Source: Streptomyces sp. DG2A-72 | GTDB taxonomy: Bacteria; Actinomycetota; Actinomycetes; Streptomycetales; Streptomycetaceae | Assembly (NCBI RefSeq): GCF_030499575.1 | Contig: NZ_JASTLC010000001.1 | Span: 4,240,001-4,304,000 of the forward strand | Direction of reading: 5' to 3' | DNA length: 64,000 nt | Part shown: positions 1-64,000 of the stretch, one piece after another | How the letters are laid out: each line of letters starts with the position of its first letter | How positions within the stretch are numbered: the first letter of the stretch is position 1 | Made by a program: the position numbers and the translations under genes | Notes under the pieces: generated by a model | What the model was told of the DNA's origin: nothing | The model's input: only the letters and a program-made list of their open reading frames with translations | Database searches by the model: none

Positions 1-1777
1 TCGACATGATCGGGCCGGTCTCCTCGACGCCCATCAGGCCGGCCAGCCAGCCCCACTGGAAGACCGCGACCACGGCACCCAGCGCCGCCAGCACGCTCAG
101 CAGGAAGCCGAGGGCCGCCTTCAGGGGGACCAGGATCGAGCGGAAGACCGCGATCAACAACAAGAACGCGAGGCCTACCACCAGCGCCAGGTACGGGACC
201 AGCGCGTCGTTCATCTTCTGGGAGAAGTCGATGTTCATCGCTGTGGTGCCGGTGACCAGCACGTCCGCGTCCGTGTCGGACTTGATCTGCGCGCCCTCGT
301 CACGGATGGAGTGGACGAGGTCCTCGGTCTGTGCCGAGGAGGGCTTGGAGTCGGGGATCACGGTGATGGTGAAGGTGTCCCCGGCCTTGTCGAACGCCGC
401 CGGGCTGACGGATACGACACCGTCCAGGCCCTTGATGTCATCGATCGTGGTCTGCGCGACCGCCTTCGGGTCGTCGCTGCCCTTCGCGTCACCGGCGATC
501 ATCAGCGGCCCGTTGAAGCCGGGCCCGAAGCCGTCGGAGAGGAGGTCGAACGCCCGTCGCTGTGTCGTGGACGTGGGCTGCGAGCCGTCGTCGGGAAGGC
601 CCAGTTCCAGCGAGGCGACCGGAACCGCGGCGGCTCCGAGGCCGATGACGCCGAAGAGGAGGACGGCGACGGGACGGCGTACGACGAAGCTCGCCCAGCG
701 CGTGCCCATGTTCGGCTTGGTCCGCGCCGCCGCGGACTTCCGGCGGCCGAACAGCTTGCTCTTCTCCCCCGCCGGCTGCACCTTGCGGCCCGCGTACCCG
801 AGCAGCGCCGGGATCATCGTCAGGGCGATCAGTACGGCGATGACGACCGTGCCCGCCGCCGCGAAGCCCATCTTCGTCAGCATCGGGATGTTGACGACCG
901 CGAGTCCGGCCAGCGCGATCACGACCGTGAGGCCTGCGAAGACCACCGCGGAGCCCGCCGTGCCGACCGCCCTGCCGACCGCTTCCTCGCGGTCGCGGCC
1001 CTCGGTGAGTTCGGCCCGGTAGCGGGAGACGATGAACAGCGCGTAGTCGATGCCGACCGCGAGGCCGATCATCGTGGCCAGCGTGGCCGTGGTGTCGCCG
1101 AGGTCGAGGGCGTTGGCCAGCGCCGTGATGCCCGAGATGCCGATGCCCACGCCGATGAGCGCCGTCAGCAGCGGCAGTCCGGCCGCGACGAGGGAACCCA
1201 GGGTGATGACGAGGACGACCGCGGCGACGGCTATACCGATGATCTCGGTGGAGCCGGTCTCGGGTGCCGCCTGGAGCGCGTCACCGCCGATGTCGACGGT
1301 CAGACCGGCATCCCGTGCGTCCTGCGCGGCGTCCTCCAGCGCCTCCTTGGAGGCGTCCTTCAGTTCCATGCCGGAGACGTCGTACGACACCGCCGCATAC
1401 GCGACCGTCCCGTCCTTGCTGACCGCGTTCGCCTTGAACGGGTCGGCGACCGAGGTGACCTCGGAGCCGTCGGACAGGTCCTGGACGGTCTTCTCGACGG
1501 TCGCCTTGTTGGCGGCGTCGGTCATCTTCTCCCCGTCGGGCGCCTGGAAGACGACCCGCGCGGTCGCGCCGTCGGCGCTCATGCCGGGGAAGCGCTCCTC
1601 CAGCAGGTCGAAGGCCTTCTGGGCCTCGGTGCCGGGGATCGAGAAAGAGGAGGAACCCGCTGCGGGGGCGCTGGCCGCGCCCACACCCGCGAGCGTCAGC
1701 AGCGCCACCCATATCAGGGCGACGAAGTGGCGTCGCCTGAAGGCGAGCCGGCCGAGTTTGTAGAGAAACGTGGCCAC
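1..1777 (-). CDS. MMPL-family (RND) membrane transporter, C-terminus cut by window edge
   Basis: Large inner-membrane transporter of the MMPL branch of the RND superfamily, which uses the proton gradient to export lipids or drugs. The GTG start at 1777 gives VATFLYKLGRLAFRRR, the usual beginning of actinobacterial MMPL proteins. A first membrane segment (FVALIWVALLTLAGVGAA) is followed by a roughly 150-residue extracytoplasmic domain, then hydrophobic segments including LGDTTATLATMIGLAVGIDYALF, the GxxxDY motif typical of the proton-relay helix. The frame is open to base 1, so only about the first 590 residues are present. It lies 123 bp downstream of a TetR gene on the same strand, which suggests a tetR-mmpL unit controlled by that repressor. 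Substrate unknown. Confidence 0.9.
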   Translation of the reverse strand, partial: MATFLYKLGRLAFRRRHFVALIWVALLTLAGVGAASAPAAGSSSFSIPGTEAQKAFDLLEERFPGMSADGATARVVFQAPDGEKMTDAANKATVEKTVQDLSDGSEVTSVADPFKANAVSKDGTVAYAAVSYDVSGMELKDASKEALEDAAQDARDAGLTVDIGGDALQAAPETGSTEIIGIAVAAVVLVITLGSLVAAGLPLLTALIGVGIGISGITALANALDLGDTTATLATMIGLAVGIDYALFIVSRYRAELTEGRDREEAVGRAVGTAGSAVVFAGLTVVIALAGLAVVNIPMLTKMGFAAAGTVVIAVLIALTMIPALLGYAGRKVQPAGEKSKLFGRRKSAAARTKPNMGTRWASFVVRRPVAVLLFGVIGLGAAAVPVASLELGLPDDGSQPTSTTQRRAFDLLSDGFGPGFNGPLMIAGDAKGSDDPKAVAQTTIDDIKGLDGVVSVSPAAFDKAGDTFTITVIPDSKPSSAQTEDLVHSIRDEGAQIKSDTDADVLVTGTTAMNIDFSQKMNDALVPYLALVVGLAFLLLIAVFRSILVPLKAALGFLLSVLAALGAVVAVFQWGWLAGLMGVEETGPIMS

Positions 1778-1900
1778 GAGGGCGTACTCCCGGTCAGGTC
1801 GTGGGTGTAACAGGGCAGGGGTGATCAGCCCGATGGGTGGCAGGCGTGATCGGCCCGACGACATGAGCGGTTACGTCAGGTGGGGGCTTGCTGTGGGGAA

Positions 1901-2515
1901 TTACCGGTTGGCAGACCGGTTCGCGGATACACCGAGGGCGGGGAGGACCACGGCGTCGATGTACGAGGTGAGGAAGGCCCGGGTCGGCGGCCGGTCCTCG
2001 ATCAGGCCCCGGGCGATGAACGCACCGATCATCATGTGCATCACATAGCCCAGCGCCGGGTTGTCCGCCCGGATCTCGCCCCGGTCGACGGCCCGTTGCA
2101 GCACACGGCCGAACTCCGCCATTTCCGGCTCGATGAGCTTTTCCCGGAACTCCTGCAGGAGGTCGGGGTTGTTGTGCACGGCCATGGCCAGGCCTCGCAT
2201 GAGCCCGGCGTTCTGCTCCATCTCGCAGTCGTCCGTCTGCTCCATGTGGGCATGCAGATCACCCCGGAGCGAGCCGGTGTCGACGCCTTCGAACGCACCG
2301 TGCTTGCTGTGCCGCACGGCCTTCACGACCAGTTCGGGCTTGCCGCCCCACTGGCGGTAGAGGGTGGCCTTGCTGGAACGGGTGCGGGCGGCCACGGCGT
2401 CCATGGTGAGGGCGTCGTAGCCGACTTCGCGGAGCAGGTCGAGCACGGCCTCGTACAGCTCGGCCTCGCGCTCGGGCGTGATCCGACTGCGACGCACCGT
2501 TGCGGCCTCAGCCAT
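1901..2515 (-). CDS. TetR/AcrR family transcriptional regulator
   Basis: One-component repressor of 204 residues. The N-terminal helix-turn-helix spans about residues 20-60 (YDALTMDAVAARTRSSKATLYRQW, in which KATLYRQW is the recognition helix). The C-terminal ligand domain (residues 80-200) has the TetR_C fold seen in regulators of MMPL and MFS pumps. ATG at 2515 was chosen because a perfect AGGAGGTGA ribosome site lies 8 bases upstream; a GTG at 2524 would put that site against the start. It is transcribed toward the MMPL exporter. Two 15-bp palindromes in its leader (2591-2605 and 2637-2651) look like its own operators, so autoregulation is likely. Confidence 0.93.
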   Translation of the reverse strand: MAEAATVRRSRITPEREAELYEAVLDLLREVGYDALTMDAVAARTRSSKATLYRQWGGKPELVVKAVRHSKHGAFEGVDTGSLRGDLHAHMEQTDDCEMEQNAGLMRGLAMAVHNNPDLLQEFREKLIEPEMAEFGRVLQRAVDRGEIRADNPALGYVMHMMIGAFIARGLIEDRPPTRAFLTSYIDAVVLPALGVSANRSANR

Positions 2516-2546
2516 CCCACTCACCTCCTCCTGCTCCTCGCCGGAG

Positions 2547-2591
2547 CGACCCGGCTTCGAACGACCCGGCCTTGAACGACCCGGCTTCGAA
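2547..2591. repeat. Three tandem 15-bp repeats in the tetR leader
   Basis: Exactly adjacent 15-mers at 2547-2561, 2562-2576 and 2577-2591. Units 1 and 3 are identical (CGACCCGGCTTCGAA) and unit 2 differs at two positions. They fill the untranslated leader between the tetR ribosome site and the operator palindromes. Each unit holds TTCGAA or a close variant. Function unknown; they could be protein-binding repeats or slippage products. Confidence 0.8.
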
Positions 2592-2605
2592 CGACACTGT
2601 TTCGT
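2591..2605. promoter_or_regulatory. Probable TetR operator 1 (imperfect 7-1-7 palindrome)
   Basis: ACGACAC-T-GTTTCGT: the same palindrome as at 2637-2651 with one mismatch in the left arm. The two centres are 46 bp apart. Site and spacing suggest binding of the adjacent TetR protein; inferred from sequence symmetry only. Confidence 0.6.
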
Positions 2606-2636
2606 ACGTCACGAATGTAACGCAGGCTCCCGCGAA

Positions 2637-2651
2637 ACGAAACCGTTTCGT
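2637..2651. promoter_or_regulatory. Probable TetR operator 2 (perfect 7-1-7 palindrome)
   Basis: ACGAAAC-C-GTTTCGT is a perfect inverted repeat with a single central base, in the region shared by tetR (minus strand) and the tricorn gene (plus strand, start 2723). It probably represses tetR-mmpL and could also affect the divergent protease gene. Confidence 0.7.
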
Positions 2652-2722
2652 ACGTGTGCTGGGTCACGTGTGTCGGCTCCGCATAAGTTGCCCGGCCCCA
2701 TCGACGGGAAAAGCATGGGGAG

Positions 2723-5700
2723 GTGAGCTATCTGCGCCTGCCGCACCTCAGCGGCGACCTGCTGTGCTTCGTGACCGAGGACGACCTGTGGCTGGCCCCT
2801 CTCGACGGACCGGGCCGCGCCTGGCGGCTCACCGTCGACCGCACCAAGGCCGGCCACCCCCGCTTCTCGCCCGACGGCCGCCATATCGCGTACACGAGCT
2901 GGCGCAGCCTGGTCCCGGAGATCCATGTGGTGCCGGTGGACGGCGGAGCCGGACGGCAGCTGACGTACTGGGGCAGCGCGGACACCCGGGTGTGCGGCTG
3001 GACCCCGGACGGCGACATCCTCGCCGTTGCCTCCCACGGCGAGCCCTTCTCCTACTTCACCTGGGCCTACAAGGTGACCCCCGACGGCGACCCCGGCCGC
3101 AAACTCCCCTGGGGCCCGGTCTCCGACATCCAGGTCGCCGACCTCGACGGCGAGCGCAAGACCCTGCTCCTCACCGGCACCCCGCCCCACGAACCTGCCG
3201 CCTGGAAGCGCTACCGCGGCGGCGCCATGGGCCGCCTCTGGCTGCACGGCGACCGGCTCCTTGCGCACGTGGACGGCCACCTCGAATCCCCCATGTTCGT
3301 CGGGGGCCGCATCGTCTTCCTCTCCGACCACGAGGGCGTCGGCAACCTCTACTCGTGCGCCTACGACGGCTCCGGCCTGCGCCGCCACACCGACCACGAC
3401 GCCTTCTACGCCCGGCACGCCGCCAGCGACGGCACACGCGTCGTCTACCAGTGCGCGGGCGACCTGTGGATCGTCGACGACCTGACCGCCGACTCGAAGC
3501 CGCGCAAGCTCGACGTACGCCTGAGCGGCCCCCGCGCGGGCCGCCGCCGGTATCAGGTGCCCGCCGCCCAGCACGTCGACGGCATCTCCGTCGATGAGAC
3601 GGGCCGCGCGAGCGCGGTGATCGTACGAGGAAGTCTCTACTGGCTGACCCACCGCGACGGCCCGGCCCGCACGATCACCGACACTCCGGGCGTACGGGTC
3701 CGGCTCCCGGAGATGCTCGGCAAGGTCGGCCAGGTCGCGTACGTCACGGACGCGGAGGGCGAGGACGCCGTCGAGATCGCGTACCTGCCGCGCGCGACGG
3801 GCGACCGCGCCCCCCGCCGCCTCGCCTCAGGCGAACTGGGCCGCGTCCTGGAGCTGGTCTCCGACCCCCAGGGCGAGCGCCTGGCCATGGCCTCGCACGA
3901 CGGACGCCTCCTGCTCATCGACGCGACGGAGGACGCGGGCGGCGAGGTCACCGAGCTGATCCGCTCGATCAACGGCCCGGTACGGGACCTGGCGTTCTCC
4001 CCCGACGGGGCATGGCTCACGTGGTCGCACCCGGGCATCGGCCGCTCGCTCCGCCAGATCAAGATGGCCCGGATCAAGGACCGTTTCATCGTCGACGTGA
4101 CGAACGGCCGCTTCGAGGACGAGAACCCGGTCTTCACCCGAGACGGCCGCTACCTGGCCTTCCTGTCCTGGCGGGGCTTCGACCCGGTGTACGACGTCCA
4201 CACCGGCGACCTCTCCTTCCCCCTCGGCTGCCGCCCCTACCTGGTCCCCTTGTCCTCCGCGACCCCCTCCCCCTTCGCCCTGAACCCCGAGGGCCGCCCG
4301 GCGGCGGGCGGACTGGACCCGGTGGAGGACGACGAGGGCGGCGACGGCGCGGTGACGGTCGAAGTGGAAGGCCTGGAAAGCAGAGTCACCCCTTTCCCGG
4401 TCGCCGCCTCCAAGTACTCGGCGCTGTATCCGGTGTCCGGCGGCGGCCTGGTCTGGCTGCGCTGGCCGATCTCGGGCGCGCTGGGCGAGACGTTCGCCAA
4501 TCCCGACGACACGACCGGCCGCCCCACCCTCGAATACTTCAACATCACCAAGGCGAAGAAGTCCGAACTGGTCGAGCACCTGGACTGGTTCGCGGTGAGC
4601 GGAGACGGCACCCGCCTGGTCGTCGTCGACGAGGGCGACCTGCGAGCCGTCCCCTCCACCGAATCAGGAGACAGCGATACGACCGTCTGGATCGACCTCC
4701 GCCGCATCCTGCACGAGGTCGACCCGGCCGCCGAGTGGCGCCAGTCGTACGAGGAGGCGGGCCGCCTGATCCGCGCCTACTTCTGGGAACCCGGCATGTG
4801 CGGCATCGACTGGGACGCCGTGCTGGACCAGTACCGCCCCCTGCTCGAACGAGTGGCCTCCCCCGACGAGTTCGCCGACCTGCTCCGCGAGGTACTGGGC
4901 GAACTGGGCACCTCCCACGCCTACGTCTCCGCCGCCCGCCGCAACGAGGGCCCCCCGCACTACCAGCGCTGGCAGGGCCTCCTCGGCGCCAACTTCGTCC
5001 GCAGGGACGGCGGCTGGACGGTCAAGCGCATCCTGCCCGGCGAGTCGTCCGACTCCAAGGCCCGCTCGCCCCTCGCCGGCACCGGCATCCGCGAGGGCGC
5101 GGTCCTGACCCACGTGGACGGCCGCCCGGTCGACCCTGACACAGGCCCGTACCCGCTGCTTGCGGGAGCAGGCGGTACGACGGTGGAGCTGACGTTCACC
5201 CCGGCGGAGGGCGAAGGCCGCTCCCGCAGGGTCGCCGTGGTCCCTCTCATCGACGAACGCCCCCTCCGCTATCAGGACTGGGTGGCCAAACGCCGCGCAG
5301 TCGTACGCGAGTTGAGCGGCGGCCGCTGCGGCTACCTCCACATCCCCGACATGGGCGGCTCCGGCTGGGCCCAGTTCAACCGCGACCTGCGCATGGAGGT
5401 CTCCCGGCCGGCCCTCATCGTCGACGTACGCGGCAACGCCGGCGGCCACATCAGCGAACTCGTCGTCGAAAAACTCACCCGCACCGTCCTCGGCTGGGAC
5501 CTGACGAGAAACGCCCAGCCGGTGTCGTACGCCTCGAACGCCCCCAGGGGCCCGGTGGTAGCCCTGGCCGACGAGGCGACCTCCTCGGACGGCGACATGA
5601 TCACGGCAGCCTTCAAGCTCCTCAAGCTGGGCCCGGTCGTCGGCCAGCGCACCTGGGGCGGAGTGGTCGGCATGACCGGCCGCCACCGCCTCGGCGACGG

Positions 5701-5950
5701 CACCGTCATCACGGTCCCCATGAACGCGGCCTGGTTCGACGCCTACGGCTGGTCCATCGAAAACCACGGCGTCACCCCCGACTTGGAAATCCTCCGCACA
5801 CCACTGGACTGGGCAGAGGGGAGGCATGCACAGCTGGACGACGCGGTACAACTGGCCCTGGACCTACTCCAGACGTCGCCTCCGGCAACACCCCCGGACT
5901 ACTCACACGTACCGGACCGCTCAAGGCCAAAATTGCCGCCGCGGTCTTGA
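2723..5950 (+). CDS. Tricorn-type S41 family serine peptidase
   Basis: Cytosolic self-compartmentalising protease of 1075 residues that trims peptides released by the proteasome. N-terminal six- and seven-bladed beta-propellers fill about residues 1-680 (repeated SPDG/DGR motifs), followed by the helical C1 domain, a PDZ domain (about 765-850) and the C2 catalytic domain. By analogy with the Thermoplasma enzyme the catalytic residues are Ser731-His732 (GTSHAY), Ser955-Asp956 (TSSDGD) and Glu1013 (SIENHG), so it looks active. The start is awkward: a stop at 2684-2686 leaves GTG 2723 as the first start codon, yet the GGGGAGG ribosome-like stretch runs into it. Leaderless initiation, or a start a few codons later, is possible. 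Full length for the family. Confidence 0.95.
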   Translation: MSYLRLPHLSGDLLCFVTEDDLWLAPLDGPGRAWRLTVDRTKAGHPRFSPDGRHIAYTSWRSLVPEIHVVPVDGGAGRQLTYWGSADTRVCGWTPDGDILAVASHGEPFSYFTWAYKVTPDGDPGRKLPWGPVSDIQVADLDGERKTLLLTGTPPHEPAAWKRYRGGAMGRLWLHGDRLLAHVDGHLESPMFVGGRIVFLSDHEGVGNLYSCAYDGSGLRRHTDHDAFYARHAASDGTRVVYQCAGDLWIVDDLTADSKPRKLDVRLSGPRAGRRRYQVPAAQHVDGISVDETGRASAVIVRGSLYWLTHRDGPARTITDTPGVRVRLPEMLGKVGQVAYVTDAEGEDAVEIAYLPRATGDRAPRRLASGELGRVLELVSDPQGERLAMASHDGRLLLIDATEDAGGEVTELIRSINGPVRDLAFSPDGAWLTWSHPGIGRSLRQIKMARIKDRFIVDVTNGRFEDENPVFTRDGRYLAFLSWRGFDPVYDVHTGDLSFPLGCRPYLVPLSSATPSPFALNPEGRPAAGGLDPVEDDEGGDGAVTVEVEGLESRVTPFPVAASKYSALYPVSGGGLVWLRWPISGALGETFANPDDTTGRPTLEYFNITKAKKSELVEHLDWFAVSGDGTRLVVVDEGDLRAVPSTESGDSDTTVWIDLRRILHEVDPAAEWRQSYEEAGRLIRAYFWEPGMCGIDWDAVLDQYRPLLERVASPDEFADLLREVLGELGTSHAYVSAARRNEGPPHYQRWQGLLGANFVRRDGGWTVKRILPGESSDSKARSPLAGTGIREGAVLTHVDGRPVDPDTGPYPLLAGAGGTTVELTFTPAEGEGRSRRVAVVPLIDERPLRYQDWVAKRRAVVRELSGGRCGYLHIPDMGGSGWAQFNRDLRMEVSRPALIVDVRGNAGGHISELVVEKLTRTVLGWDLTRNAQPVSYASNAPRGPVVALADEATSSDGDMITAAFKLLKLGPVVGQRTWGGVVGMTGRHRLGDGTVITVPMNAAWFDAYGWSIENHGVTPDLEILRTPLDWAEGRHAQLDDAVQLALDLLQTSPPATPPDYSHVPDRSRPKLPPRS

Positions 5951-5988
5951 GAAGGGGCTGTCAGTGCCGAATGCAAGACTTCCGCGGC

Positions 5989-6530
5989 ATGACAGAGGCG
6001 AACCCGAAAGCGGACCTGGTCCACTACCTGCAACTCGCTCGAGAAGCCCTGCACCAACCTGTTGGGGCTGGTCAAACATGTCGCCAGTGTGGAGCTGGGG
6101 TATTTCGGCGACACGTTCGGGCGGCCGTTCTTCGACAAGGAACCACCGCCCTGGTGGTACACGGAGGACTTCGAGCCCAATGCGGACATGTGGGCGACCG
6201 CCGACGAGTCACGCGAAGAGATCGTTCGGGCTGTACCACCGCGCATGGGAGCACTCGGGCAGCACGATCGAGTCGCCGGCGCTCGACGCGATCGGTCACG
6301 TCCCGTGGTGGCCGGAGGAGCGACGGCAGACCACACTGCACCACATCCTGGCGCGCATGATCGCCGAAACCCATCGGCATGCCGGACACGCCGATATCGT
6401 GCGAGAACTCATCGACGGGACCGTCGGGTGGGTGAAGGGGAAGGACAACATGCCGCCGGGCGATCAGGACTGGTGGGAAACCCACCGGCGTCGACTCGAG
6501 CACGTGGCACGGGAAGCCGGTAGCAGTTGA
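5989..6530 (+). pseudogene. DinB/DUF664 family protein, broken by a deletion and frameshifts
   Basis: Three successive frames together spell one DinB-superfamily (DUF664) protein. The start is MTEANPKADLVHYLQLAREAL (from ATG 5989). The middle, from about 6037, is TNLLGLVKHVASVELGYFGD through WATADESREEI. The end, from about 6226, is GLYHRAW through HRHAGHADIVRELIDG and the TGA at 6530. Intact relatives have about 20 more residues between the first and second blocks, so there is an internal deletion that also changes frame, and a second one-base lesion near 6223-6229. The metal-binding histidines of the HRHAGHAD stretch survive, but no single frame is translatable. It starts 38 bp after the tricorn stop. 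Confidence 0.85.
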
Positions 6531-6540
6531 TCCCGACCGG

Positions 6541-7194
6541 TTACGGCTGCTTCCGCATCCGCCGGTCCATCGCCAGCGAAAGTTCCGCCTCCACCACGCT
6601 CCGGGCCAGTGGGCGCAGGCGTTGCAGGTCGTCCTCTGTGGCGTGGCGGAGGACGACGTCGGCGAAGAGTTCGGCGAGGGCGTCGACGTGTTCGCGTACC
6701 TGTTTGCCGGCTGCCAGGACTTCTGCCAAGGGGATGCCTTCGCGGACGAGGGCGGCTGATACGTCCAGGAGTCGGCGGCTGACGTGGACGATCTCGTCGC
6801 CGTCGGTGCCGAGGTAGCCGAGGTCCATCGCGGCGGCGAGGTTTTCCGGGGTGACCTCGCCCTCGAAGCGGGCGGCGAGTTCCTCGGGGGTGAGGTGGAC
6901 CGGCTCCTCTTCGGTCGGGGTGTCGACGCCGAGTACGTCGGCGACGTCGCGGCCGTGTTCGAGGGCCTCCGCCAGTTCCGCGATGCCGTTGAGGGTGTGG
7001 CCGCGTTCCAGTAGTGCCGCGATCGTGCGCAGGCGGGCCAGGTGGTGGTCGTCGTACCAGGCGATGCGGCCTTCACGGCGGGGTGGCCGGATCAGCTTGC
7101 GTTCGCGGTAGAAGCGCAGGGTGCGGACTGTGATGCCGGCCAGGCGGGCCAGCTCCTCCATGCGGTACTCGCGTCGTCCTCCGTCTTCTGCCAC
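6541..7194 (-). CDS. MerR family transcriptional regulator
   Basis: DNA-binding regulator of 217 residues. The N-terminal winged helix-turn-helix spans residues 9-75 (YRMEELARLAGITVRTLRFY then the RRPPRREGRIAWYDDHHLARL-like wing, ending in a GHTLNGIAEL coiled-coil start). The C-terminal part is helical and has no MerR-type metal-binding cysteines, so an organic effector or none is likely. It is divergent from the monooxygenase operon starting at 7325, and the 130-bp gap holds a palindrome at 7212-7222. Control of that operon is the natural guess. The stop lies 10 bp past the end of the broken DinB gene on the other strand. Confidence 0.92.
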   Translation of the reverse strand: MAEDGGRREYRMEELARLAGITVRTLRFYRERKLIRPPRREGRIAWYDDHHLARLRTIAALLERGHTLNGIAELAEALEHGRDVADVLGVDTPTEEEPVHLTPEELAARFEGEVTPENLAAAMDLGYLGTDGDEIVHVSRRLLDVSAALVREGIPLAEVLAAGKQVREHVDALAELFADVVLRHATEDDLQRLRPLARSVVEAELSLAMDRRMRKQP

Positions 7195-7211
7195 GTCGGA
7201 AGCCTATGTTG

Positions 7212-7222
7212 TACCGCCGGTA
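7212..7222. promoter_or_regulatory. Short palindrome between MerR gene and monooxygenase operon
   Basis: TACCG-C-CGGTA, a perfect 5-1-5 inverted repeat in the divergent promoter region, 18 bp upstream of the merR start. It is a candidate binding site for the MerR regulator. Confidence 0.45.
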
Positions 7223-7324
7223 ACTTTCCCATGCGCGACCCCTACCCATCAGTACGGTCCTGCCCTACTCTCCCATTGCGCCAGTGTTCACTGGCGGAGT
7301 CGCGAGCGGGTGCGTGGAGGCGGG

Positions 7325-8830
7325 ATGGCCCAGCAGGAGCATGAGCATGTGCGGGTGGCGGTGGTCGGGTCCGGGTTCGGCGGGCTGGGAGCCGCCGTAC
7401 GGCTGCGGCGCGAGGGTGTCACCGACTTCGTCGTACTGGAGCGGGCCGACAGCGTCGGCGGCACCTGGCGGGACAACAGTTATCCCGGGTGCGCGTGCGA
7501 TGTGCCGTCCCATCTCTACTCGTTCTCCTTCGCGCCCAACCCCGACTGGCCCCGCACCTTCTCCGGGCAGAGGCACATCCGCGCCTACCTGGAGCACGTC
7601 GCCGACGTCTTCCGAATCCGGCCCCACATCCGCTTCAACTCCGAGGTCCAGCGCATGACCTGGAGCGGCGAGCGGCTCTGCTGGGACATCGAGACGAGCA
7701 GTGGCTCGCTCTCGGCGGACATCGTCGTCTCCGCCACCGGGCCGCTGTCCGACCCCAAGATCCCGGACATCCCGGGGCTGGACTCCTTCCCCGGCAAGGT
7801 CTTCCACTCGGCCCGCTGGGACCACGACTACGACCTGCGCGGCAAGCGGATCGCCATGATCGGGACGGGCGCCTCCGCCATCCAGATCGTGCCGGCCGTC
7901 CAGCCCCTCGCCGAGAGGCTCACCCTCTTCCAGCGCACGCCGCCATGGGTGATGCCCCGCGTCGACCGGGCGATCAGCGGCGCGGAGCGCGCGCTGCACA
8001 GGGCCCTGCCCTTCACCGCCAAGGCCCGCCGTGGACTGCTGTGGGGCATACGGGAGTTGCAGGTCCAGGCCTTCACCAGGCACCCCAATGAGCTGGGTAT
8101 GGTGGAGCAGTTGGCCAAGCGCAACATGGCCCGGTCCATCAAGGACCCGGCCCTGCGCGCGAAGTTGACCCCCGACTACCGCATCGGCTGCAAGCGGATC
8201 CTGCTCTCCAGCGACTACTATCCGGCGCTCGCCCGGCCCAACGTCGACGTGGTCGCGAGCGGGCTGAGCGAGGTCCGCGGGTCGACCCTCGTCGCCGCCG
8301 ACGGCAGCGAGGCCGAGGTCGACGCGATCATCTTCGGGACCGGCTTCCACGTCACCGACATGCCCATCGCCGAGAGGGTGGTGGGCGCGGACGGGCGGAC
8401 GCTCGCCGAGGTCTGGAAGACCGGGATGCAGTCGCTGCGCGGAGCCTCGGCGGTCGGGTTCCCCAACTGGATGACGATCATCGGGCCCAATACGGGGCTG
8501 GGGAACTCCTCGATGATCCTGATGATCGAGTCCCAGCTGAACTACCTGGCCGACTTCGTACGGCAGTTGAACGTCCTGGGCGGCCGTATCGCCCTCGACG
8601 CCCGGCCGGGCGCCGTGCAGGCATGGAACGACAAGGTCCAGGAACGCATGAAGCGCACCGTGTGGAACACCGGCGGCTGCACCAGCTGGTACCTGGACGC
8701 CAGCGGCCGCAACACCACCATCTGGCCGGGCACGACGACCGAGTTCCGGCGGGCTACGCGGCGGGTGGATCTGTCGGAGTACGACGTCCTGCGGGTGCCC
8801 GCAGAGAAGAAGGCCGAGGTGGACGCGTGA
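7325..8830 (+). CDS. Flavin-containing Baeyer-Villiger-type monooxygenase
   Basis: FAD- and NADPH-dependent monooxygenase of 501 residues that inserts oxygen into ketones to give esters. The FAD Rossmann motif is GSGFGGLG near the N-terminus. The Baeyer-Villiger fingerprint FxGxxxHxxxW is present as FPGKVFHSARW, followed by the NADPH-binding GTGASAIQ motif. The ATG at 7325 has GGAGG four bases upstream. First gene of a tightly packed operon: the stop overlaps the next start (GTGA). The esterase and dehydrogenase that follow suggest ketone to ester to alcohol plus acid, then oxidation. The natural substrate cannot be read from the sequence. Confidence 0.93.
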   Translation: MAQQEHEHVRVAVVGSGFGGLGAAVRLRREGVTDFVVLERADSVGGTWRDNSYPGCACDVPSHLYSFSFAPNPDWPRTFSGQRHIRAYLEHVADVFRIRPHIRFNSEVQRMTWSGERLCWDIETSSGSLSADIVVSATGPLSDPKIPDIPGLDSFPGKVFHSARWDHDYDLRGKRIAMIGTGASAIQIVPAVQPLAERLTLFQRTPPWVMPRVDRAISGAERALHRALPFTAKARRGLLWGIRELQVQAFTRHPNELGMVEQLAKRNMARSIKDPALRAKLTPDYRIGCKRILLSSDYYPALARPNVDVVASGLSEVRGSTLVAADGSEAEVDAIIFGTGFHVTDMPIAERVVGADGRTLAEVWKTGMQSLRGASAVGFPNWMTIIGPNTGLGNSSMILMIESQLNYLADFVRQLNVLGGRIALDARPGAVQAWNDKVQERMKRTVWNTGGCTSWYLDASGRNTTIWPGTTTEFRRATRRVDLSEYDVLRVPAEKKAEVDA

Positions 8831-9744
8831 GCCGTCTGATGCACGTGGCCTCAGGCCCGTACGCCCCACCCGTCCCCGCCCGCGAGCTCACCGCCGTCTC
8901 CGCCGACGGCGCCCGGCTGCACGTCGAGGTGCACGGCCCCGAGAACGCCCCCGCCGTCGTCCTCGCCCACGGCTGGACCTGCTCCACCGCCTTCTGGGCG
9001 GCCCAGATACGCGAACTGGCCGTCGATCACCGGGTCATCGCCTACGACCAGCGCGGCCACGGACGCAGTCCCGCGAGCCGCGCCTGCAGTACGGACGCAC
9101 TCGCGGACGACCTTGAGGCCGTACTGAAAGCGGCTCTCGCGCCGGGCGAGAAGGCCGTGCTCGCCGGGCACTCCATGGGCGGGATGACGGTCATGGCCGC
9201 CTCCACGCGGGCCGGGTTCCGGCAGCATGCGGCGGCGGTGCTGCTGTGCAGCACGGGGGCGTCGCGGCTGGTCGCCGAGTCGACGGTCGTACCGATGCGG
9301 GCCGGGCGGCTGCGGACCGCGCTGACCCGGCGGATTCTCGGCTCCCGGGCACCCCTCGGACCGGTCACGCCGCTGGCCCGGCGGATCCTCAAGTACGGGA
9401 CGATGGGCCCGGGTTCGGCCCCGCACATGGTCGAGGCGTGCGCGCGGATCGTGCACGCGTGTCCGCGCAAGGTGCGGTACGCCTGGTCTCAGGTGCTCAA
9501 CCTGCTCGATGTCGCCCACGGCGTACGGGAGTTGACGGTGCCGACGGCCGTCGTCGTCGGCACGGCGGACCGGTTGACGCCGGTCGTGCACGCCCGCTCG
9601 CTGGTCGCCGCGCTGCCGAACTGCGTCGGGATCACCGAGCTGCCGGGGCTCGGCCACATGACGCCGATCGAGGCGCCCGAGCTGGTCACCGGGAAGATAC
9701 GGGAACTCGTCACGACGTACGCACAGGTCAAGGAGGGCGCATGA
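8827..9744 (+). CDS. Alpha/beta hydrolase (esterase-like)
   Basis: Serine hydrolase of 305 residues with the alpha/beta fold. The oxyanion motif is AHGWTCS, the nucleophile elbow GHSMGG places Ser116, and the catalytic His277 lies in LGHMTP. No signal peptide, so cytosolic. The GTG start at 8827 overlaps the monooxygenase stop by four bases, and its own stop overlaps the SDR start as ATGA, showing translational coupling. In this setting it probably cleaves the ester made by the monooxygenase; that is inference from the operon. Confidence 0.92.
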   Translation: MSRLMHVASGPYAPPVPARELTAVSADGARLHVEVHGPENAPAVVLAHGWTCSTAFWAAQIRELAVDHRVIAYDQRGHGRSPASRACSTDALADDLEAVLKAALAPGEKAVLAGHSMGGMTVMAASTRAGFRQHAAAVLLCSTGASRLVAESTVVPMRAGRLRTALTRRILGSRAPLGPVTPLARRILKYGTMGPGSAPHMVEACARIVHACPRKVRYAWSQVLNLLDVAHGVRELTVPTAVVVGTADRLTPVVHARSLVAALPNCVGITELPGLGHMTPIEAPELVTGKIRELVTTYAQVKEGA

Positions 9745-10625
9745 GCAGGGTCAGCCTGGAGGGGCAGGTCGCGGTCGTCACCGGGGCCGCGCGCGGCGTC
9801 GGTGAACTGCTCGCCCGGAAGCTGTCCGCGCGCGGCGCGAAGATCGCGCTGGTCGGCCTGGAGCCGGACGCGCTCAAGCAGGTCGCCGAGCGGCTGCACG
9901 GCGACAGTGACCACTGGCACGCCGACGTCACCGACCACGAGGCGATGGCCCGGGTGGCGTGCGAAGTGAAGGAGCGGTTCGGGAAGGCCGACATCGTGGT
10001 CGCCAACGCGGGTGTGGCGAGCGGCGGTCCGTTCGCTGACTCCGATCCGGATGCCTGGCGGCGGGTGATCGAGGTCAACCTGATCGGGTCGGCGGTGACG
10101 GGGCGTGCGTTCCTGCCGCTGCTGCGGGAGAGCCGGGGCTATCTGCTCCAGATCGCCTCCCTTGCGGCCATCACGCCGGCGCCGATGATGACCGCGTACT
10201 GCGCGTCCAAGTCGGGCGTCGAGGCGTACGCGCACAGTCTGCGGGCCGAAGTCGGATACCAGGGCGTGAAGGTCGGGGTCGGGTATCTGTCGTGGACCGA
10301 CACGGACATGGTGCGCGGGGCCGACCAGGACGATGTGATGCGGGAGTTGCGGCAGCGGTTGCCCTGGCCCGCCAACAAGACGTACCCGCTGGGTCCCGCG
10401 GTGGACCGGATCGTCGCCGGGATCGAGCGGCGGTCCAGCCATGTGTACGGGCAGTGGTGGCTGCGCGGGATGCAGGGCGTGCGGGGGTATCTGCCGGGGG
10501 TCATCGGAGCGGTCGGGCAGCGCGAGGTGAAGCGGTTCGCTCATCGGCTGGGGGGCATGCGGACGGGGCTGGTCGGTGCGGGGGGCTCCGCCGATGAGCA
10601 GGAGCGGGTTACGCGGCGTAACTGA
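9741..10625 (+). CDS. Short-chain dehydrogenase/reductase
   Basis: NAD(P)-dependent oxidoreductase of 294 residues in the classical SDR family. The TGAARGVG cofactor motif lies near residue 15, then NAG (VVANAG), catalytic Ser near residue 140 and the YxxxK pair Tyr153/Lys157 (YCASK). The C-terminal extension of about 50 residues (YLPGVIGAVG onward) is seen in SDRs that sit beside such monooxygenases. Third gene of the monooxygenase-hydrolase-SDR operon, likely oxidising the released alcohol or making the ketone substrate. Confidence 0.93.
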   Translation: MSRVSLEGQVAVVTGAARGVGELLARKLSARGAKIALVGLEPDALKQVAERLHGDSDHWHADVTDHEAMARVACEVKERFGKADIVVANAGVASGGPFADSDPDAWRRVIEVNLIGSAVTGRAFLPLLRESRGYLLQIASLAAITPAPMMTAYCASKSGVEAYAHSLRAEVGYQGVKVGVGYLSWTDTDMVRGADQDDVMRELRQRLPWPANKTYPLGPAVDRIVAGIERRSSHVYGQWWLRGMQGVRGYLPGVIGAVGQREVKRFAHRLGGMRTGLVGAGGSADEQERVTRRN

Positions 10626-10702
10626 TCGACATGCGGAGCGTCACACCGCGTGTGAGGCTGGTCGAGCCCGATCCCCCTCACCCATTTCGGGAGTGAAACC
10701 AC

Positions 10703-10903
10703 ATGGGCATGAAGGACAAGTTCCAGGACCAGTCCGAGCAGTGGCAGCAGCAGGCCAAGGAGAAGGCGCGTGGGCGCCAGCGTGAGGAGCAGGGGCAGGA
10801 GCAGGAGCAGGAGCCTCAGCGGAGTGGCCGGCCGCGCGATGAGGAGACGGAACGCCTCCGGCGGGAGGAAGAGGACCGCTTCAACCAGGACTATGACGCG
10901 TAG
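10703..10903 (+). CDS. Small highly charged hypothetical protein
   Basis: Protein of 66 residues dominated by Gln, Glu, Arg and Lys (MGMKDKFQDQSEQWQQQAKE at the start), with no hydrophobic segment. It resembles short CsbD/stress-like hydrophilic proteins common in Streptomyces but matches no family I can name. GGGAG lies seven bases before the ATG. It sits 77 bp after the SDR gene and just before a strong hairpin, so it may be the last gene of that transcript or an independent one. Confidence 0.7.
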   Translation: MGMKDKFQDQSEQWQQQAKEKARGRQREEQGQEQEQEPQRSGRPRDEETERLRREEEDRFNQDYDA

Positions 10904-10928
10904 CCGCGGCGCTCGGCTTTAGCCGTTG

Positions 10929-10962
10929 ACGTGGGGTGCCCTGTTCTTGGGGCGCCCCACGT
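10929..10962 (+). terminator. Hairpin terminator after the small charged protein
   Basis: A 13-bp stem (10929-10941 with 10950-10962) that pairs fully in RNA with one G-U, and an 8-nt loop, 25 bp past the stop. No long U-tract, as is usual in Streptomyces. Confidence 0.75.
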
Positions 10963-11027
10963 TGGCGTTTCCCCTTGAAACGGCTAACACGGCTAAGCCG
11001 TAAACACAGCCCACGATGCGAACGTAG

Positions 11028-11729
11028 GTTTGCACTGCCGAAAGTGAGACCGAAAGGCGCCGGCGACTGTCCTACTCCCCGGGCAGGCAGCGCGCCTCGA
11101 TCCAGTTGTGCACCGAGCAACTGGGCTTCGCGCTGATCGCCGAAGCAACCGATCTCGGAGTATCTGCACGCAGGATGTCTCCCTTCGAGAGGCCGTCCCT
11201 CTCGTCCTGGCTGCAGCGTCCGGACGAGTACGACGCCATCGCATGGTCACATGTGGACCGCGCCGTGCGCTCAGTTGCCCATATGTCCGAGCTCACGGAA
11301 CACGAGCTCCAGATCCTCCAGGACGTTCTCCTGGCACGTTCGAACGGCACTCGGCGTGAGCGCCGTACAACGACAGCCCTGCTCACCGGGGTGGCGGTCG
11401 GTGCGGGATGCGATGGGCGCATGTACTTCGCCGTGCGGAAGCGTTATCCCTACGGCGCCTACGCCTGCCGCGCCACCGCCCGAGGCGAGGTCTGCCCGAC
11501 GCCCGCCGCCATTCGCTCCGACCGGCTCGAGGACTACGTGGTCGGTCGCTACCGCCAGACGGTCTCTGCAGACACCGAGGTGACCCGGGAGGACCTCCTT
11601 CGCAGCGGTGTCCGCGTCATCGTCGCCAAAGGCCGCCCCGGAGGAGGGCCTGCCCGCCTGACCGGGCCTGACGCCTCACGCCTGGCCTTCAGCATCGAGG
11701 AACCCACCGATGCACGGCAGACCGGCTAA
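11028..11729 (+). pseudogene. Large serine recombinase (phage/ICE integrase) remnant
   Basis: An open frame follows a TAG at 11025 and has no good start. The first piece (RRRLSYSPGRQ) resembles the catalytic-serine segment of serine integrases (S.SxxRQ). It continues into the resolvase domain (TDLGVSARRMSPFERPSL, SHVDRAVRSVAHMSEL). It then jumps to the end of the recombinase domain (LQDVLLARSNGTRRERR) and the zinc-ribbon region (LLTGVAVGAGCDGRMYF, with a later CRATARGEVC). Several hundred residues in between are missing and one zinc-ligand cysteine pair is degraded. The nominal TTG start at 11106 would cut off the catalytic segment. This is a fossil of an integrated element, not a working enzyme. 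Confidence 0.75.
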
Positions 11730-11774
11730 CCCCTCTGCGGGGCGGTCTGTGTCGATCGGGCCGCCCCACACCCG

Positions 11775-12566
11775 TCAGGTCTCGAAGACCACAGTCACAG
11801 GAGCGTGGTCCGACCACCGCTCCTCATGGCTGGCGGCCCGCTCCACGAACCCCTTCACCGCCCGCTTCGCAAGGCCGGCCGTCGCCACGGCGAGGTCGAT
11901 CCTCCATCCTGCGTCGTTGTCGAAGGCCCGCCCCCGATACGACCACCACGTGTACGGCCCCGCCGCATCCGGATGCAGCGCCCGCACCACATCGACGTAC
12001 TCGTCGAAGACCCGGGACAGCCACTCCCGTTCCTCCGGCAGGAAGCCGGAGTTCTTGGTGTTGCCGCGCCAGTTCTTGAGGTCGGCCTGCTGGTGGGCGA
12101 TGTTCCAGTCGCCGCAGACCAGGACTTCGCGCCCGTCGGCGGCGGCGCGTTCGCGCAGGCCCTTCAGGTAGGCGAGGAACTCGCCCATGAAGCGGACCTT
12201 CTCGTCCTGCCGCTCGGTGCCGACCTCGCCGGAGGGGAGGTAGAGGGAGGCGACCGTGACGCCGGGCAGGTCGGCCTCGACGTAGCGGCCGCTGGTGTCG
12301 AACTCGGCCGAGCCGAAGCCGACCTGGATGCGGTCGGGCTCGCGGCGCGAGTAGAGGGAGACGCCGGCGCGGCCCTTGGCGGCGGCGGGGGCGTGTACGA
12401 CATGCCAGCCATCGGGCTTGCGCACATGCTCCGGCAGTTGCTGCGGCTCGGCGCGCACCTCCTGCAGGCACAGCACGTCGGCTTCGGTCTCCGCGAGCCA
12501 CTCCACGAAGCCCTTCTTCGCGGCGGCGCGCAACCCGTTCACATTCACAGAGGTCACAGTGAGCAC
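11775..12566 (-). CDS. xth: Exodeoxyribonuclease III (Xth/ExoA family AP endonuclease)
   Basis: Base-excision-repair nuclease of 263 residues with 3'-5' exonuclease and AP-endonuclease activity. Metal- and phosphate-binding residues of the EEP fold are present: Asn8/Asn10 (NVNG), Glu36 (LQEVRAE), the CGDWNIAH motif, and the final Asp253-His254 pair (SDHAP). The GTG start at 12566 gives the expected short N-terminus (LTVTSVNVNG). It is cytosolic, monocistronic, and converges on the integrase remnant. Confidence 0.95.
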   Translation of the reverse strand: MLTVTSVNVNGLRAAAKKGFVEWLAETEADVLCLQEVRAEPQQLPEHVRKPDGWHVVHAPAAAKGRAGVSLYSRREPDRIQVGFGSAEFDTSGRYVEADLPGVTVASLYLPSGEVGTERQDEKVRFMGEFLAYLKGLRERAAADGREVLVCGDWNIAHQQADLKNWRGNTKNSGFLPEEREWLSRVFDEYVDVVRALHPDAAGPYTWWSYRGRAFDNDAGWRIDLAVATAGLAKRAVKGFVERAASHEERWSDHAPVTVVFET

Positions 12567-12635
12567 CCGGGCACCCTACCGGCACACTGGACAGAGTCTA
12601 GATTTCCATCGCCTCACAAATATACGGTTGTTAGC

Positions 12636-13118
12636 ATGCATATACGTCGCGTCCCGTTCGACCACCCCGACGCCGTCAAGCTCGACGACGAGGTCCAGGC
12701 CGAGTACCACGAGCGCTACGGCGACGGCGGCGACGCCACCTCCCTCGCCCCGTCCGACTTCGAGCCGCCGAACGGCGTGTACCTCATCGCGTACGACGAC
12801 CAGGACCGCCCCGTGGCCACCGGCGGCTGGCGCAGCCAGGACGCGAACGCCGAGGGCAACCAGGACGGGGACGCGGAGCTCAAGCGGATGTACGTCGTCG
12901 CGGAGATGCGCGGGCGAGGGCTGGCGCGGCGCATGCTCACCGCCCTCGAGGACGACGCGCGTGCGGCGGGCCGTGTGCGCATGGTCCTGGAGACCGGGCT
13001 CCAGCAGCCGGAGGCGATAGGCCTGTACACGTCCAGCGGCTATGAGCCGTGCGAGAAGTTCGGTTACTACCGCCTCTACGAGTCCAGCCGCTGCTTTGCG
13101 AAGCAGCTCAACTCCTGA
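12636..13118 (+). CDS. GNAT family N-acetyltransferase
   Basis: Acetyl-CoA-dependent transferase of 160 residues. Motif A with the acetyl-CoA pyrophosphate loop is clear (ELKRMYVVAEMRGRGLARRML, with R/Q-x-x-G-x-A as RGRGLA). The C-terminal YTSSGYEPCEKFGYY is the usual beta-bulge/aromatic end. Substrate unknown. The ATG at 12636 lies in an A+T-rich promoter stretch without a clear ribosome site. The 3' end overlaps the convergent response regulator gene by 11 bp. Confidence 0.9.
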   Translation: MHIRRVPFDHPDAVKLDDEVQAEYHERYGDGGDATSLAPSDFEPPNGVYLIAYDDQDRPVATGGWRSQDANAEGNQDGDAELKRMYVVAEMRGRGLARRMLTALEDDARAAGRVRMVLETGLQQPEAIGLYTSSGYEPCEKFGYYRLYESSRCFAKQLNS

Positions 13119-13779
13119 GGAAGGCGAGGACCGCCAGGACCCGCCGGTGGACGTCGTCGGCCGGCGGCAGGTCCAGCTTGGTGAGGATGGAGCCGATGTG
13201 CTTGCCGACGGCCGCCTCGGACACCACCAGCGCCTTGGCGATCGCGCCGTTGGAGCGGCCCTCGGCGATCAGCGCCAGCACCTCCCGCTCGCGCGGGGTG
13301 AGACGGGCGAGCGGATCCCGGCGCCGGCGCAGCAGTTGTCGTACGACTTCCGGGTCGACGACCGTGCCGCCGGACGCCACCTCGGCGAGCGCGTCCACGA
13401 ACTCCTCGACCTGGCCCACCCGGTCCTTGAGCAGATAGCCGACGCCGGATCCGTCGCCGGAGTCGAGCAGTTCGGCCGCATAGGCCCGCTGCACGTACTG
13501 GCTGAGCACCAGCACCGGCAACCCGGGCCGCTCCTCGCGCAGTTGGACGGCCGCGTGCAGACCCTCGTCCTGGAAGCCGGGCGGCATCCGTACGTCCGTG
13601 ACGACGACGTCGGGTTCGTGTTCGGCGACCGCCGCCCGCAGGGCGTCCGCGTCGCCGACGGCGGCGACCACCTCGTGCCCGAAGCGGGTGAGCAGCCCGG
13701 TCAGCCCTTCGCGCAGCAGCACGCTGTCCTCGGCGAGGACTATGCGGAGGGTTCTCGTGCGGGGCGGCTCGGACGGCAA
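13108..13779 (-). CDS. NarL/FixJ family response regulator
   Basis: Two-component DNA-binding regulator of 223 residues. The receiver domain spans residues 12-130, with the acidic pair Glu17-Asp18, phosphoacceptor Asp62 (VVVTDVRMP) and the signalling lysine in YLLKD. The LuxR-type helix-turn-helix is C-terminal (LTPREREVLALIAEGRSNGAIAK). The start is TTG 13779, supported by GGAG five bases upstream inside the end of the kinase gene, so the two genes overlap by 40 bp and are translationally coupled. Partner of the kinase upstream; the divergent MacB-like exporter is the likely target. Confidence 0.92.
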   Translation of the reverse strand: MPSEPPRTRTLRIVLAEDSVLLREGLTGLLTRFGHEVVAAVGDADALRAAVAEHEPDVVVTDVRMPPGFQDEGLHAAVQLREERPGLPVLVLSQYVQRAYAAELLDSGDGSGVGYLLKDRVGQVEEFVDALAEVASGGTVVDPEVVRQLLRRRRDPLARLTPREREVLALIAEGRSNGAIAKALVVSEAAVGKHIGSILTKLDLPPADDVHRRVLAVLAFLRS

Positions 13780-15023
13780 GGAATCTCCATGCGCAGCAGG
13801 GTCGGTCCGCCCGGCGGGCTGGACAGGGTGAGTCTGCCATCGAGGACCGACACCCGGTCGGCGAGGCCGGTGAGTCCGGTGCCCTGTGACATATCGGCTC
13901 CGCCGCATCCGTCGTCCTCGATACGGAGCACCAGGCGCCCGCCGTCGTACCGCCCGTGTATCCCGGCCGTCTGCGCCCCGCTGTGCTTGGCGACATTGGC
14001 GAGGGCCTCGCGGGCGACGAAGTACGCGGCTGTCTCGACGGGCCGGGGCAGTCGGCCGGGCAGGTCGAGGTCCAGGTCCACCGGCACCGGGCTGCGGTCG
14101 GCCGCGTCGGTGAGGGCGGCTTCGAGGCCGTAGTCGGCGAGGACTTTCGGGTGGATGCCGTGGATCAGCTCCCGCAGTTCGGCGAGCGCTCCGTCGGCGT
14201 CCGCGTGGGCCTTGGCGAGCTGGTCGGCGAGCGGGCCCGGCGGCGCGTCGAGGCGGGCGAGGCCCAGGGTCAGGGTGAGGGCGACGAGGCGCTGTTGGGC
14301 TCCGTCGTGCAGATCGCGTTCGATACGGCGGCGCTCCGCCTCGAAGGCATCCACCAACCGCACGCGGGAGCGGACCAGTTCGGTGACCCGTTCGCTGTCC
14401 TCGGCCTTCGTGGTGAGCAGCGCACGCGCCAGCTCGGCGCGCGCCCCGGCGGCGCACCCGAGGGCGTACGCGCCGGGCGCGAGGAGCACCAGCCCGAGCA
14501 CGGCGACCCCGAAGGCGCCGGGCCAGCTGTCGACGGTCCACAACTTGACCACCTTCGCCTCGCCGTCGACGGCGACGACCAGGGGTGCGCAGGCCATGGA
14601 CAGCGGAACGCCCGCCAAGAGTACGACGGCCAGCGCGTCCAGCGGCCACAGCACCAGCCCGAACAGCACGGCGTACGCCAGCTCCCGCCAGGTCGCCGCT
14701 TCCTTGAGCCGCGTCGACAGCCACGCCCGCAGCCCCGGCACGGCAGGCACCCGATGCTGACCGGCGGCCACCTGCTGCCCGGCGATCCGCAGCCGCCACC
14801 GCTCCACGCCCGCCACGGGTATCCCGGCCAGCGCGGTGAGCAGCAGCAGCGGCAGCCCGACGACCACGACGGACAGGGCGGCCCCGACCACCACCCCACT
14901 GACGATCACCACCAGGACGACCGCCCCGCACACCGCCCCGCTCGCCAGATAGGCAACGGCCCGCCAGGGCCACGGGGACAGCAGGTACCCGCGGCTGCCC
15001 AGCGCCCGCCAGATGTTTCGCAT
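13740..15023 (-). CDS. Sensor histidine kinase (HisKA_3 type)
   Basis: Membrane sensor kinase of 427 residues. At least four hydrophobic segments fill residues 15-190 (VAYLASGAVCGAVVLVVIV, AALSVVVVGLPLLLLTAL and later ones) with no large extracellular domain, so it probably senses within or near the membrane. The dimerisation/phosphoacceptor helix has His239 in RRRIERDLHDGAQQR. The HATPase domain shows the N box (ALANVAKHS) and G boxes (DDGCGG, GTGLTGL). This is the layout of kinases that respond to envelope antibiotics beside ABC exporters. Upstream partner of the NarL regulator. Confidence 0.92.
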   Translation of the reverse strand: MRNIWRALGSRGYLLSPWPWRAVAYLASGAVCGAVVLVVIVSGVVVGAALSVVVVGLPLLLLTALAGIPVAGVERWRLRIAGQQVAAGQHRVPAVPGLRAWLSTRLKEAATWRELAYAVLFGLVLWPLDALAVVLLAGVPLSMACAPLVVAVDGEAKVVKLWTVDSWPGAFGVAVLGLVLLAPGAYALGCAAGARAELARALLTTKAEDSERVTELVRSRVRLVDAFEAERRRIERDLHDGAQQRLVALTLTLGLARLDAPPGPLADQLAKAHADADGALAELRELIHGIHPKVLADYGLEAALTDAADRSPVPVDLDLDLPGRLPRPVETAAYFVAREALANVAKHSGAQTAGIHGRYDGGRLVLRIEDDGCGGADMSQGTGLTGLADRVSVLDGRLTLSSPPGGPTLLRMEIPCRPSRPAREPSA

Positions 15024-15141
15024 GGGGATCACCGTAGGAGCCCGGAGCGCCCTGGGCGATCGGGCTGCACGGAGAGTGAGAGGTATGCCTGGCCCTACCC
15101 CAAGTCTCGGTCCTGCCGCACTGATTCGGACGGCGATCGGG

Positions 15142-15166
15142 CGGTTTCGTGGACACCACGAAACCG
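15142..15166. promoter_or_regulatory. Perfect 11-3-11 inverted repeat before the ABC exporter
   Basis: CGGTTTCGTGG-ACA-CCACGAAACCG, 23 bp upstream of the ABC ATPase start in the region shared with the divergent kinase gene. Its position fits an operator that blocks the exporter promoter. The stem could also fold in the leader RNA. The GTTTCGT/ACGAAAC words recall the tetR operator at 2637, though arranged the opposite way round. Confidence 0.65.
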
Positions 15167-15189
15167 AACGACCATGACTGCGGGGAGAG

Positions 15190-15920
<731 letters not shown>

Positions 15921-15927
<7 letters not shown>

Positions 15928-18398
15928 CCACCACCCTGCACGCGCTGCGCACCCGCTGGACCACCTTCGCCGGCAGCTTCGTCGCGCTCTCGCTCGGCGT
16001 CGCGCTGATGACGGTCATGGGGCTGACCCTGGCCTCCTCCCTGGACGCGCCCGGGCAACCGCCGGAACGGTTCGCCGCGGCCCCGGTCGTGGTGCAGGGC
16101 CAGGACACCCTGCGCGTCGGCGACCGCACCCAGAAGCTGGCGCAGCCACGTCCAGTCCCCGCGCAGACGGTCGCCGCGCTGCGCACCCTCGGCAAGGTCA
16201 CCGAGGACTGCGCGTTCGCCGTACGAGCGGAGCGCGCGCCCGGTGATCTGGTGGGTCACCCGTGGTCGACGGCCGCCTTCGCCCCGTACGAACTGAGCGC
16301 GGGCCGTGCGCCCCGGGCCGCGGACGAGGTGGTGGCGACCGACGACTGGACCGCCGTAGGGCAGAAGCTGCGCACGGACCACGGGACGGTGCGGGTGGTC
16401 GGGACGGTGCGTGCACGTGGCTTCGAGGACGCACTGTTCTACCCGGATGCCCGGGCCGCCGCGCTGTCTCCGCCGGTCATGCGACTCGTCGTGGACGCGC
16501 AGGCGTCGGAGGTACGACGGCTGGTGGCTCCCGGCGTGCGCGTCCTCACCGGGGACGAACGGCGGCTGGCGGACGCCGATCCCGACCGTGACGCCGAGGC
16601 GCTCACCGCGCTGAACGCCCTGTTCGGCACGGCGGGCGGCGTCACCGCGTTCGTGTCGGTGTTCGTCGTGGCGTCCACGTTCGCCTTCGCGGTCGCCCAG
16701 CGGCGCCGCGAGTTCGGGCTGCTGCGCATGGTGGGGGCCACTCCGGGCCGGCTGCGCCGCATGGTCGTCGCGGAGGCGCTGACGGTCGGCGCGCTCGCGT
16801 CGACGGCGGGCTGCGTGCTGGGGGCGTACGGCGCCCCGCACCTCGCCGGCCTGGTCGTCGACGGCGGCCTCGCACCGGCCTGGTTCACGATCGGCGACCA
16901 CAGCTGGCCGTACCATCTGGCGTTCTGGACGGGCCTGTCGGCCGCCCTGTGCGGGTCGGTCGCCGCGTCCTGGCGGGCCGGGCGAACCGGTCCGACGCAG
17001 GCGCTGCGGGAGGCGTCGGTGGACAGCGGGGCGAGCGGGATGCGCCCATGGGGCCGTCTCCTGTGCGGGACAGCCCTGCTGGTCACGGCCGCCGTGACCC
17101 TGGTCCTGGCGCTGCTGACCGAGCCGGGCGACCTACTGCACCGCAAGACGTACATCAGCCGCCCGATGCTCCTGATCACCGCGGTCGCCCTGCTGTCCCC
17201 GGTGCTGGTGGGTCCGCTGACCCGGCTGATCGTCCGGCTGCCCGGCGCGATCGGCCTGCTGGTCCGGGAGAACGCCGCGGCCGGCGTCGGACGTACGGCC
17301 GCCGTGGCCGCCCCGGTTCTGGTCACGGTCGCTCTCACGGGCTCCCTGCTGGGCGCCACGGCGACCTTGAACGAGGCACGGGCGACCGAGGCACGGGAGC
17401 AGACCGCCGCGGACTTCGTGGTGACGTCCCGGGTGGGGTCTGGGGTGGAGTCTGGGATGACGCCTTTGGACGCGGCGACCGTGCGGCGACTTCGGGAGGT
17501 GCCCGGGGCCGAGGTGTCTCCGGTCGCGTCGAGCGCGGTGTACGTCCTCGAGGACGGCGTCGCCCTCATCAAGTCCGAGGCCCACGCCGTCGATCCACAC
17601 CGACTCGCCGCCACCGCACGCCTGCCGCTCACCGACGGCCGCGTCACCGACCTCGACGACGACTCGATCATCGTCAACGAGGAGTGGTCCCGGCACCGGG
17701 TCGGCGAGCACGTGACGGTCTGGCTCGGCGACGGCACCCGACGGTCCCTGCGGATCGCCGGGGTGATGCCGGTGGGAACCGGGGACAACGGGGTGTACAT
17801 CACGGCGGCGAACGCGCCGGGGGCGGTGGTGGAACGGGTGGATGTGCGGGTGCGGGAGGGGGCGGACAGGGCGGGTGTGGTGAGGGCGTTGCGGCAGGCG
17901 GTGGGGTTGCGGGAGGCAGTGGGCGGCCGAGGGCATGCGGCGCACGCTGACGTCGTCACCTCCGACAAGTGGCTCCGGACGGCCTTCCCCACGACCGGCT
18001 TCGCCGACACCGACCGAACGACCCGCCTCGGCATCCTGCTCGTCCTCGGCATCGCCCTCCTCTACACCGGCATCTCCCTCGCCAACACCCAGATCATGGC
18101 GGCCTCCGACCGCGCACGAGAGCTGACAGCACTACGCCTGGCCGGCGCCACCCGCACCCAGGTGCTGCGCCTGGTCGCCGCCGAAGCCCTGACCGTCGTA
18201 GTGATCGGCGCTCTCCTGGGCCTCCTGGTGACCGTCCTCAACCTCCTCGGCATGTGGGGCGCCCTCACCCTGCAGTCCGTGTGGTCACCGATCCGACTCC
18301 CCTGGGCGGAACTCGGCGCGGCAACGGGCGCGTGCGCGCTGCTGGCTGTGGCATCCGCGGTGCTCCCGACCGCGGTGGCACTGCGCCTGCGCACATAA
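15921..18398 (+). CDS. FtsX/MacB-like ABC transporter permease
   Basis: Membrane permease of 825 residues built of two FtsX-type halves. The first half has an N-terminal segment (AGSFVALSLGVALMTVMGL), an extracytoplasmic domain, then three helices near residues 235-360. The second half repeats this pattern and ends with helices near residues 690-815 (RLGILLVLGIALLYTGISL, LTVVVIGALLGLLVTVLNLL). The GTG start at 15921 overlaps the ATPase gene. This duplicated form is common in actinobacterial exporters paired with a NarL-type two-component system. Substrate unknown. Confidence 0.93.
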
Positions 18399-18489
18399 GA
18401 AATCCCGCCCGAGGACTCGTGAAGATCGTTTCCCGTGGTGTTGAGGCTCCGGTGATAGTGATCCGGTGGGTCGGCCGACGCGGGTGGTG

Positions 18490-19356
18490 TCAGTGTCCCG
18501 GGACTCCGAGCTGACGCGCGGCGGCGTCCACGGTCTGCGCGAGCAGGACTGCGATGGTCATCGGCCCGACGCCGCCGGGGACGGGAGTGATCAGGCGGGC
18601 GCGGGTGCGGGCGGTGTCGAAGTCGACGTCGCCGACGTTGCCCGGGTTGTACCCGGCATCGATCACCACCGCGCCCGGTTTGACGTCCTCGCCGCGGATC
18701 AGCCGGGGCCGTCCCACGGCCGCCACGACGATGTCCGCTTCCCGGACGAGCGCGGGCAGGCCAGTGGTGCGGGAGTGGCAGTACGTCACCGTGGCGTCGC
18801 GTGCGAGCAGGAGCATCCCCACGGGCTTGCCGAGGATGGCGCTGCGGCCGACGACCACGGCGTGCTTGCCGGCTATTTCGATGTCGTATTCGTCCAGGAG
18901 TCGCAGGATCCCGCCGGGTGTGCACGACTGGAAGCCGGGCAGTCCAAAGCTCATGGCGGCGAAGGAGTGCATGGTGACGCCGTCGACGTCCTTCTCCGGA
19001 GCGATGGCCTCGAACGCCGCCCGTTCGTCGATGTGCGGGCCGGCCGGGTGCTGCAGCAGGATGCCGTGCACCTCGGGGTCGCTGGAGAGGGCGGCGAGTG
19101 TGTCGATGAGTTCGGCGGTCGTGGTGGTGGCGGGCAGTGGGATGTGACGGGAGTGGATGCCGGCCTTCGCACAGCGGGTGCGCTTCATGCGGACGTACGT
19201 GACCGACGCGGGGTCTTCGCCCACCAGCACTGTCGCCAGGCATGGTGCGACACCTGCGCGCCGTGAGATCTCCGCTGCCTTGGCGGCGGTTTGTGCGGTG
19301 ATGCGGCGGGCGAGGCCGGTGCCGTCCATGAGCTGGGCCATCTGGGTCGGGGGCAT
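18490..19356 (-). CDS. folD: FolD-type methylene-THF dehydrogenase/cyclohydrolase
   Basis: Bifunctional folate enzyme of 288 residues that converts 5,10-methylene-THF to 10-formyl-THF using NADP. The catalytic lysine region is YVRMKRTRCAKAG, the folate-binding aspartate is in KDVDGV, and the cofactor motif is GRSAILGKPVGMLL, with PVPGGVGPMT near the end. The usual QLPLP loop reads QHPAG here, a known variation in divergent FolD proteins. ATG 19356 has GGGAG six bases upstream; a GTG at 19395 lacks one. It may be a second folD, since it sits between an exporter gene and integrase debris at a tRNA; a laterally acquired paralogue is possible but cannot be shown from this window. Confidence 0.88.
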   Translation of the reverse strand: MPPTQMAQLMDGTGLARRITAQTAAKAAEISRRAGVAPCLATVLVGEDPASVTYVRMKRTRCAKAGIHSRHIPLPATTTTAELIDTLAALSSDPEVHGILLQHPAGPHIDERAAFEAIAPEKDVDGVTMHSFAAMSFGLPGFQSCTPGGILRLLDEYDIEIAGKHAVVVGRSAILGKPVGMLLLARDATVTYCHSRTTGLPALVREADIVVAAVGRPRLIRGEDVKPGAVVIDAGYNPGNVGDVDFDTARTRARLITPVPGGVGPMTIAVLLAQTVDAAARQLGVPGH

Positions 19357-19626
19357 GTCGTCTCCCAGGCGTCGTTGCTGCTCGCCCAGGCGCACGGCAT
19401 TGACGGTTTCGTCAGGCCGCTCCCCGGTGGTACTCCACCCCAGCGCCAGTCACGGCCCATGCCGCACTGTAGTGGACGGTGGGCAGCCGATACCCCTGAT
19501 ACTTCGCCACCTCGCTGATGGATCACAGACCACGGACAGGGCAGGGTTGCCTCGTGGTGTGGCATCAAGTGCCAGGAGGCTGCCGCGAGTTGTCCTCTGG
19601 GGGTGTCGGCGGGAGCCGGGGGAATC

Positions 19627-20064
19627 ATGGCGTCGCACTTCGAGCGTTTGGACCAGGGCGAGTCGGCCGCGCGTGACCAGTTGTCCGGGCTGCACGAGGA
19701 ACTTGAGCGGATCCACAAGCAGATCGCGGATGCCGAGGACCGGCTGCGCCGATTGGCGATCACGCGGGAGACGCTGAAGTCCCTGCCGGCAGACCCGCCG
19801 CCGGCGGCACCTGAACAGACCTCTACAGCGCATCAATCGGCTCCTGCAGAACAGGAGTTGGCCAAGCAAGCGGCCGGTGAGCTGTGGACGGATTCCGACT
19901 TCGTGTTCACCACGCGCTGCGGCACACCGTTCGAACCCCGCAACTTCAACCACCGGTTCGTCGACCGGTCGGCCAGGGCGGGCGTCCGCCGGATTCGCCT
20001 GCACGACACTCGGCGCGCACTACGCGAGCTCGGCAAGCACCCTGGGAAGCAAGATCGAAAGTAG
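19627..20064 (+). pseudogene. Fusion remnant: coiled-coil element protein joined to a tyrosine-integrase C-terminus
   Basis: Open frame of 145 residues from ATG 19627. Residues 1-60 (FERLDQGESAARDQLSG, then a Leu/Glu-rich coiled coil and the RRLAITRETLKSL segment) resemble the N-terminus of small coiled-coil proteins found around Streptomyces insertion elements. From about residue 80 the sequence changes to the C-terminal half of a phage-type tyrosine integrase (DFVFTTRCGTPFEPRNFNHRF, then RRIRLHDTRRA, containing the His-x-x-Arg pair). It stops before the catalytic tyrosine. The gene ends 74 bp from the 3' end of tRNA-Ala, where such integrases sit after site-specific insertion. Probably non-functional, formed by deletion between two element genes. 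Confidence 0.7.
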
Positions 20065-20094
20065 TTGCTCTACTTCGCTGCTGTACGGCATGAC

Positions 20095-20128
20095 AAAGCC
20101 CCTACCGGTGATCACCAGTAGGGGCTTT
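20095..20128 (-). terminator. Terminator downstream of tRNA-Ala
   Basis: An 11-bp perfect stem (AAAGCCCCTAC with GTAGGGGCTTT) enclosing a second palindrome, GGTGATCACC, 9 bp beyond the tRNA 3' end. Symmetric, so it could also stop transcription from the plus strand. Confidence 0.85.
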
Positions 20129-20137
20129 GAGCTGCGG

Positions 20138-20211
20138 TGGACCTGTGGGGATTTGAACCCCAGACCCCCTCGATGCGAACGAGGTGCGCTACCGGACTGC
20201 GCCACAGGCCC
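20138..20211 (-). tRNA. tRNA-Ala (anticodon CGC)
   Basis: A 74-nt cloverleaf on the minus strand. The acceptor is GGGCCTG paired with CAGGTCC, the anticodon stem is CCTCG/CGAGG with loop TTCGCAT giving anticodon CGC (codon GCG), and the T loop is TTCAAAT. The 3' CCA is not encoded (CCG follows the discriminator A). The integrase remnant just beyond the 3' end marks it as a probable past attachment site. Confidence 0.95.
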
Positions 20212-20333
20212 TTGCAACGAGTGAAACCTTAGCACCCCGATCCGGATGCTTGGAAATCCGTTCCTTTGCCGGTCGAGGGGACAGGGCTGGTGGGGCGGGT
20301 GGGAGGTGCTGACGCCGGGCGGCGGCGCGTGGC

Positions 20334-21617
20334 CTACTCGTTCGCCGCGCGCGGCCGGTCCCCGTCCTCGTACTGGTCGAACAGCGGCGTGCGCCCCCGC
20401 TCCCGCGCCCGGCGGGCGGAAGCGGCGCGGCGGGCGTCGCTGCGGCCGCCTCCCTCTTCCCTGTCGTCCGCGCGGGCGCCCGTCTCGTCGTGCTCGGCGG
20501 CCTCGCGTACGGCGGCGGAGTCGGCGCTGTCGCCACGCTCCCGCGTCCCGGCTCCGGCCTCGCCGTCCCGGGCGACCGAGCTGGAGCGTGCGGAGCTCCA
20601 TGCGTCCGGTGCGCCGAGGTCCACGTCGGCGGTGGCTCGCGGGGCCACCGGCGCTGTCACATAGGTGGGCAGCGGCACCGGTACCGGGTCCCAGCTGTCG
20701 CCCTGGCCCGGCCGCCGTTGCCGCTCGCGCTGCTGGTCGACCCACTCGGCGTGGTCGGTCTGCTCGACGAGGGCGCGGCGGTCGGCGGCGAGGGCCGAGA
20801 GGCCGGCGTCCTGCTCCGGCTTGGGCCTTTCGTCGTGCTCGTCGGTTTCCGTGCCCGCGCCGGCTTCGGCGGAAGTACGCCGACGCGGCTGGCGGCTGCG
20901 CTCGCGCAGCCGCTGCGCCGCGGCCTCGGCTCGGCGCCGGTCCATCTGATAGGCGAAGCGACGGCGTTCCTGGGCGCGGAGGTACACGATGTACGCGCTG
21001 AGCATCACGGCGGGCACGCCGGGCGCCCAGAGGAACGCGAGCCCGCCGACCGCGGCGACGATCGCGCCGAGGGTGAAGGCGAGGAAGAGGACCACCGTGG
21101 TGCGCCGGCGGCGCGCGAGGACCTTCGAGCGCCGAGCCCGTGCTTCGGCCGCCTCCGCGTCGGGGGTGCGCCGGGCGGCAGGCACCCGCTTGCGCGTCGA
21201 CGCGACGGCGGGTTCGGGCGCGGGCTTGGCTTCCGGCGTTGATGCGTGCGTGGATTTGGGCTCAGGCGCGGGCGCCTGCTCGCGCGCCGGTTCCGAGCGC
21301 CCTTGGGCCGGCGGTTGAACCGCCGCGCGCGCCTGCGGGCGGGCCGGGGGCATGGCGAAGGCCCGGACGTCCACCGAATCGGTGACCGCGCCCGGGTCGT
21401 CGGCGCTGGGCTCCCCCTCGTCGGCGGAGCGCGCCCGCAGGTCCTTGGCGTATCGGCGCTCCATCGCCGCCCGTCCGGACAGCAGCCGGATGGCGGTGCT
21501 GAAGCGTTCCGTCGGACGGGCCTCGTTCAGCTCGTCCTGCCTACGGAGCCACATCGGCACCAAGTAGGCGGCCCAGGCCCCGACAATGACTGCGTAGATG
21601 AGGCCGCTGCTGCTCAC
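20334..21617 (-). CDS. glpR: Gephyrin-like molybdotransferase receptor GlpR
   Basis: Membrane protein of 427 residues. An N-terminal segment (GLIYAVIVGAWAAYLVPMWL) is followed by the conserved RRQDELNEARPTERFSTAIRLL cytoplasmic motif. Then comes a Pro/Ala-rich linker (residues 85-160), two membrane segments near residues 175-215 (TVVLFLAFTLGAIVAAVGGL, FLWAPGVPAVMLSAYIVYL) and a long charged tail. This is the layout of GlpR, the receptor that in Corynebacterium recruits the MoeA paralogue Glp to the division site. The presence of glp three genes upstream on the same strand supports the call. The start is GTG 21617; it lies 184 bp below the GNAT gene with its own A+T-rich upstream region. Confidence 0.88.
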   Translation of the reverse strand: MSSSGLIYAVIVGAWAAYLVPMWLRRQDELNEARPTERFSTAIRLLSGRAAMERRYAKDLRARSADEGEPSADDPGAVTDSVDVRAFAMPPARPQARAAVQPPAQGRSEPAREQAPAPEPKSTHASTPEAKPAPEPAVASTRKRVPAARRTPDAEAAEARARRSKVLARRRRTTVVLFLAFTLGAIVAAVGGLAFLWAPGVPAVMLSAYIVYLRAQERRRFAYQMDRRRAEAAAQRLRERSRQPRRRTSAEAGAGTETDEHDERPKPEQDAGLSALAADRRALVEQTDHAEWVDQQRERQRRPGQGDSWDPVPVPLPTYVTAPVAPRATADVDLGAPDAWSSARSSSVARDGEAGAGTRERGDSADSAAVREAAEHDETGARADDREEGGGRSDARRAASARRARERGRTPLFDQYEDGDRPRAANE

Positions 21618-21689
21618 GCCTCACACGGTAGAGGGGTTTGCGTGAGGCCATCTGCCAATTGAGCCGGTGTGTCGCACGATCTGGCTGAT

Positions 21690-21785
21690 ATTTCGAACTT
21701 TTTTTGTGACCGATGCGATCAGCAGGCCGCTGAGGGTGCGAATTTATTGGCTTGAGCCGGTCATCGGGCGAACAATTTCGAACAC
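21690..21785. promoter_or_regulatory. A+T-rich gap with two TTCGAA palindromes, probable glpR promoter region
   Basis: An unusually A+T-rich patch for this genome between glpR and the GNAT gene. It holds a run of seven T at about 21699-21705 and the word ATTTCGAAC twice (TTCGAA at 21692-21697 and 21777-21782). This could be a promoter or regulator site for glpR. No canonical -10/-35 pair stands out. Confidence 0.4.
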
Positions 21786-21801
21786 TTATTCAATTTCCGG
21801 G

Positions 21802-22437
21802 CTAGGCGGGATTCCCCTGGGTGTTCTGCGGGTTCGTACGCGGCGCTTTCTGCGAGCGCGACCGGCGCCAGCGGCTCAGCAGCCCTTCGGGCACCTCTTC
21901 CGCGGTGAGCGCGAAGACGAGGTGGTCGCGCCAGGCTCCGTCGATGTGCAGATAACGCGGACGCAGCCCCTCCTCGCGGAATCCGAGTTTCTCCACGACC
22001 CGGCGGCTGGGCCCGTTCTCGGGGCGAATGCAGACCTCGATGCGGTGCAGACCAACGGTGCGGAAACAGTGGTCCACGACAAGCGCCACAGCCGTCGGCA
22101 TCACCCCTCGTCCGGCCACGGCCTCGTCCACCCAGTAGCCGATGTGCCCCGAGCACATCGAACCCCAAGTGATCCCGGCGACCGTCAACTGCCCCACCAG
22201 CCGCCCCTGGTACTCGATCACGAACGGCAGCATCCGGCCCGCGTTCGCCTCGGACCGCAGATGGCGCACCATCTGGCGGTAGGTCGGCCGGTGCGCCATC
22301 GGCCCGCTCGGCGTGGGCGGCGGGATCGTCGCCTCCCAGGGCCGCAGCCAGTCGCGGTTGCGCCGGTTGACCTCACGCCAGGCGCGCTGGTCGCGCAGCT
22401 TTATCGGCCGGAGGACGACATCGCCGTCCACCAGCAC
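21802..22437 (-). CDS. RimJ/RimL-like GNAT N-acetyltransferase
   Basis: Acetyltransferase of 211 residues of the kind that modifies ribosomal-protein N-termini. The RimJ-type start (VVLRPIKLRDQRAWREVNRRNRDWLRPWEAT) is followed by the acetyl-CoA site (IGYWVDEAVAGRGVMPTA) and the NGPSRRVVEKLGFREEG motif, ending in HLVFALTAEEV. The GTG at 22437 is the only start after an in-frame stop. It lies 20 bp below mogA, inside the molybdenum-cofactor/division cluster; this position is conserved in Streptomyces as far as I recall, but its real substrate is unknown. Confidence 0.9.
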   Translation of the reverse strand: MLVDGDVVLRPIKLRDQRAWREVNRRNRDWLRPWEATIPPPTPSGPMAHRPTYRQMVRHLRSEANAGRMLPFVIEYQGRLVGQLTVAGITWGSMCSGHIGYWVDEAVAGRGVMPTAVALVVDHCFRTVGLHRIEVCIRPENGPSRRVVEKLGFREEGLRPRYLHIDGAWRDHLVFALTAEEVPEGLLSRWRRSRSQKAPRTNPQNTQGNPA

Positions 22438-22457
22438 GGCCGGCCAGGATGGGCTGT

Positions 22458-22964
22458 TCAGCTCGCACCCCCGCTACCGGCGCCGGGTCTGGGGTGGTCC
22501 CCGCCGCGGATCTGGTCGACGGCGTGTGCCAAAAGGGGTTCCAGGACAGCCAGTCCGTCCTTCACCCCGCCGGTGGATCCGGGCAGATTCACGATCAGCG
22601 TCCGCCCCGCCACCCCGGCCAGACCGCGGGAGAGCGCCGCCGTAGGCACCTTCTCCCGTCCGAACCCGCGGATGGCCTCCGCGATGCCCGGCACCTCGTG
22701 GTCGATCACCCTGCGGGTCGCCTCGGGTGTGCGGTCGGTGGGCGAGATGCCGGTGCCGCCGGTGGTGACGATGGCGTCATAGCCCGCATCGACGCCCGCG
22801 CGCAGAGCGGCCTCCACGGGGTCGCCGTCGGGGACGACCTGCGGGCCGTCGACCGCGAAGCCGAAGCCCTTGAGGCCCTCGGCGATCAGCGGACCGCCCT
22901 TGTCCTCGTAGACCCCGGCGGCTGCCCTGTTGGAGGCGGTGACCACAAGAGCGCGATACGTCAT
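22458..22964 (-). CDS. mogA: MogA/MoaB family molybdenum cofactor biosynthesis protein
   Basis: Molybdopterin adenylyltransferase of 168 residues, which adenylates molybdopterin before metal insertion. Family motifs are [16 protein letters not shown] (substrate loop) and [13 protein letters not shown]. Its start overlaps the moaC stop (ATGA), so the two are coupled. MoaB-like relatives share the same fold and the name is a family-level call. Confidence 0.92.
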
Positions 22965-23434
22965 GCTCGGCTCCAGTCGCCCGACTTGCCGCCCGTCTTC
23001 TCCTCCACCCGCACGTCCGTGATGACCGCTCCCTTGTCGACCGCCTTGACCATGTCGATCACGGTGAGCGCGGCGACGGAGACCGCGGTGAGCGCCTCCA
23101 TCTCGACGCCCGTGCGGTCCGTCGTCTTCACGGTGGCCAGGATCTCCACGGCGTCGTCCGCGACCGACAGATCCAGTTTCACACCCGACACCGACAACGG
23201 GTGGCACAGCGGGATCAGATCCGGCGTGCGCTTGGCGCCCATGATGCCCGCGATTCGCGCGGTGGCCAGGGCGTCCCCCTTGGGAACTCCCTCGCCGCGC
23301 AGCAGCTCGACCACGCGGGGTGAGACGAGGACGCGGCCGCTGGCACGGGCGGTGCGCGCGGTCACGTCCTTCCCGGACACGTCGACCATGCGCGCGGCGC
23401 CCGCGTCGTCAATGTGCGTCAGTCGGTCCTGCAC
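22961..23434 (-). CDS. moaC: Cyclic pyranopterin monophosphate synthase MoaC
   Basis: Enzyme of 157 residues catalysing the second half of the first step of molybdenum-cofactor synthesis. The sequence has the full MoaC signature: [13 protein letters not shown], the [18 protein letters not shown] loop with catalytic lysines, LIPLCHPL, and the [19 protein letters not shown] helix. The GTG start at 23434 gives the normal length; the GGGGGAG upstream is rather far (13 bases). It lies 122 bp below glp and is coupled to mogA. Confidence 0.94.
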
Positions 23435-23556
23435 AGAGGGTCCGGGGGTCTCCCCCGGGAAGGCACAGTCATGGCGTGTGGCGCTCCCGGTCCGGGCCCG
23501 TCGCGGTACGGCGCCGGGCCAGTTGTGCGCGACACGGTACCCCCAACCTGGAGCGC

Positions 23557-24879
23557 TCAGCGGAGCAGGACCACCTCGACCTCGGTGCCGGGCTCGACGG
23601 ACTCCATGTCCTCGGGGACCACGATCAGCGCGTCCGCGTGCGCGAGGGCCGCGACCAGGTGGGATCCGGCGCCGCCGACGGGGGTCACCTCGCCGTCGGC
23701 GTACGTCCCGCGCAGGAACTGTCTGCGCCCCTTCGGCGAGGTCAGCGCCTCGTCCGCGGTGAGCGTGGCCCGGGTGGTGGGCCGGTGGACGTCGTCGAGG
23801 CCCATGAGGGTGCGGATCGCGGGGCGGACGAACAGCTCGAAGGAGACGTACGACGACACCGGGTTGCCGGGGAGCGCCAGCAGCGGTGTGTGATCGGGGC
23901 CGATGGAGCCGAAGCCCTGGGGCTTGCCGGGCTGCATGGCGAGCTTGCGGAAGTCGATTCCGCTGCCCGCCTCGTCCTCGTCCCCCACGTGCGAAAGCGC
24001 CTCCTTGACGACGTCGTACGCGCCGACGCTCACCCCGCCCGTGGTGACCATGAGGTCGGCGCGGACGAGCTGGTCCTCGATGGTGGACCGGAGCGTCTCG
24101 GCCTCGTCGGCGACGGCGCCCACCCGGTAGGCGATGGCGCCGGCGTCGCGGGCGCAGGCGGTGAGGGCGAAGCTGTTGGAGTCGTAGATCTGGCCGCTGC
24201 CGAGCTCCTCGTCGGGCTGGACGAGTTCGCTGCCGGTGGACAGGACGACGACGCGCGGGCGCGGGCGCACGCGTACCGAGCCGCGCCCGATGGCGGCGAG
24301 CAGCGCGATCTGCGGCGGACCGAGGACGGTGCCGGCTTCCAGGGCGCGGTCGCCGGCCTTCACATCGCTGCCCATCGCGCGTACGTGCGCGCGTGCCTCG
24401 GCCGGCCGATACACCTGCACATGCCCGTCGGCGCCCGCGGGGGCCAGGCTGCGTGCGCGCATCCCGGTCACCGGGCCCTCGCCGAGGCCTCCGTCGGTCC
24501 ACTCCACGGGGACGACGGTCTCGGCGCCGGGCGGCAGGGGGGCGCCGGTCATGATCCGGGCGGCCTGGCCGGGCCCCACCTGGAGCAGGTCGGCCTGGCC
24601 CGCCGCGACGTCCCCGACGACCTCCAGGACCGCCGGGAACTCCTCGCTCGCGCCCGCGACATCCGCGACCCGCACCGCGTACCCGTCCATGGAGCTGTTG
24701 TCGAACGGCGGCAGGGACACCGGCACCGTGACGTCCTCGACCAGGACGCAGCCCTGGGCGTCGAGGAGTTGCAGCTCGATGGGTTCGAGGGGGCGGACGG
24801 TGGCGAGGATGTCCTCCAAGTGCTCGTCCACCGACCAGAGGCGGTCCTGACCGGCGGTGCGGGGCGCGGCGCTGCTCAA
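23557..24879 (-). CDS. glp: Gephyrin-like molybdotransferase Glp (MoeA family)
   Basis: MoeA-type protein of 440 residues. MoeA enzymes insert molybdate into adenylated molybdopterin; the actinobacterial paralogue Glp also binds FtsZ and the membrane receptor GlpR during cell division. Motifs seen are [14 protein letters not shown] near residue 60, [10 protein letters not shown], the STGSEL motif, [11 protein letters not shown] and LPGNPVSS. The TTG start at 24879 follows galU by only 5 bp. Presence of glpR in the same cluster favours the Glp assignment over a purely metabolic MoeA. Confidence 0.9.
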
Positions 24880-24884
24880 CGTTG

Positions 24885-25787
24885 CTACATCTCCTCGGCT
24901 ACGTAACTGCGAAGCCAGGTCCGGAAGTCCGGGCCCAGGTCTTCACGTTCGCACGCGAGTCTGACAATGGCACGCAGATAGTCACCGCGGTCCCCGGTGT
25001 CATAGCGGCGGCCCTTGAAGACGACGCCGTGCACCGGGCCGCCGACCTTCTCGTCCTGCGAGAGCTGCTGGAGGGCGTCGGTGAGCTGGATCTCGCCGCC
25101 GCGACCCGGCTCGGTCTCGCGCAGTATGTCGAAGACGTGCGGGTCGAGGACATAGCGGCCGATGATGGCGTAGTTCGACGGGGCGTCGGCCGCGGCCGGC
25201 TTCTCGACCAGGTCGTGGACCTTGACGACGTCGCTGTCCTCGGTGGGGTCGACGGCCGCGCAGCCGTAGAGGTGGATCTGCTCGGGCGCGACCTCCATGA
25301 GCGCGATGACGCTGCCGCCGCGCTGTTCCTGCACCTCGACCATCCGCTTGAGCAGCGGGTCGCGCGGGTCGATCAGGTCGTCGCCGAGGAGGACGGCGAA
25401 GGGCTCCTGGCCCACGTGCGGGGCCGCGCAGAGCACCGCGTGGCCGAGGCCCTTGGGGTCGCCCTGGCGCACGTAGTGCATGGTGGCGAGGTCGCTGGAC
25501 TCCTGCACCTTGGCGAGCCGGCCGGCGTCGCCCTTCTTCTGAAGGGCCGATTCCAGCTCGTAGTTGCGGTCGAAGTGGTCCTCGAGGGGGCGCTTGTTGC
25601 GGCCCGTGATCATGAGGACGTCATCGAGGCCCGCGGAGGCGGCCTCCTCGACCACGTACTGGATCGCCGGCTTGTCGACGACCGGCAGCATCTCCTTGGG
25701 AGTGGCTTTGGTGGCCGGCAGGAACCGGGTACCGAGGCCCGCTGCGGGAATGACAGCCTTGCTGATCCTTGGGTGCGACTGAGTCAT
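24885..25787 (-). CDS. galU: UTP-glucose-1-phosphate uridylyltransferase GalU
   Basis: Makes UDP-glucose for envelope polysaccharides and trehalose; 300 residues. Hallmarks are the nucleotide loop [44 protein letters not shown], the VLLGDDLID metal motif, LVEKP, and [10 protein letters not shown] with the sugar-binding aspartate. First gene of the galU-glp-moaC-mogA-GNAT-glpR strand, divergent from the 5-formyl-THF cyclo-ligase gene across an 84-bp gap. Confidence 0.96.
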
Positions 25788-25871
25788 GCCCGCAACCTTA
25801 TCCGGTGCCTTTGTGGAGAATCTGTGGCTCCGGTTAATTGGCTCTCATATGAGCGCAATAGAAGGGTACGG

Positions 25872-26501
25872 GTGGGACCTTTGAGTCACATCGGACGTCC
25901 GGCTGAGCCTGACAAGCGAATGTTGCGGCGAGGGTTCATCACGGTGAGAAGCAGTTTGACTGCGGATGACCTGCGGGAAGCCGCCGAGGCTCTGGGCGAG
26001 CGCGCGCTCGAGCTGCCCGAGCTGGCACAGGCCCGCACGGTGGCGGCGTACGTCTCCGTCGGAAGCGAACCCGGAACGCTCGCGCTGCTGGACGCGCTGC
26101 GCGCGCGGGGCGCGCGTGTGCTGCTCCCGGCGCTCCTGCCGGACAACGACCTGGACTGGGGCTCGTATTCCGGAGCGGACTCCCTCGCGCGCGTCCAACA
26201 CGGCGGCAGAATGGCCCTCTTCGAGCCCACCGGGGAACGCCTGGGCCCGGACGCGGTGACCGGCGCCGACGTCGTCCTGCTGCCCGGCCTGGCCGTTGAC
26301 GCGCGCGGCATGCGGCTGGGGCGCGGCGGGGGCTCGTACGACCGGGTACTCGCCCGCCTGGAGCGCGCGGGCGCGCATCCGGCGCTGGTGGTGCTCCTGT
26401 ACGACTCGGAGGTCGTCGAGCGGGTTCCCGCTCAGGCTCACGACCGGCCGGTGCACGCGGTGGTGACGCCGTCGGGCGTACGTCGCTTCAGTCGGCCATG
26501 A
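25872..26501 (+). CDS. 5-formyltetrahydrofolate cyclo-ligase
   Basis: ATP-dependent enzyme of 209 residues that converts 5-formyl-THF to 5,10-methenyl-THF. Motifs are KRMLRRGF (ATP-binding Lys/Arg), AAYVSVGSEPGT, LLPALLPDNDLDWG and the RLGRGGGSYDRVL loop. GTG 25872 has GAAGGG five bases upstream; a TTG at 25881 is an alternative start. Divergent from galU and followed by a perfect 36-bp palindrome that ends it against the penicillin acylase gene. Confidence 0.93.
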   Translation: MGPLSHIGRPAEPDKRMLRRGFITVRSSLTADDLREAAEALGERALELPELAQARTVAAYVSVGSEPGTLALLDALRARGARVLLPALLPDNDLDWGSYSGADSLARVQHGGRMALFEPTGERLGPDAVTGADVVLLPGLAVDARGMRLGRGGGSYDRVLARLERAGAHPALVVLLYDSEVVERVPAQAHDRPVHAVVTPSGVRRFSRP

Positions 26502-26520
26502 ACGGATCGCCCATGAACAG

Positions 26521-26556
26521 GAAATGCCCCTCCACGCGCGCGTGGAGGGGCATTTC
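26521..26556. terminator. Perfect 36-bp palindromic bidirectional terminator
   Basis: Eighteen bases are followed directly by their exact reverse complement (GAAATGCCCCTCCACGCG and its mirror). It lies between the convergent 5-FCL (stop 26501) and penicillin acylase (stop 26563) genes, so it can stop transcription from both sides. Flanking A/T bases supply short U-tracts in both directions. Confidence 0.92.
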
Positions 26557-26562
26557 AGTGCC

Positions 26563-29358
26563 TCAGGGCTTCAGCACCAGCGTGTCACTGGTGTTCTCCT
26601 CGACTGCCTTGTCCGAGAAGGACCAGTCCAGCAGTTCGCCCTTGGCCCATTTGTTCGTCTGGTCGGTGTAGTGGGAGCTGTAGGCATGCCCTGACGCGCC
26701 GGTGAGGTTGATCCACTTCGACTTGTCGAGGTCGCCGAGGTTGACCACCATGCGCATCGACGGCACCCAGATGACACCGTAGCCGCCGGCGGCGTTCCAG
26801 CCGGTCGCGTTGACCGTCGCCTCGCCGCCGCTGAGCCTCCAGGGGCCGCGGTTGAGGGCGTACTGCAGGAAGCCGGGGCCTGCGGTGCCCAGGGTCTGGT
26901 TCTTGAGGAACAGGCGGTGCAGCCGGCCCCAGTTCCAGGTGTCGATGTCCTTGCCGAGCTTGGCGGTCAGCTCCCAGCGGGCGTCGATCATGGCGCGCTT
27001 GAACAGCTCGTCGCGGTTGCCGGCGGCCGGGCGGGTGCCCGAGCGAGGCGTCTTCCACCAGTCGCTGTCCGGGTCGTTCATGAGGCCCCGTACGACCTCG
27101 AACCAGCGGTCACCGCCGTCCGGCTGTGCCTGGTCGGCTCCGCGCTGACCGCACTCGCGCACCTTCTGGGTCTCGTCCGCGGGCCCGGTGGTGTTGACCG
27201 GGTCGACCCACAGGCACTGGCCCTCGACCCGCAGTTCCTTGGGCAGCTTGTTGCCGAAGGCGAGCTTGAGGATGTTGCGCCAGACCGAGTTGAAGTACGC
27301 GGCCGCCGCCGAGTCGGCGTCCTGGGTGTAGTCCCAGCCCTCGAGGAGCTTCTGGGCCTCGCGGACGTCCTTGTCGGCGATGTCGATCTTCAACAGCTGG
27401 GGCACGAGCAGCTTGGCGATCTCGCTGCTGTTGTCGAGCTGCATCTGGCGCATGTCGTCGGTGGAGATCTTGCCGCCGTCGTCGATCTTCGACTGGATCA
27501 GGTCGGTGATCCGCTGGCTGCGGGCGCCGTAACCCCAGTCCGTGGTCAGCGTGTAGGGGTACTTGTCCTGGTCGATGACGGCCTGGTTGGCGGTGACGAT
27601 GTAGCCGCGCTTCGGGTTGAGTTCAAAGGGCAGTTCGTCCTGGTCGATGTAGCCGGTCCACTCGTACTTGGAGTCCCAGCCCGGCGCCGGGATCGAGCCG
27701 CTGTCGTCCTTCGCGCGCGTGGGGATCTTGCCAGGCAGCGTGTAGCCGATGTTGCCCTGGGTGTCGGCGTAGACCAGGTTCTGCGAGGGCACCTCGAACA
27801 GCGCCGCCGCCTCGCGGAAGTCGTTCCAGTCGGCCGCCTTGTCCATGGCGAAGACGGCGTCCATGGTGGTGCCCGCGTCCAGGGCTGTCCAGCGCAGTGC
27901 GATGCCGTAGCCGTCCCCGCGGTCGGGGGCGGCGGCGTCGACGGTGGCCTTTCTGCCGACCTTCACCAGCTCGTCGTCGCGGTCGGACAGCAGGGGCATC
28001 CCTTGCAAGGTCTCCCCGCCCTCGGTCTTCTCGTCCTGGGTCTCCCGGACGATGATCTTCTTGGAGGTGCCGTCGGCGACCTTGATGGTCTCCTCGCGCG
28101 AGGTGAACGGCTTGACCTTGCCGTCGTACAGGTAGCCGTCGCCGGTGAGCTTCTCCAGGTAGAGGTCGGTGACGTCGACGCCGGAGTTGGTCATGCCCCA
28201 GGAGATGTTCTGGTTGTGGCCGATGACGACGCCGGGCATGCCCGCGAAGGTGTAGCCGCTGACGTCGTACTGGCACTTGCTGGAGACGGTGCGGCAGTGC
28301 AGGCCCATCTGGTACCAGACGGACGGCAGCGAGGCCGACAGGTGCGGGTCGTTGGCCAGCAGCGGCTTGCCGGTGATGGTGTGCTTGCCGGAGACGACCC
28401 AGGCGTTGGAGCCGATGCCGTTGCCGTTCACGCCGACGGCCGTGGGGAGGTCGTCCAGGACGTCGTAGAGGCCCGTCAGCTGGGTCTGGAGGGCCGAGGA
28501 GGCCGTGCCCGAGGAGGACTGGCCCGTCGTGCCGCCCGAGGACGTTCCTGACGTGCCGCTCTCGCTGTCGCTCTGCTCGAAGGTCTTCGTGAGGTCGTCG
28601 TACTGGCCGTCCTGGACGATCGCCTTGTTCCGGCCGTACGGGTAGTCCGGGTACAGGTCATCGATCTGCTTGGGGCCCAGGCGGCTGGTCATCAGGGCGC
28701 GGTCGATCTCGTCCTCCATGTTGCCGCGCAGGTCCCAGGCCATCGCCTTCAGCCAGGCCACCGAGTCGACCGGGGTCCACTTCTCGGGCTTGTAGTCGTT
28801 GCTGAACCCGAGAGCCGCGTACTCCAGGGAGATCTCCTTGCCTTCCTTGCCCTCCAGGTAGGCGTTGACTCCCTTGGCGTACGCCTGGAGGTACTTCTTC
28901 GTGGCGGGCGACAGCTTGGTGTCGTACTCCTTCTTCGCCACGCGGTCCCAGCCCAGGGTCCGCAGGAACGCGTCGTTGTCGACCTGGCCCTTGCCGAACA
29001 TCTCCGACAGGCGCCCGGAGGTCATGTGCCGGCGCACGTCCATCTCGTAGAACCGGTCCTGCGCCTGGACGTAGCCCTGCGCCATGAACAGGTCCTCGTC
29101 GGAAGAGGCGTAGATCTGCGGGATGCCGTTGCCGTCACGCTTGACGTCGACGGGTGCCGACAGGCCGTCGAGCGAGATGGAACCCTTGGTCTGCGGGAAG
29201 GAGGCACGGACGGTGCTGATCGACCAGTACCCCCCGTAGGCAACCCCTCCGACGAGGGCCAGCACGAGGACGAGGACGATCAGACGGGCTCTGGGCCCCT
29301 TCTTCCTCCGAGACTTGCCGGGCTGCTGACCCGATGAGGCGGTGGTATTGGGGGGCAT
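26563..29358 (-). CDS. Penicillin acylase family protein (Ntn hydrolase), membrane-anchored
   Basis: Amide hydrolase precursor of 931 residues. A basic N-terminus is followed by one membrane segment (ARLIVLVLVLALVGGVAYGGY, about residues 26-46), so the enzyme is anchored facing outward. It should be cut by itself into alpha and beta chains; the new N-terminal nucleophile is Ser317 in NGIGSNAWVVSG, preceded by a Ser/Gly-rich spacer (about 255-290). The beta chain has LLANDPHLS and later NNW-type active-site regions. Relatives act on beta-lactams, acyl-homoserine lactones or lipopeptides; the substrate is not predictable here. The ATG at 29358 is preferred over one 22 codons upstream because AGGA precedes it. 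Confidence 0.93.
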   Translation of the reverse strand: MPPNTTASSGQQPGKSRRKKGPRARLIVLVLVLALVGGVAYGGYWSISTVRASFPQTKGSISLDGLSAPVDVKRDGNGIPQIYASSDEDLFMAQGYVQAQDRFYEMDVRRHMTSGRLSEMFGKGQVDNDAFLRTLGWDRVAKKEYDTKLSPATKKYLQAYAKGVNAYLEGKEGKEISLEYAALGFSNDYKPEKWTPVDSVAWLKAMAWDLRGNMEDEIDRALMTSRLGPKQIDDLYPDYPYGRNKAIVQDGQYDDLTKTFEQSDSESGTSGTSSGGTTGQSSSGTASSALQTQLTGLYDVLDDLPTAVGVNGNGIGSNAWVVSGKHTITGKPLLANDPHLSASLPSVWYQMGLHCRTVSSKCQYDVSGYTFAGMPGVVIGHNQNISWGMTNSGVDVTDLYLEKLTGDGYLYDGKVKPFTSREETIKVADGTSKKIIVRETQDEKTEGGETLQGMPLLSDRDDELVKVGRKATVDAAAPDRGDGYGIALRWTALDAGTTMDAVFAMDKAADWNDFREAAALFEVPSQNLVYADTQGNIGYTLPGKIPTRAKDDSGSIPAPGWDSKYEWTGYIDQDELPFELNPKRGYIVTANQAVIDQDKYPYTLTTDWGYGARSQRITDLIQSKIDDGGKISTDDMRQMQLDNSSEIAKLLVPQLLKIDIADKDVREAQKLLEGWDYTQDADSAAAAYFNSVWRNILKLAFGNKLPKELRVEGQCLWVDPVNTTGPADETQKVRECGQRGADQAQPDGGDRWFEVVRGLMNDPDSDWWKTPRSGTRPAAGNRDELFKRAMIDARWELTAKLGKDIDTWNWGRLHRLFLKNQTLGTAGPGFLQYALNRGPWRLSGGEATVNATGWNAAGGYGVIWVPSMRMVVNLGDLDKSKWINLTGASGHAYSSHYTDQTNKWAKGELLDWSFSDKAVEENTSDTLVLKP

Positions 29359-29603
29359 CGCTGTCCTTGCTGTCCTTACGCGAGCGGCAGGGCCGGCTGT
29401 CCTTTTGAATGAGCGCTGGAGCAACCATAGGCGCAGGGCCCGTAGCCCCTTGACGCGGAGTGGGGAACTGGGACGGACGGGCGTTCGATCTCACCCTCGG
29501 AACGTCAAGGAATCGTCAAGAGTTAGGTAAGGTAACGAAGTACTTGGGTGCGGAGCACTGCGCCTTCGTGTCCGATGTACATGAGCCCACGCGCGCGTGC
29601 CGT

Positions 29604-31133
29604 GTGAGCCAGGAAAGGGAACGGCCGCTGACAGTCCACGATCTCAACGAACTTCTGCTCGTCTGCTCGCTCGTCCTGCTCGTCGCCGTCGCAGCGGTCC
29701 GGATCTCCTCGCGCAGCGGGCTCCCCGGCCTGCTCGTCTACCTGGGCATCGGCGTCCTCATGGGCCAGGACGGCATCGGTGACATCCACTTCAACGATGC
29801 CGAACTGACGCAGGTGATCGGCTATGCGGCGCTGGTCGTGATCCTCGCCGAGGGCGGTCTCGGCACGAAGTGGAAAGAGGTCAAGCCCGCCCTGCCGGCC
29901 GCCTCCATGCTGGCGCTCGTCGGGGTCGCGGTCAGCGTCGGGATCACGGCGACGGCCGCGCACCATCTCATCGGGCTGGAGTGGCGTCAGGCACTGATCA
30001 TCGGCGCGGTGGTGTCGTCGACGGATGCCGCGGCCGTCTTCTCGGTGCTGCGGAGAATCCCCCTCCCCGCGCGCGTGACAGGCACGCTGGAGGCCGAGTC
30101 CGGCTTCAACGACGCCCCCGTGGTCATCCTGGTGCTCGCCTTCTCCACGGCGGGACCGATCGAGCACTGGTATGTGCTGGTGGGCGAGATACTCCTGGAG
30201 CTGGCCATCGGCGCCGCCATCGGTCTCGCGGTGGGCTGGCTGGGCTCCTGGGGGCTCAGGCATGTGGCACTGCCCGCCTCCGGCCTCTACCCGATCGCCG
30301 TCATGGCCATCGCCGTCACCGCGTACGCGGCGGGCGCGATGGTCCACGGCAGCGGCTTCCTCGGTGTGTATCTCGCCTCGATGGTCATGGGCAACGCGAA
30401 GCTGCCGCACTGGCCCGCCACACGCGGTTTCGCCGACGGGCTCGGCTGGATCGCGCAGATCGGCATGTTCGTCCTGCTCGGCCTGCTGGTCACCCCGCAC
30501 GAGCTGGGCGACGACATCGTGCCCGCGCTGGTCATCGGGCTGGTGCTGACCATGGTGGCGCGTCCGCTGAGCGTGGTGCTGTGCCTGGTGCCGTTCCGGG
30601 TGCCATGGACGGAGCAGGCGCTGATGTCCTGGGCCGGGCTGCGCGGCGCCGTGCCCATCATCCTGGCGACGATCCCCATGGTGGAGGGCGTCGAAGCCAG
30701 CCGCCGTATCTTCAACATCGTCTTCGTGCTGGTCGTCGTCTACACCCTGATCCAGGGGCCGACACTGCCGTGGCTGGCCCGCAAGCTGCAGCTGGGCGAG
30801 GAGACCGAGGCCTCCGACCTCGGCATCGAGTCGGCGCCGCTGGAGCGGCTGCGCGGGCATCTGCTGTCCCTGTCGATCCCCGAGGGGTCGAAGATGCACG
30901 GCGTGGAGATCAACGAACTGCGACTGCCGGCCGGGGCCGCCGTCACGCTTGTCGTACGCGACGGGAAATCGTTCGTTCCGCTGCCGACGACCGTGCTGCG
31001 ACGCGGGGACGAACTGCTCGTGGTCGCCACGGATCCCGTCCGGGACGCGGCGGAGCGGCGACTGCGGGCGGTGGGGCACGGCGGCAAGCTGGCTGGATGG
31101 CTGGGGACCAACGGCGACAACAATCACAGGTGA
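29604..31133 (+). CDS. Potassium/proton antiporter (CPA1, NhaP2/CvrA type)
   Basis: Cation/proton exchanger of about 500 residues with around 12 membrane segments (VCSLVLLVAVAAVRIS, LVYLGIGVLMGQ, VVSSTDAAAVFSVL and later), including the conserved ESGFNDAP ion-binding motif. A C-terminal TrkA-C (RCK_C) domain (about the last 75 residues, MHGVEINELRLPAGAAVT) suggests nucleotide or ion control, as in K+/H+ antiporters. GTG 29604 is listed, but a CTG at 29628 has the better ribosome site (AAGGGA seven bases away) and matches the usual TVHDLNELLL beginning, so the true start may be CTG. Confidence 0.9.
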   Translation: MSQERERPLTVHDLNELLLVCSLVLLVAVAAVRISSRSGLPGLLVYLGIGVLMGQDGIGDIHFNDAELTQVIGYAALVVILAEGGLGTKWKEVKPALPAASMLALVGVAVSVGITATAAHHLIGLEWRQALIIGAVVSSTDAAAVFSVLRRIPLPARVTGTLEAESGFNDAPVVILVLAFSTAGPIEHWYVLVGEILLELAIGAAIGLAVGWLGSWGLRHVALPASGLYPIAVMAIAVTAYAAGAMVHGSGFLGVYLASMVMGNAKLPHWPATRGFADGLGWIAQIGMFVLLGLLVTPHELGDDIVPALVIGLVLTMVARPLSVVLCLVPFRVPWTEQALMSWAGLRGAVPIILATIPMVEGVEASRRIFNIVFVLVVVYTLIQGPTLPWLARKLQLGEETEASDLGIESAPLERLRGHLLSLSIPEGSKMHGVEINELRLPAGAAVTLVVRDGKSFVPLPTTVLRRGDELLVVATDPVRDAAERRLRAVGHGGKLAGWLGTNGDNNHR

Positions 31134-31316
31134 ACGCCACCATGGTGGTCACTTTCACAGGCGCGTCAGTCACCGATCCCTGTACGATGAAGGCGCACTT
31201 TGATCGAACCAACTCTGTCTGACGCAGAGCTGGCGCGACCGTATGGCGGCCGGGACGCCCCCGCAGTGGGCCCCGGTATCTACCGCAGTTCCGCGCAAGA
31301 GGACAGCTCTCGGCGC

Positions 31317-31333
31317 CGCCCCCTGAGGGGGCG
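31317..31333 (+). promoter_or_regulatory. Short G+C hairpin in the MFS leader
   Basis: CGCCCCC-TGA-GGGGGCG, a 7-bp stem with a 3-nt loop, 29 bp upstream of the MFS start. Because of its place it could be an attenuator or simply the terminator of a leader transcript. The 229-bp gap between the antiporter and the MFS gene holds no convincing gene. Confidence 0.35.
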
Positions 31334-31362
31334 CGCTACCAGGCGGCAGAAAGGCACGGACC

Positions 31363-32661
31363 GTGGCATCCACGGTCACCACCGAGCCGTCGAAGAACTC
31401 GCCGGCCTCCTCCCGCCCGGGCTACGGGCAACTGCTGCGCACCCGCGGCGCCTGGACGTTCCTGCTCCCCGGTTTCGCGGCACGCCAGCCGTTCGCGATG
31501 CTCACCCTCTCCATCGTGCTGCTCGTGCAGCACACCACCGGCTCGTACGGCGCCGCGGGCGCCGTCGCGGCGGCCACCGGTGTCTCCATGGCTGTGTTCG
31601 CGCCCTACAGCGGGCGCCTCGCGGACCGCTACGGACAGCGCGCCGTGCTGGTCCCCGGCGTGCTGGTGCACACGCTGTCGGGCCTGACCCTGACGGCCCT
31701 CGCGCTCACGGACGCGCCCCTGTGGGCGCTGTTCGCGGCGGCGGTGCCCACCGGCGCCTCCGTGCCGCAGATCGGGCCCATGGTGCGGGCCCGCTGGGGC
31801 GTGAAGCTCCAGGACTCCCCCCTGATGACGACCGCGGCGGCCTTCGAGTCCGTCACCGACGAGCTGACCTTCGTCGTCGGCCCGTTGCTGGCGACCGCCC
31901 TGTGCACCGCCGTCGACCCGGCCGCGGGCCTGGTGACCGAGGCGGCGCTGACGCTCATCGGCGGTCTGCTGTTCGCGGCGCAGAAGAACACACAGCCCCG
32001 CGTCACGGTGAGCGGGCACGCGCGCGTGGAGCACGTTTCCGCGCTGCGCATCCCTGGAGTGCGCATTCTGATCGTGACGTTCCTCGGCATCGGCGCCGTC
32101 TTCGGCGGGATGCAGGTCTCGCTGGCCGCGTTCAGCGAGTCGATCGGCGAACCCGGACTGAACGGCGTCCTGTACGGCGTCTTCGCCGCGGGCAACATGC
32201 TCTCCGGCCTCGTCTGCGGCGCGATCGCCTGGAAGGTCGCCCCGCAGCGCCGCCTCCTGGTGGCGTACGGTGCGCTCGCCCTGACGGCCTCCGGCCTGTG
32301 GGCCGCGCACTCCGTCCTGGTCCTCGCGGGCCTCGGCCTGCTCGTGGGCATGTGCATCGCGCCCGCACTGATCACCGGCTACACGCTGGTCGAGGGCCTG
32401 GTCCCGGCCGGCGCCCGCACCGAGGCCTTCACCTGGCTCACCGGCGCGGTGGCCCTCGGACAGGCGGCGGCCGTCACGGTCGCCGGGCAACTCGAGGACC
32501 GCTTCTGGGGCGGTGCCGGATTCCTCGTGCCGATGGGCGGCACCGTGCTCGCCCTGGGGACGCTTCTGGCACTGCGCTCGAGGCTGGCGCCGCCGCGCGC
32601 GACCAAAGTGGTCGCGCGCGGCGCGGCCTATCGCGAGCCTGTCGCGATCGGTGAGATGTGA
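31363..32661 (+). CDS. MFS transporter
   Basis: Major facilitator of 432 residues with about 12 membrane segments. After a short polar start (MASTVTTEPSKNSPASS) come FLLPGFAARQPFAMLTLSI and the motif-A loop GRLADRYGQRAVLV between helices 2 and 3. This is the branch of small actinobacterial drug-efflux-like proteins; substrate unknown. The gene stands alone, 229 bp after the antiporter, and is followed by a hairpin at 32745. Confidence 0.9.
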   Translation: MASTVTTEPSKNSPASSRPGYGQLLRTRGAWTFLLPGFAARQPFAMLTLSIVLLVQHTTGSYGAAGAVAAATGVSMAVFAPYSGRLADRYGQRAVLVPGVLVHTLSGLTLTALALTDAPLWALFAAAVPTGASVPQIGPMVRARWGVKLQDSPLMTTAAAFESVTDELTFVVGPLLATALCTAVDPAAGLVTEAALTLIGGLLFAAQKNTQPRVTVSGHARVEHVSALRIPGVRILIVTFLGIGAVFGGMQVSLAAFSESIGEPGLNGVLYGVFAAGNMLSGLVCGAIAWKVAPQRRLLVAYGALALTASGLWAAHSVLVLAGLGLLVGMCIAPALITGYTLVEGLVPAGARTEAFTWLTGAVALGQAAAVTVAGQLEDRFWGGAGFLVPMGGTVLALGTLLALRSRLAPPRATKVVARGAAYREPVAIGEM

Positions 32662-32744
32662 CGGTGAATTCCCAATTCCCGAGGAATACGTCACTGTGAC
32701 TCCGCCGCTACGCGGCTTCCCACTTGGGCACAAGTGCCCTCACG

Positions 32745-32763
32745 GCGGTCAAGCCCTGACCGC
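32745..32763 (+). terminator. Hairpin after the MFS gene
   Basis: GCGGTCA-AGCCC-TGACCGC: a 7-bp perfect stem 83 bp past the MFS stop. A plausible terminator ahead of the CIRCE-bearing promoter. Confidence 0.55.
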
Positions 32764-32811
32764 TGCCTGGCGGCAGGTGACGCACGTTACTCCATTTGCT
32801 GGCGGCGCGGG

Positions 32812-32854
32812 TTAGTATGGACGATCGTTAGCACTCATCGAGTGAGAGTGCCAG
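32812..32854 (+). promoter_or_regulatory. CIRCE-like HrcA operator with upstream -10 box
   Basis: TTAGCACTC (32828-32836), nine bases, then GAGTGC (32846-32851). The left arm matches the CIRCE consensus in all nine bases and the right arm in the first six (consensus GAGTGCTAA). A -10-like TAGTAT lies at 32812-32817. CIRCE is the operator of the heat-shock repressor HrcA, normally found at groESL and dnaK/J genes. Here it lies 10 bp before the start of the FmdB-type gene and overlaps its leader. Confidence 0.75.
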
Positions 32855-32864
32855 GAGGAAGACA

Positions 32865-33188
32865 GTGCCCACCTACCAGTACCAGTGCACCGAGTGCGGC
32901 GAGGGCCTCGAGGCGGTGCAGAAGTTCACCGACGACGCCCTGACCGATTGCCCCAGTTGCCAGGGCCGCCTCAAGAAGGTGTTCTCCGCGGTCGGCATCG
33001 TCTTCAAGGGCTCCGGCTTCTACCGCAACGACAGCCGCGGCTCCTCGTCGAGCAGCTCTCCGGCGTCGAAGCCGTCGACGTCCACCTCGGACTCCTCGAC
33101 CACGTCGTCGTCCTCGGACACGAAGTCGTCGAGCACCGGCACCTCGTCGAGTTCCGGCACCTCGTCCAGCAGCAGCTCCGCCGCGTAG
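32865..33188 (+). CDS. FmdB family zinc-ribbon protein
   Basis: Protein of 107 residues. Residues 1-42 form the FmdB/CxxC_CxxC zinc ribbon (PTYQYQCTECGEGLE then CPSCQGRLKKVFS) with two Cys pairs to bind zinc. The remaining 55 residues are almost only Ser, Thr, Gly and Lys, a disordered tail. Family members are putative regulatory or chaperone-like proteins. The GTG start has GGAGGA six bases upstream. The CIRCE-like operator just ahead implies heat-shock (HrcA) control, unusual for this family. Confidence 0.9.
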   Translation: MPTYQYQCTECGEGLEAVQKFTDDALTDCPSCQGRLKKVFSAVGIVFKGSGFYRNDSRGSSSSSSPASKPSTSTSDSSTTSSSSDTKSSSTGTSSSSGTSSSSSSAA

Positions 33189-33295
33189 GACGCGCAAGCC
33201 TCGCTCACCGGACCCTGTCGTCGTACGACGGCAGGGTTCCCGGCATTTCCGGAGCCCCTCTCTGCGCCCGGCCGGGGCCAGCTAGTGTGCTGGTC

Positions 33296-34129
33296 ATGGC
33301 CAACGCAGAGATCGGTGTAATCGGGGGCTCCGGCTTCTATTCGTTCCTCGACGACGTGACCGAGATCCAGGTGGACACCCCGTACGGTGCGCCCAGTGAC
33401 TCGCTCTTCCTCGGCGAGATCGCCGGGCGGCGGGTCGCCTTCCTGCCCCGGCACGGACGCGGCCACCATCTGCCGCCGCACCGCATCAACTACCGCGCCA
33501 ACCTGTGGGCACTGCGGTCGGTCGGCGTGCGTCAGGTCCTCGGCCCGTGCGCGGTGGGCGGCCTGCGCCCGGAGTACGGACCCGGCACGCTGCTCGTGCC
33601 CGATCAGCTGGTCGACCGTACGAAGTCCCGGGCGGGGTCGTACTTCGACGGGCTTCCGCTGCCCGACGGCATCCTGCCGAACGTGGTGCATGTGTCCCTG
33701 GCCGACCCCTACTGCCCCACCGGGCGGGCGGCTGCGCTGAAGGCGGCGCGGGGGCGCGACTGGGAGGCGGTGGACGGCGGCACGCTGGTGGTGATCGAGG
33801 GGCCGCGCTTCTCGACCCGTGCGGAATCGTTGTGGCACCGGGCGCAGGGCTGGTCCGTGGTGGGGATGACCGGGCACCCCGAGGCCGCGCTGGCCCGTGA
33901 ACTCGAGCTCTGCTACTCGTCGTTGACCCTGGTCACCGACCTCGACGCGGGCGCCGAGACCGGCGAGGGCGTCTCCCACGACGAGGTTCTGCAGGTGTTC
34001 GCGGCCAATGTGGACCGGCTGCGGGGCGTGCTGTTCGACGCCGTCGCCGCGCTGCCCGCCACCGAGGAGCGGGACTGCCTGTGCACGACGGCGCTGGGCG
34101 GGATGGATCCGGGGTTCGAGCTGCCGTAG
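33296..34129 (+). CDS. mtnP: S-methyl-5'-thioadenosine phosphorylase
   Basis: Purine-nucleoside-phosphorylase-family enzyme of 277 residues that cleaves methylthioadenosine to adenine and methylthioribose-1-phosphate in methionine salvage. Motifs are GVIGGSGFYSF, the LPRHGRGHHLPPHRINYRAN phosphate/ribose region, VIEGPRFSTRAES and GMTGHPEAALARELE. Motif details could also suit the inosine-specific MTIP branch, so specificity is not certain. It lies about 110 bp after the FmdB gene. Confidence 0.92.
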   Translation: MANAEIGVIGGSGFYSFLDDVTEIQVDTPYGAPSDSLFLGEIAGRRVAFLPRHGRGHHLPPHRINYRANLWALRSVGVRQVLGPCAVGGLRPEYGPGTLLVPDQLVDRTKSRAGSYFDGLPLPDGILPNVVHVSLADPYCPTGRAAALKAARGRDWEAVDGGTLVVIEGPRFSTRAESLWHRAQGWSVVGMTGHPEAALARELELCYSSLTLVTDLDAGAETGEGVSHDEVLQVFAANVDRLRGVLFDAVAALPATEERDCLCTTALGGMDPGFELP

Positions 34130-34299
34130 CGGAGGGGGCAGCGTGCTCAAGAGGACGGGCTGAAGGGCGGAACTTCCCGTTCGGGTGAGGGAGTTGTCCA
34201 CAACCGGCCAGTAGCGCACGGGCGTCAGCGAGCGGCGGCGCGAAGCGTCATCGTGGCGTGGAAAGCCGAATTCCTCGTCACGCACAGGTGGTGGTCCGC

Positions 34300-34869
34300 A
34301 TGTCCTTCACGCCTTCTCCCTCTCCCTCTTCCTCGTCCTCTCCCTCTTCCTCCTCTCTGATTTCGCCTCTTCCGCTCGGCACCGACGCTCCCGCCACATG
34401 CGAGGTGCCGCACTTCGCTCCCGTCCGGGTGCGCGGCGGTCGCTGTCAACTGCGCCGTCTTGTACGGCACCGGAGGCGGGCCGTGGCAGCCGGGCTCGCC
34501 GTCACCGCGGCGGCGCTCGTGGCGGCGGGCCCGCGGGAGGCCGACCGGGCGCGCGGGCACCCGGTGGCCGAGCCGGTACGCCAACACCGCACCGACGAGC
34601 GGGTGTCCGCGCCGGTGCGGATCGCCGACGGAGAGACGGTCCGGCTGCTGCGGCCCGGCGACCGGGTCGACGTCATCGCCGCCGAGGAGACCGCGACGGG
34701 CGGTGATGCGCGCGTGGTCGCTCGCGGGGCGCGGGTGACGAAGGTGCCCGAGCCTGTGGACTTTGCCGGTGAGAGCGGGGCATTGGTCGTCCTGTCGGTG
34801 CCGCGCTCCACGGCGGCGGGTCTCGCCGGTGCCAGTGCGACGGCGCGGCTGGCGGTGACGCTGTGCTGA
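34300..34869 (+). CDS. SAF/RcpC-CpaB domain protein
   Basis: Protein of 189 residues. A Ser/Pro-rich low-complexity start is followed by a basic stretch and one hydrophobic segment (RRAVAAGLAVTAAALVAAG, about residues 62-80), then a CpaB/RcpC-like domain. This has VSAPVRIADGETVRLLRPGDRVDVI with the GDRVDV signature, and VVLSVPRSTAAGLA near the end. CpaB proteins belong to Flp/Tad pilus assembly, but no pilus genes are near. Short single-domain versions like this are common in Streptomyces with unknown role. The ATG at 34300 was chosen over a GTG at 34258, which lacks a ribosome site. Confidence 0.75.
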   Translation: MSFTPSPSPSSSSSPSSSSLISPLPLGTDAPATCEVPHFAPVRVRGGRCQLRRLVRHRRRAVAAGLAVTAAALVAAGPREADRARGHPVAEPVRQHRTDERVSAPVRIADGETVRLLRPGDRVDVIAAEETATGGDARVVARGARVTKVPEPVDFAGESGALVVLSVPRSTAAGLAGASATARLAVTLC

Positions 34870-35007
34870 GCCGGGCGGTTCGCCTTCTGCGCACGCTGGT
34901 GTCAAGTCGCTCGTTCAAGCTACCCAGTTGTACGTGGCGACCAAGGGCTGACGTAGGTTGCGGAGCGTTTGGTTCCACAGCCTGTGTGTGCGAGGAGAGG
35001 CTCCGCG

Positions 35008-35466
35008 GTGAGCGAGAAGAAGGATCCGAGCATCTGGGAGGGCTTCAAGGCCTTCCTGATGCGCGGGAACGTGGTCGACCTGGCGGTTGCGGTGGTCATC
35101 GGTGCCGCCTTCACCAACATCGTCAACGCGGTGGTGAAGGGGATCATCAACCCGCTGGTCGGAGCGATCGGCACGAAGAACCTCGACAACTACAGCTCTT
35201 GTCTGAGCGACAACTGCCAGGGCGATCACGGCATCCGGCTGCTGTGGGGCTCGGTCCTCGGCGCGACCCTGAGCTTTGTGATCACCGCGGCGGTCGTCTA
35301 CTTCCTGATGGTGCTGCCGATGGCGAAGTACCTGGCCCGCCTGGAGGCCCGCCGGAAGGCGAAGGAGGGCGCGCACGAGGTCATGGAGGTGACCGAGCTG
35401 GAGGTGCTCAAGGAGATCCGCGACGCCCTGGTCGCACAGCGCGGCTCGGGGCACAACGAGCCGTAG
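35008..35466 (+). CDS. mscL: Large-conductance mechanosensitive channel MscL
   Basis: Osmotic safety valve of the membrane, 152 residues, forming a homopentamer. The conserved N-terminus (WEGFKAFLMRGNVVDLAVAVVIGAAF) contains the pore-lining first helix. The second helix is LSFVITAAVVYFLMVLP, and a charged C-terminal bundle ends in EVLKEIRDALVAQ. The GTG start at 35008 has GAGGAGAGG seven bases upstream, which decides against an earlier start at 34969. Confidence 0.96.
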   Translation: MSEKKDPSIWEGFKAFLMRGNVVDLAVAVVIGAAFTNIVNAVVKGIINPLVGAIGTKNLDNYSSCLSDNCQGDHGIRLLWGSVLGATLSFVITAAVVYFLMVLPMAKYLARLEARRKAKEGAHEVMEVTELEVLKEIRDALVAQRGSGHNEP

Positions 35467-35548
35467 CGGCAGCGGTCGGGGCACAACAAGCAGTAACCGC
35501 GGAGGTTCGGGAGGTCCGGCGGGCGAGAGCCTGCCGGACCCGCCGGGC

Positions 35549-35731
35549 TCAGAGGTGGTGCGGCGGCTTCTCGTCCAGGAAGCGCTTGAGGTCGGCCGCG
35601 CTGCTGCCGTCGGCGCCGGGCCGCTCGCCCCAGCCGCGGTCCGTGTCGTCCGAGGACTGCTGGTCCAGCGGGTCGTCGAAGATCAACGCGGGCTTCGGGG
35701 CGGGCTGCTCGGGGTCGGGGCCGGTACTCAT
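35549..35731 (-). CDS. Small conserved acidic protein
   Basis: Soluble protein of 60 residues, Pro/Asp-rich (PDPEQPAPKPALIFDDPLDQQ then DLKRFLDEKPPHHL). I recognise this as a short protein kept beside mscL in Streptomyces, but no function is known and no domain is visible. It is convergent with mscL and divergent from the LtrA gene. Confidence 0.7.
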   Translation of the reverse strand: MSTGPDPEQPAPKPALIFDDPLDQQSSDDTDRGWGERPGADGSSAADLKRFLDEKPPHHL

Positions 35732-35868
35732 GCCTTCAGGGTACGGCCGCAGGCGGCCGTACCCGCCCGCGCCTCGTCTGACCTGGTCTTTCGCGGGCTC
35801 TCCGGGGCCCCCGGTTCTTGTGAAGCCTTCACAGGAATTTCGGCGGGTTATCTGCTGTGCTTGGACTC

Positions 35869-37107
35869 ATGACATCCAGTCCGACTCCGGCGCCCACCTC
35901 CCCCGGCCCATCAGAACGCCGACGACCGCTGCGCAGGCTCACCGCCCGCGGTCGCGACGAGGCGCACCGGGCCGCCACGCCGCTGGAGCTCTTCTTCGAC
36001 CTGTGCTTCGTCGTCGCCATCGCGCAGGCGGGCCTCCAGCTGGTGCACGCCGTCGCCGAGGGACATGCGGGCGAGGGGATCCTCTACTACGCGATGTCCT
36101 TCTTCGCCATCTGGTGGGCGTGGATGAACTTCACCTGGTTCGCCTCGGCGTACGACAACGACGACGTGTTCTACCGGGTCGTCACCCTGATCCAGATCGC
36201 GGGAGTCCTGGTCCTGGCGGCCGGGGTCTCCCGGGCCTTCGAGGACCACGACTTCCTGGTCGTCACCCTGGGCTACGTGATCATGCGGCTGGCCCTGGTG
36301 ACACAGTGGCTGCGCGCGGCGCAGTCGGCCGACGGCCCGGAGAGAACGACGGCCCGGCGGTACGCCGGTGGCGTGCTGGCCTGTCAGACCGGCTGGCTGG
36401 TGCTGCTTGCGCTGCCCGACGACGCCCTGCCCTGGGGCTTCCTCGTGATGGCGATCCTGGAGATGTGCGTACCGCTGTACGCGGAGAAGGACTTCACCAC
36501 GTCATGGCATCCGCACCACATCTCCGAGCGGTACGGGCTGTTCACGATCATCGTGCTGGGAGAGACGATCGCGGCGGCCACGATCGGGGTGAAGACCGGC
36601 ATCGACGAGAACGACGCACTGGGTGAGCTGCTGCCGATCGCCGCGGGCGGGCTGCTGATCATCTTCGCCGCCTGGTGGATCTACTTCGTGGTGCCGATCC
36701 ACGGCCATCTGCGGTCCAACGGGCAGGCGTTCCTGTGGGGGTACGGGCACTACCTGATCTTCGCGTCGGCGGCGGCGATCGGCGCCGGTCTGGAGGTGGC
36801 GGTCGAACAGTCCGTCGGCAAGGCGCATATCTCCACGCTGGCGGCGTCGGCCGCGGTGACGCTGCCGGCGGCGCTGTATCTGCTGACGGTCTGGGCGCTG
36901 CATTCCCGTCACTTCAAGGTGGGCATCGTCCAGCAGTTGGTGCTGCCGACGGCGGCCCTGCTGGTGATCCTCTGCACCTTCCTGGGTGACTGGGCGGTCC
37001 TCGCCGCAGGCGTCGTGCTGGCGCTCACGGTGGCGACCGGGGAGACACTGACGGCGCGCACGACCTCGCGGGAGAGCGGAGAACGCGCGACGGCGCCGAC
37101 GGCGTGA
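35869..37107 (+). CDS. Low temperature requirement protein A (LtrA) family membrane protein
   Basis: Integral membrane protein of 412 residues with about ten hydrophobic segments. The LtrA signature is near the N-terminus (ATPLELFFDLCFVVAIAQ), with WWAWMNFTWFASAYDNDD and HHISERYGLFTIIVLGETI. LtrA was linked to growth at low temperature in Listeria; the activity is unknown. ATG 35869 fits better than a GTG four codons earlier. It lies 41 bp ahead of the P1 peptidase gene and may be co-transcribed. Confidence 0.92.
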   Translation: MTSSPTPAPTSPGPSERRRPLRRLTARGRDEAHRAATPLELFFDLCFVVAIAQAGLQLVHAVAEGHAGEGILYYAMSFFAIWWAWMNFTWFASAYDNDDVFYRVVTLIQIAGVLVLAAGVSRAFEDHDFLVVTLGYVIMRLALVTQWLRAAQSADGPERTTARRYAGGVLACQTGWLVLLALPDDALPWGFLVMAILEMCVPLYAEKDFTTSWHPHHISERYGLFTIIVLGETIAAATIGVKTGIDENDALGELLPIAAGGLLIIFAAWWIYFVVPIHGHLRSNGQAFLWGYGHYLIFASAAAIGAGLEVAVEQSVGKAHISTLAASAAVTLPAALYLLTVWALHSRHFKVGIVQQLVLPTAALLVILCTFLGDWAVLAAGVVLALTVATGETLTARTTSRESGERATAPTA

Positions 37108-37147
37108 ACCGGCCGCGGGGGCGGGCGCACGGGCGAGACTGGGGCCC

Positions 37148-38173
37148 ATGACAGTTGACGCATTGACGGACGTGGCCGGTGTGCGGGTGGGCCACGCGAC
37201 GCGTACCGGCGGCGGTTGGCTCACCGGCACCACGGTCGTGCTGGCCCCGGAGGGCGGGGCCGTCGCCGCGGTGGACGTGCGCGGTGGCGGGCCCGGCACC
37301 AAGGAGACCGACGCGCTGGACCCGCGCAACCTGGTGCGGAAGGTCGAGGCGATCGTGCTGACCGGGGGCAGCGCGTACGGGCTGGACGCGGCGTCCGGCG
37401 TGATGGCCTGGCTGGAGGAGCGGGGACGCGGGGTACGCGTGGGCGCCGATCCCGCGCATGTCGTGCCGGTGGTGCCCGCCGCCTGTGTCTTCGATCTGGG
37501 GCGGGGCGGCGACTTCCGGGCCAGGCCGGACGCGGCCACCGGCCGGGCCGCGGTCGAGGCTGCCGCGGCGAGCGAGCTCGGCGCGCGGGTGGAGGAAGGG
37601 TGCGTGGGCGCCGGTACGGGCGCCACGGTCGGTCCGGTCAAGGGTGGCATCGGCACCGCGAGCGCCGTCCTCGACTCCGGGATCACGGTCGCGGCGCTGG
37701 TGGTCGCGAACGCGGCGGGTTCGGCGACGGATCCGGAAACGGGGGTGCTGTACGGGGAGTTGTTCCAGGGGCGGGTGAGCTACCCGGAGGCGCGGGTTCA
37801 CGAGGCCGCGCGTCGGCGGCTCGCCGAGATCGCGGCCAAGAACGCACCGGTGCCGCTCAACACCACGCTCGCGGTGGTGGCCACGGACGCGGACCTGTCG
37901 AAGGCGCAGGCCCAGAAACTGGCCGGCACGGCGCACGACGGCATCGCGCGCGCCGTACGGCCGGTGCATCTGCTCAACGACGGGGACACGGTGTTCGCGC
38001 TGGCGACAGGAGAGCGCGCCCTGGACGCCGAGCACCCGCTCGCCCTGAACGAGGTGCTCGCGGCGGGCGCGGACACGGTGACGCGGGCCATCGTGCGGGC
38101 CGTGCATGCCGCCGAGTCGGTGGACGGGCCGGGCGGGGCGTGGCCGTCGTACCGGGAGCTGTACGAGCGGTGA
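37148..38173 (+). CDS. P1 family (DmpA/NylC-like) N-terminal nucleophile hydrolase
   Basis: Aminopeptidase/amidase precursor of 341 residues in the S58/P1 family, which self-cleaves to free a catalytic N-terminal residue. The N-terminal part has DVAGVRVGHAT and VLTGGSAYGLDAA. The cleavage site appears to be Asn238/Thr239 within PVPLNTTLAVVATDADLS. Like nylon-oligomer hydrolase NylC (Asn-Thr cleavage), and unlike DmpA (Gly-Ser), the predicted nucleophile is threonine. Possible substrates are beta-peptides or amide oligomers; this is family-level inference. Confidence 0.9.
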   Translation: MTVDALTDVAGVRVGHATRTGGGWLTGTTVVLAPEGGAVAAVDVRGGGPGTKETDALDPRNLVRKVEAIVLTGGSAYGLDAASGVMAWLEERGRGVRVGADPAHVVPVVPAACVFDLGRGGDFRARPDAATGRAAVEAAAASELGARVEEGCVGAGTGATVGPVKGGIGTASAVLDSGITVAALVVANAAGSATDPETGVLYGELFQGRVSYPEARVHEAARRRLAEIAAKNAPVPLNTTLAVVATDADLSKAQAQKLAGTAHDGIARAVRPVHLLNDGDTVFALATGERALDAEHPLALNEVLAAGADTVTRAIVRAVHAAESVDGPGGAWPSYRELYER

Positions 38174-38365
38174 CTCCGAGGGCCGTCCAAGAGGCGACTA
38201 CGACAACTGACTGAAAGGTAACTCACAGGGCAGTACGCGCAATTGTCCCGGTTCTGTCACGTGATGGGCTTCACGGCGCTCGGCGGGAACCCGACCGGGG
38301 GCCGATCCCCTCTTTCTCTACGGACTGGAGCGGATCACGCACATCACATGAACCTGGAGCAGCTA

Positions 38366-39583
38366 GTGACAACGCCGGACATAGCAGCACGACGCGCACT
38401 GGGGGCCAGTGCCGTCCTGATGGTCGGCGCCCTCGCTCTCACCGCGTGCGGCGGCAGCGCGAACGCCAGCAACGACGGCAAGGGCGGCGGGGACAAGCCG
38501 AAGACGTCCACCGCGAAGATCGTCATCTCGGCGAAGGACGGCTCGACGAGCGCGTCGATCAACACGACCGGCGTGAAGGTGAGCGGCGGCAAGCTGACCG
38601 GCGTGAAGATGACGGTCGCGGGAGCGGGGACGGCCGTACCGGGAGAGATGTCCGCGGACGGCTCCGTTTGGAAGCCGAAGGAGCAGCTGGAGCGGGGGAC
38701 GAAGTACCAGATATCGGCGACTGCCAAGGATTCGAAGGGCAAGACGGCTGCCGCCAACTCCATCTTCACCACGGTCTCTTCGGCGAACAGCTTCATCGGG
38801 ACGTACACGCCGGACGACGGGAAGACGGTCGGCGTCGGGATGCCGGTGTCGTTCAACTTCGACAAGGTGATCAGCGACAAGAAGGCCGTGCAGTCGCACA
38901 TCACCGTGGCGTCGAGCAGCGGGCAGAAGGTGGTCGGGCACTGGTTCGGGGCGCAGCGGCTCGACTTCCGGCCCGAGGAGTACTGGAAGGCCGGTTCCAA
39001 GGTCACGATGAAGATCGACCTGGACGGCGTGGAGGGCGCGAACGGCGTCTACGGGGTGCAGAAGAAGACCGTCACGTTCACGATCGGCCGGTCGCAGGTC
39101 TCCACGGTCGACGTCAACACGCAGACCATGACGGTCGTACGGGACGGCAAGACGATCAAGTCCGTGCCGATCTCGGCGGGCAGCCCTCAGCACACCACGT
39201 ACAACGGGCAGATGGTGATCTCGGAGAAGTTCACGCAGACGCGTATGAACGGCACGACGGTCGGCTTCGGCGGCGAGTACGACATCCCGGACGTGCCGCA
39301 CGCGATGCGACTGACCACGTCGGGCACCTTCATCCACGGCAACTACTGGTACAACAAGGGCAATCCGCCCTTCGGGCGGGAGGGCACCAGTCACGGCTGT
39401 GTCGGTCTCGCGGATGTGCAGGGCGCACAGGGGGACACCCAGGCCAAGTGGTTCTACGACAACTCGCTGGTCGGGGACGTGGTGATCGTCAAGAACTCCC
39501 CCGACAAGACGGTGGCGCCGGACAACGGGCTCAACGGCTGGAACATGTCGTGGAGCCAGTGGCTCGCGGGAAGTTCAGGCTGA
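38366..39583 (+). CDS. Lipoprotein L,D-transpeptidase
   Basis: Peptidoglycan cross-linking enzyme of 405 residues that forms 3-3 bonds. A lipoprotein signal peptide ends at LALTAC (lipid-carrying Cys28). Two Ig-like domains follow (about residues 45-260), then the YkuD catalytic domain with HxxxxxxxxxxxxSHGC: His343, Gly344, Cys345 as SHGCVGL. The GTG at 38366 has GGAG seven bases upstream; an ATG at 38348 has no close ribosome site. Acts outside the membrane; same layout as mycobacterial LdtB-type enzymes. Confidence 0.94.
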   Translation: MTTPDIAARRALGASAVLMVGALALTACGGSANASNDGKGGGDKPKTSTAKIVISAKDGSTSASINTTGVKVSGGKLTGVKMTVAGAGTAVPGEMSADGSVWKPKEQLERGTKYQISATAKDSKGKTAAANSIFTTVSSANSFIGTYTPDDGKTVGVGMPVSFNFDKVISDKKAVQSHITVASSSGQKVVGHWFGAQRLDFRPEEYWKAGSKVTMKIDLDGVEGANGVYGVQKKTVTFTIGRSQVSTVDVNTQTMTVVRDGKTIKSVPISAGSPQHTTYNGQMVISEKFTQTRMNGTTVGFGGEYDIPDVPHAMRLTTSGTFIHGNYWYNKGNPPFGREGTSHGCVGLADVQGAQGDTQAKWFYDNSLVGDVVIVKNSPDKTVAPDNGLNGWNMSWSQWLAGSSG

Positions 39584-39635
39584 GTGCGGCGGGCGGCATA
39601 AGTTGTTGCTGACCAGCATGTTTTGACGGATCATC

Positions 39636-39664
39636 GGGCCGCGTGGGAACTTCCCACGCGGCCC
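39636..39664 (+). terminator. Terminator after L,D-transpeptidase gene
   Basis: A 14-bp perfect stem (GGGCCGCGTGGGAA and its complement) around one base; it folds as a hairpin with a small loop, 53 bp past the stop codon. Confidence 0.85.
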
Positions 39665-39769
39665 ACGCGTTTTCCGTGCGTACGTTTTCTCGGTTCCCGG
39701 ACATGATGTCCGACCGAGGGGCTACGGTATGCACCCACAAGGTGACATGCAGCAACGCCGGGAGAAACC

Positions 39770-40525
39770 TTGAGCGTTCCGTACGAGACGGCAGCGTACG
39801 AACCACCCGAGTCGCCCGAGTCTCCGGAGGAGCACCTCGCGCGACTCCTCGGCCGTGCCCTGAACTCCTTCGAGCTGCCGGACGAGACGATACGGCGGCT
39901 CGACTGCGCGCTGGCGCACGACAGCTCGCTGCACTCCGCGCACCACAGCGCGGGACTGCACCGCGAGACGTACCGGCACACCTGGCTGCTCGCCGACGGC
40001 TCCGCGCTCACCCTCTGGGAACTCGTCCACAACACCGCCCCGGGCCGCGACCCGCAGCACGAGGTGTACGTCGACGAGGAGGAACTGGGCGCCGCCACCG
40101 CCCGGCTGCCGCTGCCTGCGGACGCCCCGGACTTCGAACTGCCGGTGACGGTGCAGCTGTCCACGATCCCGGTGCCCCGGCACGCGTACATGCACGACGA
40201 CTCGGCGGACCACGCGCGCCGGCTGCTGCGCCGCGCGGAGAACCCGGACCGGCCGGGGGCGGACACGGCCACGCTGCTGACCACGGCCTTCGCCCACCAG
40301 ATCACCCAGGCCTTCGGACGCCCGTGCCGCGCGGGCCGCGTCGGGCTGTGCTTCTCGCTCTACGAACACGCCTTCCTGCTGCGCGACGGTGAGGAGATCT
40401 CCCTCTGGGAGGTCGAGCACACGGCGACACCCGACAGGCGTCATATGTGCGAGGTCTACGTCACCGAGGACGCGGCCAGGGACGCGATGGAGCGGCGGGC
40501 AGCGCGGGTCTCCTATGGCGCATGA
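39770..40525 (+). CDS. DUF6227 family protein
   Basis: Soluble protein of 251 residues with no membrane segment or catalytic motif that I recognise. Two similar stretches (RETYRHTWLLADGSALTLWELVHNTAP and VGLCFSLYEHAFLLRDGEEISLWEVEHTATP) show an internal duplication. It matches the actinobacterial DUF6227 family, kept between the L,D-transpeptidase and fructose PTS genes. The TTG start at 39770 follows GGGAGA. Function unknown. Confidence 0.85.
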   Translation: MSVPYETAAYEPPESPESPEEHLARLLGRALNSFELPDETIRRLDCALAHDSSLHSAHHSAGLHRETYRHTWLLADGSALTLWELVHNTAPGRDPQHEVYVDEEELGAATARLPLPADAPDFELPVTVQLSTIPVPRHAYMHDDSADHARRLLRRAENPDRPGADTATLLTTAFAHQITQAFGRPCRAGRVGLCFSLYEHAFLLRDGEEISLWEVEHTATPDRRHMCEVYVTEDAARDAMERRAARVSYGA

Positions 40526-40621
40526 GGTGTGGCGCGTGACGTGTGGCGCGTCACACGTGAAATAGCACTGTCCTGCGCCGCCCCATTCGGACGGCTCACC
40601 GCCCCACACCACAAGCGGAAA

Positions 40622-40666
40622 TGCGGTCGGCCGCGGAGCCTCCGGAGAGGACCGCGGCCGACCGCA
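40622..40666. terminator. Bidirectional terminator between DUF6227 and fruA
   Basis: A 15-bp perfect stem (40622-40636 with 40652-40666) whose loop contains a further CCTC/GAGG pair. It separates two convergent genes. Confidence 0.88.
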
Positions 40667-40705
40667 CCGTGCCGTGTGCGCCGCTACACCGCCGCTAGGC
40701 CGCCG

Positions 40706-42838
40706 CTACACCGCCACCGGCTGCTTCGCCTCCGCCGGTGCCGTGGGCGAGCCCGTCGTCTCGGCGGGCACCGTGCCCGGCGCCGTCTTGCGCAGGCCCT
40801 TGAGGATGATCACCAGGGCCGTCGTGACGCCCACGCCCGCGGCGATGGCGACCAGGAAGAGGAACGGGTTGCCGATCAGCGGGACCACGAAGATGCCGCC
40901 GTGCGGGGCGCGCAGCGTGGCATCGAAGGCCATCGACAGGGAGCCGGTGACCGCGCCGCCCACCATCGACGCGGGGATCACGCGCAGCGGGTCGGCCGCG
41001 GCGAACGGGATCGCGCCCTCGGAGATGAAGGAGGCGCCCAGGACCCAGGCGGCCTTGCCGTTCTCACGCTCGGCCGGGGTGAAGAGCTTCGCGCGCACGG
41101 TCGTCGCCAGGGCCATGGCCAGCGGCGGAACCATACCGGCCGCCATCACGGCCGCCATGATCTTCATCGCCGAGTCGCTGGGGCTCGCGACCGCGATGCC
41201 GGCCGTGGCGAAGGTGTACGCGACCTTGTTGACGGGGCCGCCGAGGTCGAAGCACATCATCAGGCCGAGCAGAGCGCCGAGCAGGATGGCGTTGGCGCCG
41301 GAGAGACCGTTCAGCCAGTCGGTCATGCCCTTCTGGGCCTCGGCGATGGGCTTGCCGATCACCACGAACATCAGGAAGCCGACGATCGCCGAGGAGATCA
41401 GCGGGATCACCACGACCGGCATGATGCCGCGGACCGCCGCGGGGATCTTGACCTTCTGGATGGCCATCACCACGCCACCGGCGATCAGACCGGCGGCCAG
41501 ACCGCCGAGGAAGCCCGCGTTGATGGTGAGGGAGATCGCACCGCCGACGAAACCGGGCACCAGGCCTGGCCGGTCGGCCATGCCGTAGGCGATATAGCCG
41601 GCCAGGACCGGGACGAGGAACTGGAAGGCCACGCCGCCGATCTGGAAGAGCAGCGCGCCCCAGCTGTCCACCTGGGTCCACGTGAAGTGCTCCATGACCG
41701 ACGGCGCCTTGTTGACCTCCCAGCCGCCGATCGCGAAGCCGAGGGCGATCAGCAGACCGCCCGCGGCGACGAACGGGACCATGTAACTCACGCCGGACAT
41801 CAGCCACTTGCGCAGCTTGGTGCCGTAGCCCTCGCCGGAGTCACCGGCGCGATCCACCGGCGTGCCCGCGCCGGCGGGCGCCCCTGCCGTCGTCTCACCG
41901 CGCGCCGCCTTCCCGCGCACCTCGGTGATCAGCTCGCCGGGCCGGTTGATGCCGGCCTTCACGCCGACGTCGACGGTCGGCTTGCCGGCGAAGCGGTCCT
42001 TCTCCCGTACGGGCAGGTCGTGGGCGAAGATCACGCCGTCAGCCGCCGCGATGACGGCCGGGTCGAGCCGCGTGAACCCGGCCGAGCCCTGTGTCTCGAC
42101 GACGACCTCGACGCCCGCCTCGCGGCCCGCGTTCTCCAGCGACTCGGCCGCCATGTAGGTGTGCGCGATGCCGGTGGGGCAGGAGGTGACGGCGACGATA
42201 CGGAAGGGGCGCTCGCCGGAGTCGGACGGGGCGTGCGCGCCCGGCGTCTCCTCCGCCGTACTGACCGCTGCGGCGCCGACGGAGGCCGCCCCCGGCGCCG
42301 CAGCGGTGTCTTCGGGGGCGCTCTCAGCGCCCTGCTCGCCCTGCGCACCCCGCACGCCCTCGGACGCGCCCTCCGCGCCACTCGCCACCGCCGACACCTC
42401 GTCCCCACGGATCAGCGCCGCCGCGGACCCCGCGTCGCCCACCGACCGCAGCGCGTCCGTGAACTCGGTGTTCATCAGCTGCCGGGCCAGCGACGACAGG
42501 ATCGTCAGGTGGGCGTCGTCGGCGCCGGCGGGCGCGGCGATCAGGAAGATCAGGTCGGCCGGGCCGTCCGCCGCACCGAAGTCGATGCCGTCGGCGCTGC
42601 GCCCGAAGGCGAGCGTCGGCTCGGTGACGTGCTCGCTGCGGCAGTGCGGGATGCCGATGCCGCCGTCGAGGCCGGTCGGCATCTGCGCCTCGCGGGCGGC
42701 CACGTCGGCGAGGAAGCCCTCGAGGTCGGTCACCCGGCCCTGGGCGACCATGCGCTCGGCGAGGGCTCGGGCCGCCGCTTCCTTGGTGTCGGCGGACAGG
42801 TCGAGATCGACCAGGTCCGCGGTGATCATGTCGCTCAT
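40706..42838 (-). CDS. fruA: Fructose-specific PTS permease, fused EIIABC
   Basis: Imports and phosphorylates fructose to fructose-1-phosphate; 710 residues in one chain. The EIIA domain is residues 1-150 with phospho-His65 (GGIGIPHCRSE). An Ala/Glu-rich linker follows. The EIIB domain is at about 212-310 with phospho-Cys220 (VAVTSCPTGIAHTYMAAE). The EIIC domain has about nine membrane segments from residue 345. GAAGGAG precedes the ATG by six bases. Last gene of fruR-fruK-fruA; its phosphate comes from HPr encoded elsewhere. Confidence 0.96.
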   Translation of the reverse strand: MSDMITADLVDLDLSADTKEAAARALAERMVAQGRVTDLEGFLADVAAREAQMPTGLDGGIGIPHCRSEHVTEPTLAFGRSADGIDFGAADGPADLIFLIAAPAGADDAHLTILSSLARQLMNTEFTDALRSVGDAGSAAALIRGDEVSAVASGAEGASEGVRGAQGEQGAESAPEDTAAAPGAASVGAAAVSTAEETPGAHAPSDSGERPFRIVAVTSCPTGIAHTYMAAESLENAGREAGVEVVVETQGSAGFTRLDPAVIAAADGVIFAHDLPVREKDRFAGKPTVDVGVKAGINRPGELITEVRGKAARGETTAGAPAGAGTPVDRAGDSGEGYGTKLRKWLMSGVSYMVPFVAAGGLLIALGFAIGGWEVNKAPSVMEHFTWTQVDSWGALLFQIGGVAFQFLVPVLAGYIAYGMADRPGLVPGFVGGAISLTINAGFLGGLAAGLIAGGVVMAIQKVKIPAAVRGIMPVVVIPLISSAIVGFLMFVVIGKPIAEAQKGMTDWLNGLSGANAILLGALLGLMMCFDLGGPVNKVAYTFATAGIAVASPSDSAMKIMAAVMAAGMVPPLAMALATTVRAKLFTPAERENGKAAWVLGASFISEGAIPFAAADPLRVIPASMVGGAVTGSLSMAFDATLRAPHGGIFVVPLIGNPFLFLVAIAAGVGVTTALVIILKGLRKTAPGTVPAETTGSPTAPAEAKQPVAV

Positions 42839-43145
42839 CGCGGGCTCCTTCGCACGCGTATCGCCCGGGAACTGCGGTGGGCGCTTCGGGGGACGGGGGT
42901 GCTGTGGGGGGCTTCGGGGGGTGCGGGGGGTGCGGAGGCGGGGCCGGGGAAACCCCGCCTCCGCCGGTCGGCAGGGCGGCTCAGGGTGCCCTGCCGGCCG
43001 TCGGCCGCGGCGAGTAACGGGGTGCCCCGCCGCTTCAAGGCCGGTCCATACGGTGTCGCCGATGGCGTCAGTGCCGTAGCGGCCATCCTCGTAAAAGTCA
43101 TCAATGCCGCAAAAGCTGTGAGTGGCATGAAAGACATCACATCGG
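42839..43145. promoter_or_regulatory. fruK-fruA intergenic region with two hairpins
   Basis: 307 bp without a convincing gene. It holds two G+C hairpins on the transcribed (minus) strand: an 8-bp stem at 42935-42942/42952-42959 and a 9-bp stem at 42969-42977/42988-42996. Next to fruK there is a less G+C-rich stretch (43075-43145). The hairpins could stabilise or attenuate the fruA part of the transcript, letting fruK and fruA be made in different amounts. Confidence 0.45.
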
Positions 43146-44093
43146 TCATGACACCGGCTCCTTCAGTACGCGGTCCACCGGCACCTCGGCCGTGACCGTC
43201 ACCGCGGCCGGGTCCAGGTCGCCCGGTGTCGGCATCACGCTGCCGGGCAGCTGGACGGCGGCAGCACCATGTGCGACGGCGGATGCTAGGGCCTCCGGGC
43301 CGCTGCCGCCGGCGATCAGGAACCCGGCGAGCGAGGAGTCACCGGCGCCAACGTTGGAGCGCACGGCGTCCACGTGCGCGCTGCCGAACCAGGCGCCCGC
43401 GCTGTCCACGAGCAGTTGCCCGTCCGCGCCCAGGCTCGCCAGCACGGCCCGCGCGCCCATCTCGCGCAGTTCCTCGGCCGCCTTCACCGCGTCGCCCACC
43501 GTCGCCAGCGGGCGTCCGACGGCCTCCGCGAGTTCCTCGGCGTTCGGCTTCACCACGTCGGGCCGCTCACGCAGCGCCTCCAGCAACGCGGGCCCGGAGG
43601 TGTCCAGCGCGATCCGTACGCCCATGGCGTGCGCCCGCGCGACCAGCTCGGCGTACCACGACGGCGCGAGCCCCCGCGGCAGGCTCCCGCAGCAGGCGAT
43701 CCACGCGGCGTTCAGCGACTGCCTGCGCACCGTCTCGAAGAGCAGCTCCCGCTCCTCGGCCGACAGCTCCGGACCCGGCGCGTTGATCTTCGTGAGCACC
43801 CCGTCCGCCTCCGCGAGCGCGATGTTCGAGCGGGTGGCCCCGGCGACCGGGACCGGCGCGACCTCGATGCCCTGCGCGTCCAGCAGATCCGCCACGAGCG
43901 CGCCCGGCGCACCACCCAGGGGCAGCACCGCCACCGTGCGCTGCCCGGCTGCCGTGACGGCGCGCGAGACGTTCACGCCCTTGCCGCCGGGGTCCATGCG
44001 CTCGCCGGTGGCGCGGATGACCTCGCCGCGCTCCAGGGAGGGGACCTCGTAGGTGCGGTCGAGGGACGGGTTGGGGGTGACGGTGAGGATCAT
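43146..44093 (-). CDS. fruK: 1-phosphofructokinase
   Basis: Phosphorylates the fructose-1-phosphate made by FruA to fructose-1,6-bisphosphate; 315 residues of the PfkB ribokinase family. The sugar-binding GGKGVNVSRA is near residue 38. Catalytic SNVGAGDSSLAGF near residue 245 normally reads GAGDS/A-xxAGF, so the base Asp is present. Start overlaps the fruR stop (ATGA). Confidence 0.95.
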   Translation of the reverse strand: MILTVTPNPSLDRTYEVPSLERGEVIRATGERMDPGGKGVNVSRAVTAAGQRTVAVLPLGGAPGALVADLLDAQGIEVAPVPVAGATRSNIALAEADGVLTKINAPGPELSAEERELLFETVRRQSLNAAWIACCGSLPRGLAPSWYAELVARAHAMGVRIALDTSGPALLEALRERPDVVKPNAEELAEAVGRPLATVGDAVKAAEELREMGARAVLASLGADGQLLVDSAGAWFGSAHVDAVRSNVGAGDSSLAGFLIAGGSGPEALASAVAHGAAAVQLPGSVMPTPGDLDPAAVTVTAEVPVDRVLKEPVS

Positions 44094-44851
44094 GCGCGCA
44101 CTACTTCCGTGCCGCCGCGCTCGATCGCGGTGGCGTCTTCGGGGCTCAGCCCGCTGTCGGTGATCAGCAGGTCCACATCGCTCAGGTCGCCGAACCGGGC
44201 GAAGTGCTCCTGGCCGTGCTTGGAGGAGTCGGCGAGCAGCACCACGCGGCGGGCGGCGGCGAGGGCCGCGCGCTTGACCGCGGCCTCGGCGAGGTCGGGG
44301 GTGGTCAGGCCGTGGTCGGCGGAGAAGCCGTTGGCCGCCACGAAGAGGACGTCCGCCCGGATCTCGCCGTATGCGCGCAGCGCCCAAGCGTCCACGGCGG
44401 CGCGCGTACGGTGCCGTACGCGCCCCCCGACGAGATGGAGCTGGATGCCCGGGTGGTCGGCGAGGCGGGCCGCGATCGGCAGGCTGTGCGTGACGACGGT
44501 GAGGGAGGCCTCCAGCGGGATGGCCGCGGCGAGCCGCGCCACCGTCGTACCGGCGTCGAGGATCATCGTGCCCTCGGTCGGCAGCTCGGCGAGGGCCGCC
44601 TTGGCGATGTGGTCCTTCTCGTCGGCGGCGGTGGTCTCGCGTTCGGCGAGGTCCGGCTCGAAGTCGAGGCGTCCGGCCGGGATGGCCCCGCCGTGCACCC
44701 GGCGGACCAGGCCGGCGCGGTCGAGGGCCTTCAGATCGCGCCGGATCGTCTCGGCCGTGACCTGGAACTCCTCGGCCAGCGACACCACGTCCACGCGCCC
44801 GCCGTCACGGGCGAGGCGGAGGATCTCCTGCTGCCGCTCCGGTGCGTACAT
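44090..44851 (-). CDS. fruR: DeoR family repressor of the fructose operon
   Basis: Regulator of 253 residues. DeoR helix-turn-helix is at residues 5-60 (RQQEILRLARDGGRVDVVSLAEEF, then TAETIRRDLKALDRAGLVRRVHGGA). The sugar-phosphate-binding domain has GTMILDAGTTVARLA and the VLFVAANGFSADHGLTTPDLAEA motif. Probably relieved by fructose-1-phosphate. First gene of fruRKA, with a long inverted repeat in its promoter region. Confidence 0.93.
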   Translation of the reverse strand: MYAPERQQEILRLARDGGRVDVVSLAEEFQVTAETIRRDLKALDRAGLVRRVHGGAIPAGRLDFEPDLAERETTAADEKDHIAKAALAELPTEGTMILDAGTTVARLAAAIPLEASLTVVTHSLPIAARLADHPGIQLHLVGGRVRHRTRAAVDAWALRAYGEIRADVLFVAANGFSADHGLTTPDLAEAAVKRAALAAARRVVLLADSSKHGQEHFARFGDLSDVDLLITDSGLSPEDATAIERGGTEVVRA

Positions 44852-44868
44852 GCCCGTTCACCTCCGAC

Positions 44869-44952
44869 TCATGCCCGAACTTGTGGTTTCACCGGGGAGG
44901 CTACGCCCGCATTTCCGGAAAGTAAACAGGGTCGGACCTCATTCGGGCATGA
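44869..44952. promoter_or_regulatory. Probable FruR operator pair upstream of fruRKA
   Basis: TCATGCCCGAA (44869-44879) and its exact reverse complement TTCGGGCATGA (44942-44952), centred about 73 bp apart. A related TGAACGGGCA lies on the minus strand just inside the leader (44851-44860). The spacing suggests cooperative or looping repression by the DeoR-type FruR. Confidence 0.65.
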
Positions 44953-44970
44953 ACGGACTTTCAGGCATGG

Positions 44971-45010
44971 CGGAAGGGCCCGGCGCCACCAGCAGCACCG
45001 AGCCCTTCCG
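44971..45010 (-). terminator. Terminator of the DHA2 exporter gene
   Basis: CGGAAGGGC at 44971-44979 pairs with GCCCTTCCG at 45002-45010, and an inner CGG/CCG pair extends the stem. It lies 15 bp past the exporter stop and also shields the fruR promoter region. Confidence 0.75.
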
Positions 45011-45025
45011 ACCGGATCCCCCAGC

Positions 45026-46540
45026 TCAGGACACGAGCTCAGGCTCCCGCTCCTCCACCCGCACCTCGGCCTCCGCCCCCTCCACATGCTGAGCCGGCCG
45101 CTTCGGCAGCGCGAACATCAGCAGGAAGATCGCGCCCATCACCGCGGCCACCCACCCCAGCGCGTACTGGAAGGCGTCCACGAACGCCGGGCCGACCTCG
45201 GCCGGCGCCAGCCGCTCGCTGATCCGGCCGAAGAACACGACCGACACCAGCCCGAGCCCCAGCGCGTTCCCCATCTGCATCACGGTGTTGATCAGCCCTG
45301 ACGCGGAACCGGCGTGCTCGCGCGGCACCTCCGACAGCACGGCGTCGGTCAGCGGGGCGAAGATCAGGCCCATGCCCGCGCCCATCACGATCAGGGGCAG
45401 CGCCATCTGCCAGGAGGCGATACCGAGGCCGTACCGCTCGGACTCCCACAGGTAGAGCAGGACACCCGCCGCCATCGTCAGCGCGCCCGCCTGAAGCACC
45501 TTGCGCCCGAAGCGCGGGACCAGCTTCTGCACCGACATCCCGGCCGCCACCGACACCGCGATCGAGAACGGCACGCCCGTCAGCCCCGCCCGCAGCGGGC
45601 TCCAGTCCAGCCCGATCTGCATGTACAGCGTCCACACCAGGAAGAAGACACCGAGCCCGATCCCGAACACCGTCTGCACCGCGATACCGGCCGCGAAGCT
45701 CTTCACCTTGAACAGCGACAGCTCGACCAGCGGGGAGCCGTCCCGCGCGGCCTTCCGCTTCTCGTACGCCACCAGCGCCGCGAACACGACGAGCGCGCCC
45801 GCCATCGACACGTACCCCCACAGCGGCCAGCCCAGCTCACGGCCGCGGGTCAGCGGGTAGAGCAGCATCAGCAGACCCAGCGTCACCAGGCCGACGCCGA
45901 CGAGGTCGAGCTTCAGCGCCCGCGGCGCCTTGGACTCGGTGATGAAGCGGCTGCCGAGGATCAGACCGATGATGCCGACCGGCAGGTTGATCAGGAAGAT
46001 GGGCCGCCATTCGAGCCCGAACAGGTTCCACTCGGTCAGCAGCGCACCCAGCAGCGGACCGGAGACGGCCCCCAGCCCCACGATCGCGCCGAACAGCCCG
46101 AACACCTTGCCCCGCTCGTGTGCCGGGAACGTCGCGTGCACGATCGACAGCACCTGCGGCACCATCAGCGCCGCCATCGCGCCCTGCAGTATCCGCGCGG
46201 CGACCAGCATCTCCGGGTTCACCGCGAAGCCGCACAGCGCCGACGCGACGGTGAAGCCGCCGATGCCGACGAGGAACACCCGCTTGCGGCCGTGAATGTC
46301 GCCGAGCCGTCCGCCGGTGATCAGACCCGCGGCGAAGGCGAGCGCGTAACCGGCCGTTATCCACTGGATCTGGCTGAAGGACGCACCGGCCTCCTGCTGG
46401 ATCGAGGGGATGGCGATGTTGACGATCGTGACGTCGACGAGGTCCATGAAGGCCGCGGTCATCACGATCGCGAGGGCGAACCAACGGCGACGGTCTGCCG
46501 GAGCGGCCGGCACGTGCGGTGAGGTCTCGGTGGAAGTCAT
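45026..46540 (-). CDS. DHA2 family (14-helix) MFS drug exporter
   Basis: Proton-coupled efflux protein of 504 residues with 14 predicted membrane segments. The DHA2 motif after helix 1 is DVTIVNIAIPSIQQ, motif A is GGRLGDIHGRKRVFL, and the export motif C appears as GAVSGPLLGALL. The C-terminal 25 residues are acidic. Divergent from a WYL-domain regulator across 62 bp that contain a perfect 9-5-9 operator, so it is probably repressed by that protein. Substrate unknown. Confidence 0.94.
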   Translation of the reverse strand: MTSTETSPHVPAAPADRRRWFALAIVMTAAFMDLVDVTIVNIAIPSIQQEAGASFSQIQWITAGYALAFAAGLITGGRLGDIHGRKRVFLVGIGGFTVASALCGFAVNPEMLVAARILQGAMAALMVPQVLSIVHATFPAHERGKVFGLFGAIVGLGAVSGPLLGALLTEWNLFGLEWRPIFLINLPVGIIGLILGSRFITESKAPRALKLDLVGVGLVTLGLLMLLYPLTRGRELGWPLWGYVSMAGALVVFAALVAYEKRKAARDGSPLVELSLFKVKSFAAGIAVQTVFGIGLGVFFLVWTLYMQIGLDWSPLRAGLTGVPFSIAVSVAAGMSVQKLVPRFGRKVLQAGALTMAAGVLLYLWESERYGLGIASWQMALPLIVMGAGMGLIFAPLTDAVLSEVPREHAGSASGLINTVMQMGNALGLGLVSVVFFGRISERLAPAEVGPAFVDAFQYALGWVAAVMGAIFLLMFALPKRPAQHVEGAEAEVRVEEREPELVS

Positions 46541-46559
46541 GTCCTCAAGTTAGAACCCC

Positions 46560-46582
46560 ACTAGGACAGATCGTGTCCTAGT
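46560..46582. promoter_or_regulatory. Operator between DHA2 exporter and WYL regulator
   Basis: ACTAGGACA-GATCG-TGTCCTAGT: perfect 9-5-9 palindrome in the 62-bp divergent promoter gap, 20 bp from each start codon. It is the obvious binding site for the WYL regulator and can control both genes. Confidence 0.82.
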
Positions 46583-46602
46583 GCTGCGGCATCCTCGAAC
46601 TC

Positions 46603-47568
46603 ATGACGACAGACACTCCGGCCCGGCTCCTCCAGCTGCTCTCCCTGCTCCAGACGCCCCGCGAATGGCCAGGCGGCGAGCTCGCCGACCGGCTCGGCGT
46701 CTCCCGCCGCACGGTCCGCAGGGACGTCGACCGGCTGCGCGAACTGGGTTATCCGGTACAGGCGACCATGGGCGCCGACGGCGGCTACCGACTGGTCGCG
46801 GGCAAGGCGATGCCGCCGCTCGTCCTCGACGACGAGGAGGCGGTGGCGATCGCGGTCGGGCTGCGGGCCGGCGCGGGGCACGCGGTGGAAGGAGTCGACG
46901 AGGCCTCCGTACGGGCCCTGGCCAAGCTGGAGCAGGTGCTGCCGTCTCGGCTACGGCACCGCGTCTCCACCCTCCAGGCCGCGACCACACCGCTGACCAG
47001 CGGAGACGGGGCGAGCATCGCGCCCGAGACGCTCACCGTGATGGCGTCGACCGTGGCCGGGCGGGAGCGGCTGCGGTTCGCCTACCGGGCGAAGGACGGG
47101 ACCGAGTCGCGACGGCTGACCGAGCCGTATCGGCTGGTGTCGACGGGACGCCGCTGGTACCTCGTCGCATACGACCTCGATCGCGCCGACTGGCGTACGT
47201 TCCGCGTCGACCGCGTGAGCGAGCCCTTCGCCACCGGCGCGCGGTTCGCTCCGCGGGAGCTGCCGACGGGGAGTGCGGCGGAGTATCTGCGGCAGTCGAT
47301 CCAGCGGCAGCAGGACACCTACGCATTCATGGTCACGTTCGCCGACTCCGCCGAGGCGGTGGGCGCACGGTTGCCGGGCTGGCTCGGGGCACCCGAGCCG
47401 CTGGGCCCGGACCGATGCCGGCTGCGGGCCACCACGAGCGATCCGGTGGAGTGGCTGGCGGTACGGCTCGCGATGCTCGGAGTCGACTTCACGGTGCAGG
47501 CACCGACAGAACTCGTGGAGTGCGTACGGGAGTTGGGCGGGCGGTTGAGCCGGGCGGGCGGGGAGTAA
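46603..47568 (+). CDS. YafY-type WYL-domain transcriptional regulator
   Basis: Regulator of 321 residues. An N-terminal winged helix of the HTH_11/DeoR kind spans residues 5-60 (LADRLGVSRRTVRRDVDRLRELGYPV). The WYL domain lies at about 140-215 (ERLRFAYRAKDGTESRRLTEPYRLV, with GRRWYLVAYDL giving the W-Y-L triplet). A C-terminal WCX domain completes it. WYL domains bind ligands or nucleic acid. Divergent from the DHA2 exporter. Confidence 0.94.
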   Translation: MTTDTPARLLQLLSLLQTPREWPGGELADRLGVSRRTVRRDVDRLRELGYPVQATMGADGGYRLVAGKAMPPLVLDDEEAVAIAVGLRAGAGHAVEGVDEASVRALAKLEQVLPSRLRHRVSTLQAATTPLTSGDGASIAPETLTVMASTVAGRERLRFAYRAKDGTESRRLTEPYRLVSTGRRWYLVAYDLDRADWRTFRVDRVSEPFATGARFAPRELPTGSAAEYLRQSIQRQQDTYAFMVTFADSAEAVGARLPGWLGAPEPLGPDRCRLRATTSDPVEWLAVRLAMLGVDFTVQAPTELVECVRELGGRLSRAGGE

Positions 47569-47570
47569 CC

Positions 47571-47622
47571 AGCGCCCCCGAAGGGGCGCGGGGAACTGCG
47601 CGACCAGCCACAACGGACCCGC
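47571..47622 (-). repeat. Dispersed intergenic repeat, copy B (terminator-like)
   Basis: On the minus strand it reads GTGGCTGGTCGCGCAGTT then CCCCGCGCCCCTTCGGGGG. It is nearly identical (about 43 of 44 positions, one indel) to copy A at 52003-52048 on the plus strand. It ends in a GC hairpin with a TTC loop. It follows the TetR remnant in that gene's direction. Confidence 0.8.
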
Positions 47623-47636
47623 GGACGAACGACGGC

Positions 47637-48180
47637 CTATCGCTGCCCCCCGCGGAGCGCTTCGCCCCAAAACCCCCGCACCGCCTCCAAGTTCCGCAAC
47701 GCCAACGCGGCCGGCCCCTCCGGTCCCGTCGCCGGTGCCTCGCCCGACGCCCAGGACTCGACCGCCACACGCACCGCGGCGCCGGCGACGGCAGCGGCGT
47801 AACGGAGTTCGGGGGACACCACAGAGCGCTCGGCAACGATGTCGTCACCCTCCGCGATCACCGACCCCTCTGCAACCCCACCCCGCTCCCCCAACACCAC
47901 AGCCAGCGACGTCTCGGACGCCAGACACACCTCGCCCCACACCTTCCGCAGTGCGGGGCTGGTCATGGCCAGGCGGACCAGCGTGCGCACCCACTCCCAG
48001 GACGCCGCGGAGACCCCTGTTCCCGGCGTCAGGGTGTGCCGTACGGCGTGTTCCAGGGCCTCGGGGAGCGGCAGTTCGGCAGGGGCCTCCCGTACCGCCT
48101 CGGCCCAGCGCTGGGCGCCCGTGGTGTAGAGCGGGGCGACCGCCTCCTCCTTGGTCGCGAAGTAGCGGCAGAAGACCACC
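47637..48180 (-). pseudogene. TetR family regulator remnant lacking the DNA-binding domain
   Basis: The frame encodes a TetR C-terminal domain that begins abruptly at the end of the recognition helix (FCRYFATKEEAVAPLYTTGAQRW, equal to the FFRYFxxKE seen about residue 45-50 of TetR proteins). It runs to GFWGEALRGG with stop at 47637. Upstream of about 48180 the homology is lost and the in-frame sequence (RYRYGTLIRL and beyond) is not HTH-like. The first 45 or so codons have been deleted or replaced. It could at most be a dimerisation-domain protein; a dead gene is more likely. Confidence 0.75.
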
Positions 48181-48428
48181 AGTCGGATTAGCGTTCCGTA
48201 GCGATACCGTGGCACACTGTCACGCGCACGCCCGGAGCCCAGGCGACGTCGGGCACTCTCCTCGGTCAGGGCCTGCGCCCTGACCGACCAGCGTCCGGAG
48301 GGACGTGCCACGCGGGCTGACGGCTCTTGCCGTTCAGCACCAGGGCACGAAGGCGATTGGCTCACACCCTGCGCAACACTCAGGGTCACTGATCCAGTCA
48401 GAGACGCTATGCCCATGTGACACAATCT

Positions 48429-48481
48429 GCCGTTCGGCGGGCCGCCCCGTGGTTCAGGTACGGGGTGGCCCGCCGAACGGC
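48429..48481. repeat. 22-bp stem inverted repeat
   Basis: Bases 48429-48450 pair with 48460-48481 (GCCGTTCGGCGGGCC and on), one G-T wobble, 9-nt loop. It is far stronger than the ordinary terminators here and has no nearby gene to serve. It may be a terminator of a lost gene, a small-RNA fold or an element end. Confidence 0.75.
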
Positions 48482-48598
48482 ATGCCGGGCACACGCCACA
48501 GGCAGAGCCGGGCCCCGGCGCCCGGGGGGAAGGGCACCGGAACCCGGCTCGGGGAGAGTCCCGGCGCCGGGGGGAGGGCGTCGGGACTTGGTTCAAAG

Positions 48599-48627
48599 GG
48601 GGTCGCTGGTCTTGTTCCCGCGACCCC
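48599..48627 (-). terminator. hrdD terminator
   Basis: GGGGTCGC pairs with GCGACCCC around a 13-nt loop; on the hrdD strand it is followed by CCCTTTG. It lies about 150 bp past the hrdD stop. Confidence 0.65.
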
Positions 48628-48777
48628 GCGGGTTGAAGCGGCGTTAAACACGCCATGTTTGCGCGGTCTTTCGCCACCAGCGCACGCGCCTCCGGAGGCC
48701 GTACGCCGCCCAGCGCACGCAGCGTCCCACGCGCGCCGGACCGAAACAGTCTGTCCTGCAGCTCTCTTACAGGTCTC

Positions 48778-49773
48778 TTACGCTGCCGCGTCGAACCCGG
48801 TGTCCCGGGCCAGCTTCTTCAGCTCCAGCAGGGCGTGCTTCTCGATCTGCCGGATCCGCTCACGCGTGAGACCGTGCTCCTTGCCGACCTCCGTCAGCGT
48901 GCGCTCCCGGCCGTCCTCGATGCCGTACCGCATCTTGATGATCGAGGCGGTGCGCTGGTCGAGGCGGCTGATCAGCTCTTCCAGTCCCTCGCTGCGCAGC
49001 AGCGTCAGCACCGACTGCTCGGGCGAGACCGCGGAGGTGTCCTCGAGCAGGTCGCCGAACTGGGTGTCGCCGTCGTCGTCCACCGACATGTTGAGCGAGA
49101 CCGGGTCGCGGGCCCAGTCCAGGACGTCCGTCACGCGCTCCGGCGTCGAGTCGAGCTCGGCGGCGATCTCGGCGGGCTCCGGCTCGCGGCCGTTCTCCCG
49201 GTTGAACTCGCGCTGGATGCGGCGGATCCGGCCCAGCTCCTCCACCAGGTGGACGGGCAGCCGGATGGTGCGGGACTGGTCGGCTATCGAGCGGGTGATG
49301 GCCTGGCGGATCCACCAGGTCGCGTACGTCGAGAACTTGAAGCCCTTGCGGTAGTCGAACTTCTCCACCGCGCGCACCAGACCGGCGTTGCCCTCCTGGA
49401 TGAGGTCCAGCAGGGGCAGGCCGCTGCGGGGGTAGCGGCGGGCCACGGCAACGACCAGGCGGAGGTTGGAGCGGATGAAGACGTCCTTGGCCCGCTCACC
49501 CTCGGCGACCAGTGCCTCGAGCTCCTCGCGGGCGGCGTCCACCTGGGACTCCGCCTCGCCGGCGAGGACCTGTCGCGCGAACACACCCGCCTCGATGGTC
49601 TGAGACAGCTCGACCTCCTTGGCGGCGTCGAGCAGCGGTGTGCGCGCGATCTCGTCGAGGTACATGCCGACCAGGTCGCGGTCAGCGATCTCGCCGCCGT
49701 GGGCGCGAACACTGCGTGCCGCGTCGGTCCCGCCCTTGGCGGACTGACGACGGGCGACGGCACCGGTTGCCAT
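48778..49773 (-). CDS. hrdD: RNA polymerase sigma factor HrdD (group 2 sigma-70)
   Basis: Sigma factor of 331 residues that directs RNA polymerase to housekeeping-like promoters but is dispensable. It has region 1.2 (DLVGMYLDEIARTPLL), region 2 (RSNLRLVVAVARRYPRSGLPLLDLIQEGN and FDYRKGFKFSTYATWWIRQAI), region 3, and region 4 (RERTLTEVGKEHGLTRERIRQIE). It is far shorter than HrdB, without the long N-terminal extension, and reads closely like S. coelicolor HrdD as I remember it. GGGAG lies six bases before the ATG. A SigR-type promoter lies upstream. Confidence 0.95.
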   Translation of the reverse strand: MATGAVARRQSAKGGTDAARSVRAHGGEIADRDLVGMYLDEIARTPLLDAAKEVELSQTIEAGVFARQVLAGEAESQVDAAREELEALVAEGERAKDVFIRSNLRLVVAVARRYPRSGLPLLDLIQEGNAGLVRAVEKFDYRKGFKFSTYATWWIRQAITRSIADQSRTIRLPVHLVEELGRIRRIQREFNRENGREPEPAEIAAELDSTPERVTDVLDWARDPVSLNMSVDDDGDTQFGDLLEDTSAVSPEQSVLTLLRSEGLEELISRLDQRTASIIKMRYGIEDGRERTLTEVGKEHGLTRERIRQIEKHALLELKKLARDTGFDAAA

Positions 49774-49882
49774 GCGTGCTCCCTTGCGATGGTGAGGTCA
49801 GCGGGTGGTCCTTCGGATGCCCGGTTCTACGCCTCGGGTGGCTCTTCTGTTCACTCCTCGGGTGCCCTGCATCCGATGGAAA

Positions 49883-49910
49883 CAACGACTGGAATCAGGA
49901 CAGAATTCCC
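49883..49910 (-). promoter_or_regulatory. SigR-type promoter for hrdD
   Basis: On the minus strand GGGAAT (49910-49905), 18 bases, then GTT (49886-49884). This is an exact match to the SigR consensus GGGAAT-N18-GTT used in disulfide stress. hrdD is an established SigR target in S. coelicolor, which fits. It lies about 110 bp upstream of the hrdD start. Confidence 0.85.
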
Positions 49911-49969
49911 AACCCGCCCCTCTATTTTTCTGATCATGCAGTACCCTGTGCCGCCACATAGGAGGCGTG

Positions 49970-50488
49970 ATGTCGTCGGAGCGTACAGAGGTGCAGGTCA
50001 GGCCGGGAGTCGAGAGCGACCTCGAAGCCCTCACCGATCTCTACAACCACTATGTACGTGAGACGCCCATCACATTTGACACGGCCGCCTTCGTTCCGGA
50101 AGAGCGCCGCCCTTGGCTGCTCTCCCACCCTGAAGACGGCCCGTACCGGCTGATGGTTGCCACGGAGGTGGACTCACAGGAAATTCTGGGCTACGCCACA
50201 TCCAGCCCTTACCGCGCGAAGCCCGCCTACGCGACCTCCGTCGAGGTCACGGTGTACGTCGCCCCCGGCGCGGGCCGCCGCGGCATCGGCACGCTCCTCT
50301 ACAAGGCCCTCTTCGAGGCGCTGGCCGACGAGGACCTGCACCGGGCCTACGCGGGCATCGCCCAGCCCAACGAAGCGTCCACGCGGCTGCATGAACGCTT
50401 CGGATTCCGCTACGTCGGCACGTACCGGGAGGTGGGCCGGAAGTTCGGCCGCTACTGGGACGTCGCCTGGTACGAGAAGGATCTGTAG
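49970..50488 (+). CDS. GNAT acetyltransferase (phosphinothricin acetyltransferase-like)
   Basis: Transferase of 172 residues. The N-terminal YNHYVRETPITFDT is the hallmark of the PAT/bar group, followed by the acetyl-CoA loop EVTVYVAPGAGRRGIGTLLY and HERFGFRYVGTYREVGRKFGRYWDVAWYEKDL. Such chromosomal copies may act on methionine sulfone/sulfoximine or related amino acids rather than phosphinothricin. ATG 49970 has GGAGG four bases upstream; the GTG at 49967 is too close. Confidence 0.92.
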   Translation: MSSERTEVQVRPGVESDLEALTDLYNHYVRETPITFDTAAFVPEERRPWLLSHPEDGPYRLMVATEVDSQEILGYATSSPYRAKPAYATSVEVTVYVAPGAGRRGIGTLLYKALFEALADEDLHRAYAGIAQPNEASTRLHERFGFRYVGTYREVGRKFGRYWDVAWYEKDL

Positions 50489-50504
50489 GCCGCTCGAACC
50501 GAGG

Positions 50505-51296
50505 TCACCCGAACTGAACGGACCGCTTCGCCATTCCCATCCAGAACCCGTCGATCACCGACTTCTGCGCGTCCAGCTCACCGGCCGCGTCCGCCGCGCC
50601 CAGCGTCACGAACAGCGGGGCGAAGTGCTCGGTGCGCGGATGGGCGTAGCGGCCGGCCGGGGCCTTGTTCAGGAAGTCCAGCAGGGAGTCCACGTCACGG
50701 GACTCCAGCGCGCTCCGGCCCCAGTCGTCGAACTCGGACGACCAGCGCGGCACTCCCCCGCCCGTGTGCCGCAGCGCGGCCAGGTTGTGGGTGAAGAAGC
50801 CGGAACCGACGATCAGTACGCCCTCGTCGCGCAGCGGCGCGAGCTTGCGGCCGATCTCCATGAGCCGGACCGGGTCGAGGGTCGGCATGGAGACCTGCAG
50901 GACCGGGATGTCGGCCTCGGGGAACATCTCCACCAGCGGGACATAGGCGCCGTGGTCGAGGCCGCGGTCCGGGACGTCCTGCACGGGCGTGCCCGGCGCC
51001 CGCAGCAACTTCCGTACGGACTCGGCGAGTTCGGGGGCGCCCGGGGCGTCGTACCGCACCTGGTAGTAGTGCTCGGGGAAGCCCCAGAAGTCGTAGACGA
51101 GCGGGACCGGCTCGGTGGCGCCGAGGGCGAGCGGGGCCTCTTCCCAGTGGGCGGAGACCATCAGGATCGCCTTGGGGCGCGGCAGGTCGGCGGACCAGGC
51201 GGCGAGTTCGCCGGGCCAGATCGGGTCGTCCGCGAGTGGTGGGGCGCCGTGGCTGAGATACAGGGCGGGCATGCGCTCCTGAGTGGCGGCGGACAT
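50505..51296 (-). CDS. DODA-type extradiol dioxygenase (YgiD family)
   Basis: Non-heme metal dioxygenase-like protein of 263 residues, class III LigB fold. Metal-ligand histidines are visible in LYLSHGAP (His16), VSAHWE, LDHGAY and the C-terminal HFAPLFV region. Family members open catechol-type rings (4,5-DOPA dioxygenase), but the natural substrate in bacteria is usually unknown. Divergent from a marR gene across 134 bp carrying direct repeats, so probably regulated by it. Confidence 0.92.
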   Translation of the reverse strand: MSAATQERMPALYLSHGAPPLADDPIWPGELAAWSADLPRPKAILMVSAHWEEAPLALGATEPVPLVYDFWGFPEHYYQVRYDAPGAPELAESVRKLLRAPGTPVQDVPDRGLDHGAYVPLVEMFPEADIPVLQVSMPTLDPVRLMEIGRKLAPLRDEGVLIVGSGFFTHNLAALRHTGGGVPRWSSEFDDWGRSALESRDVDSLLDFLNKAPAGRYAHPRTEHFAPLFVTLGAADAAGELDAQKSVIDGFWMGMAKRSVQFG

Positions 51297-51327
51297 GACG
51301 GCGACTCCCTCCGGGGAACTGGTGCTC

Positions 51328-51357
51328 GAAGCTATTGCTTGAAGCTGTTGCTTGAAC
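51328..51357. promoter_or_regulatory. Tandem 13-bp repeats in the dioxygenase/marR promoter
   Basis: GAAGCTATTGCTT and GAAGCTGTTGCTT lie back to back, followed by a third GAAC. At the junction GCTT-G-AAGC is a small palindrome. They sit just upstream of the dioxygenase gene, the expected place for MarR binding. Confidence 0.6.
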
Positions 51358-51430
51358 TCTAAAACACCCCTTCTGAATCCTACGCATCGTTTGTTTAACC
51401 TTCAAGGAGGGCCCTCGTACAGTGGAGTAC

Positions 51431-51958
51431 ATGAACACGGCACCCGCATCCTCCGAAGAAGCGTCCACAGCCGAGGAGCCCCGCTGGCTCACCGCCGACG
51501 AGCAGCGCACCTGGCGCTTCTACCTGCACGCCAGCACGCTCCTCGAGGACCACCTGGACCGCCAGCTCCAGCGTGACGCGGGCATGCCGCACATCTACTA
51601 CGGCCTTCTGGTCGCCCTTGCCGAGTCCCCCGGCCGCCGGCTGAGAATGACCGAGCTGGCCATGCACGCGAAGATCACCCGGTCCCGGCTCTCCCACGCC
51701 ATCGCGCGCCTGGAGAAGAACGGGTGGGTACGGCGTGAGGACTGCCCATCCGACAAGCGGGGCCAGTTCGCGGTGCTGACGGAGGAGGGCGCGGAGGTGC
51801 TGCGCCGCACCGCGCCCGGCCATGTCGAGGCCGTACGCCAGGCCTTGTTCGACCGGCTCACCCCCGACCAGCAGAAGTCCCTCGGCGAGATCATGCAGAT
51901 CATCGCGGAGGGGCTCCAGCCGAGCGAGGCGGGCGCGGATCTGCCCTGGCTGCGGTGA
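51431..51958 (+). CDS. MarR family transcriptional regulator
   Basis: Dimeric regulator of 175 residues. The winged helix spans about residues 60-125 (RLRMTELAMHAKITRSRLSHAIARLEKNGWVRREDCPSDKRGQFAVLT, with the DxR wing motif). N- and C-terminal helices form the dimer. A GTG three codons earlier is possible. Divergent from the dioxygenase gene, which it probably represses until a phenolic ligand binds. Confidence 0.93.
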   Translation: MNTAPASSEEASTAEEPRWLTADEQRTWRFYLHASTLLEDHLDRQLQRDAGMPHIYYGLLVALAESPGRRLRMTELAMHAKITRSRLSHAIARLEKNGWVRREDCPSDKRGQFAVLTEEGAEVLRRTAPGHVEAVRQALFDRLTPDQQKSLGEIMQIIAEGLQPSEAGADLPWLR

Positions 51959-52002
51959 CGCTCCGCTGGAAGTGCCGCGATCTGTAGGCGATTGTCTGCG
52001 GC

Positions 52003-52048
52003 GCCGTCGTGGCTGGTCGCGCAGTTCCCCGCGCCCCTTCGGGGCGCT
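52003..52048 (+). repeat. Dispersed intergenic repeat, copy A (terminator-like)
   Basis: Contains GTGGCTGGTCGCGCAGTT followed by the hairpin GCGCCCC-TTC-GGGGCGC, 45 bp past the marR stop. Nearly the same sequence lies in inverted orientation at 47571-47622. I recall this sequence as frequent between Streptomyces genes, with no assigned function beyond termination. Confidence 0.8.
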
Positions 52049-52078
52049 GCCACAAGGGGCGTTGACATAAAAGGGTGC

Positions 52079-52121
52079 GGACCTGCCCCCGGCTCCGGTG
52101 CGCGGAGTCGGGGGCAGGTCC
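52079..52121. terminator. Strong hairpin between marR and DHA2 exporter
   Basis: An 18-bp stem (52079-52096 with 52104-52121, one G-T wobble) and a 7-nt loop between two convergent genes. Confidence 0.85.
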
Positions 52122-52191
52122 TGGGAGTCGTACGTACGAGAGCGTCCCCTCCCCCGTACGTACGAGTCGGTCCCGAAGGGGTGTCGTCGGC

Positions 52192-53733
52192 TCAGTGGGC
52201 GACGACGGGTACCGCCACCTCATCCTCGACGCCTTCGGCCGATCCGGCCACCGCAGAGGTGTCGGGCTTCCCGGCGTTGACGAGGACCATGACGAGGACC
52301 GCGGCGAGCACCAGCATGCCGACGGCGAACCAGATCGCGTTGGTGTAGCCGTGCACCTGGCCCTGGAGCTGGACCAGCCGCTGCTGGGAGCTGGAGGTCG
52401 CGGAGCCGATGTGGTCCGCGATGTAGGTGGTCGTGGCCGACGCGGCGATCGTGTTCAGCAGGGCCGTACCGATCGCGCCGCCCACCTGCTGCGAGGTGTT
52501 GACCATCGCGGAGGCGACACCGGAGTCCCGGGGCTCGACGCCCAGGGTGGCCAGGGACATGGCCGGCATGAAGGCCGTACCCATGCCGAGACCGAGCAGG
52601 AGCATCGCCGGCAGGATGATCGAGGCGTACGACGAACCGATCTCCAGCTGGGTCATCAGGAGCATGCCGATCGCGGCGACCAGGAAGCCGGGGCCCATCA
52701 GCATCCGCGCCGGGACGCGGGTCATCAGACGGGTACCGATCTGGGTCGAGCCGACCATCATGCCGACGATCATCGGCATGAAGGCGAAGCCGGTCTTGAT
52801 CGGCGTGTAGCCCTTCACGATCTGCAGGTAGTAGGTGAGGAACAGGAACGTGCCGAACATCGCGATGATCGCGATGCCGAGCGAGAGGTAGATCCCGCCG
52901 CGGTTGCGGTCGGTGATGACGCGCAGCGGCAGCAGCGGGGCCTTGACCTTGGCCTCGGTGATGACGAACGCGATCAGCAGCACCACCGACGCGACGAACA
53001 TGCCGACGGTCACCGAGTCGCCCCAGCCGTCGGACTCGGCGCGGGTGAAGCCGTAGACCAGCGCGACCAGGCCGAGGGTGGAGAGCAGGACGCCGGGGAT
53101 GTCGAGCGGGTTGCGGTTGCGGCCGCCCTCCGGCTCACGGATGACGAAGTACGCGCCGAGCGCGGCCACGATCGCGAACGGGATGTTCACGAAGAACGTC
53201 CAGCGCCAGTCCATGTACTCGGTCAGCACACCACCGAGGATGAAGCCCACGGCACCGCCACCACCGGCGATCGCGCCGTAGATGCCGAACGCCTTGGCGC
53301 GCTCCTTGGCGTCCGTGAACATCACGGCGAGCAGGGAGAGCGCGGCGGGCGCGAGCAGTGCGCCGAACACGCCCTGAAGGGCACGGGCGCCGAACATCAT
53401 GGCCTCGTTGGTGGCCGCACCGCCGAGCGCGGAGGCCCCGGCGAAGCCGATCAGGCCGACCACGAAGGCGCGCTTCCGGCCCCACAGGTCGGCGACCCGG
53501 CCGCCGAACAGCAGCAGTCCGCCGAAGGCGAGGGCGTAGGCCGTGACGACCCACTGCCGGTTGCCGTCGGATATGCCCAGGTCCTGCTGGGCGGAGGGCA
53601 GCGCGATGTTCACGATGGTCGCGTCGAGCACGACCATCAGCTGGGCGAGCGCTATGAAGACGAGCGCTTTCCAGCGGTTGGCGTCGCCGGACGAGGCCGG
53701 GGCGCCGGGAGCCTTTGAGGCTGTTTCAGACAT
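52192..53733 (-). CDS. DHA2 family MFS drug exporter
   Basis: Efflux protein of 513 residues with 14 membrane segments. Helix-1 motif is VVLDATIVNIALPSAQQDLG, motif A is GGRVADLWGRKRAFV, and the motif-C region has GGGGAVGFILGGVL. It resembles actinorhodin-type and EmrB/QacA antibiotic exporters. ATG 53733 gives the typical short cytoplasmic start; a longer GTG form from 53823 adds an unlikely 30 residues. It lies downstream of a TetR gene on the same strand (146 bp gap). Confidence 0.93.
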   Translation of the reverse strand: MSETASKAPGAPASSGDANRWKALVFIALAQLMVVLDATIVNIALPSAQQDLGISDGNRQWVVTAYALAFGGLLLFGGRVADLWGRKRAFVVGLIGFAGASALGGAATNEAMMFGARALQGVFGALLAPAALSLLAVMFTDAKERAKAFGIYGAIAGGGGAVGFILGGVLTEYMDWRWTFFVNIPFAIVAALGAYFVIREPEGGRNRNPLDIPGVLLSTLGLVALVYGFTRAESDGWGDSVTVGMFVASVVLLIAFVITEAKVKAPLLPLRVITDRNRGGIYLSLGIAIIAMFGTFLFLTYYLQIVKGYTPIKTGFAFMPMIVGMMVGSTQIGTRLMTRVPARMLMGPGFLVAAIGMLLMTQLEIGSSYASIILPAMLLLGLGMGTAFMPAMSLATLGVEPRDSGVASAMVNTSQQVGGAIGTALLNTIAASATTTYIADHIGSATSSSQQRLVQLQGQVHGYTNAIWFAVGMLVLAAVLVMVLVNAGKPDTSAVAGSAEGVEDEVAVPVVAH

Positions 53734-53879
53734 GGAGGTACCCACTTCGGGACTTCGGGACGGAAAAACGGTGAGGTAGGTGAGGTAAGGGAACGACTGG
53801 GCAAGGGAACGGCTCGTCGTCACTGACGGCCGGAAGCTGTGTGTCGTGACTGACTGGCGTGGCGCTCTGAACTAATCGG

Positions 53880-54527
53880 TCAGGCTTGGCTCCGCAGGTC
53901 CTCCATCGTTGAGGCCACCCCCGGCAGGACCGAGCGGGCCGGGGCCCGCAGTCCGTCCAGGAAGAGCTGCAGGTGCCGGTGGACGAAGCGGTCGAGGCTC
54001 ATACAGCCGACACCGGCCGGGGGCCGGCTGAGCTGGGCCACGGCGAGCATCACGTCGCCGACGGCCACATCGGAGCGGAGCTGGCCCGCCTTCTGGGCAC
54101 GCTCCATGACCTCTTCGATGAGCTGCTCGACCCGTTCCCGCGCCGCCTCCAGGTCGGGGTGGTGCCGGTCGAAGGTGCTGGCGACCATCGGGCACAGCGC
54201 GCTGATCCGCTCGTCGGCGGCGGCGTGCACAAAGCGCTCCAGCGCCTCGAAGGCGTCCCCGGTCTCCGCCAGCGCCTGGTGCGCGGCCTCGGCCGTTCGG
54301 TCCATGACCGAGCAGACGACCTCGCGGACCAGCGCTTCGCGGTCGGGGAAGTTGCGGTACACCGTGGCATTGCCGACGCCGGCCCGGCGGGCGATCTCAT
54401 CGAGCGGCACCTCGGCGCCGAACTCGGTGAACATCTCGCGGGCGGCGGTGACGATCCGCTCCCGGTTGCGCAGGGCGTCGGCGCGCGGCCGGGTCACCTT
54501 CTTCTGCACGGGGGTCGCGGTCTGCAC
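53880..54527 (-). CDS. TetR family transcriptional regulator
   Basis: Repressor of 215 residues. Helix-turn-helix spans about residues 20-68 (RIVTAAREMFTEFGAEVPLDEIARRAGVGNATVYRNFPDREALV). The C-terminal domain resembles the TetR_C_33/SbtR type. The GTG start has GAGGAG upstream. It lies upstream of the DHA2 exporter, and two palindromes in its promoter suggest it represses itself and the exporter. Confidence 0.94.
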   Translation of the reverse strand: MQTATPVQKKVTRPRADALRNRERIVTAAREMFTEFGAEVPLDEIARRAGVGNATVYRNFPDREALVREVVCSVMDRTAEAAHQALAETGDAFEALERFVHAAADERISALCPMVASTFDRHHPDLEAARERVEQLIEEVMERAQKAGQLRSDVAVGDVMLAVAQLSRPPAGVGCMSLDRFVHRHLQLFLDGLRAPARSVLPGVASTMEDLRSQA

Positions 54528-54555
54528 GGCGTACTCCTCGACTGGCTCTGGTGCG

Positions 54556-54578
54556 ATCCGGGGAAGCTCTCCCCGTTT
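54556..54578. promoter_or_regulatory. TetR operator (proximal, imperfect)
   Basis: ATCCGGGGA-AGCTC-TCCCCGTTT: the right arm is identical to the distal site and the left arm matches in seven of nine bases. It lies 28 bp before the tetR start. Confidence 0.7.
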
Positions 54579-54595
54579 CGCGCGGACACAGGTCT

Positions 54596-54618
54596 AAACG
54601 GGGAACCAGTCCCCGTTT
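54596..54618. promoter_or_regulatory. TetR operator (distal, perfect)
   Basis: AAACGGGGA-ACCAG-TCCCCGTTT, a perfect 9-5-9 palindrome. Its centre is 40 bp from the proximal site, about four helical turns, so both could be bound on one face. Confidence 0.82.
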
Positions 54619-54782
54619 GTTTCCCGTATTCGAAGAGATTTCCTGTGACCTGAGTCACACCTCTACTGGCGGGAAACGCACGTTCGGCCCCTCCAGCGCG
54701 CGCCCGCCCCACCCCCCGCCCCAGGGTGATCGAAAGGGCGCAGCCCATGACCTGCGGCTGCCCGGAGCGAAGGGGGCCGTGC

Positions 54783-56087
54783 ATGCCGCAGCCGACCGCC
54801 ACCCGTCGGATACGCCCGCGCCGCCTGGCCGCCCTCGCGTCCGTGACCGCCCTGACCTTCGCGGTCAGCAACTCGGCCGGTACGGGGCACCTGGCGGCGA
54901 CCTCCACGACGGCCGGCGCCGGCTCGATCGCCCTGGCCCGCTCCGCCGCCCACGGCCCCTGCATGATCACCGGCGGCCCCCAGGTCCAGATGTCGGAGGG
55001 CGTCCCCACCCCCCGCGGCTACTCCCGCTCCACCGGCACCGTCCGCGCCCTCACCCTCATGATCGACTTCTCCGACGCCCCCGGCCAGGGCACCGCCCTC
55101 GACCGCTACGCCGAGTTCTTCCCGCAGACCCAGGAATGGTTCCGGACCAGTTCCTACGGCCGCCTGCACTACCGCCCCGAGACGCCCGTACGCCAGTGGC
55201 TGCGCATGCCGAAGCCGTTCCGGGCGTACGGCATAGAACGCGGCGCCCCCTTCGCCCCCGGCTACCGCGACCTGGTCCAGGACCTCGTCGCCGCCGCCGA
55301 TCCCAAGATCGACTTCACGTCGTACGACTTCCTGAACGTGCTGATCACCCCGAACGCCGGCCCCTCCGCCCTGGACACCGTCCTGTCCGTGACCTTCGCC
55401 GGCAACACCGAGGCACCGGTCGCGGACGGCAGGCCGGTGGCCAACGCGTCCTTCGTCTACTCCCGCCAGGACGACGGCTCCGGCACCTACGGCAAGACCG
55501 GCTACCGCGTCCTGCCCCACGAGAACGGCCATGTCTTCGGCCTGCCCGACCTCTACACCCAGGAAGGCGGGGCCGCCGTCGGCCACTGGGACATCATGAG
55601 CGAGGACTGGGGCGCCAACAACGACTTCCTCGGCTGGCACAAATGGAAACTGGGCTGGCTGGACGCCACCCAGGTCAGCTGCGCGGCCGACACCGGCACC
55701 AGCGACCACGCGCTCACCCCCTTGTCCCGCGCGGGCGGCCCCAAGCTGGTCTTCGTCCCGGTCGACGCCCGCACCGGCTACGCGGTCGAGCTGCGCACCC
55801 GCGGCGGCAACGACGAGGCGGTCTGCCGCCCCGGCGTCCTGATCTACAAAGTCGACGCGACAGTGGACACCGGCCGGGGACCGGTGACGGTGTACGACTC
55901 ACGCCGGGACAGCGGCGGCTGCACCCGCAGCCCGAACGTCCACGCGGAACTGTCCGACGCGCCCTTCACGCAGGGCGAGGACTTCCGGGACCCCCGGCAC
56001 GGCATCCGGATCGCGGTGACGGAAGCGGATCCCGGCGGGGAGCACCGGGTGCGGGTGACACGGGGCCCGCGGCCGACGCGGAAGTGA
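54783..56087 (+). CDS. Secreted M6-family metalloprotease-like protein
   Basis: Extracellular zinc protease of 434 residues. A signal peptide with an Arg-rich start (TATRRIRPRRLAALASVTALT) is followed by a short propeptide. The catalytic domain has the M6-type zinc motif HENGHVFGLPDLY: His246, Glu247, His250 and the Asp of GLPDLY as third ligand, plus the Met-turn (WDIMSEDWG). The C-terminal third is a beta-rich domain. ATG 54783 gives a normal signal peptide and has AGGGGG upstream; ATG 54747 is an alternative. Confidence 0.9.
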   Translation: MPQPTATRRIRPRRLAALASVTALTFAVSNSAGTGHLAATSTTAGAGSIALARSAAHGPCMITGGPQVQMSEGVPTPRGYSRSTGTVRALTLMIDFSDAPGQGTALDRYAEFFPQTQEWFRTSSYGRLHYRPETPVRQWLRMPKPFRAYGIERGAPFAPGYRDLVQDLVAAADPKIDFTSYDFLNVLITPNAGPSALDTVLSVTFAGNTEAPVADGRPVANASFVYSRQDDGSGTYGKTGYRVLPHENGHVFGLPDLYTQEGGAAVGHWDIMSEDWGANNDFLGWHKWKLGWLDATQVSCAADTGTSDHALTPLSRAGGPKLVFVPVDARTGYAVELRTRGGNDEAVCRPGVLIYKVDATVDTGRGPVTVYDSRRDSGGCTRSPNVHAELSDAPFTQGEDFRDPRHGIRIAVTEADPGGEHRVRVTRGPRPTRK

Positions 56088-56175
56088 AGGAAGCGCGCGC
56101 AGCGCTCGAGGAAAGGAAGCGCGCGCAAGGCTTGGGGAAAGGAAACGCGCGCGGGGCTGGAAGAAACGGGCGCGG
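56086..56175 (+). repeat. Degenerate tandem repeat, about 3.5 units of 25 bp
   Basis: Units at 56086-56110, 56111-56136 and 56137-56160 plus a partial copy. Each begins GAAAGGAA(G/A)CGCGCGC or a close variant. It begins at the protease stop codon and ends shortly before the IclR gene. Confidence 0.7.
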
Positions 56176-56215
56176 ATTACCGTAGGCCTGCCGCGACCGC
56201 CGTACCGGAGAACCG

Positions 56216-57901
56216 ATGCCCGCGAACACCACGACCGCCGCCCTCGGGGCGACCGGCCAGCCCGCCGCCGTACCGGCCGAGGCGGTCACCCCGCTGATGC
56301 GCGGGATCGCCGTGCTGCGGCACCTGACCGAGGCGGGCGGCACGCTGAGCCCGAGCGGCCTGGAACGGGCCACCGGACTCGCCCGCTCCACCATCGACCG
56401 GATCACCTCGACGCTCGCGCGCATGGGGTACGTCCGCCTCGACGGCCGGGACGCGGTCCTCACCCCCCGCCTGATGGAACTGGGCAACGCCTACCTGTCC
56501 GCCCTGCGCCTGCCGGCGCTGCTGGCCGCCCGCGCCGACCAACTCGCCGACGAACTCGACGAGTCGGTGTCACTCGCGGTGGGCGACCGCGACGGCATCC
56601 GCTTCATCCACCAGGCCACCCGCCGCCGCGCGATGTCCCTCAGCTTCCGCATCGGCGACCTCCTCCCGGCCGAACGCACCGCGCCAGGACCGCTGTTCGC
56701 CGCCGAGTGGAGCGACGACGACTGGGCGCGCTGGCGCGCACGCCGGGCGGCGGACCCGCAGGACCGGGCCTTTCCCGCCGTACCGCCACGCGAACACACC
56801 CGCCCCGACGAGGAGTTCGAGCACCGGGCGGCACAGGCGGCGGCGGACGGCTGGGCGCTGGACGACCAGCTGATCGAGCCGGGCCTGGTCGCGGTGGCCG
56901 TACCCGTACGCGATCCCCGAACCGGCCAAGTCGCCTGTGTGGCAAGCGTGGTGAGCCACACCAGCCGCCACACCGCCGCCGGCCTGCGCGACACGCTTCT
57001 GCCCCGGCTACGGGCGGCGGTGACGGACATGGAACGCGAGCTGCGCGAGTCCCCGCCGCCGGAGCCGGCTCCGCCGCCGTCGGGCCTTGCGACCTGGACG
57101 GGGGCGTCGAAGCAGGAGCTGGGGAGGGAGTTCGTGGAATCCCTGGCCCGCGGCCTGACCGTCCTGACGGCCTTCGGCGAGGGCCGCGCGGAACTGACCC
57201 TGACGGAGGTCGCGAAGGCGACGGGCCTGGCCCGGGCGACGGCCCGCCGGGCGCTGATCACATACGAGCATCTGGGGCTGGTACGGCCGGGTCCGCACCG
57301 CACGTTCACACTCACCTCGAGGGTCCTCTCCCTGGGCTTCCCGCCGCTCTCCCGCACGACCCTCTCCCAGATCGCGACCCCGCACCTCGCCGACCTCTCC
57401 ACCCGGGTCCACGAGTCGGCGTCACTGGCCGTCCTGTCGCCGTCGGGCGAGGAGATCCAGTACACGGCCAGGGTGGCCACGATCCGGGTGATGAGCGTCA
57501 ACATCACGGTGGGGACGCGGCTGCCGGCGTACGCGACCTCGATGGGGCGGGTGATGCTCGCCGGCGTACCTGAAGCGGCGCGCGCACCGGGCGAGTTGAA
57601 GGCGCTGACCCCGCGCACGGTCACGGACCCCTCGGTGCTCTCCGCGATCCTGGAGGATGTCCGAGCGCAGGGCTACGCCCTGGTCGACGAGGAGCTGGAG
57701 GAGGGCCTCCGCTCCATCGCGGTGCCGGTTCGTGACCGCACGGGCCGGGTGGTGGCCGCGGTGAACGTCGCGATGCACGCGGCCCGGCACACGGCCGACG
57801 AATGCGTCCACGACATCCTGCCCGAGCTGAGGGCGACGGCGGCGGGCATCGAGTCGGACCTGCATGTGGCGGGGAGGTTCACGCGGGTGTCGGTGGCGTG
57901 A
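56216..57901 (+). CDS. Tandem-duplicated IclR family regulator
   Basis: Protein of 561 residues, twice the usual IclR length. First copy: helix-turn-helix at about residues 27-75 (GIAVLRHLTEAGG, LARSTIDRITSTLARMGYV) and effector domain to about 275. Second copy: helix-turn-helix at about 311-362 (LARGLTVLTAFGEGRAELTLTEVAKATGLARATARRAL) and effector domain to about 555. Each half keeps the C-terminal SVAVPVRD-like ligand segment (VAVAVPVRDPRTGQVACV and RSIAVPVRDRTGRVVAAV). This layout is known from Streptomyces regulators of aromatic (protocatechuate) catabolism, but no such genes are nearby. Confidence 0.92.
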   Translation: MPANTTTAALGATGQPAAVPAEAVTPLMRGIAVLRHLTEAGGTLSPSGLERATGLARSTIDRITSTLARMGYVRLDGRDAVLTPRLMELGNAYLSALRLPALLAARADQLADELDESVSLAVGDRDGIRFIHQATRRRAMSLSFRIGDLLPAERTAPGPLFAAEWSDDDWARWRARRAADPQDRAFPAVPPREHTRPDEEFEHRAAQAAADGWALDDQLIEPGLVAVAVPVRDPRTGQVACVASVVSHTSRHTAAGLRDTLLPRLRAAVTDMERELRESPPPEPAPPPSGLATWTGASKQELGREFVESLARGLTVLTAFGEGRAELTLTEVAKATGLARATARRALITYEHLGLVRPGPHRTFTLTSRVLSLGFPPLSRTTLSQIATPHLADLSTRVHESASLAVLSPSGEEIQYTARVATIRVMSVNITVGTRLPAYATSMGRVMLAGVPEAARAPGELKALTPRTVTDPSVLSAILEDVRAQGYALVDEELEEGLRSIAVPVRDRTGRVVAAVNVAMHAARHTADECVHDILPELRATAAGIESDLHVAGRFTRVSVA

Positions 57902-58080
57902 GAGACGCGCACGCCACTCGCTCCCCTTCCGGCCTTGCAGAGACGTCCTGACATATCCATTGACAGCCCTCGGAGGCGGCCTCGTAGTACGTGGCACTTG
58001 GGACTAGAGCGCGCCAATAAAGCGCTCTAGCACCCCGGGCCGCACTGCGAGGTTCATGGGACCTGCGCAGACACCAGGAC
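57902..58080. other. Leader region of the broken sugar-binding gene
   Basis: No gene. It holds the palindrome at 58004-58030 and, just before 58081, a direct repeat of TGCGCAGACAC (58065 and 58082 areas). It probably was the promoter of the sugar-binding lipoprotein now reduced to a remnant. Confidence 0.55.
58004..58030. promoter_or_regulatory. Perfect 9-9-9 palindrome upstream of sugar-binding remnant
   Basis: CTAGAGCGC, nine bases (GCCAATAAA), GCGCTCTAG. The A+T-rich spacer could hold a -10 box. It resembles an operator for a sugar-responsive (LacI/ROK-type) repressor or a terminator of the IclR gene; the position 103 bp past IclR allows both. Confidence 0.6.
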
Positions 58081-58430
58081 ATGCGCAGACACCGACGAGC
58101 CGCCACACTCGGGCGGCAAGAAGTCCGAGGAGGAGGGCGCGGCAGGTGGTCACCCTCGGCGCCCGATCGCCCTCACCGCCGTGCAGACCGTGTCCGACGC
58201 GGGCACCGAGGCCAAGGTCGCGGAATTCGCCGTCGACCAACAGCCCTACCTTCAGGGCCACCTCTCCGTCGACGCCCTCTGGCTCTACCGGACCAACGGC
58301 AACTTCAGCGGCGGCGGCACCGCACCCGTCCTCAACGGACCGGCCTTCATCACCAAGGACAACGTCGACGAGGTCGCCGACTTCGGGCGAAGGGGACGCG
58401 CTGTATCGGCACGTAGGTACACGTTAGGTA
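58081..58430 (+). pseudogene. Sugar ABC transporter substrate-binding lipoprotein, gutted remnant
   Basis: One frame joins the start of a mature lipoprotein (SGGKKSEEEGAAGG, at about 58108-58150) directly to the last 80 or so residues of an RbsB-type sugar-binding protein. These are AVQTVSDAGTEAKVAEFAVDQQPYLQG, then DALWLYRTNGNFSGGG, GPAFITKDNVDEVADF. About 200 residues in the middle are missing, and near 58385 the frame slips: the usual end FAKGTR is read in another frame (GCGAAGGGGACGCGC). The signal peptide is also gone, though MRRHRRAAT in a different frame may be its relic. No sugar ABC permease or ATPase remains. Confidence 0.75.
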
Positions 58431-58580
58431 ATGTGTTCGCCCGGGTAGGGCCCGGACAGTCGCTGCGAGGCGGCCACGACCGGCCGCAGACGATCGCGGC
58501 ATGACCACCGCGGACATCGGCGCGGCCTCCGGCCCCTGATCCCAGAGGACGACCACGAGAAGACTGACGGGGGAACACCT

Positions 58581-59552
58581 ATGACGACCGCTCACGCCCT
58601 GTCCGGGGCTGGGAGCAGTCCACCGCCGGAGAGCGACACGGTCATCGACGTACGCGATCTGCGGATGCGCTACCGCAGCCAGGACGTACTGAAGGGGGTC
58701 GGCTTCACGGCCCGTCGAGGGGAAGTCGTCGTACTGCTCGGCCCGAACGGCGCGGGCAAGACGACCACGATCGAGATCCTGGAAGGCTTCCGGATGCGCT
58801 CGGCCGGTGACGTGACCGTCCTCGGCACCGATCCGGCTCGCGGGGACGAGCGGTGGCGTGCACGCCTGGGCATCGTGTTGCAGTCCTGGCGCGACCACGG
58901 CAAGTGGCGGGTGCGGGAGCTGCTGGCACAGCTGGGTTCGTACTACGCGCCGTACTCCACCGCCCTCGTACGGCGGCCGTGGGACATCGACGACCTCATC
59001 GCCGCCGTGGGGCTCACCGAACAGGCGGACAAACGGGTCGGGACCCTGTCGGGCGGGCAACGCAGACGTTTCGACGTGGCCATCGGCATTGTGGGCCGAC
59101 CGGAGCTGCTGTTCCTGGACGAGCCGACGGCCGGCCTGGACCCGGAGGCCAGGAACGAGTTCCACGGCCTGGTGCGCGGGCTCGCGGACGACAACACCAC
59201 CGTTCTGCTGACCACGCACGATCTTGCCGAGGCGGAGAGGCTCGCCGACCGGATCCTCATTCTGGCCGGTGGCCGCATCGTGGCCGACGGCCCCGCCGAG
59301 GAGCTGTCCCGGCAGGCATCGGCCGAGGCCACCGTGCGCTGGACCCGGGACGGGAAGCCCTACGAGCAGGCGACAGCCGAGCCGACCCCCTTCGTCCGCC
59401 GGCTGTTCGAGGAGCACGGCGAGGCGATCGGCGGGCTGGAGGTGCGCCGGGCGAGCCTGGAGGACACCTACCTGACGATGGTGCGCGAGTCGGAGGCGGG
59501 AAGCATCTCCGGCGAGCGCGCGGCACGGGCTTTCGGGGAGGGATCGCGATGA
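58581..59552 (+). CDS. ABC transporter ATP-binding protein (DrrA/CcmA type)
   Basis: ATPase of 323 residues for an ABC-2 exporter. Walker A is GPNGAGKTT, the signature is LSGGQRRR, Walker B is LLFLDEPTAGLD and the H-loop is LTTHD. The C-terminal 90 residues form the DrrA-like extension that contacts the permease. GGGGGA precedes the ATG by seven bases. Coupled with the permease by an ATGA overlap. Substrate unknown; family members export antibiotics. Confidence 0.94.
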   Translation: MTTAHALSGAGSSPPPESDTVIDVRDLRMRYRSQDVLKGVGFTARRGEVVVLLGPNGAGKTTTIEILEGFRMRSAGDVTVLGTDPARGDERWRARLGIVLQSWRDHGKWRVRELLAQLGSYYAPYSTALVRRPWDIDDLIAAVGLTEQADKRVGTLSGGQRRRFDVAIGIVGRPELLFLDEPTAGLDPEARNEFHGLVRGLADDNTTVLLTTHDLAEAERLADRILILAGGRIVADGPAEELSRQASAEATVRWTRDGKPYEQATAEPTPFVRRLFEEHGEAIGGLEVRRASLEDTYLTMVRESEAGSISGERAARAFGEGSR

Positions 59553-60400
59553 GTCCGGTGTGGTACGCAGCGAGAGCGGGAGTGCGGCGTGGCTGCACGG
59601 AACTTCGGCAGACCTTCACCACCGGCCAGGACGTGTTCGGATACGTCCTCTGGACGGTCCTGCTCATCGTGCCGCTCTTCCTGGTCAGGGGCGATCCGCT
59701 GAAGGGTGCCGGCATCTCGGCCGGCGCGTTCATGCTGCCGAGCATGGTGGGGATGACACTCGCCTTCACCGGCATGATGACCACCGCGCAGCTACTGGCC
59801 ACCGAGCGCGAGGACGGCACCCTGCTGCGGGCCAAATCCGTTCCTCACGGCATGGTCGGCCACCTTGTCGGCAAGATCATCATGGTGTCGGGTACGGCCC
59901 TCGCCTCCATGGCGCTCGCCCTCGCCGCCGGTGTGTTCCTCGTCGAAGACGTTGCCCGGCAGGGCGGCGGGGCGTGGTTGACGCTGGTGTGGGTGGTACC
60001 GCTGGGCCTCCTGGCAACCCTGCCCATCGGCGCCGTCATCGGCTCCCTCGTCGGCAGCCCCCGCACCATCGGCTTGCTGATGCTTCCGGTCATGGGCCTC
60101 ATCGTGATCTCCGGCATCTACTTCCCCCTCTCAAAGCTGCCCGAGTGGCTCCAGACCGTCGGCCAGATCTTCCCCGTCTACTGGCTGGGCCTCGGCCTCC
60201 GCTCGGCACTCCTTCCGGCCGACGCGGTCGCCGCCGAGCTCGGCGAATCCTGGCGGCACCTGGAGACAGCTGGGGTACTGGGTGCCTGGGCAGTCGCCGG
60301 GCTGCTCCTCGCACCGCCCGTACTACGGAGGATGGCCCGCCGCGAGTCCGGATCCGCGATGGCGGAACGGCATCGGAAGGCCATGCAGCGGGTCGGCTAG
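59549..60400 (+). CDS. ABC-2 type transporter permease
   Basis: Membrane subunit of 283 residues with six hydrophobic segments (VFGYVLWTVLLIVPLFLV, FMLPSMVGMTLAFTGM, MVSGTALASMALALAAGVF, LLATLPIGAVIGSLVG, IGLLMLPVMGLIVISGIYFPL and a last one near residue 245). ISGIYFPLSKLPEWLQ is the typical ABC-2 exporter motif. Partner of the upstream ATPase. Its TAG stop touches the first base of the MITE-like element. Confidence 0.93.
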   Translation: MSPVWYAARAGVRRGCTELRQTFTTGQDVFGYVLWTVLLIVPLFLVRGDPLKGAGISAGAFMLPSMVGMTLAFTGMMTTAQLLATEREDGTLLRAKSVPHGMVGHLVGKIIMVSGTALASMALALAAGVFLVEDVARQGGGAWLTLVWVVPLGLLATLPIGAVIGSLVGSPRTIGLLMLPVMGLIVISGIYFPLSKLPEWLQTVGQIFPVYWLGLGLRSALLPADAVAAELGESWRHLETAGVLGAWAVAGLLLAPPVLRRMARRESGSAMAERHRKAMQRVG

Positions 60401-60521
60401 GGCCTGTCCGGCGGATCAGGTCGGAGGAAAAGCGGCGGTGCCTGATCAGCGCAGGTGAGCGGGGCCTGGTGCGTGCAGATGCAAGGCCCCGCCTCTCCGG
60501 CAAGATCCGCCGGACAGGCCC
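60400..60521. mobile_element. MITE-like element with 18-bp terminal inverted repeats
   Basis: A 122-bp non-coding element. GGGCCTGTCCGGCGGATC at 60400-60417 is repeated exactly inverted at 60504-60521. Inside are two more inverted repeats: GATCAGG/CCTGATC (60414-60420 with 60441-60447) and GCGGGGCCT/AGGCCCCGC (60459-60467 with 60484-60492). No open frame. No clear target duplication is seen. Terminal repeats of this kind occur at Streptomyces insertion sequences, so a non-autonomous relative is likely; a structured RNA or elaborate terminator for the ABC operon is the alternative. Confidence 0.7.
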
Positions 60522-60584
60522 CAGTGGCGTGCCGGGGGCGTTGTCCGGGGCCGGGTGGAGGCGCGCCGGATTCGGGGCGGTCGG

Positions 60585-60629
60585 CGGGTGTGGGTGTGCG
60601 GGTGCGGGTGCGGGTGCGGGTGCGGGTGC
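60585..60629 (+). repeat. Hexanucleotide microsatellite (CGGGTG)n
   Basis: Seven near-contiguous copies of (C/T)GGGTG, the last five perfect (60599-60628). Together with the surrounding gene-free 60522-60793 it shows no coding signal. It is a likely slippage hot spot. Confidence 0.8.
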
Positions 60630-60793
60630 CTCAGGGTGGCGGGCGCCGGCGGTAGCGCCGGCGTGGGCATCCGGCACCGGGCCTCGGCCGGCCCAGCCCT
60701 GCACGGGGCGCCTTCTGGCCTGCGGAAACGAGAACCTGTCCACCGCCGATCCCTAATCCGCTAGGCTAGTCGCCGGATCTCGCGGAGATCCTC

Positions 60794-60866
60794 GCCTTCG
60801 TAGCTCAGGGGATAGAGCACGGCTCTCCTAAAGCCGGTGTCGCAGGTTCGAATCCTGCCGGGGGCA
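60794..60866 (+). tRNA. tRNA-Arg (anticodon CCT)
   Basis: A 73-nt cloverleaf. The acceptor is GCCTTCG paired with CGGGGGC (two G-T pairs), the anticodon stem is CGGCT/AGCCG with loop CTCCTAA giving anticodon CCT (codon AGG), and the T arm is GCAGG-TTCGAAT-CCTGC. CCA is not encoded. Reads the rare AGG codon. tRNA-Arg genes are frequent targets of actinomycete integrative elements. Confidence 0.95.
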
Positions 60867-60926
60867 CAACGCGTTACCGCTCTGGCCTGGGGTTTCTTCC
60901 TCGGGCTCGTTAGGACACCCGGGCCG

Positions 60927-61058
60927 GGCGGTTCCCTCGGCTTCGCCGACCCGTAGACCGGTGTCACGTTCGGCTATGTCACCAACGGCTTCCGCAAGAC
61001 CGTGACGGCGGATCCGCGGGCGCAGGCGCTGGTCAGGGCGGTGCAGGTCGACCTTTAG
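60927..61058 (+). pseudogene. C-terminal fragment of a beta-lactamase-fold serine hydrolase
   Basis: The frame reads GGSLGFADP, then an in-frame TAG at 60954-60956, then TGVTFGYVTNGFRK and DPRAQALVRAVQVDL to a TAG at 61056. This is the usual end of class C beta-lactamase/esterase-like proteins (GGSLGFADPE... FGYVMN), interrupted by a stop where Glu or Ala is expected. Nothing of the catalytic part (SxxK, YxN) remains upstream. A 7-bp hairpin at 61057-61073 just past the stop may be its old terminator. Confidence 0.7.
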
Positions 61059-61321
61059 CCGCCTCTGGCGGCTCACACGTGGATCGGGTGGGACGTCCGG
61101 CCGGACGCCGCGTCGATCTCCGTGCCATCCCACAGTGGTGTGCATCATGACGATCGCCTCCGGAACACCTGCTCAGAGTGCTCCGGCAAAGCCGCCGATG
61201 CACGATTCCGGCGCATGGTTGCATAAACCCGCTGTTATAGACATCACTGATGGATTTAACCGGTCGTTCATGAAATGACCTGCACTATTTGAGGCGAAAC
61301 GACCGACAGCACGGGGGAGAC
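61059..61321. other. Leader of the lipoprotein/two-component operon
   Basis: No gene. The last 120 bp before the lipoprotein (about 61205-61310) are A+T-rich for this genome, with stretches such as TTATAGACATCACTGATGG and TTCATGAAATGACC, and probably contain the operon promoter. No exact sigma-factor consensus could be assigned. Confidence 0.4.
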
Positions 61322-61325
61322 GTGC

Positions 61326-61784
61326 ATGGCTCTTCGACGATCGGCGCTGTGCGCGTCGCTCGCGGGTCTGCTGGCCTGCCTCACCGGGTGCGGCGTGCCC
61401 GGTGACGGGGCCCGGGTGGAGGGGCCGGCCCCGACCCGCGTCCCGTGGACCGGGCCGGTGTACGTCCTGGACTGGGGGTCCAAGCCCCACGAGCGGCCGG
61501 ACCTGATGAACCTGACCGACTACACGACGCTGGACTGGATGCGGTGGCGCGACTGGGGTTCGCCCCGGACCACCGCGACCGGCTACGTGATGGACTTCTC
61601 CTGCGGCTCCGGCTGCCCCGACGAGGAACCGCGGAGCTACCAGGTCGAGATCGTCCTCAGCGGGCTGGTGAAGCGGCAGTACGCGGCGTACTACAGCCAC
61701 GCGAGCGTCACCCCCGTCCACCGGCCGGCACCCGACTGGGCGGAGGACGTCAGCGGCGTCCCCCTGCGCGTGCCGAAGCCGTGA
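61326..61784 (+). CDS. Lipoprotein, CseA-like position
   Basis: Predicted lipoprotein of 152 residues. The signal peptide ends in the lipobox LTGC (Cys22). The mature part (VPWTGPVYVLDWGSKPHERPDL onward) has an extra Cys pair (CGSGC) and no domain I recognise. It is the first gene ahead of a response regulator and kinase, as CseA is ahead of CseB/CseC in the SigE system, but no sigma factor gene is next to it. It may modulate the kinase at the membrane surface; that is inference from position. Confidence 0.8.
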   Translation: MALRRSALCASLAGLLACLTGCGVPGDGARVEGPAPTRVPWTGPVYVLDWGSKPHERPDLMNLTDYTTLDWMRWRDWGSPRTTATGYVMDFSCGSGCPDEEPRSYQVEIVLSGLVKRQYAAYYSHASVTPVHRPAPDWAEDVSGVPLRVPKP

Positions 61785-61815
61785 CGCGCTTGCCCGACCC
61801 ACAGTGAGAGGGAGC

Positions 61816-62499
61816 ATGCACGACATCCTGCTCGTCGAGGACGACGAGATGATCCGCGAGGCCACCCGGCTCACGCTGGAAGGACACGGCTATCGCGTCC
61901 GTACGGCGGCCGACGGTGTGCGCGGGCTCGCCCTGTTCCGGGAGCGGCGGCCCGACGTGGCGGTGCTCGACATCATGCTGCCGGGGCTGAACGGGGTGAG
62001 CCTGGCCGGGCGTATCCGCGAGGAGTCCGGCGTGCCGGTGCTGCTGATCTCGGCGCGCAACGACCCGGTGGACGTGGTGATGGGCCTGGAGGCGGGCGCC
62101 GACGACTATGTGACCAAGCCGTTCGACGGGCCGGTACTGGTCGCCCGGATCCGCTCGCTGCTGCGGCGGGCGGCACCCGTCGCAGCGCCGTCGCGGCCGG
62201 AGGAACCGCCGGTCGAGCTCCTGCGCTTCGGCGACCTGCGCTTCTGCCCGGTCTCCCTGGCCGTGCGCAGGAACGACAAACTCCTGTCGCTGACCACGAC
62301 CGAGCTGAAGCTGCTCAAGGAGTTCACGACCTCGCCCGGCACGGTGTTCACCCGGGACCTCCTCCTGGAGCGGGTCTGGGACTACGCCTGGTCCGGCGAC
62401 ACCCGGGTGGTGGACGTCCATGTGCAGCGGCTGCGCGCCAAGATCGGCCGGGAGCGGATCGAGACGGTGCGCGGCTTCGGCTACAAGCTGCGCGTGTGA
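61816..62499 (+). CDS. OmpR/CseB-like response regulator
   Basis: Two-component regulator of 227 residues. Receiver domain has acidic Asp9/Asp10, phosphoacceptor Asp52 (VAVLDIMLPG) and Lys in YVTKPFD. The C-terminal winged helix spans about residues 135-227 (LSLTTTELKLLKEFTTSPG, RVVDVHVQRLRAKIG, VRGFGYKLRV). GAGGGA precedes the ATG. The stop overlaps the kinase start (GTGA). Close in style to CseB, which responds to cell-wall stress. Confidence 0.94.
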   Translation: MHDILLVEDDEMIREATRLTLEGHGYRVRTAADGVRGLALFRERRPDVAVLDIMLPGLNGVSLAGRIREESGVPVLLISARNDPVDVVMGLEAGADDYVTKPFDGPVLVARIRSLLRRAAPVAAPSRPEEPPVELLRFGDLRFCPVSLAVRRNDKLLSLTTTELKLLKEFTTSPGTVFTRDLLLERVWDYAWSGDTRVVDVHVQRLRAKIGRERIETVRGFGYKLRV

Positions 62500-63716
62500 G
62501 GCGGACCGGATCCGTGAACGTCGGTACGAAGGTCGCCCTCGCCGTGGCCGCCGCGGCCATGACGGTGGCGGCGGCGGTCGGCGTCCTGGTCCACCACCTC
62601 ACCTCCGAGAGACAACTGGACACGGCACGCTCGGAGTTGGACCGGCAACTGGTGACCGCCGCATACGACTACGCGGCCGCCCGCACCTCGCCGGCCCGGA
62701 TCAACCCGCCGGGTCTGCCGGAACCGGTCGGCGAGGCCGTGCGGGGCGGGGTCCGGGTGACCTACCTCCAGGACGGCGCGCGTCCGGTGCTGTGGGCGGC
62801 GACCCGGGTCTCGGACCGTGAGGTGCTCACGGTGTCGCGGTCCTACGCGCCGGAGGCCCGTGCGCTGGCCTCGCTGGACCGGACCCTGGGCGCGGTGGGC
62901 GCGATCGCCACCGTCCTGGTCTCCCTGGCGGGCCTGTTCCTCGGGGTGCGGATGGGGCGCCGGGCGACCGCCGCGGCCCGCACCGCCGAACGCGTCGCGA
63001 ACGGTGATCTCGACGCCCGGGTGCACCCCGGCGGCCGGGACGAGATCGCGCGCCTGTCCGCCGCCGTCGACACCATGGCGGACGCGCTCGGCGCCCGGCT
63101 GGAGGCGGAACGCCGGGTGACCGCGGACATCGCGCACGAGCTGCGCACCCCGGTCGCGGGCATGTCGACGGCGGTCGGCCTGCTGCCGCCGGGCCCCGCC
63201 ACGGACCTGATCGTGCGGTCCGTGCGGAACCTGCGCGGGCTGGTCGAGGACGTCCTCGAAGTGGCCCGCATGGACGCCCAGGTGGCGACCGTGGAGACGG
63301 AGGAGCGGCAGGTGAGCGCGATGGTCCGGCGGGCGGTGGCCGGACTGGAGCGGGTGGAGGTGCGGGTGCCGGCCGACGCGACGGTGACGACGGACCCGCG
63401 CCGCGTCGAGCGGATCCTCTCCAACCTCGCCTCCAACGCGCTGCGGCACGGCGCCCCGCCGGTCGAGATCGAGGTGGACGGCCCGGTCGTCCGCGTACGC
63501 GACCACGGTCCCGGCTTCCCGCCCGACCTCTTCGCGGTCCTGCACACCTCCGGCCCCCAGCGCTTCCGTACGAGCGCGCCGGGGGCCGGGACCGGTCTGG
63601 GCCTGACGATCGCGGTCGGCCAGGTGCGCCTCCTGGGCGCCGTCCTGACCTTCCGCAACCATCCCGAGGGCGGGGCGGAAGCCGTGCTCAGGCTGCCGGA
63701 CCGGCCTTCAGGCTGA
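62496..63716 (+). CDS. CseC-like sensor histidine kinase
   Basis: Membrane kinase of 406 residues. Two membrane segments (about residues 10-33 and 132-155) flank an extracellular sensor of some 95 residues. HAMP domain follows (RMGRRATAAARTAERVANGDLDARV). Then the phosphoacceptor His214 (ADIAHELRTPVAGM) and HATPase domain with N box (LSNLASNALRHG), DHGPGF and GTGLGLTI. Partner of the upstream regulator. The 3' end overlaps the barstar gene by 29 bp in convergent orientation. Confidence 0.94.
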   Translation: MRRTGSVNVGTKVALAVAAAAMTVAAAVGVLVHHLTSERQLDTARSELDRQLVTAAYDYAAARTSPARINPPGLPEPVGEAVRGGVRVTYLQDGARPVLWAATRVSDREVLTVSRSYAPEARALASLDRTLGAVGAIATVLVSLAGLFLGVRMGRRATAAARTAERVANGDLDARVHPGGRDEIARLSAAVDTMADALGARLEAERRVTADIAHELRTPVAGMSTAVGLLPPGPATDLIVRSVRNLRGLVEDVLEVARMDAQVATVETEERQVSAMVRRAVAGLERVEVRVPADATVTTDPRRVERILSNLASNALRHGAPPVEIEVDGPVVRVRDHGPGFPPDLFAVLHTSGPQRFRTSAPGAGTGLGLTIAVGQVRLLGAVLTFRNHPEGGAEAVLRLPDRPSG

Positions 63717-63975
63717 GGCGTCCCTCCTTCCCGACGGCGTCGACGATCGCCAGGAAGGTCGAGAGCTGCCGCGGATCCTCGTCCGCGAGGAGTTGGTCGG
63801 CGTCGTGGACGACGACCGTGACGGGGCCGGACTCGACCACGCTGAACAGGCACTCCTCGAAGGCGTCCCAGTTGTGGCCGAAGTAGTCCGGGAAGCCGAG
63901 CGCTTCGGACCACACGGCGAACAGGTCGATGAGGGTGCGGCAACGGCCGCCACGGACCTCGGGGCCCTCGTTCAT
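63688..63975 (-). CDS. Barstar family (ribonuclease inhibitor-like) protein
   Basis: Small protein of 95 residues with the barstar fold signature LGFPDYFGHNWDAFEECL near residues 26-43 and the preceding LIDLFAVWSEAL helix. Barstar blocks barnase-type ribonucleases inside the cell. No barnase-like gene is visible in this window; the partner could lie past the right edge or elsewhere. The ATG at 63975 gives the usual family length. It overlaps the end of the kinase gene. Confidence 0.9.
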   Translation of the reverse strand: MNEGPEVRGGRCRTLIDLFAVWSEALGFPDYFGHNWDAFEECLFSVVESGPVTVVVHDADQLLADEDPRQLSTFLAIVDAVGKEGRLSLKAGPAA

Positions 63976-64000
63976 GACGTTCTCCTACCAGCGGCCGAGG

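Follow-up and report, generated by a model that had tools for sequence, protein, structure and literature searches.

The window analysed here is the whole 64-kb stretch (64,000 nt) of the Streptomyces sp. DG2A-72 genome. It contains an fmdB/ruc-type gene (32865–33188, plus strand), assigned from its open reading frame and profile matches, which begins with a GTG codon and encodes a protein of 107 aa with a zinc ribbon and a Ser/Thr tail. Upstream of this lies a CIRCE operator (32828–32854), a predicted HrcA site on the basis of motif scans and conservation, which is separated from the start codon by 10 nt. The final two bases of the operator coincide with the ribosome-binding site AGGAGGA (32853–32859, plus strand), recognized from the sequence. 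Following the gene an inverted repeat is seen in the sequence at 33212–33237 that might be a terminator lacking a T run; a terminator scan after the gene found none. The downstream gene encodes methylthioadenosine phosphorylase. Among the 80 relative loci described below, taken with short flanks, the neighbours include a gene for an MFS transporter in 77, for methylthioadenosine phosphorylase in 75 and mscL in 54.

The protein matches PF09723 (4e-15) and TIGR02605 (7.9e-21), both over cut-off. The zinc ribbon is N-terminal, with its cysteines at positions 8, 11, 29 and 32 (CxxC-N17-CxxC). The first-pass annotation had described a zinc ribbon with a 55-residue Ser/Thr tail; ribbon and tail are both present, while the length requires correction, as the tail comprises 49 residues from residue 59, with 29 Ser and 8 Thr (37 Ser/Thr). 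The predicted structure, which has three short strands within residues 4–39, scores poorly (mean pLDDT 56.6), and after residue 40 the same low-confidence model has a pLDDT of about 46–51 and is devoid of secondary structure. No relative of solved structure was found at E up to 1. A second FmdB protein encoded in the genome (L008) is 27% identical to the 107-aa protein; no CIRCE operator was found upstream of its gene, where the best place has 9 mismatches.

The operator reads TTAGCACTC-ATCGAGTGA-GAGTGCCAG. It was compared with the CIRCE pattern TTAGCACTC-N9-GAGTGCTAA, in which the arms total 18 bases and the spacer nine, and agrees with it at 16 of the 18 arm bases. This is the sole match in the window with up to 3 mismatches, the second-best place having 6, and 100 shuffled versions of the window gave a mean of 0.01 matches (one shuffle with one match). 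The reading of this element as a near-perfect HrcA site before an FmdB gene is thus confirmed, with 2 mismatches and a frequency beyond chance as judged by the shuffles. At the same threshold the 10.6 Mb genome contains five CIRCE sites, against zero for a reversed-pattern control. The remaining four comprise two that precede a groES gene and two that precede a groEL gene, and hrcA itself is found in the genome (TIGR00331, 346.6 bits).

Conservation was analysed in the best 80 of 345 relative loci, of which 79 are titled Streptomyces and one Yinghuangia. The operator is found before the gene in all 80, with 2 mismatches in 79 and 3 in one (L088). Loss of the operator in close orthologues, named beforehand as an observation that would count against the proposal, was looked for, and the operator was kept throughout. 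Membership of the HrcA regulon, as proposed initially, is supported by this retention together with the presence of hrcA and the operators before groES and groEL. In 77 of the loci (L021, L043 and L088 being left out) all 18 arm bases are invariant, as is the ribosome-binding site beside the operator. The spacer varies at five of its nine positions (agreement in 41 to 69 of the 77) and is nearly fixed at the other four (74 to 76 of 77). The 80 loci come from closely related strains and so are not independent, and conservation within them is weak evidence by itself. In a wider draw the stretch of leader containing the operator was matched in 238 of 246 Streptomyces genomes by DNA search, a count of matches to the leader in which the operator itself was not scored.

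A draw from the whole class gave an FmdB-family match in 155 of 158 genomes. Outside the genus there were 141 genomes, from which 138 best matches were fetched (three were not listed) and 136 loci parsed. Accepting up to 4 mismatches within 200 nt, the operator is present in 104 of the 136, where the best FmdB match may be a paralogue if a genome has several; the reversed control gave 0/136, with a minimum of 5 mismatches. At least one operator-bearing locus was found in 29 of the 34 families sampled outside Streptomyces. Across families the arms are constant and the spacers differ, which is a better sign of selection than conservation among close kin. Conservation across the relatives gives strong support to the predicted control of the fmdB-type gene by HrcA. 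In other classes of the phylum, sampled as 42 loci (the 30 strongest matches plus twelve chosen for spread, 7 being unparsed), the operator is present in 8 of the 35 parsed loci, with a control of 0/35.

The operator is absent from all 13 loci of family f69, all six of f77, 3/4 of f5 and 4/13 of f70, and from six single loci (f53, f73, f74, f75, f79 and f80). Loss of hrcA was rejected as the cause, since hrcA scores over cut-off in all 48 genomes tested, including the 32 that lack the operator. Each of these 32 has at least two CIRCE-like sites elsewhere, a count to be read against a reversed control of 0 to 4 per genome that equals the number of sites in one genome (G451). As hrcA and CIRCE-like sites are kept in these lineages, the fmdB gene appears to lie outside HrcA control there while the regulon persists.

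Most of the Streptomyces loci also carry a predicted stress promoter. The sections of PMC2375139 and PMC9205884 on SigR of S. coelicolor give its promoter form as GGAAT-N18-19-GTT. Such a promoter precedes the gene in 77 of the 80 relatives, as GGAAT-N18-GTT in 76 and GGAAT-N19-GTT in one, and the last two bases of the GTT are common to the −10 box and the operator. With the two elements overlapping in this way, transcription would be SigR-driven and would be prevented by HrcA. The arrangement recalls the overlapping SigH and HrcA sites reported for ruc of Mycobacterium tuberculosis (see below). The DG2A-72 genome has a gene for a SigR-type sigma factor (TIGR02947, 361.7 bits, over cut-off). 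A further SigR-like sigma gene (C3:95920–96477) scores 242.9 bits, below the cut-off of 251.55.

Outside the genus, GGAA[TC]-N16-20-GTT is found in 20 of the 104 operator-bearing loci (shuffled mean 1.18) and in none of the 32 others, so that an overlapping pair is not a class-wide feature. The 20 include all eleven loci of family f3, which from its likeness to Ruc we infer to be Mycobacteriaceae. The −10 box starts 1–3 nt before the operator in eight of these loci and 18 nt before it in one. The remaining two f3 loci have their −35 box within the operator spacer. GGAAT is placed within the nine-base spacer upstream of fmdB in G511 (L225) and G521 (L264). In other classes the same pattern occurs in none of nine operator-bearing loci (counted with up to 5 mismatches) and in one of the remaining 26.

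In DG2A-72 this promoter is divided. The two halves corresponding to that of the relatives, GGAATACGTCACT (32683–32695) and ATGGACGATCGTT (32817–32829), are separated by an insert of 121 bp (32696–32816), the edges of which are deduced from the uninterrupted promoter of the relatives. The stranded −35 box is the GGAAT at 32683–32687 (plus strand; its role assigned from the relatives), and the −10 box is the GTT at 32827–32829 (plus strand), with two bases within the operator. While most relatives resemble the SigR regulon as described in the S. coelicolor sources, the boxes in DG2A-72 are 139 nt apart, and no GGAAT-N15-21-GTT pair is found at the gene.

The first ~80 bp of the insert are a dispersed repeat. 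The stretch 32696–32776 is matched in 14 of 242 Streptomyces genomes, some matches covering only 22–38 bases. Another copy in the same genome (C1:6137510–6137585, L090; 75%) lies between open reading frames that we take to be those of an aminotransferase and an adenosine deaminase, and a copy in G205 (C148, L121; 78%) follows what looks like a broken-off protease gene; there are weaker copies besides. Copies in DG2A-72, G205 and G012 start exactly at base 32696, the left edge deduced for the insert. The insert stands before fmdB in at least four relatives, G022 (95% identical over 170 bases), G225 (80%), G130/L043 (83% over 127 bases in G130) and L021; going by coordinates, G130 and L043 (S. 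hirsutus) are one sequence. Among the carriers, G225 has GGAAC as its −35 box and G130/L043 shows no such box at the corresponding position, which would fit a box that is no longer in use. SigR scores over cut-off in all four insert carriers searched.

The insert was also examined for functional elements. That it corresponds to a known RNA was rejected, because no hit in Rfam reaches gathering level (a single match, on the other strand, has E = 0.85) and when folded as single-stranded DNA it is no better than shuffles (z −0.77). A sigma-70 promoter inside the insert was likewise dropped, as the scan found no sigma-70-type pair there. The TAGTAT at its right edge (32813–32818, plus strand), seen in the sequence, is a weak candidate −10 box without a good −35.

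The closest characterized counterpart of the gene product is Ruc (Rv0991c) of M. tuberculosis, described in the relevant sections of Becker et al. 2020 (PMC7448276) as a redox-regulated chaperone that is repressed by HrcA and heat-induced by SigH, the sites of SigH and HrcA overlapping. According to the same sections Ruc is a disordered protein with one bound zinc that becomes chaperone-active once oxidized, and no strong phenotype was found for the null mutant; its homologues share the cysteine spacing and a hydrophilic C-terminal region of about 7 to 61 residues without predicted structure. In PMC8557902 rv0991c-rv0990c is likewise taken to be under HrcA control; the experiment reported there gave no significant change. 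The cysteine numbers of Ruc were taken from the names of mutagenic primers in PMC7448276, and the proteins were compared over three stretches read from primers, representing part of Ruc, with the cysteines set by the analyst. Over these 28 of 44 positions are identical, or 24 of 40 when the preset cysteines are omitted. The two proteins have four cysteines with the same numbers (8, 11, 29 and 32), a similar core and a hydrophilic tail of disordered type, and both genes have an HrcA site upstream, which in most Streptomyces relatives is overlapped by a stress-sigma site as in ruc. There are also differences. The stress-sigma promoter of DG2A-72 is divided by the insert, the downstream gene is that of methylthioadenosine phosphorylase as opposed to Rv0990c, and chaperone activity was measured for Ruc while the protein here is known from its sequence.

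By analogy, the fmdB-type gene probably encodes a redox-activated chaperone, the Streptomyces counterpart of Ruc. The first-pass annotation had set the gene apart as one that does not encode a chaperone and had suggested an uncharacterized heat-shock factor. Neither view is upheld by the portions of PMC7448276 that concern Ruc, whose counterpart status makes a redox-activated chaperone the nearer comparison, and in which a protein of this kind is already described as repressed by HrcA.

On this basis a regulatory scheme can be proposed. HrcA bound to the operator would block the start region and the area of the ribosome-binding site, holding the gene off. On heating HrcA would leave, and the gene would be expressed alongside groES-groEL and the second groEL. 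The reduced protein would be idle and zinc-bound, and the oxidized form would bind clients and pass them to DnaK, in the manner of Ruc. In most of the Streptomyces examined SigR would drive transcription with HrcA blocking it, and in the insert carriers a promoter other than the SigR-type one would serve the gene under HrcA. The repressor model followed here is that of the Ruc paper (PMC7448276); in the passage of PMC9739823 on S. coelicolor HrcA is worded as acting positively on groES-groEL1 and groEL2, contrary to that model. Taken as a whole, a ruc counterpart held by HrcA and released by heat, with a SigR input split by the insert, is an explanation that we hold with good confidence.

A chance palindrome in place of an operator is extremely improbable. 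With 0.01 matches expected per window and no other site in it better than 6 mismatches this reading was dropped, and retention of the motif in the close relatives and in most of the wider loci speaks against it as well. Granting that HrcA binds a real operator, the protein could be another kind of zinc-ribbon stress protein, such as a regulator, that shares the regulon. Databases often label such proteins 'FmdB family regulatory protein' or 'transcriptional regulator', and it is the zinc ribbon that can be compared with Ruc, not the tail, the role of chaperone being assigned by analogy. Yet the cysteine spacing of Ruc, the similar core and the HrcA operator are held in common, and the low predicted order of the Ser/Thr tail agrees with what the text of PMC7448276 reports for Ruc homologues, so that a non-chaperone seems rather unlikely, and the chaperone assignment is preferred.

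The consequence of the insert is less certain. Because it separates the SigR boxes and leaves the operator in place, SigR control would probably be lost and the operator kept; for DG2A-72 and at least four relatives taken together, we consider loss of SigR control of the gene to be evenly poised. It could instead be that stress-sigma control was not removed, with SigR or another ECF sigma factor using a different, non-consensus promoter within the insert. The left half and right edge of the insert are common to several strains and there is the second SigR-like gene on contig 3, albeit one below the family cut-off, but the lack of a consensus pair at the gene and the altered or missing −35 box in G225 and G130/L043 make such a retained input doubtful. 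HrcA control was probably kept despite the insert. In the uninterrupted Streptomyces loci two sensors might meet at one spot, SigR switching the gene on in response to thiol oxidation and HrcA having to release it on heating, with the repeat making a few strains HrcA-only; we place this slightly below an even chance. The two-sensor arrangement may in outline be common to family f3.

The link between HrcA and ruc is of a known kind, in print for M. tuberculosis in the sections cited. To this the present analysis adds how widely the operator occurs in the class, the overlap of SigR and HrcA sites in Streptomyces, and the insert. The Streptomyces HrcA/CIRCE regulon, given as groES-groEL1 and groEL2 in a passage of PMC9739823, has the same operator, found before groES and groEL in this genome also; the fmdB-type gene, which the passage does not name, is predicted to be an additional target. 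None of the passages, titles and abstract openings consulted among open-licence papers gives this gene as a target of HrcA or SigR in Streptomyces, and it may be listed elsewhere, for instance in supplementary tables. A gene called FmdB regulatory or zinc-ribbon in databases is thereby placed in the predicted chaperone regulon of Streptomyces, and the HrcA–ruc link is extended from M. tuberculosis to most of the families sampled. Should the split promoter behave as read here, comparing insert carriers with strains that lack the insert would separate the heat and oxidation inputs of a redox chaperone in harmless laboratory bacteria, and the repeat between the SigR boxes would constitute a natural rewiring experiment, converting a two-input gene into a heat gene under HrcA only.

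Two minor observations may be recorded. Ten genomes of genus g153 in family f69 (G549, G470, G517, G448, G541, G489, G434, G480, G525 and G460) are small (1.3–1.5 Mb), and their fmdB genes are without the operator; their HrcA, in a frame of 243–255 aa, aligns to the family in two segments (about 1–130 and 227–336), as though lacking the middle domain. Elsewhere in the window, Rfam matches on the minus strand correspond to the Scr3202 small RNA (48501–48591) and a ZMP/ZTP riboswitch (19377–19463).
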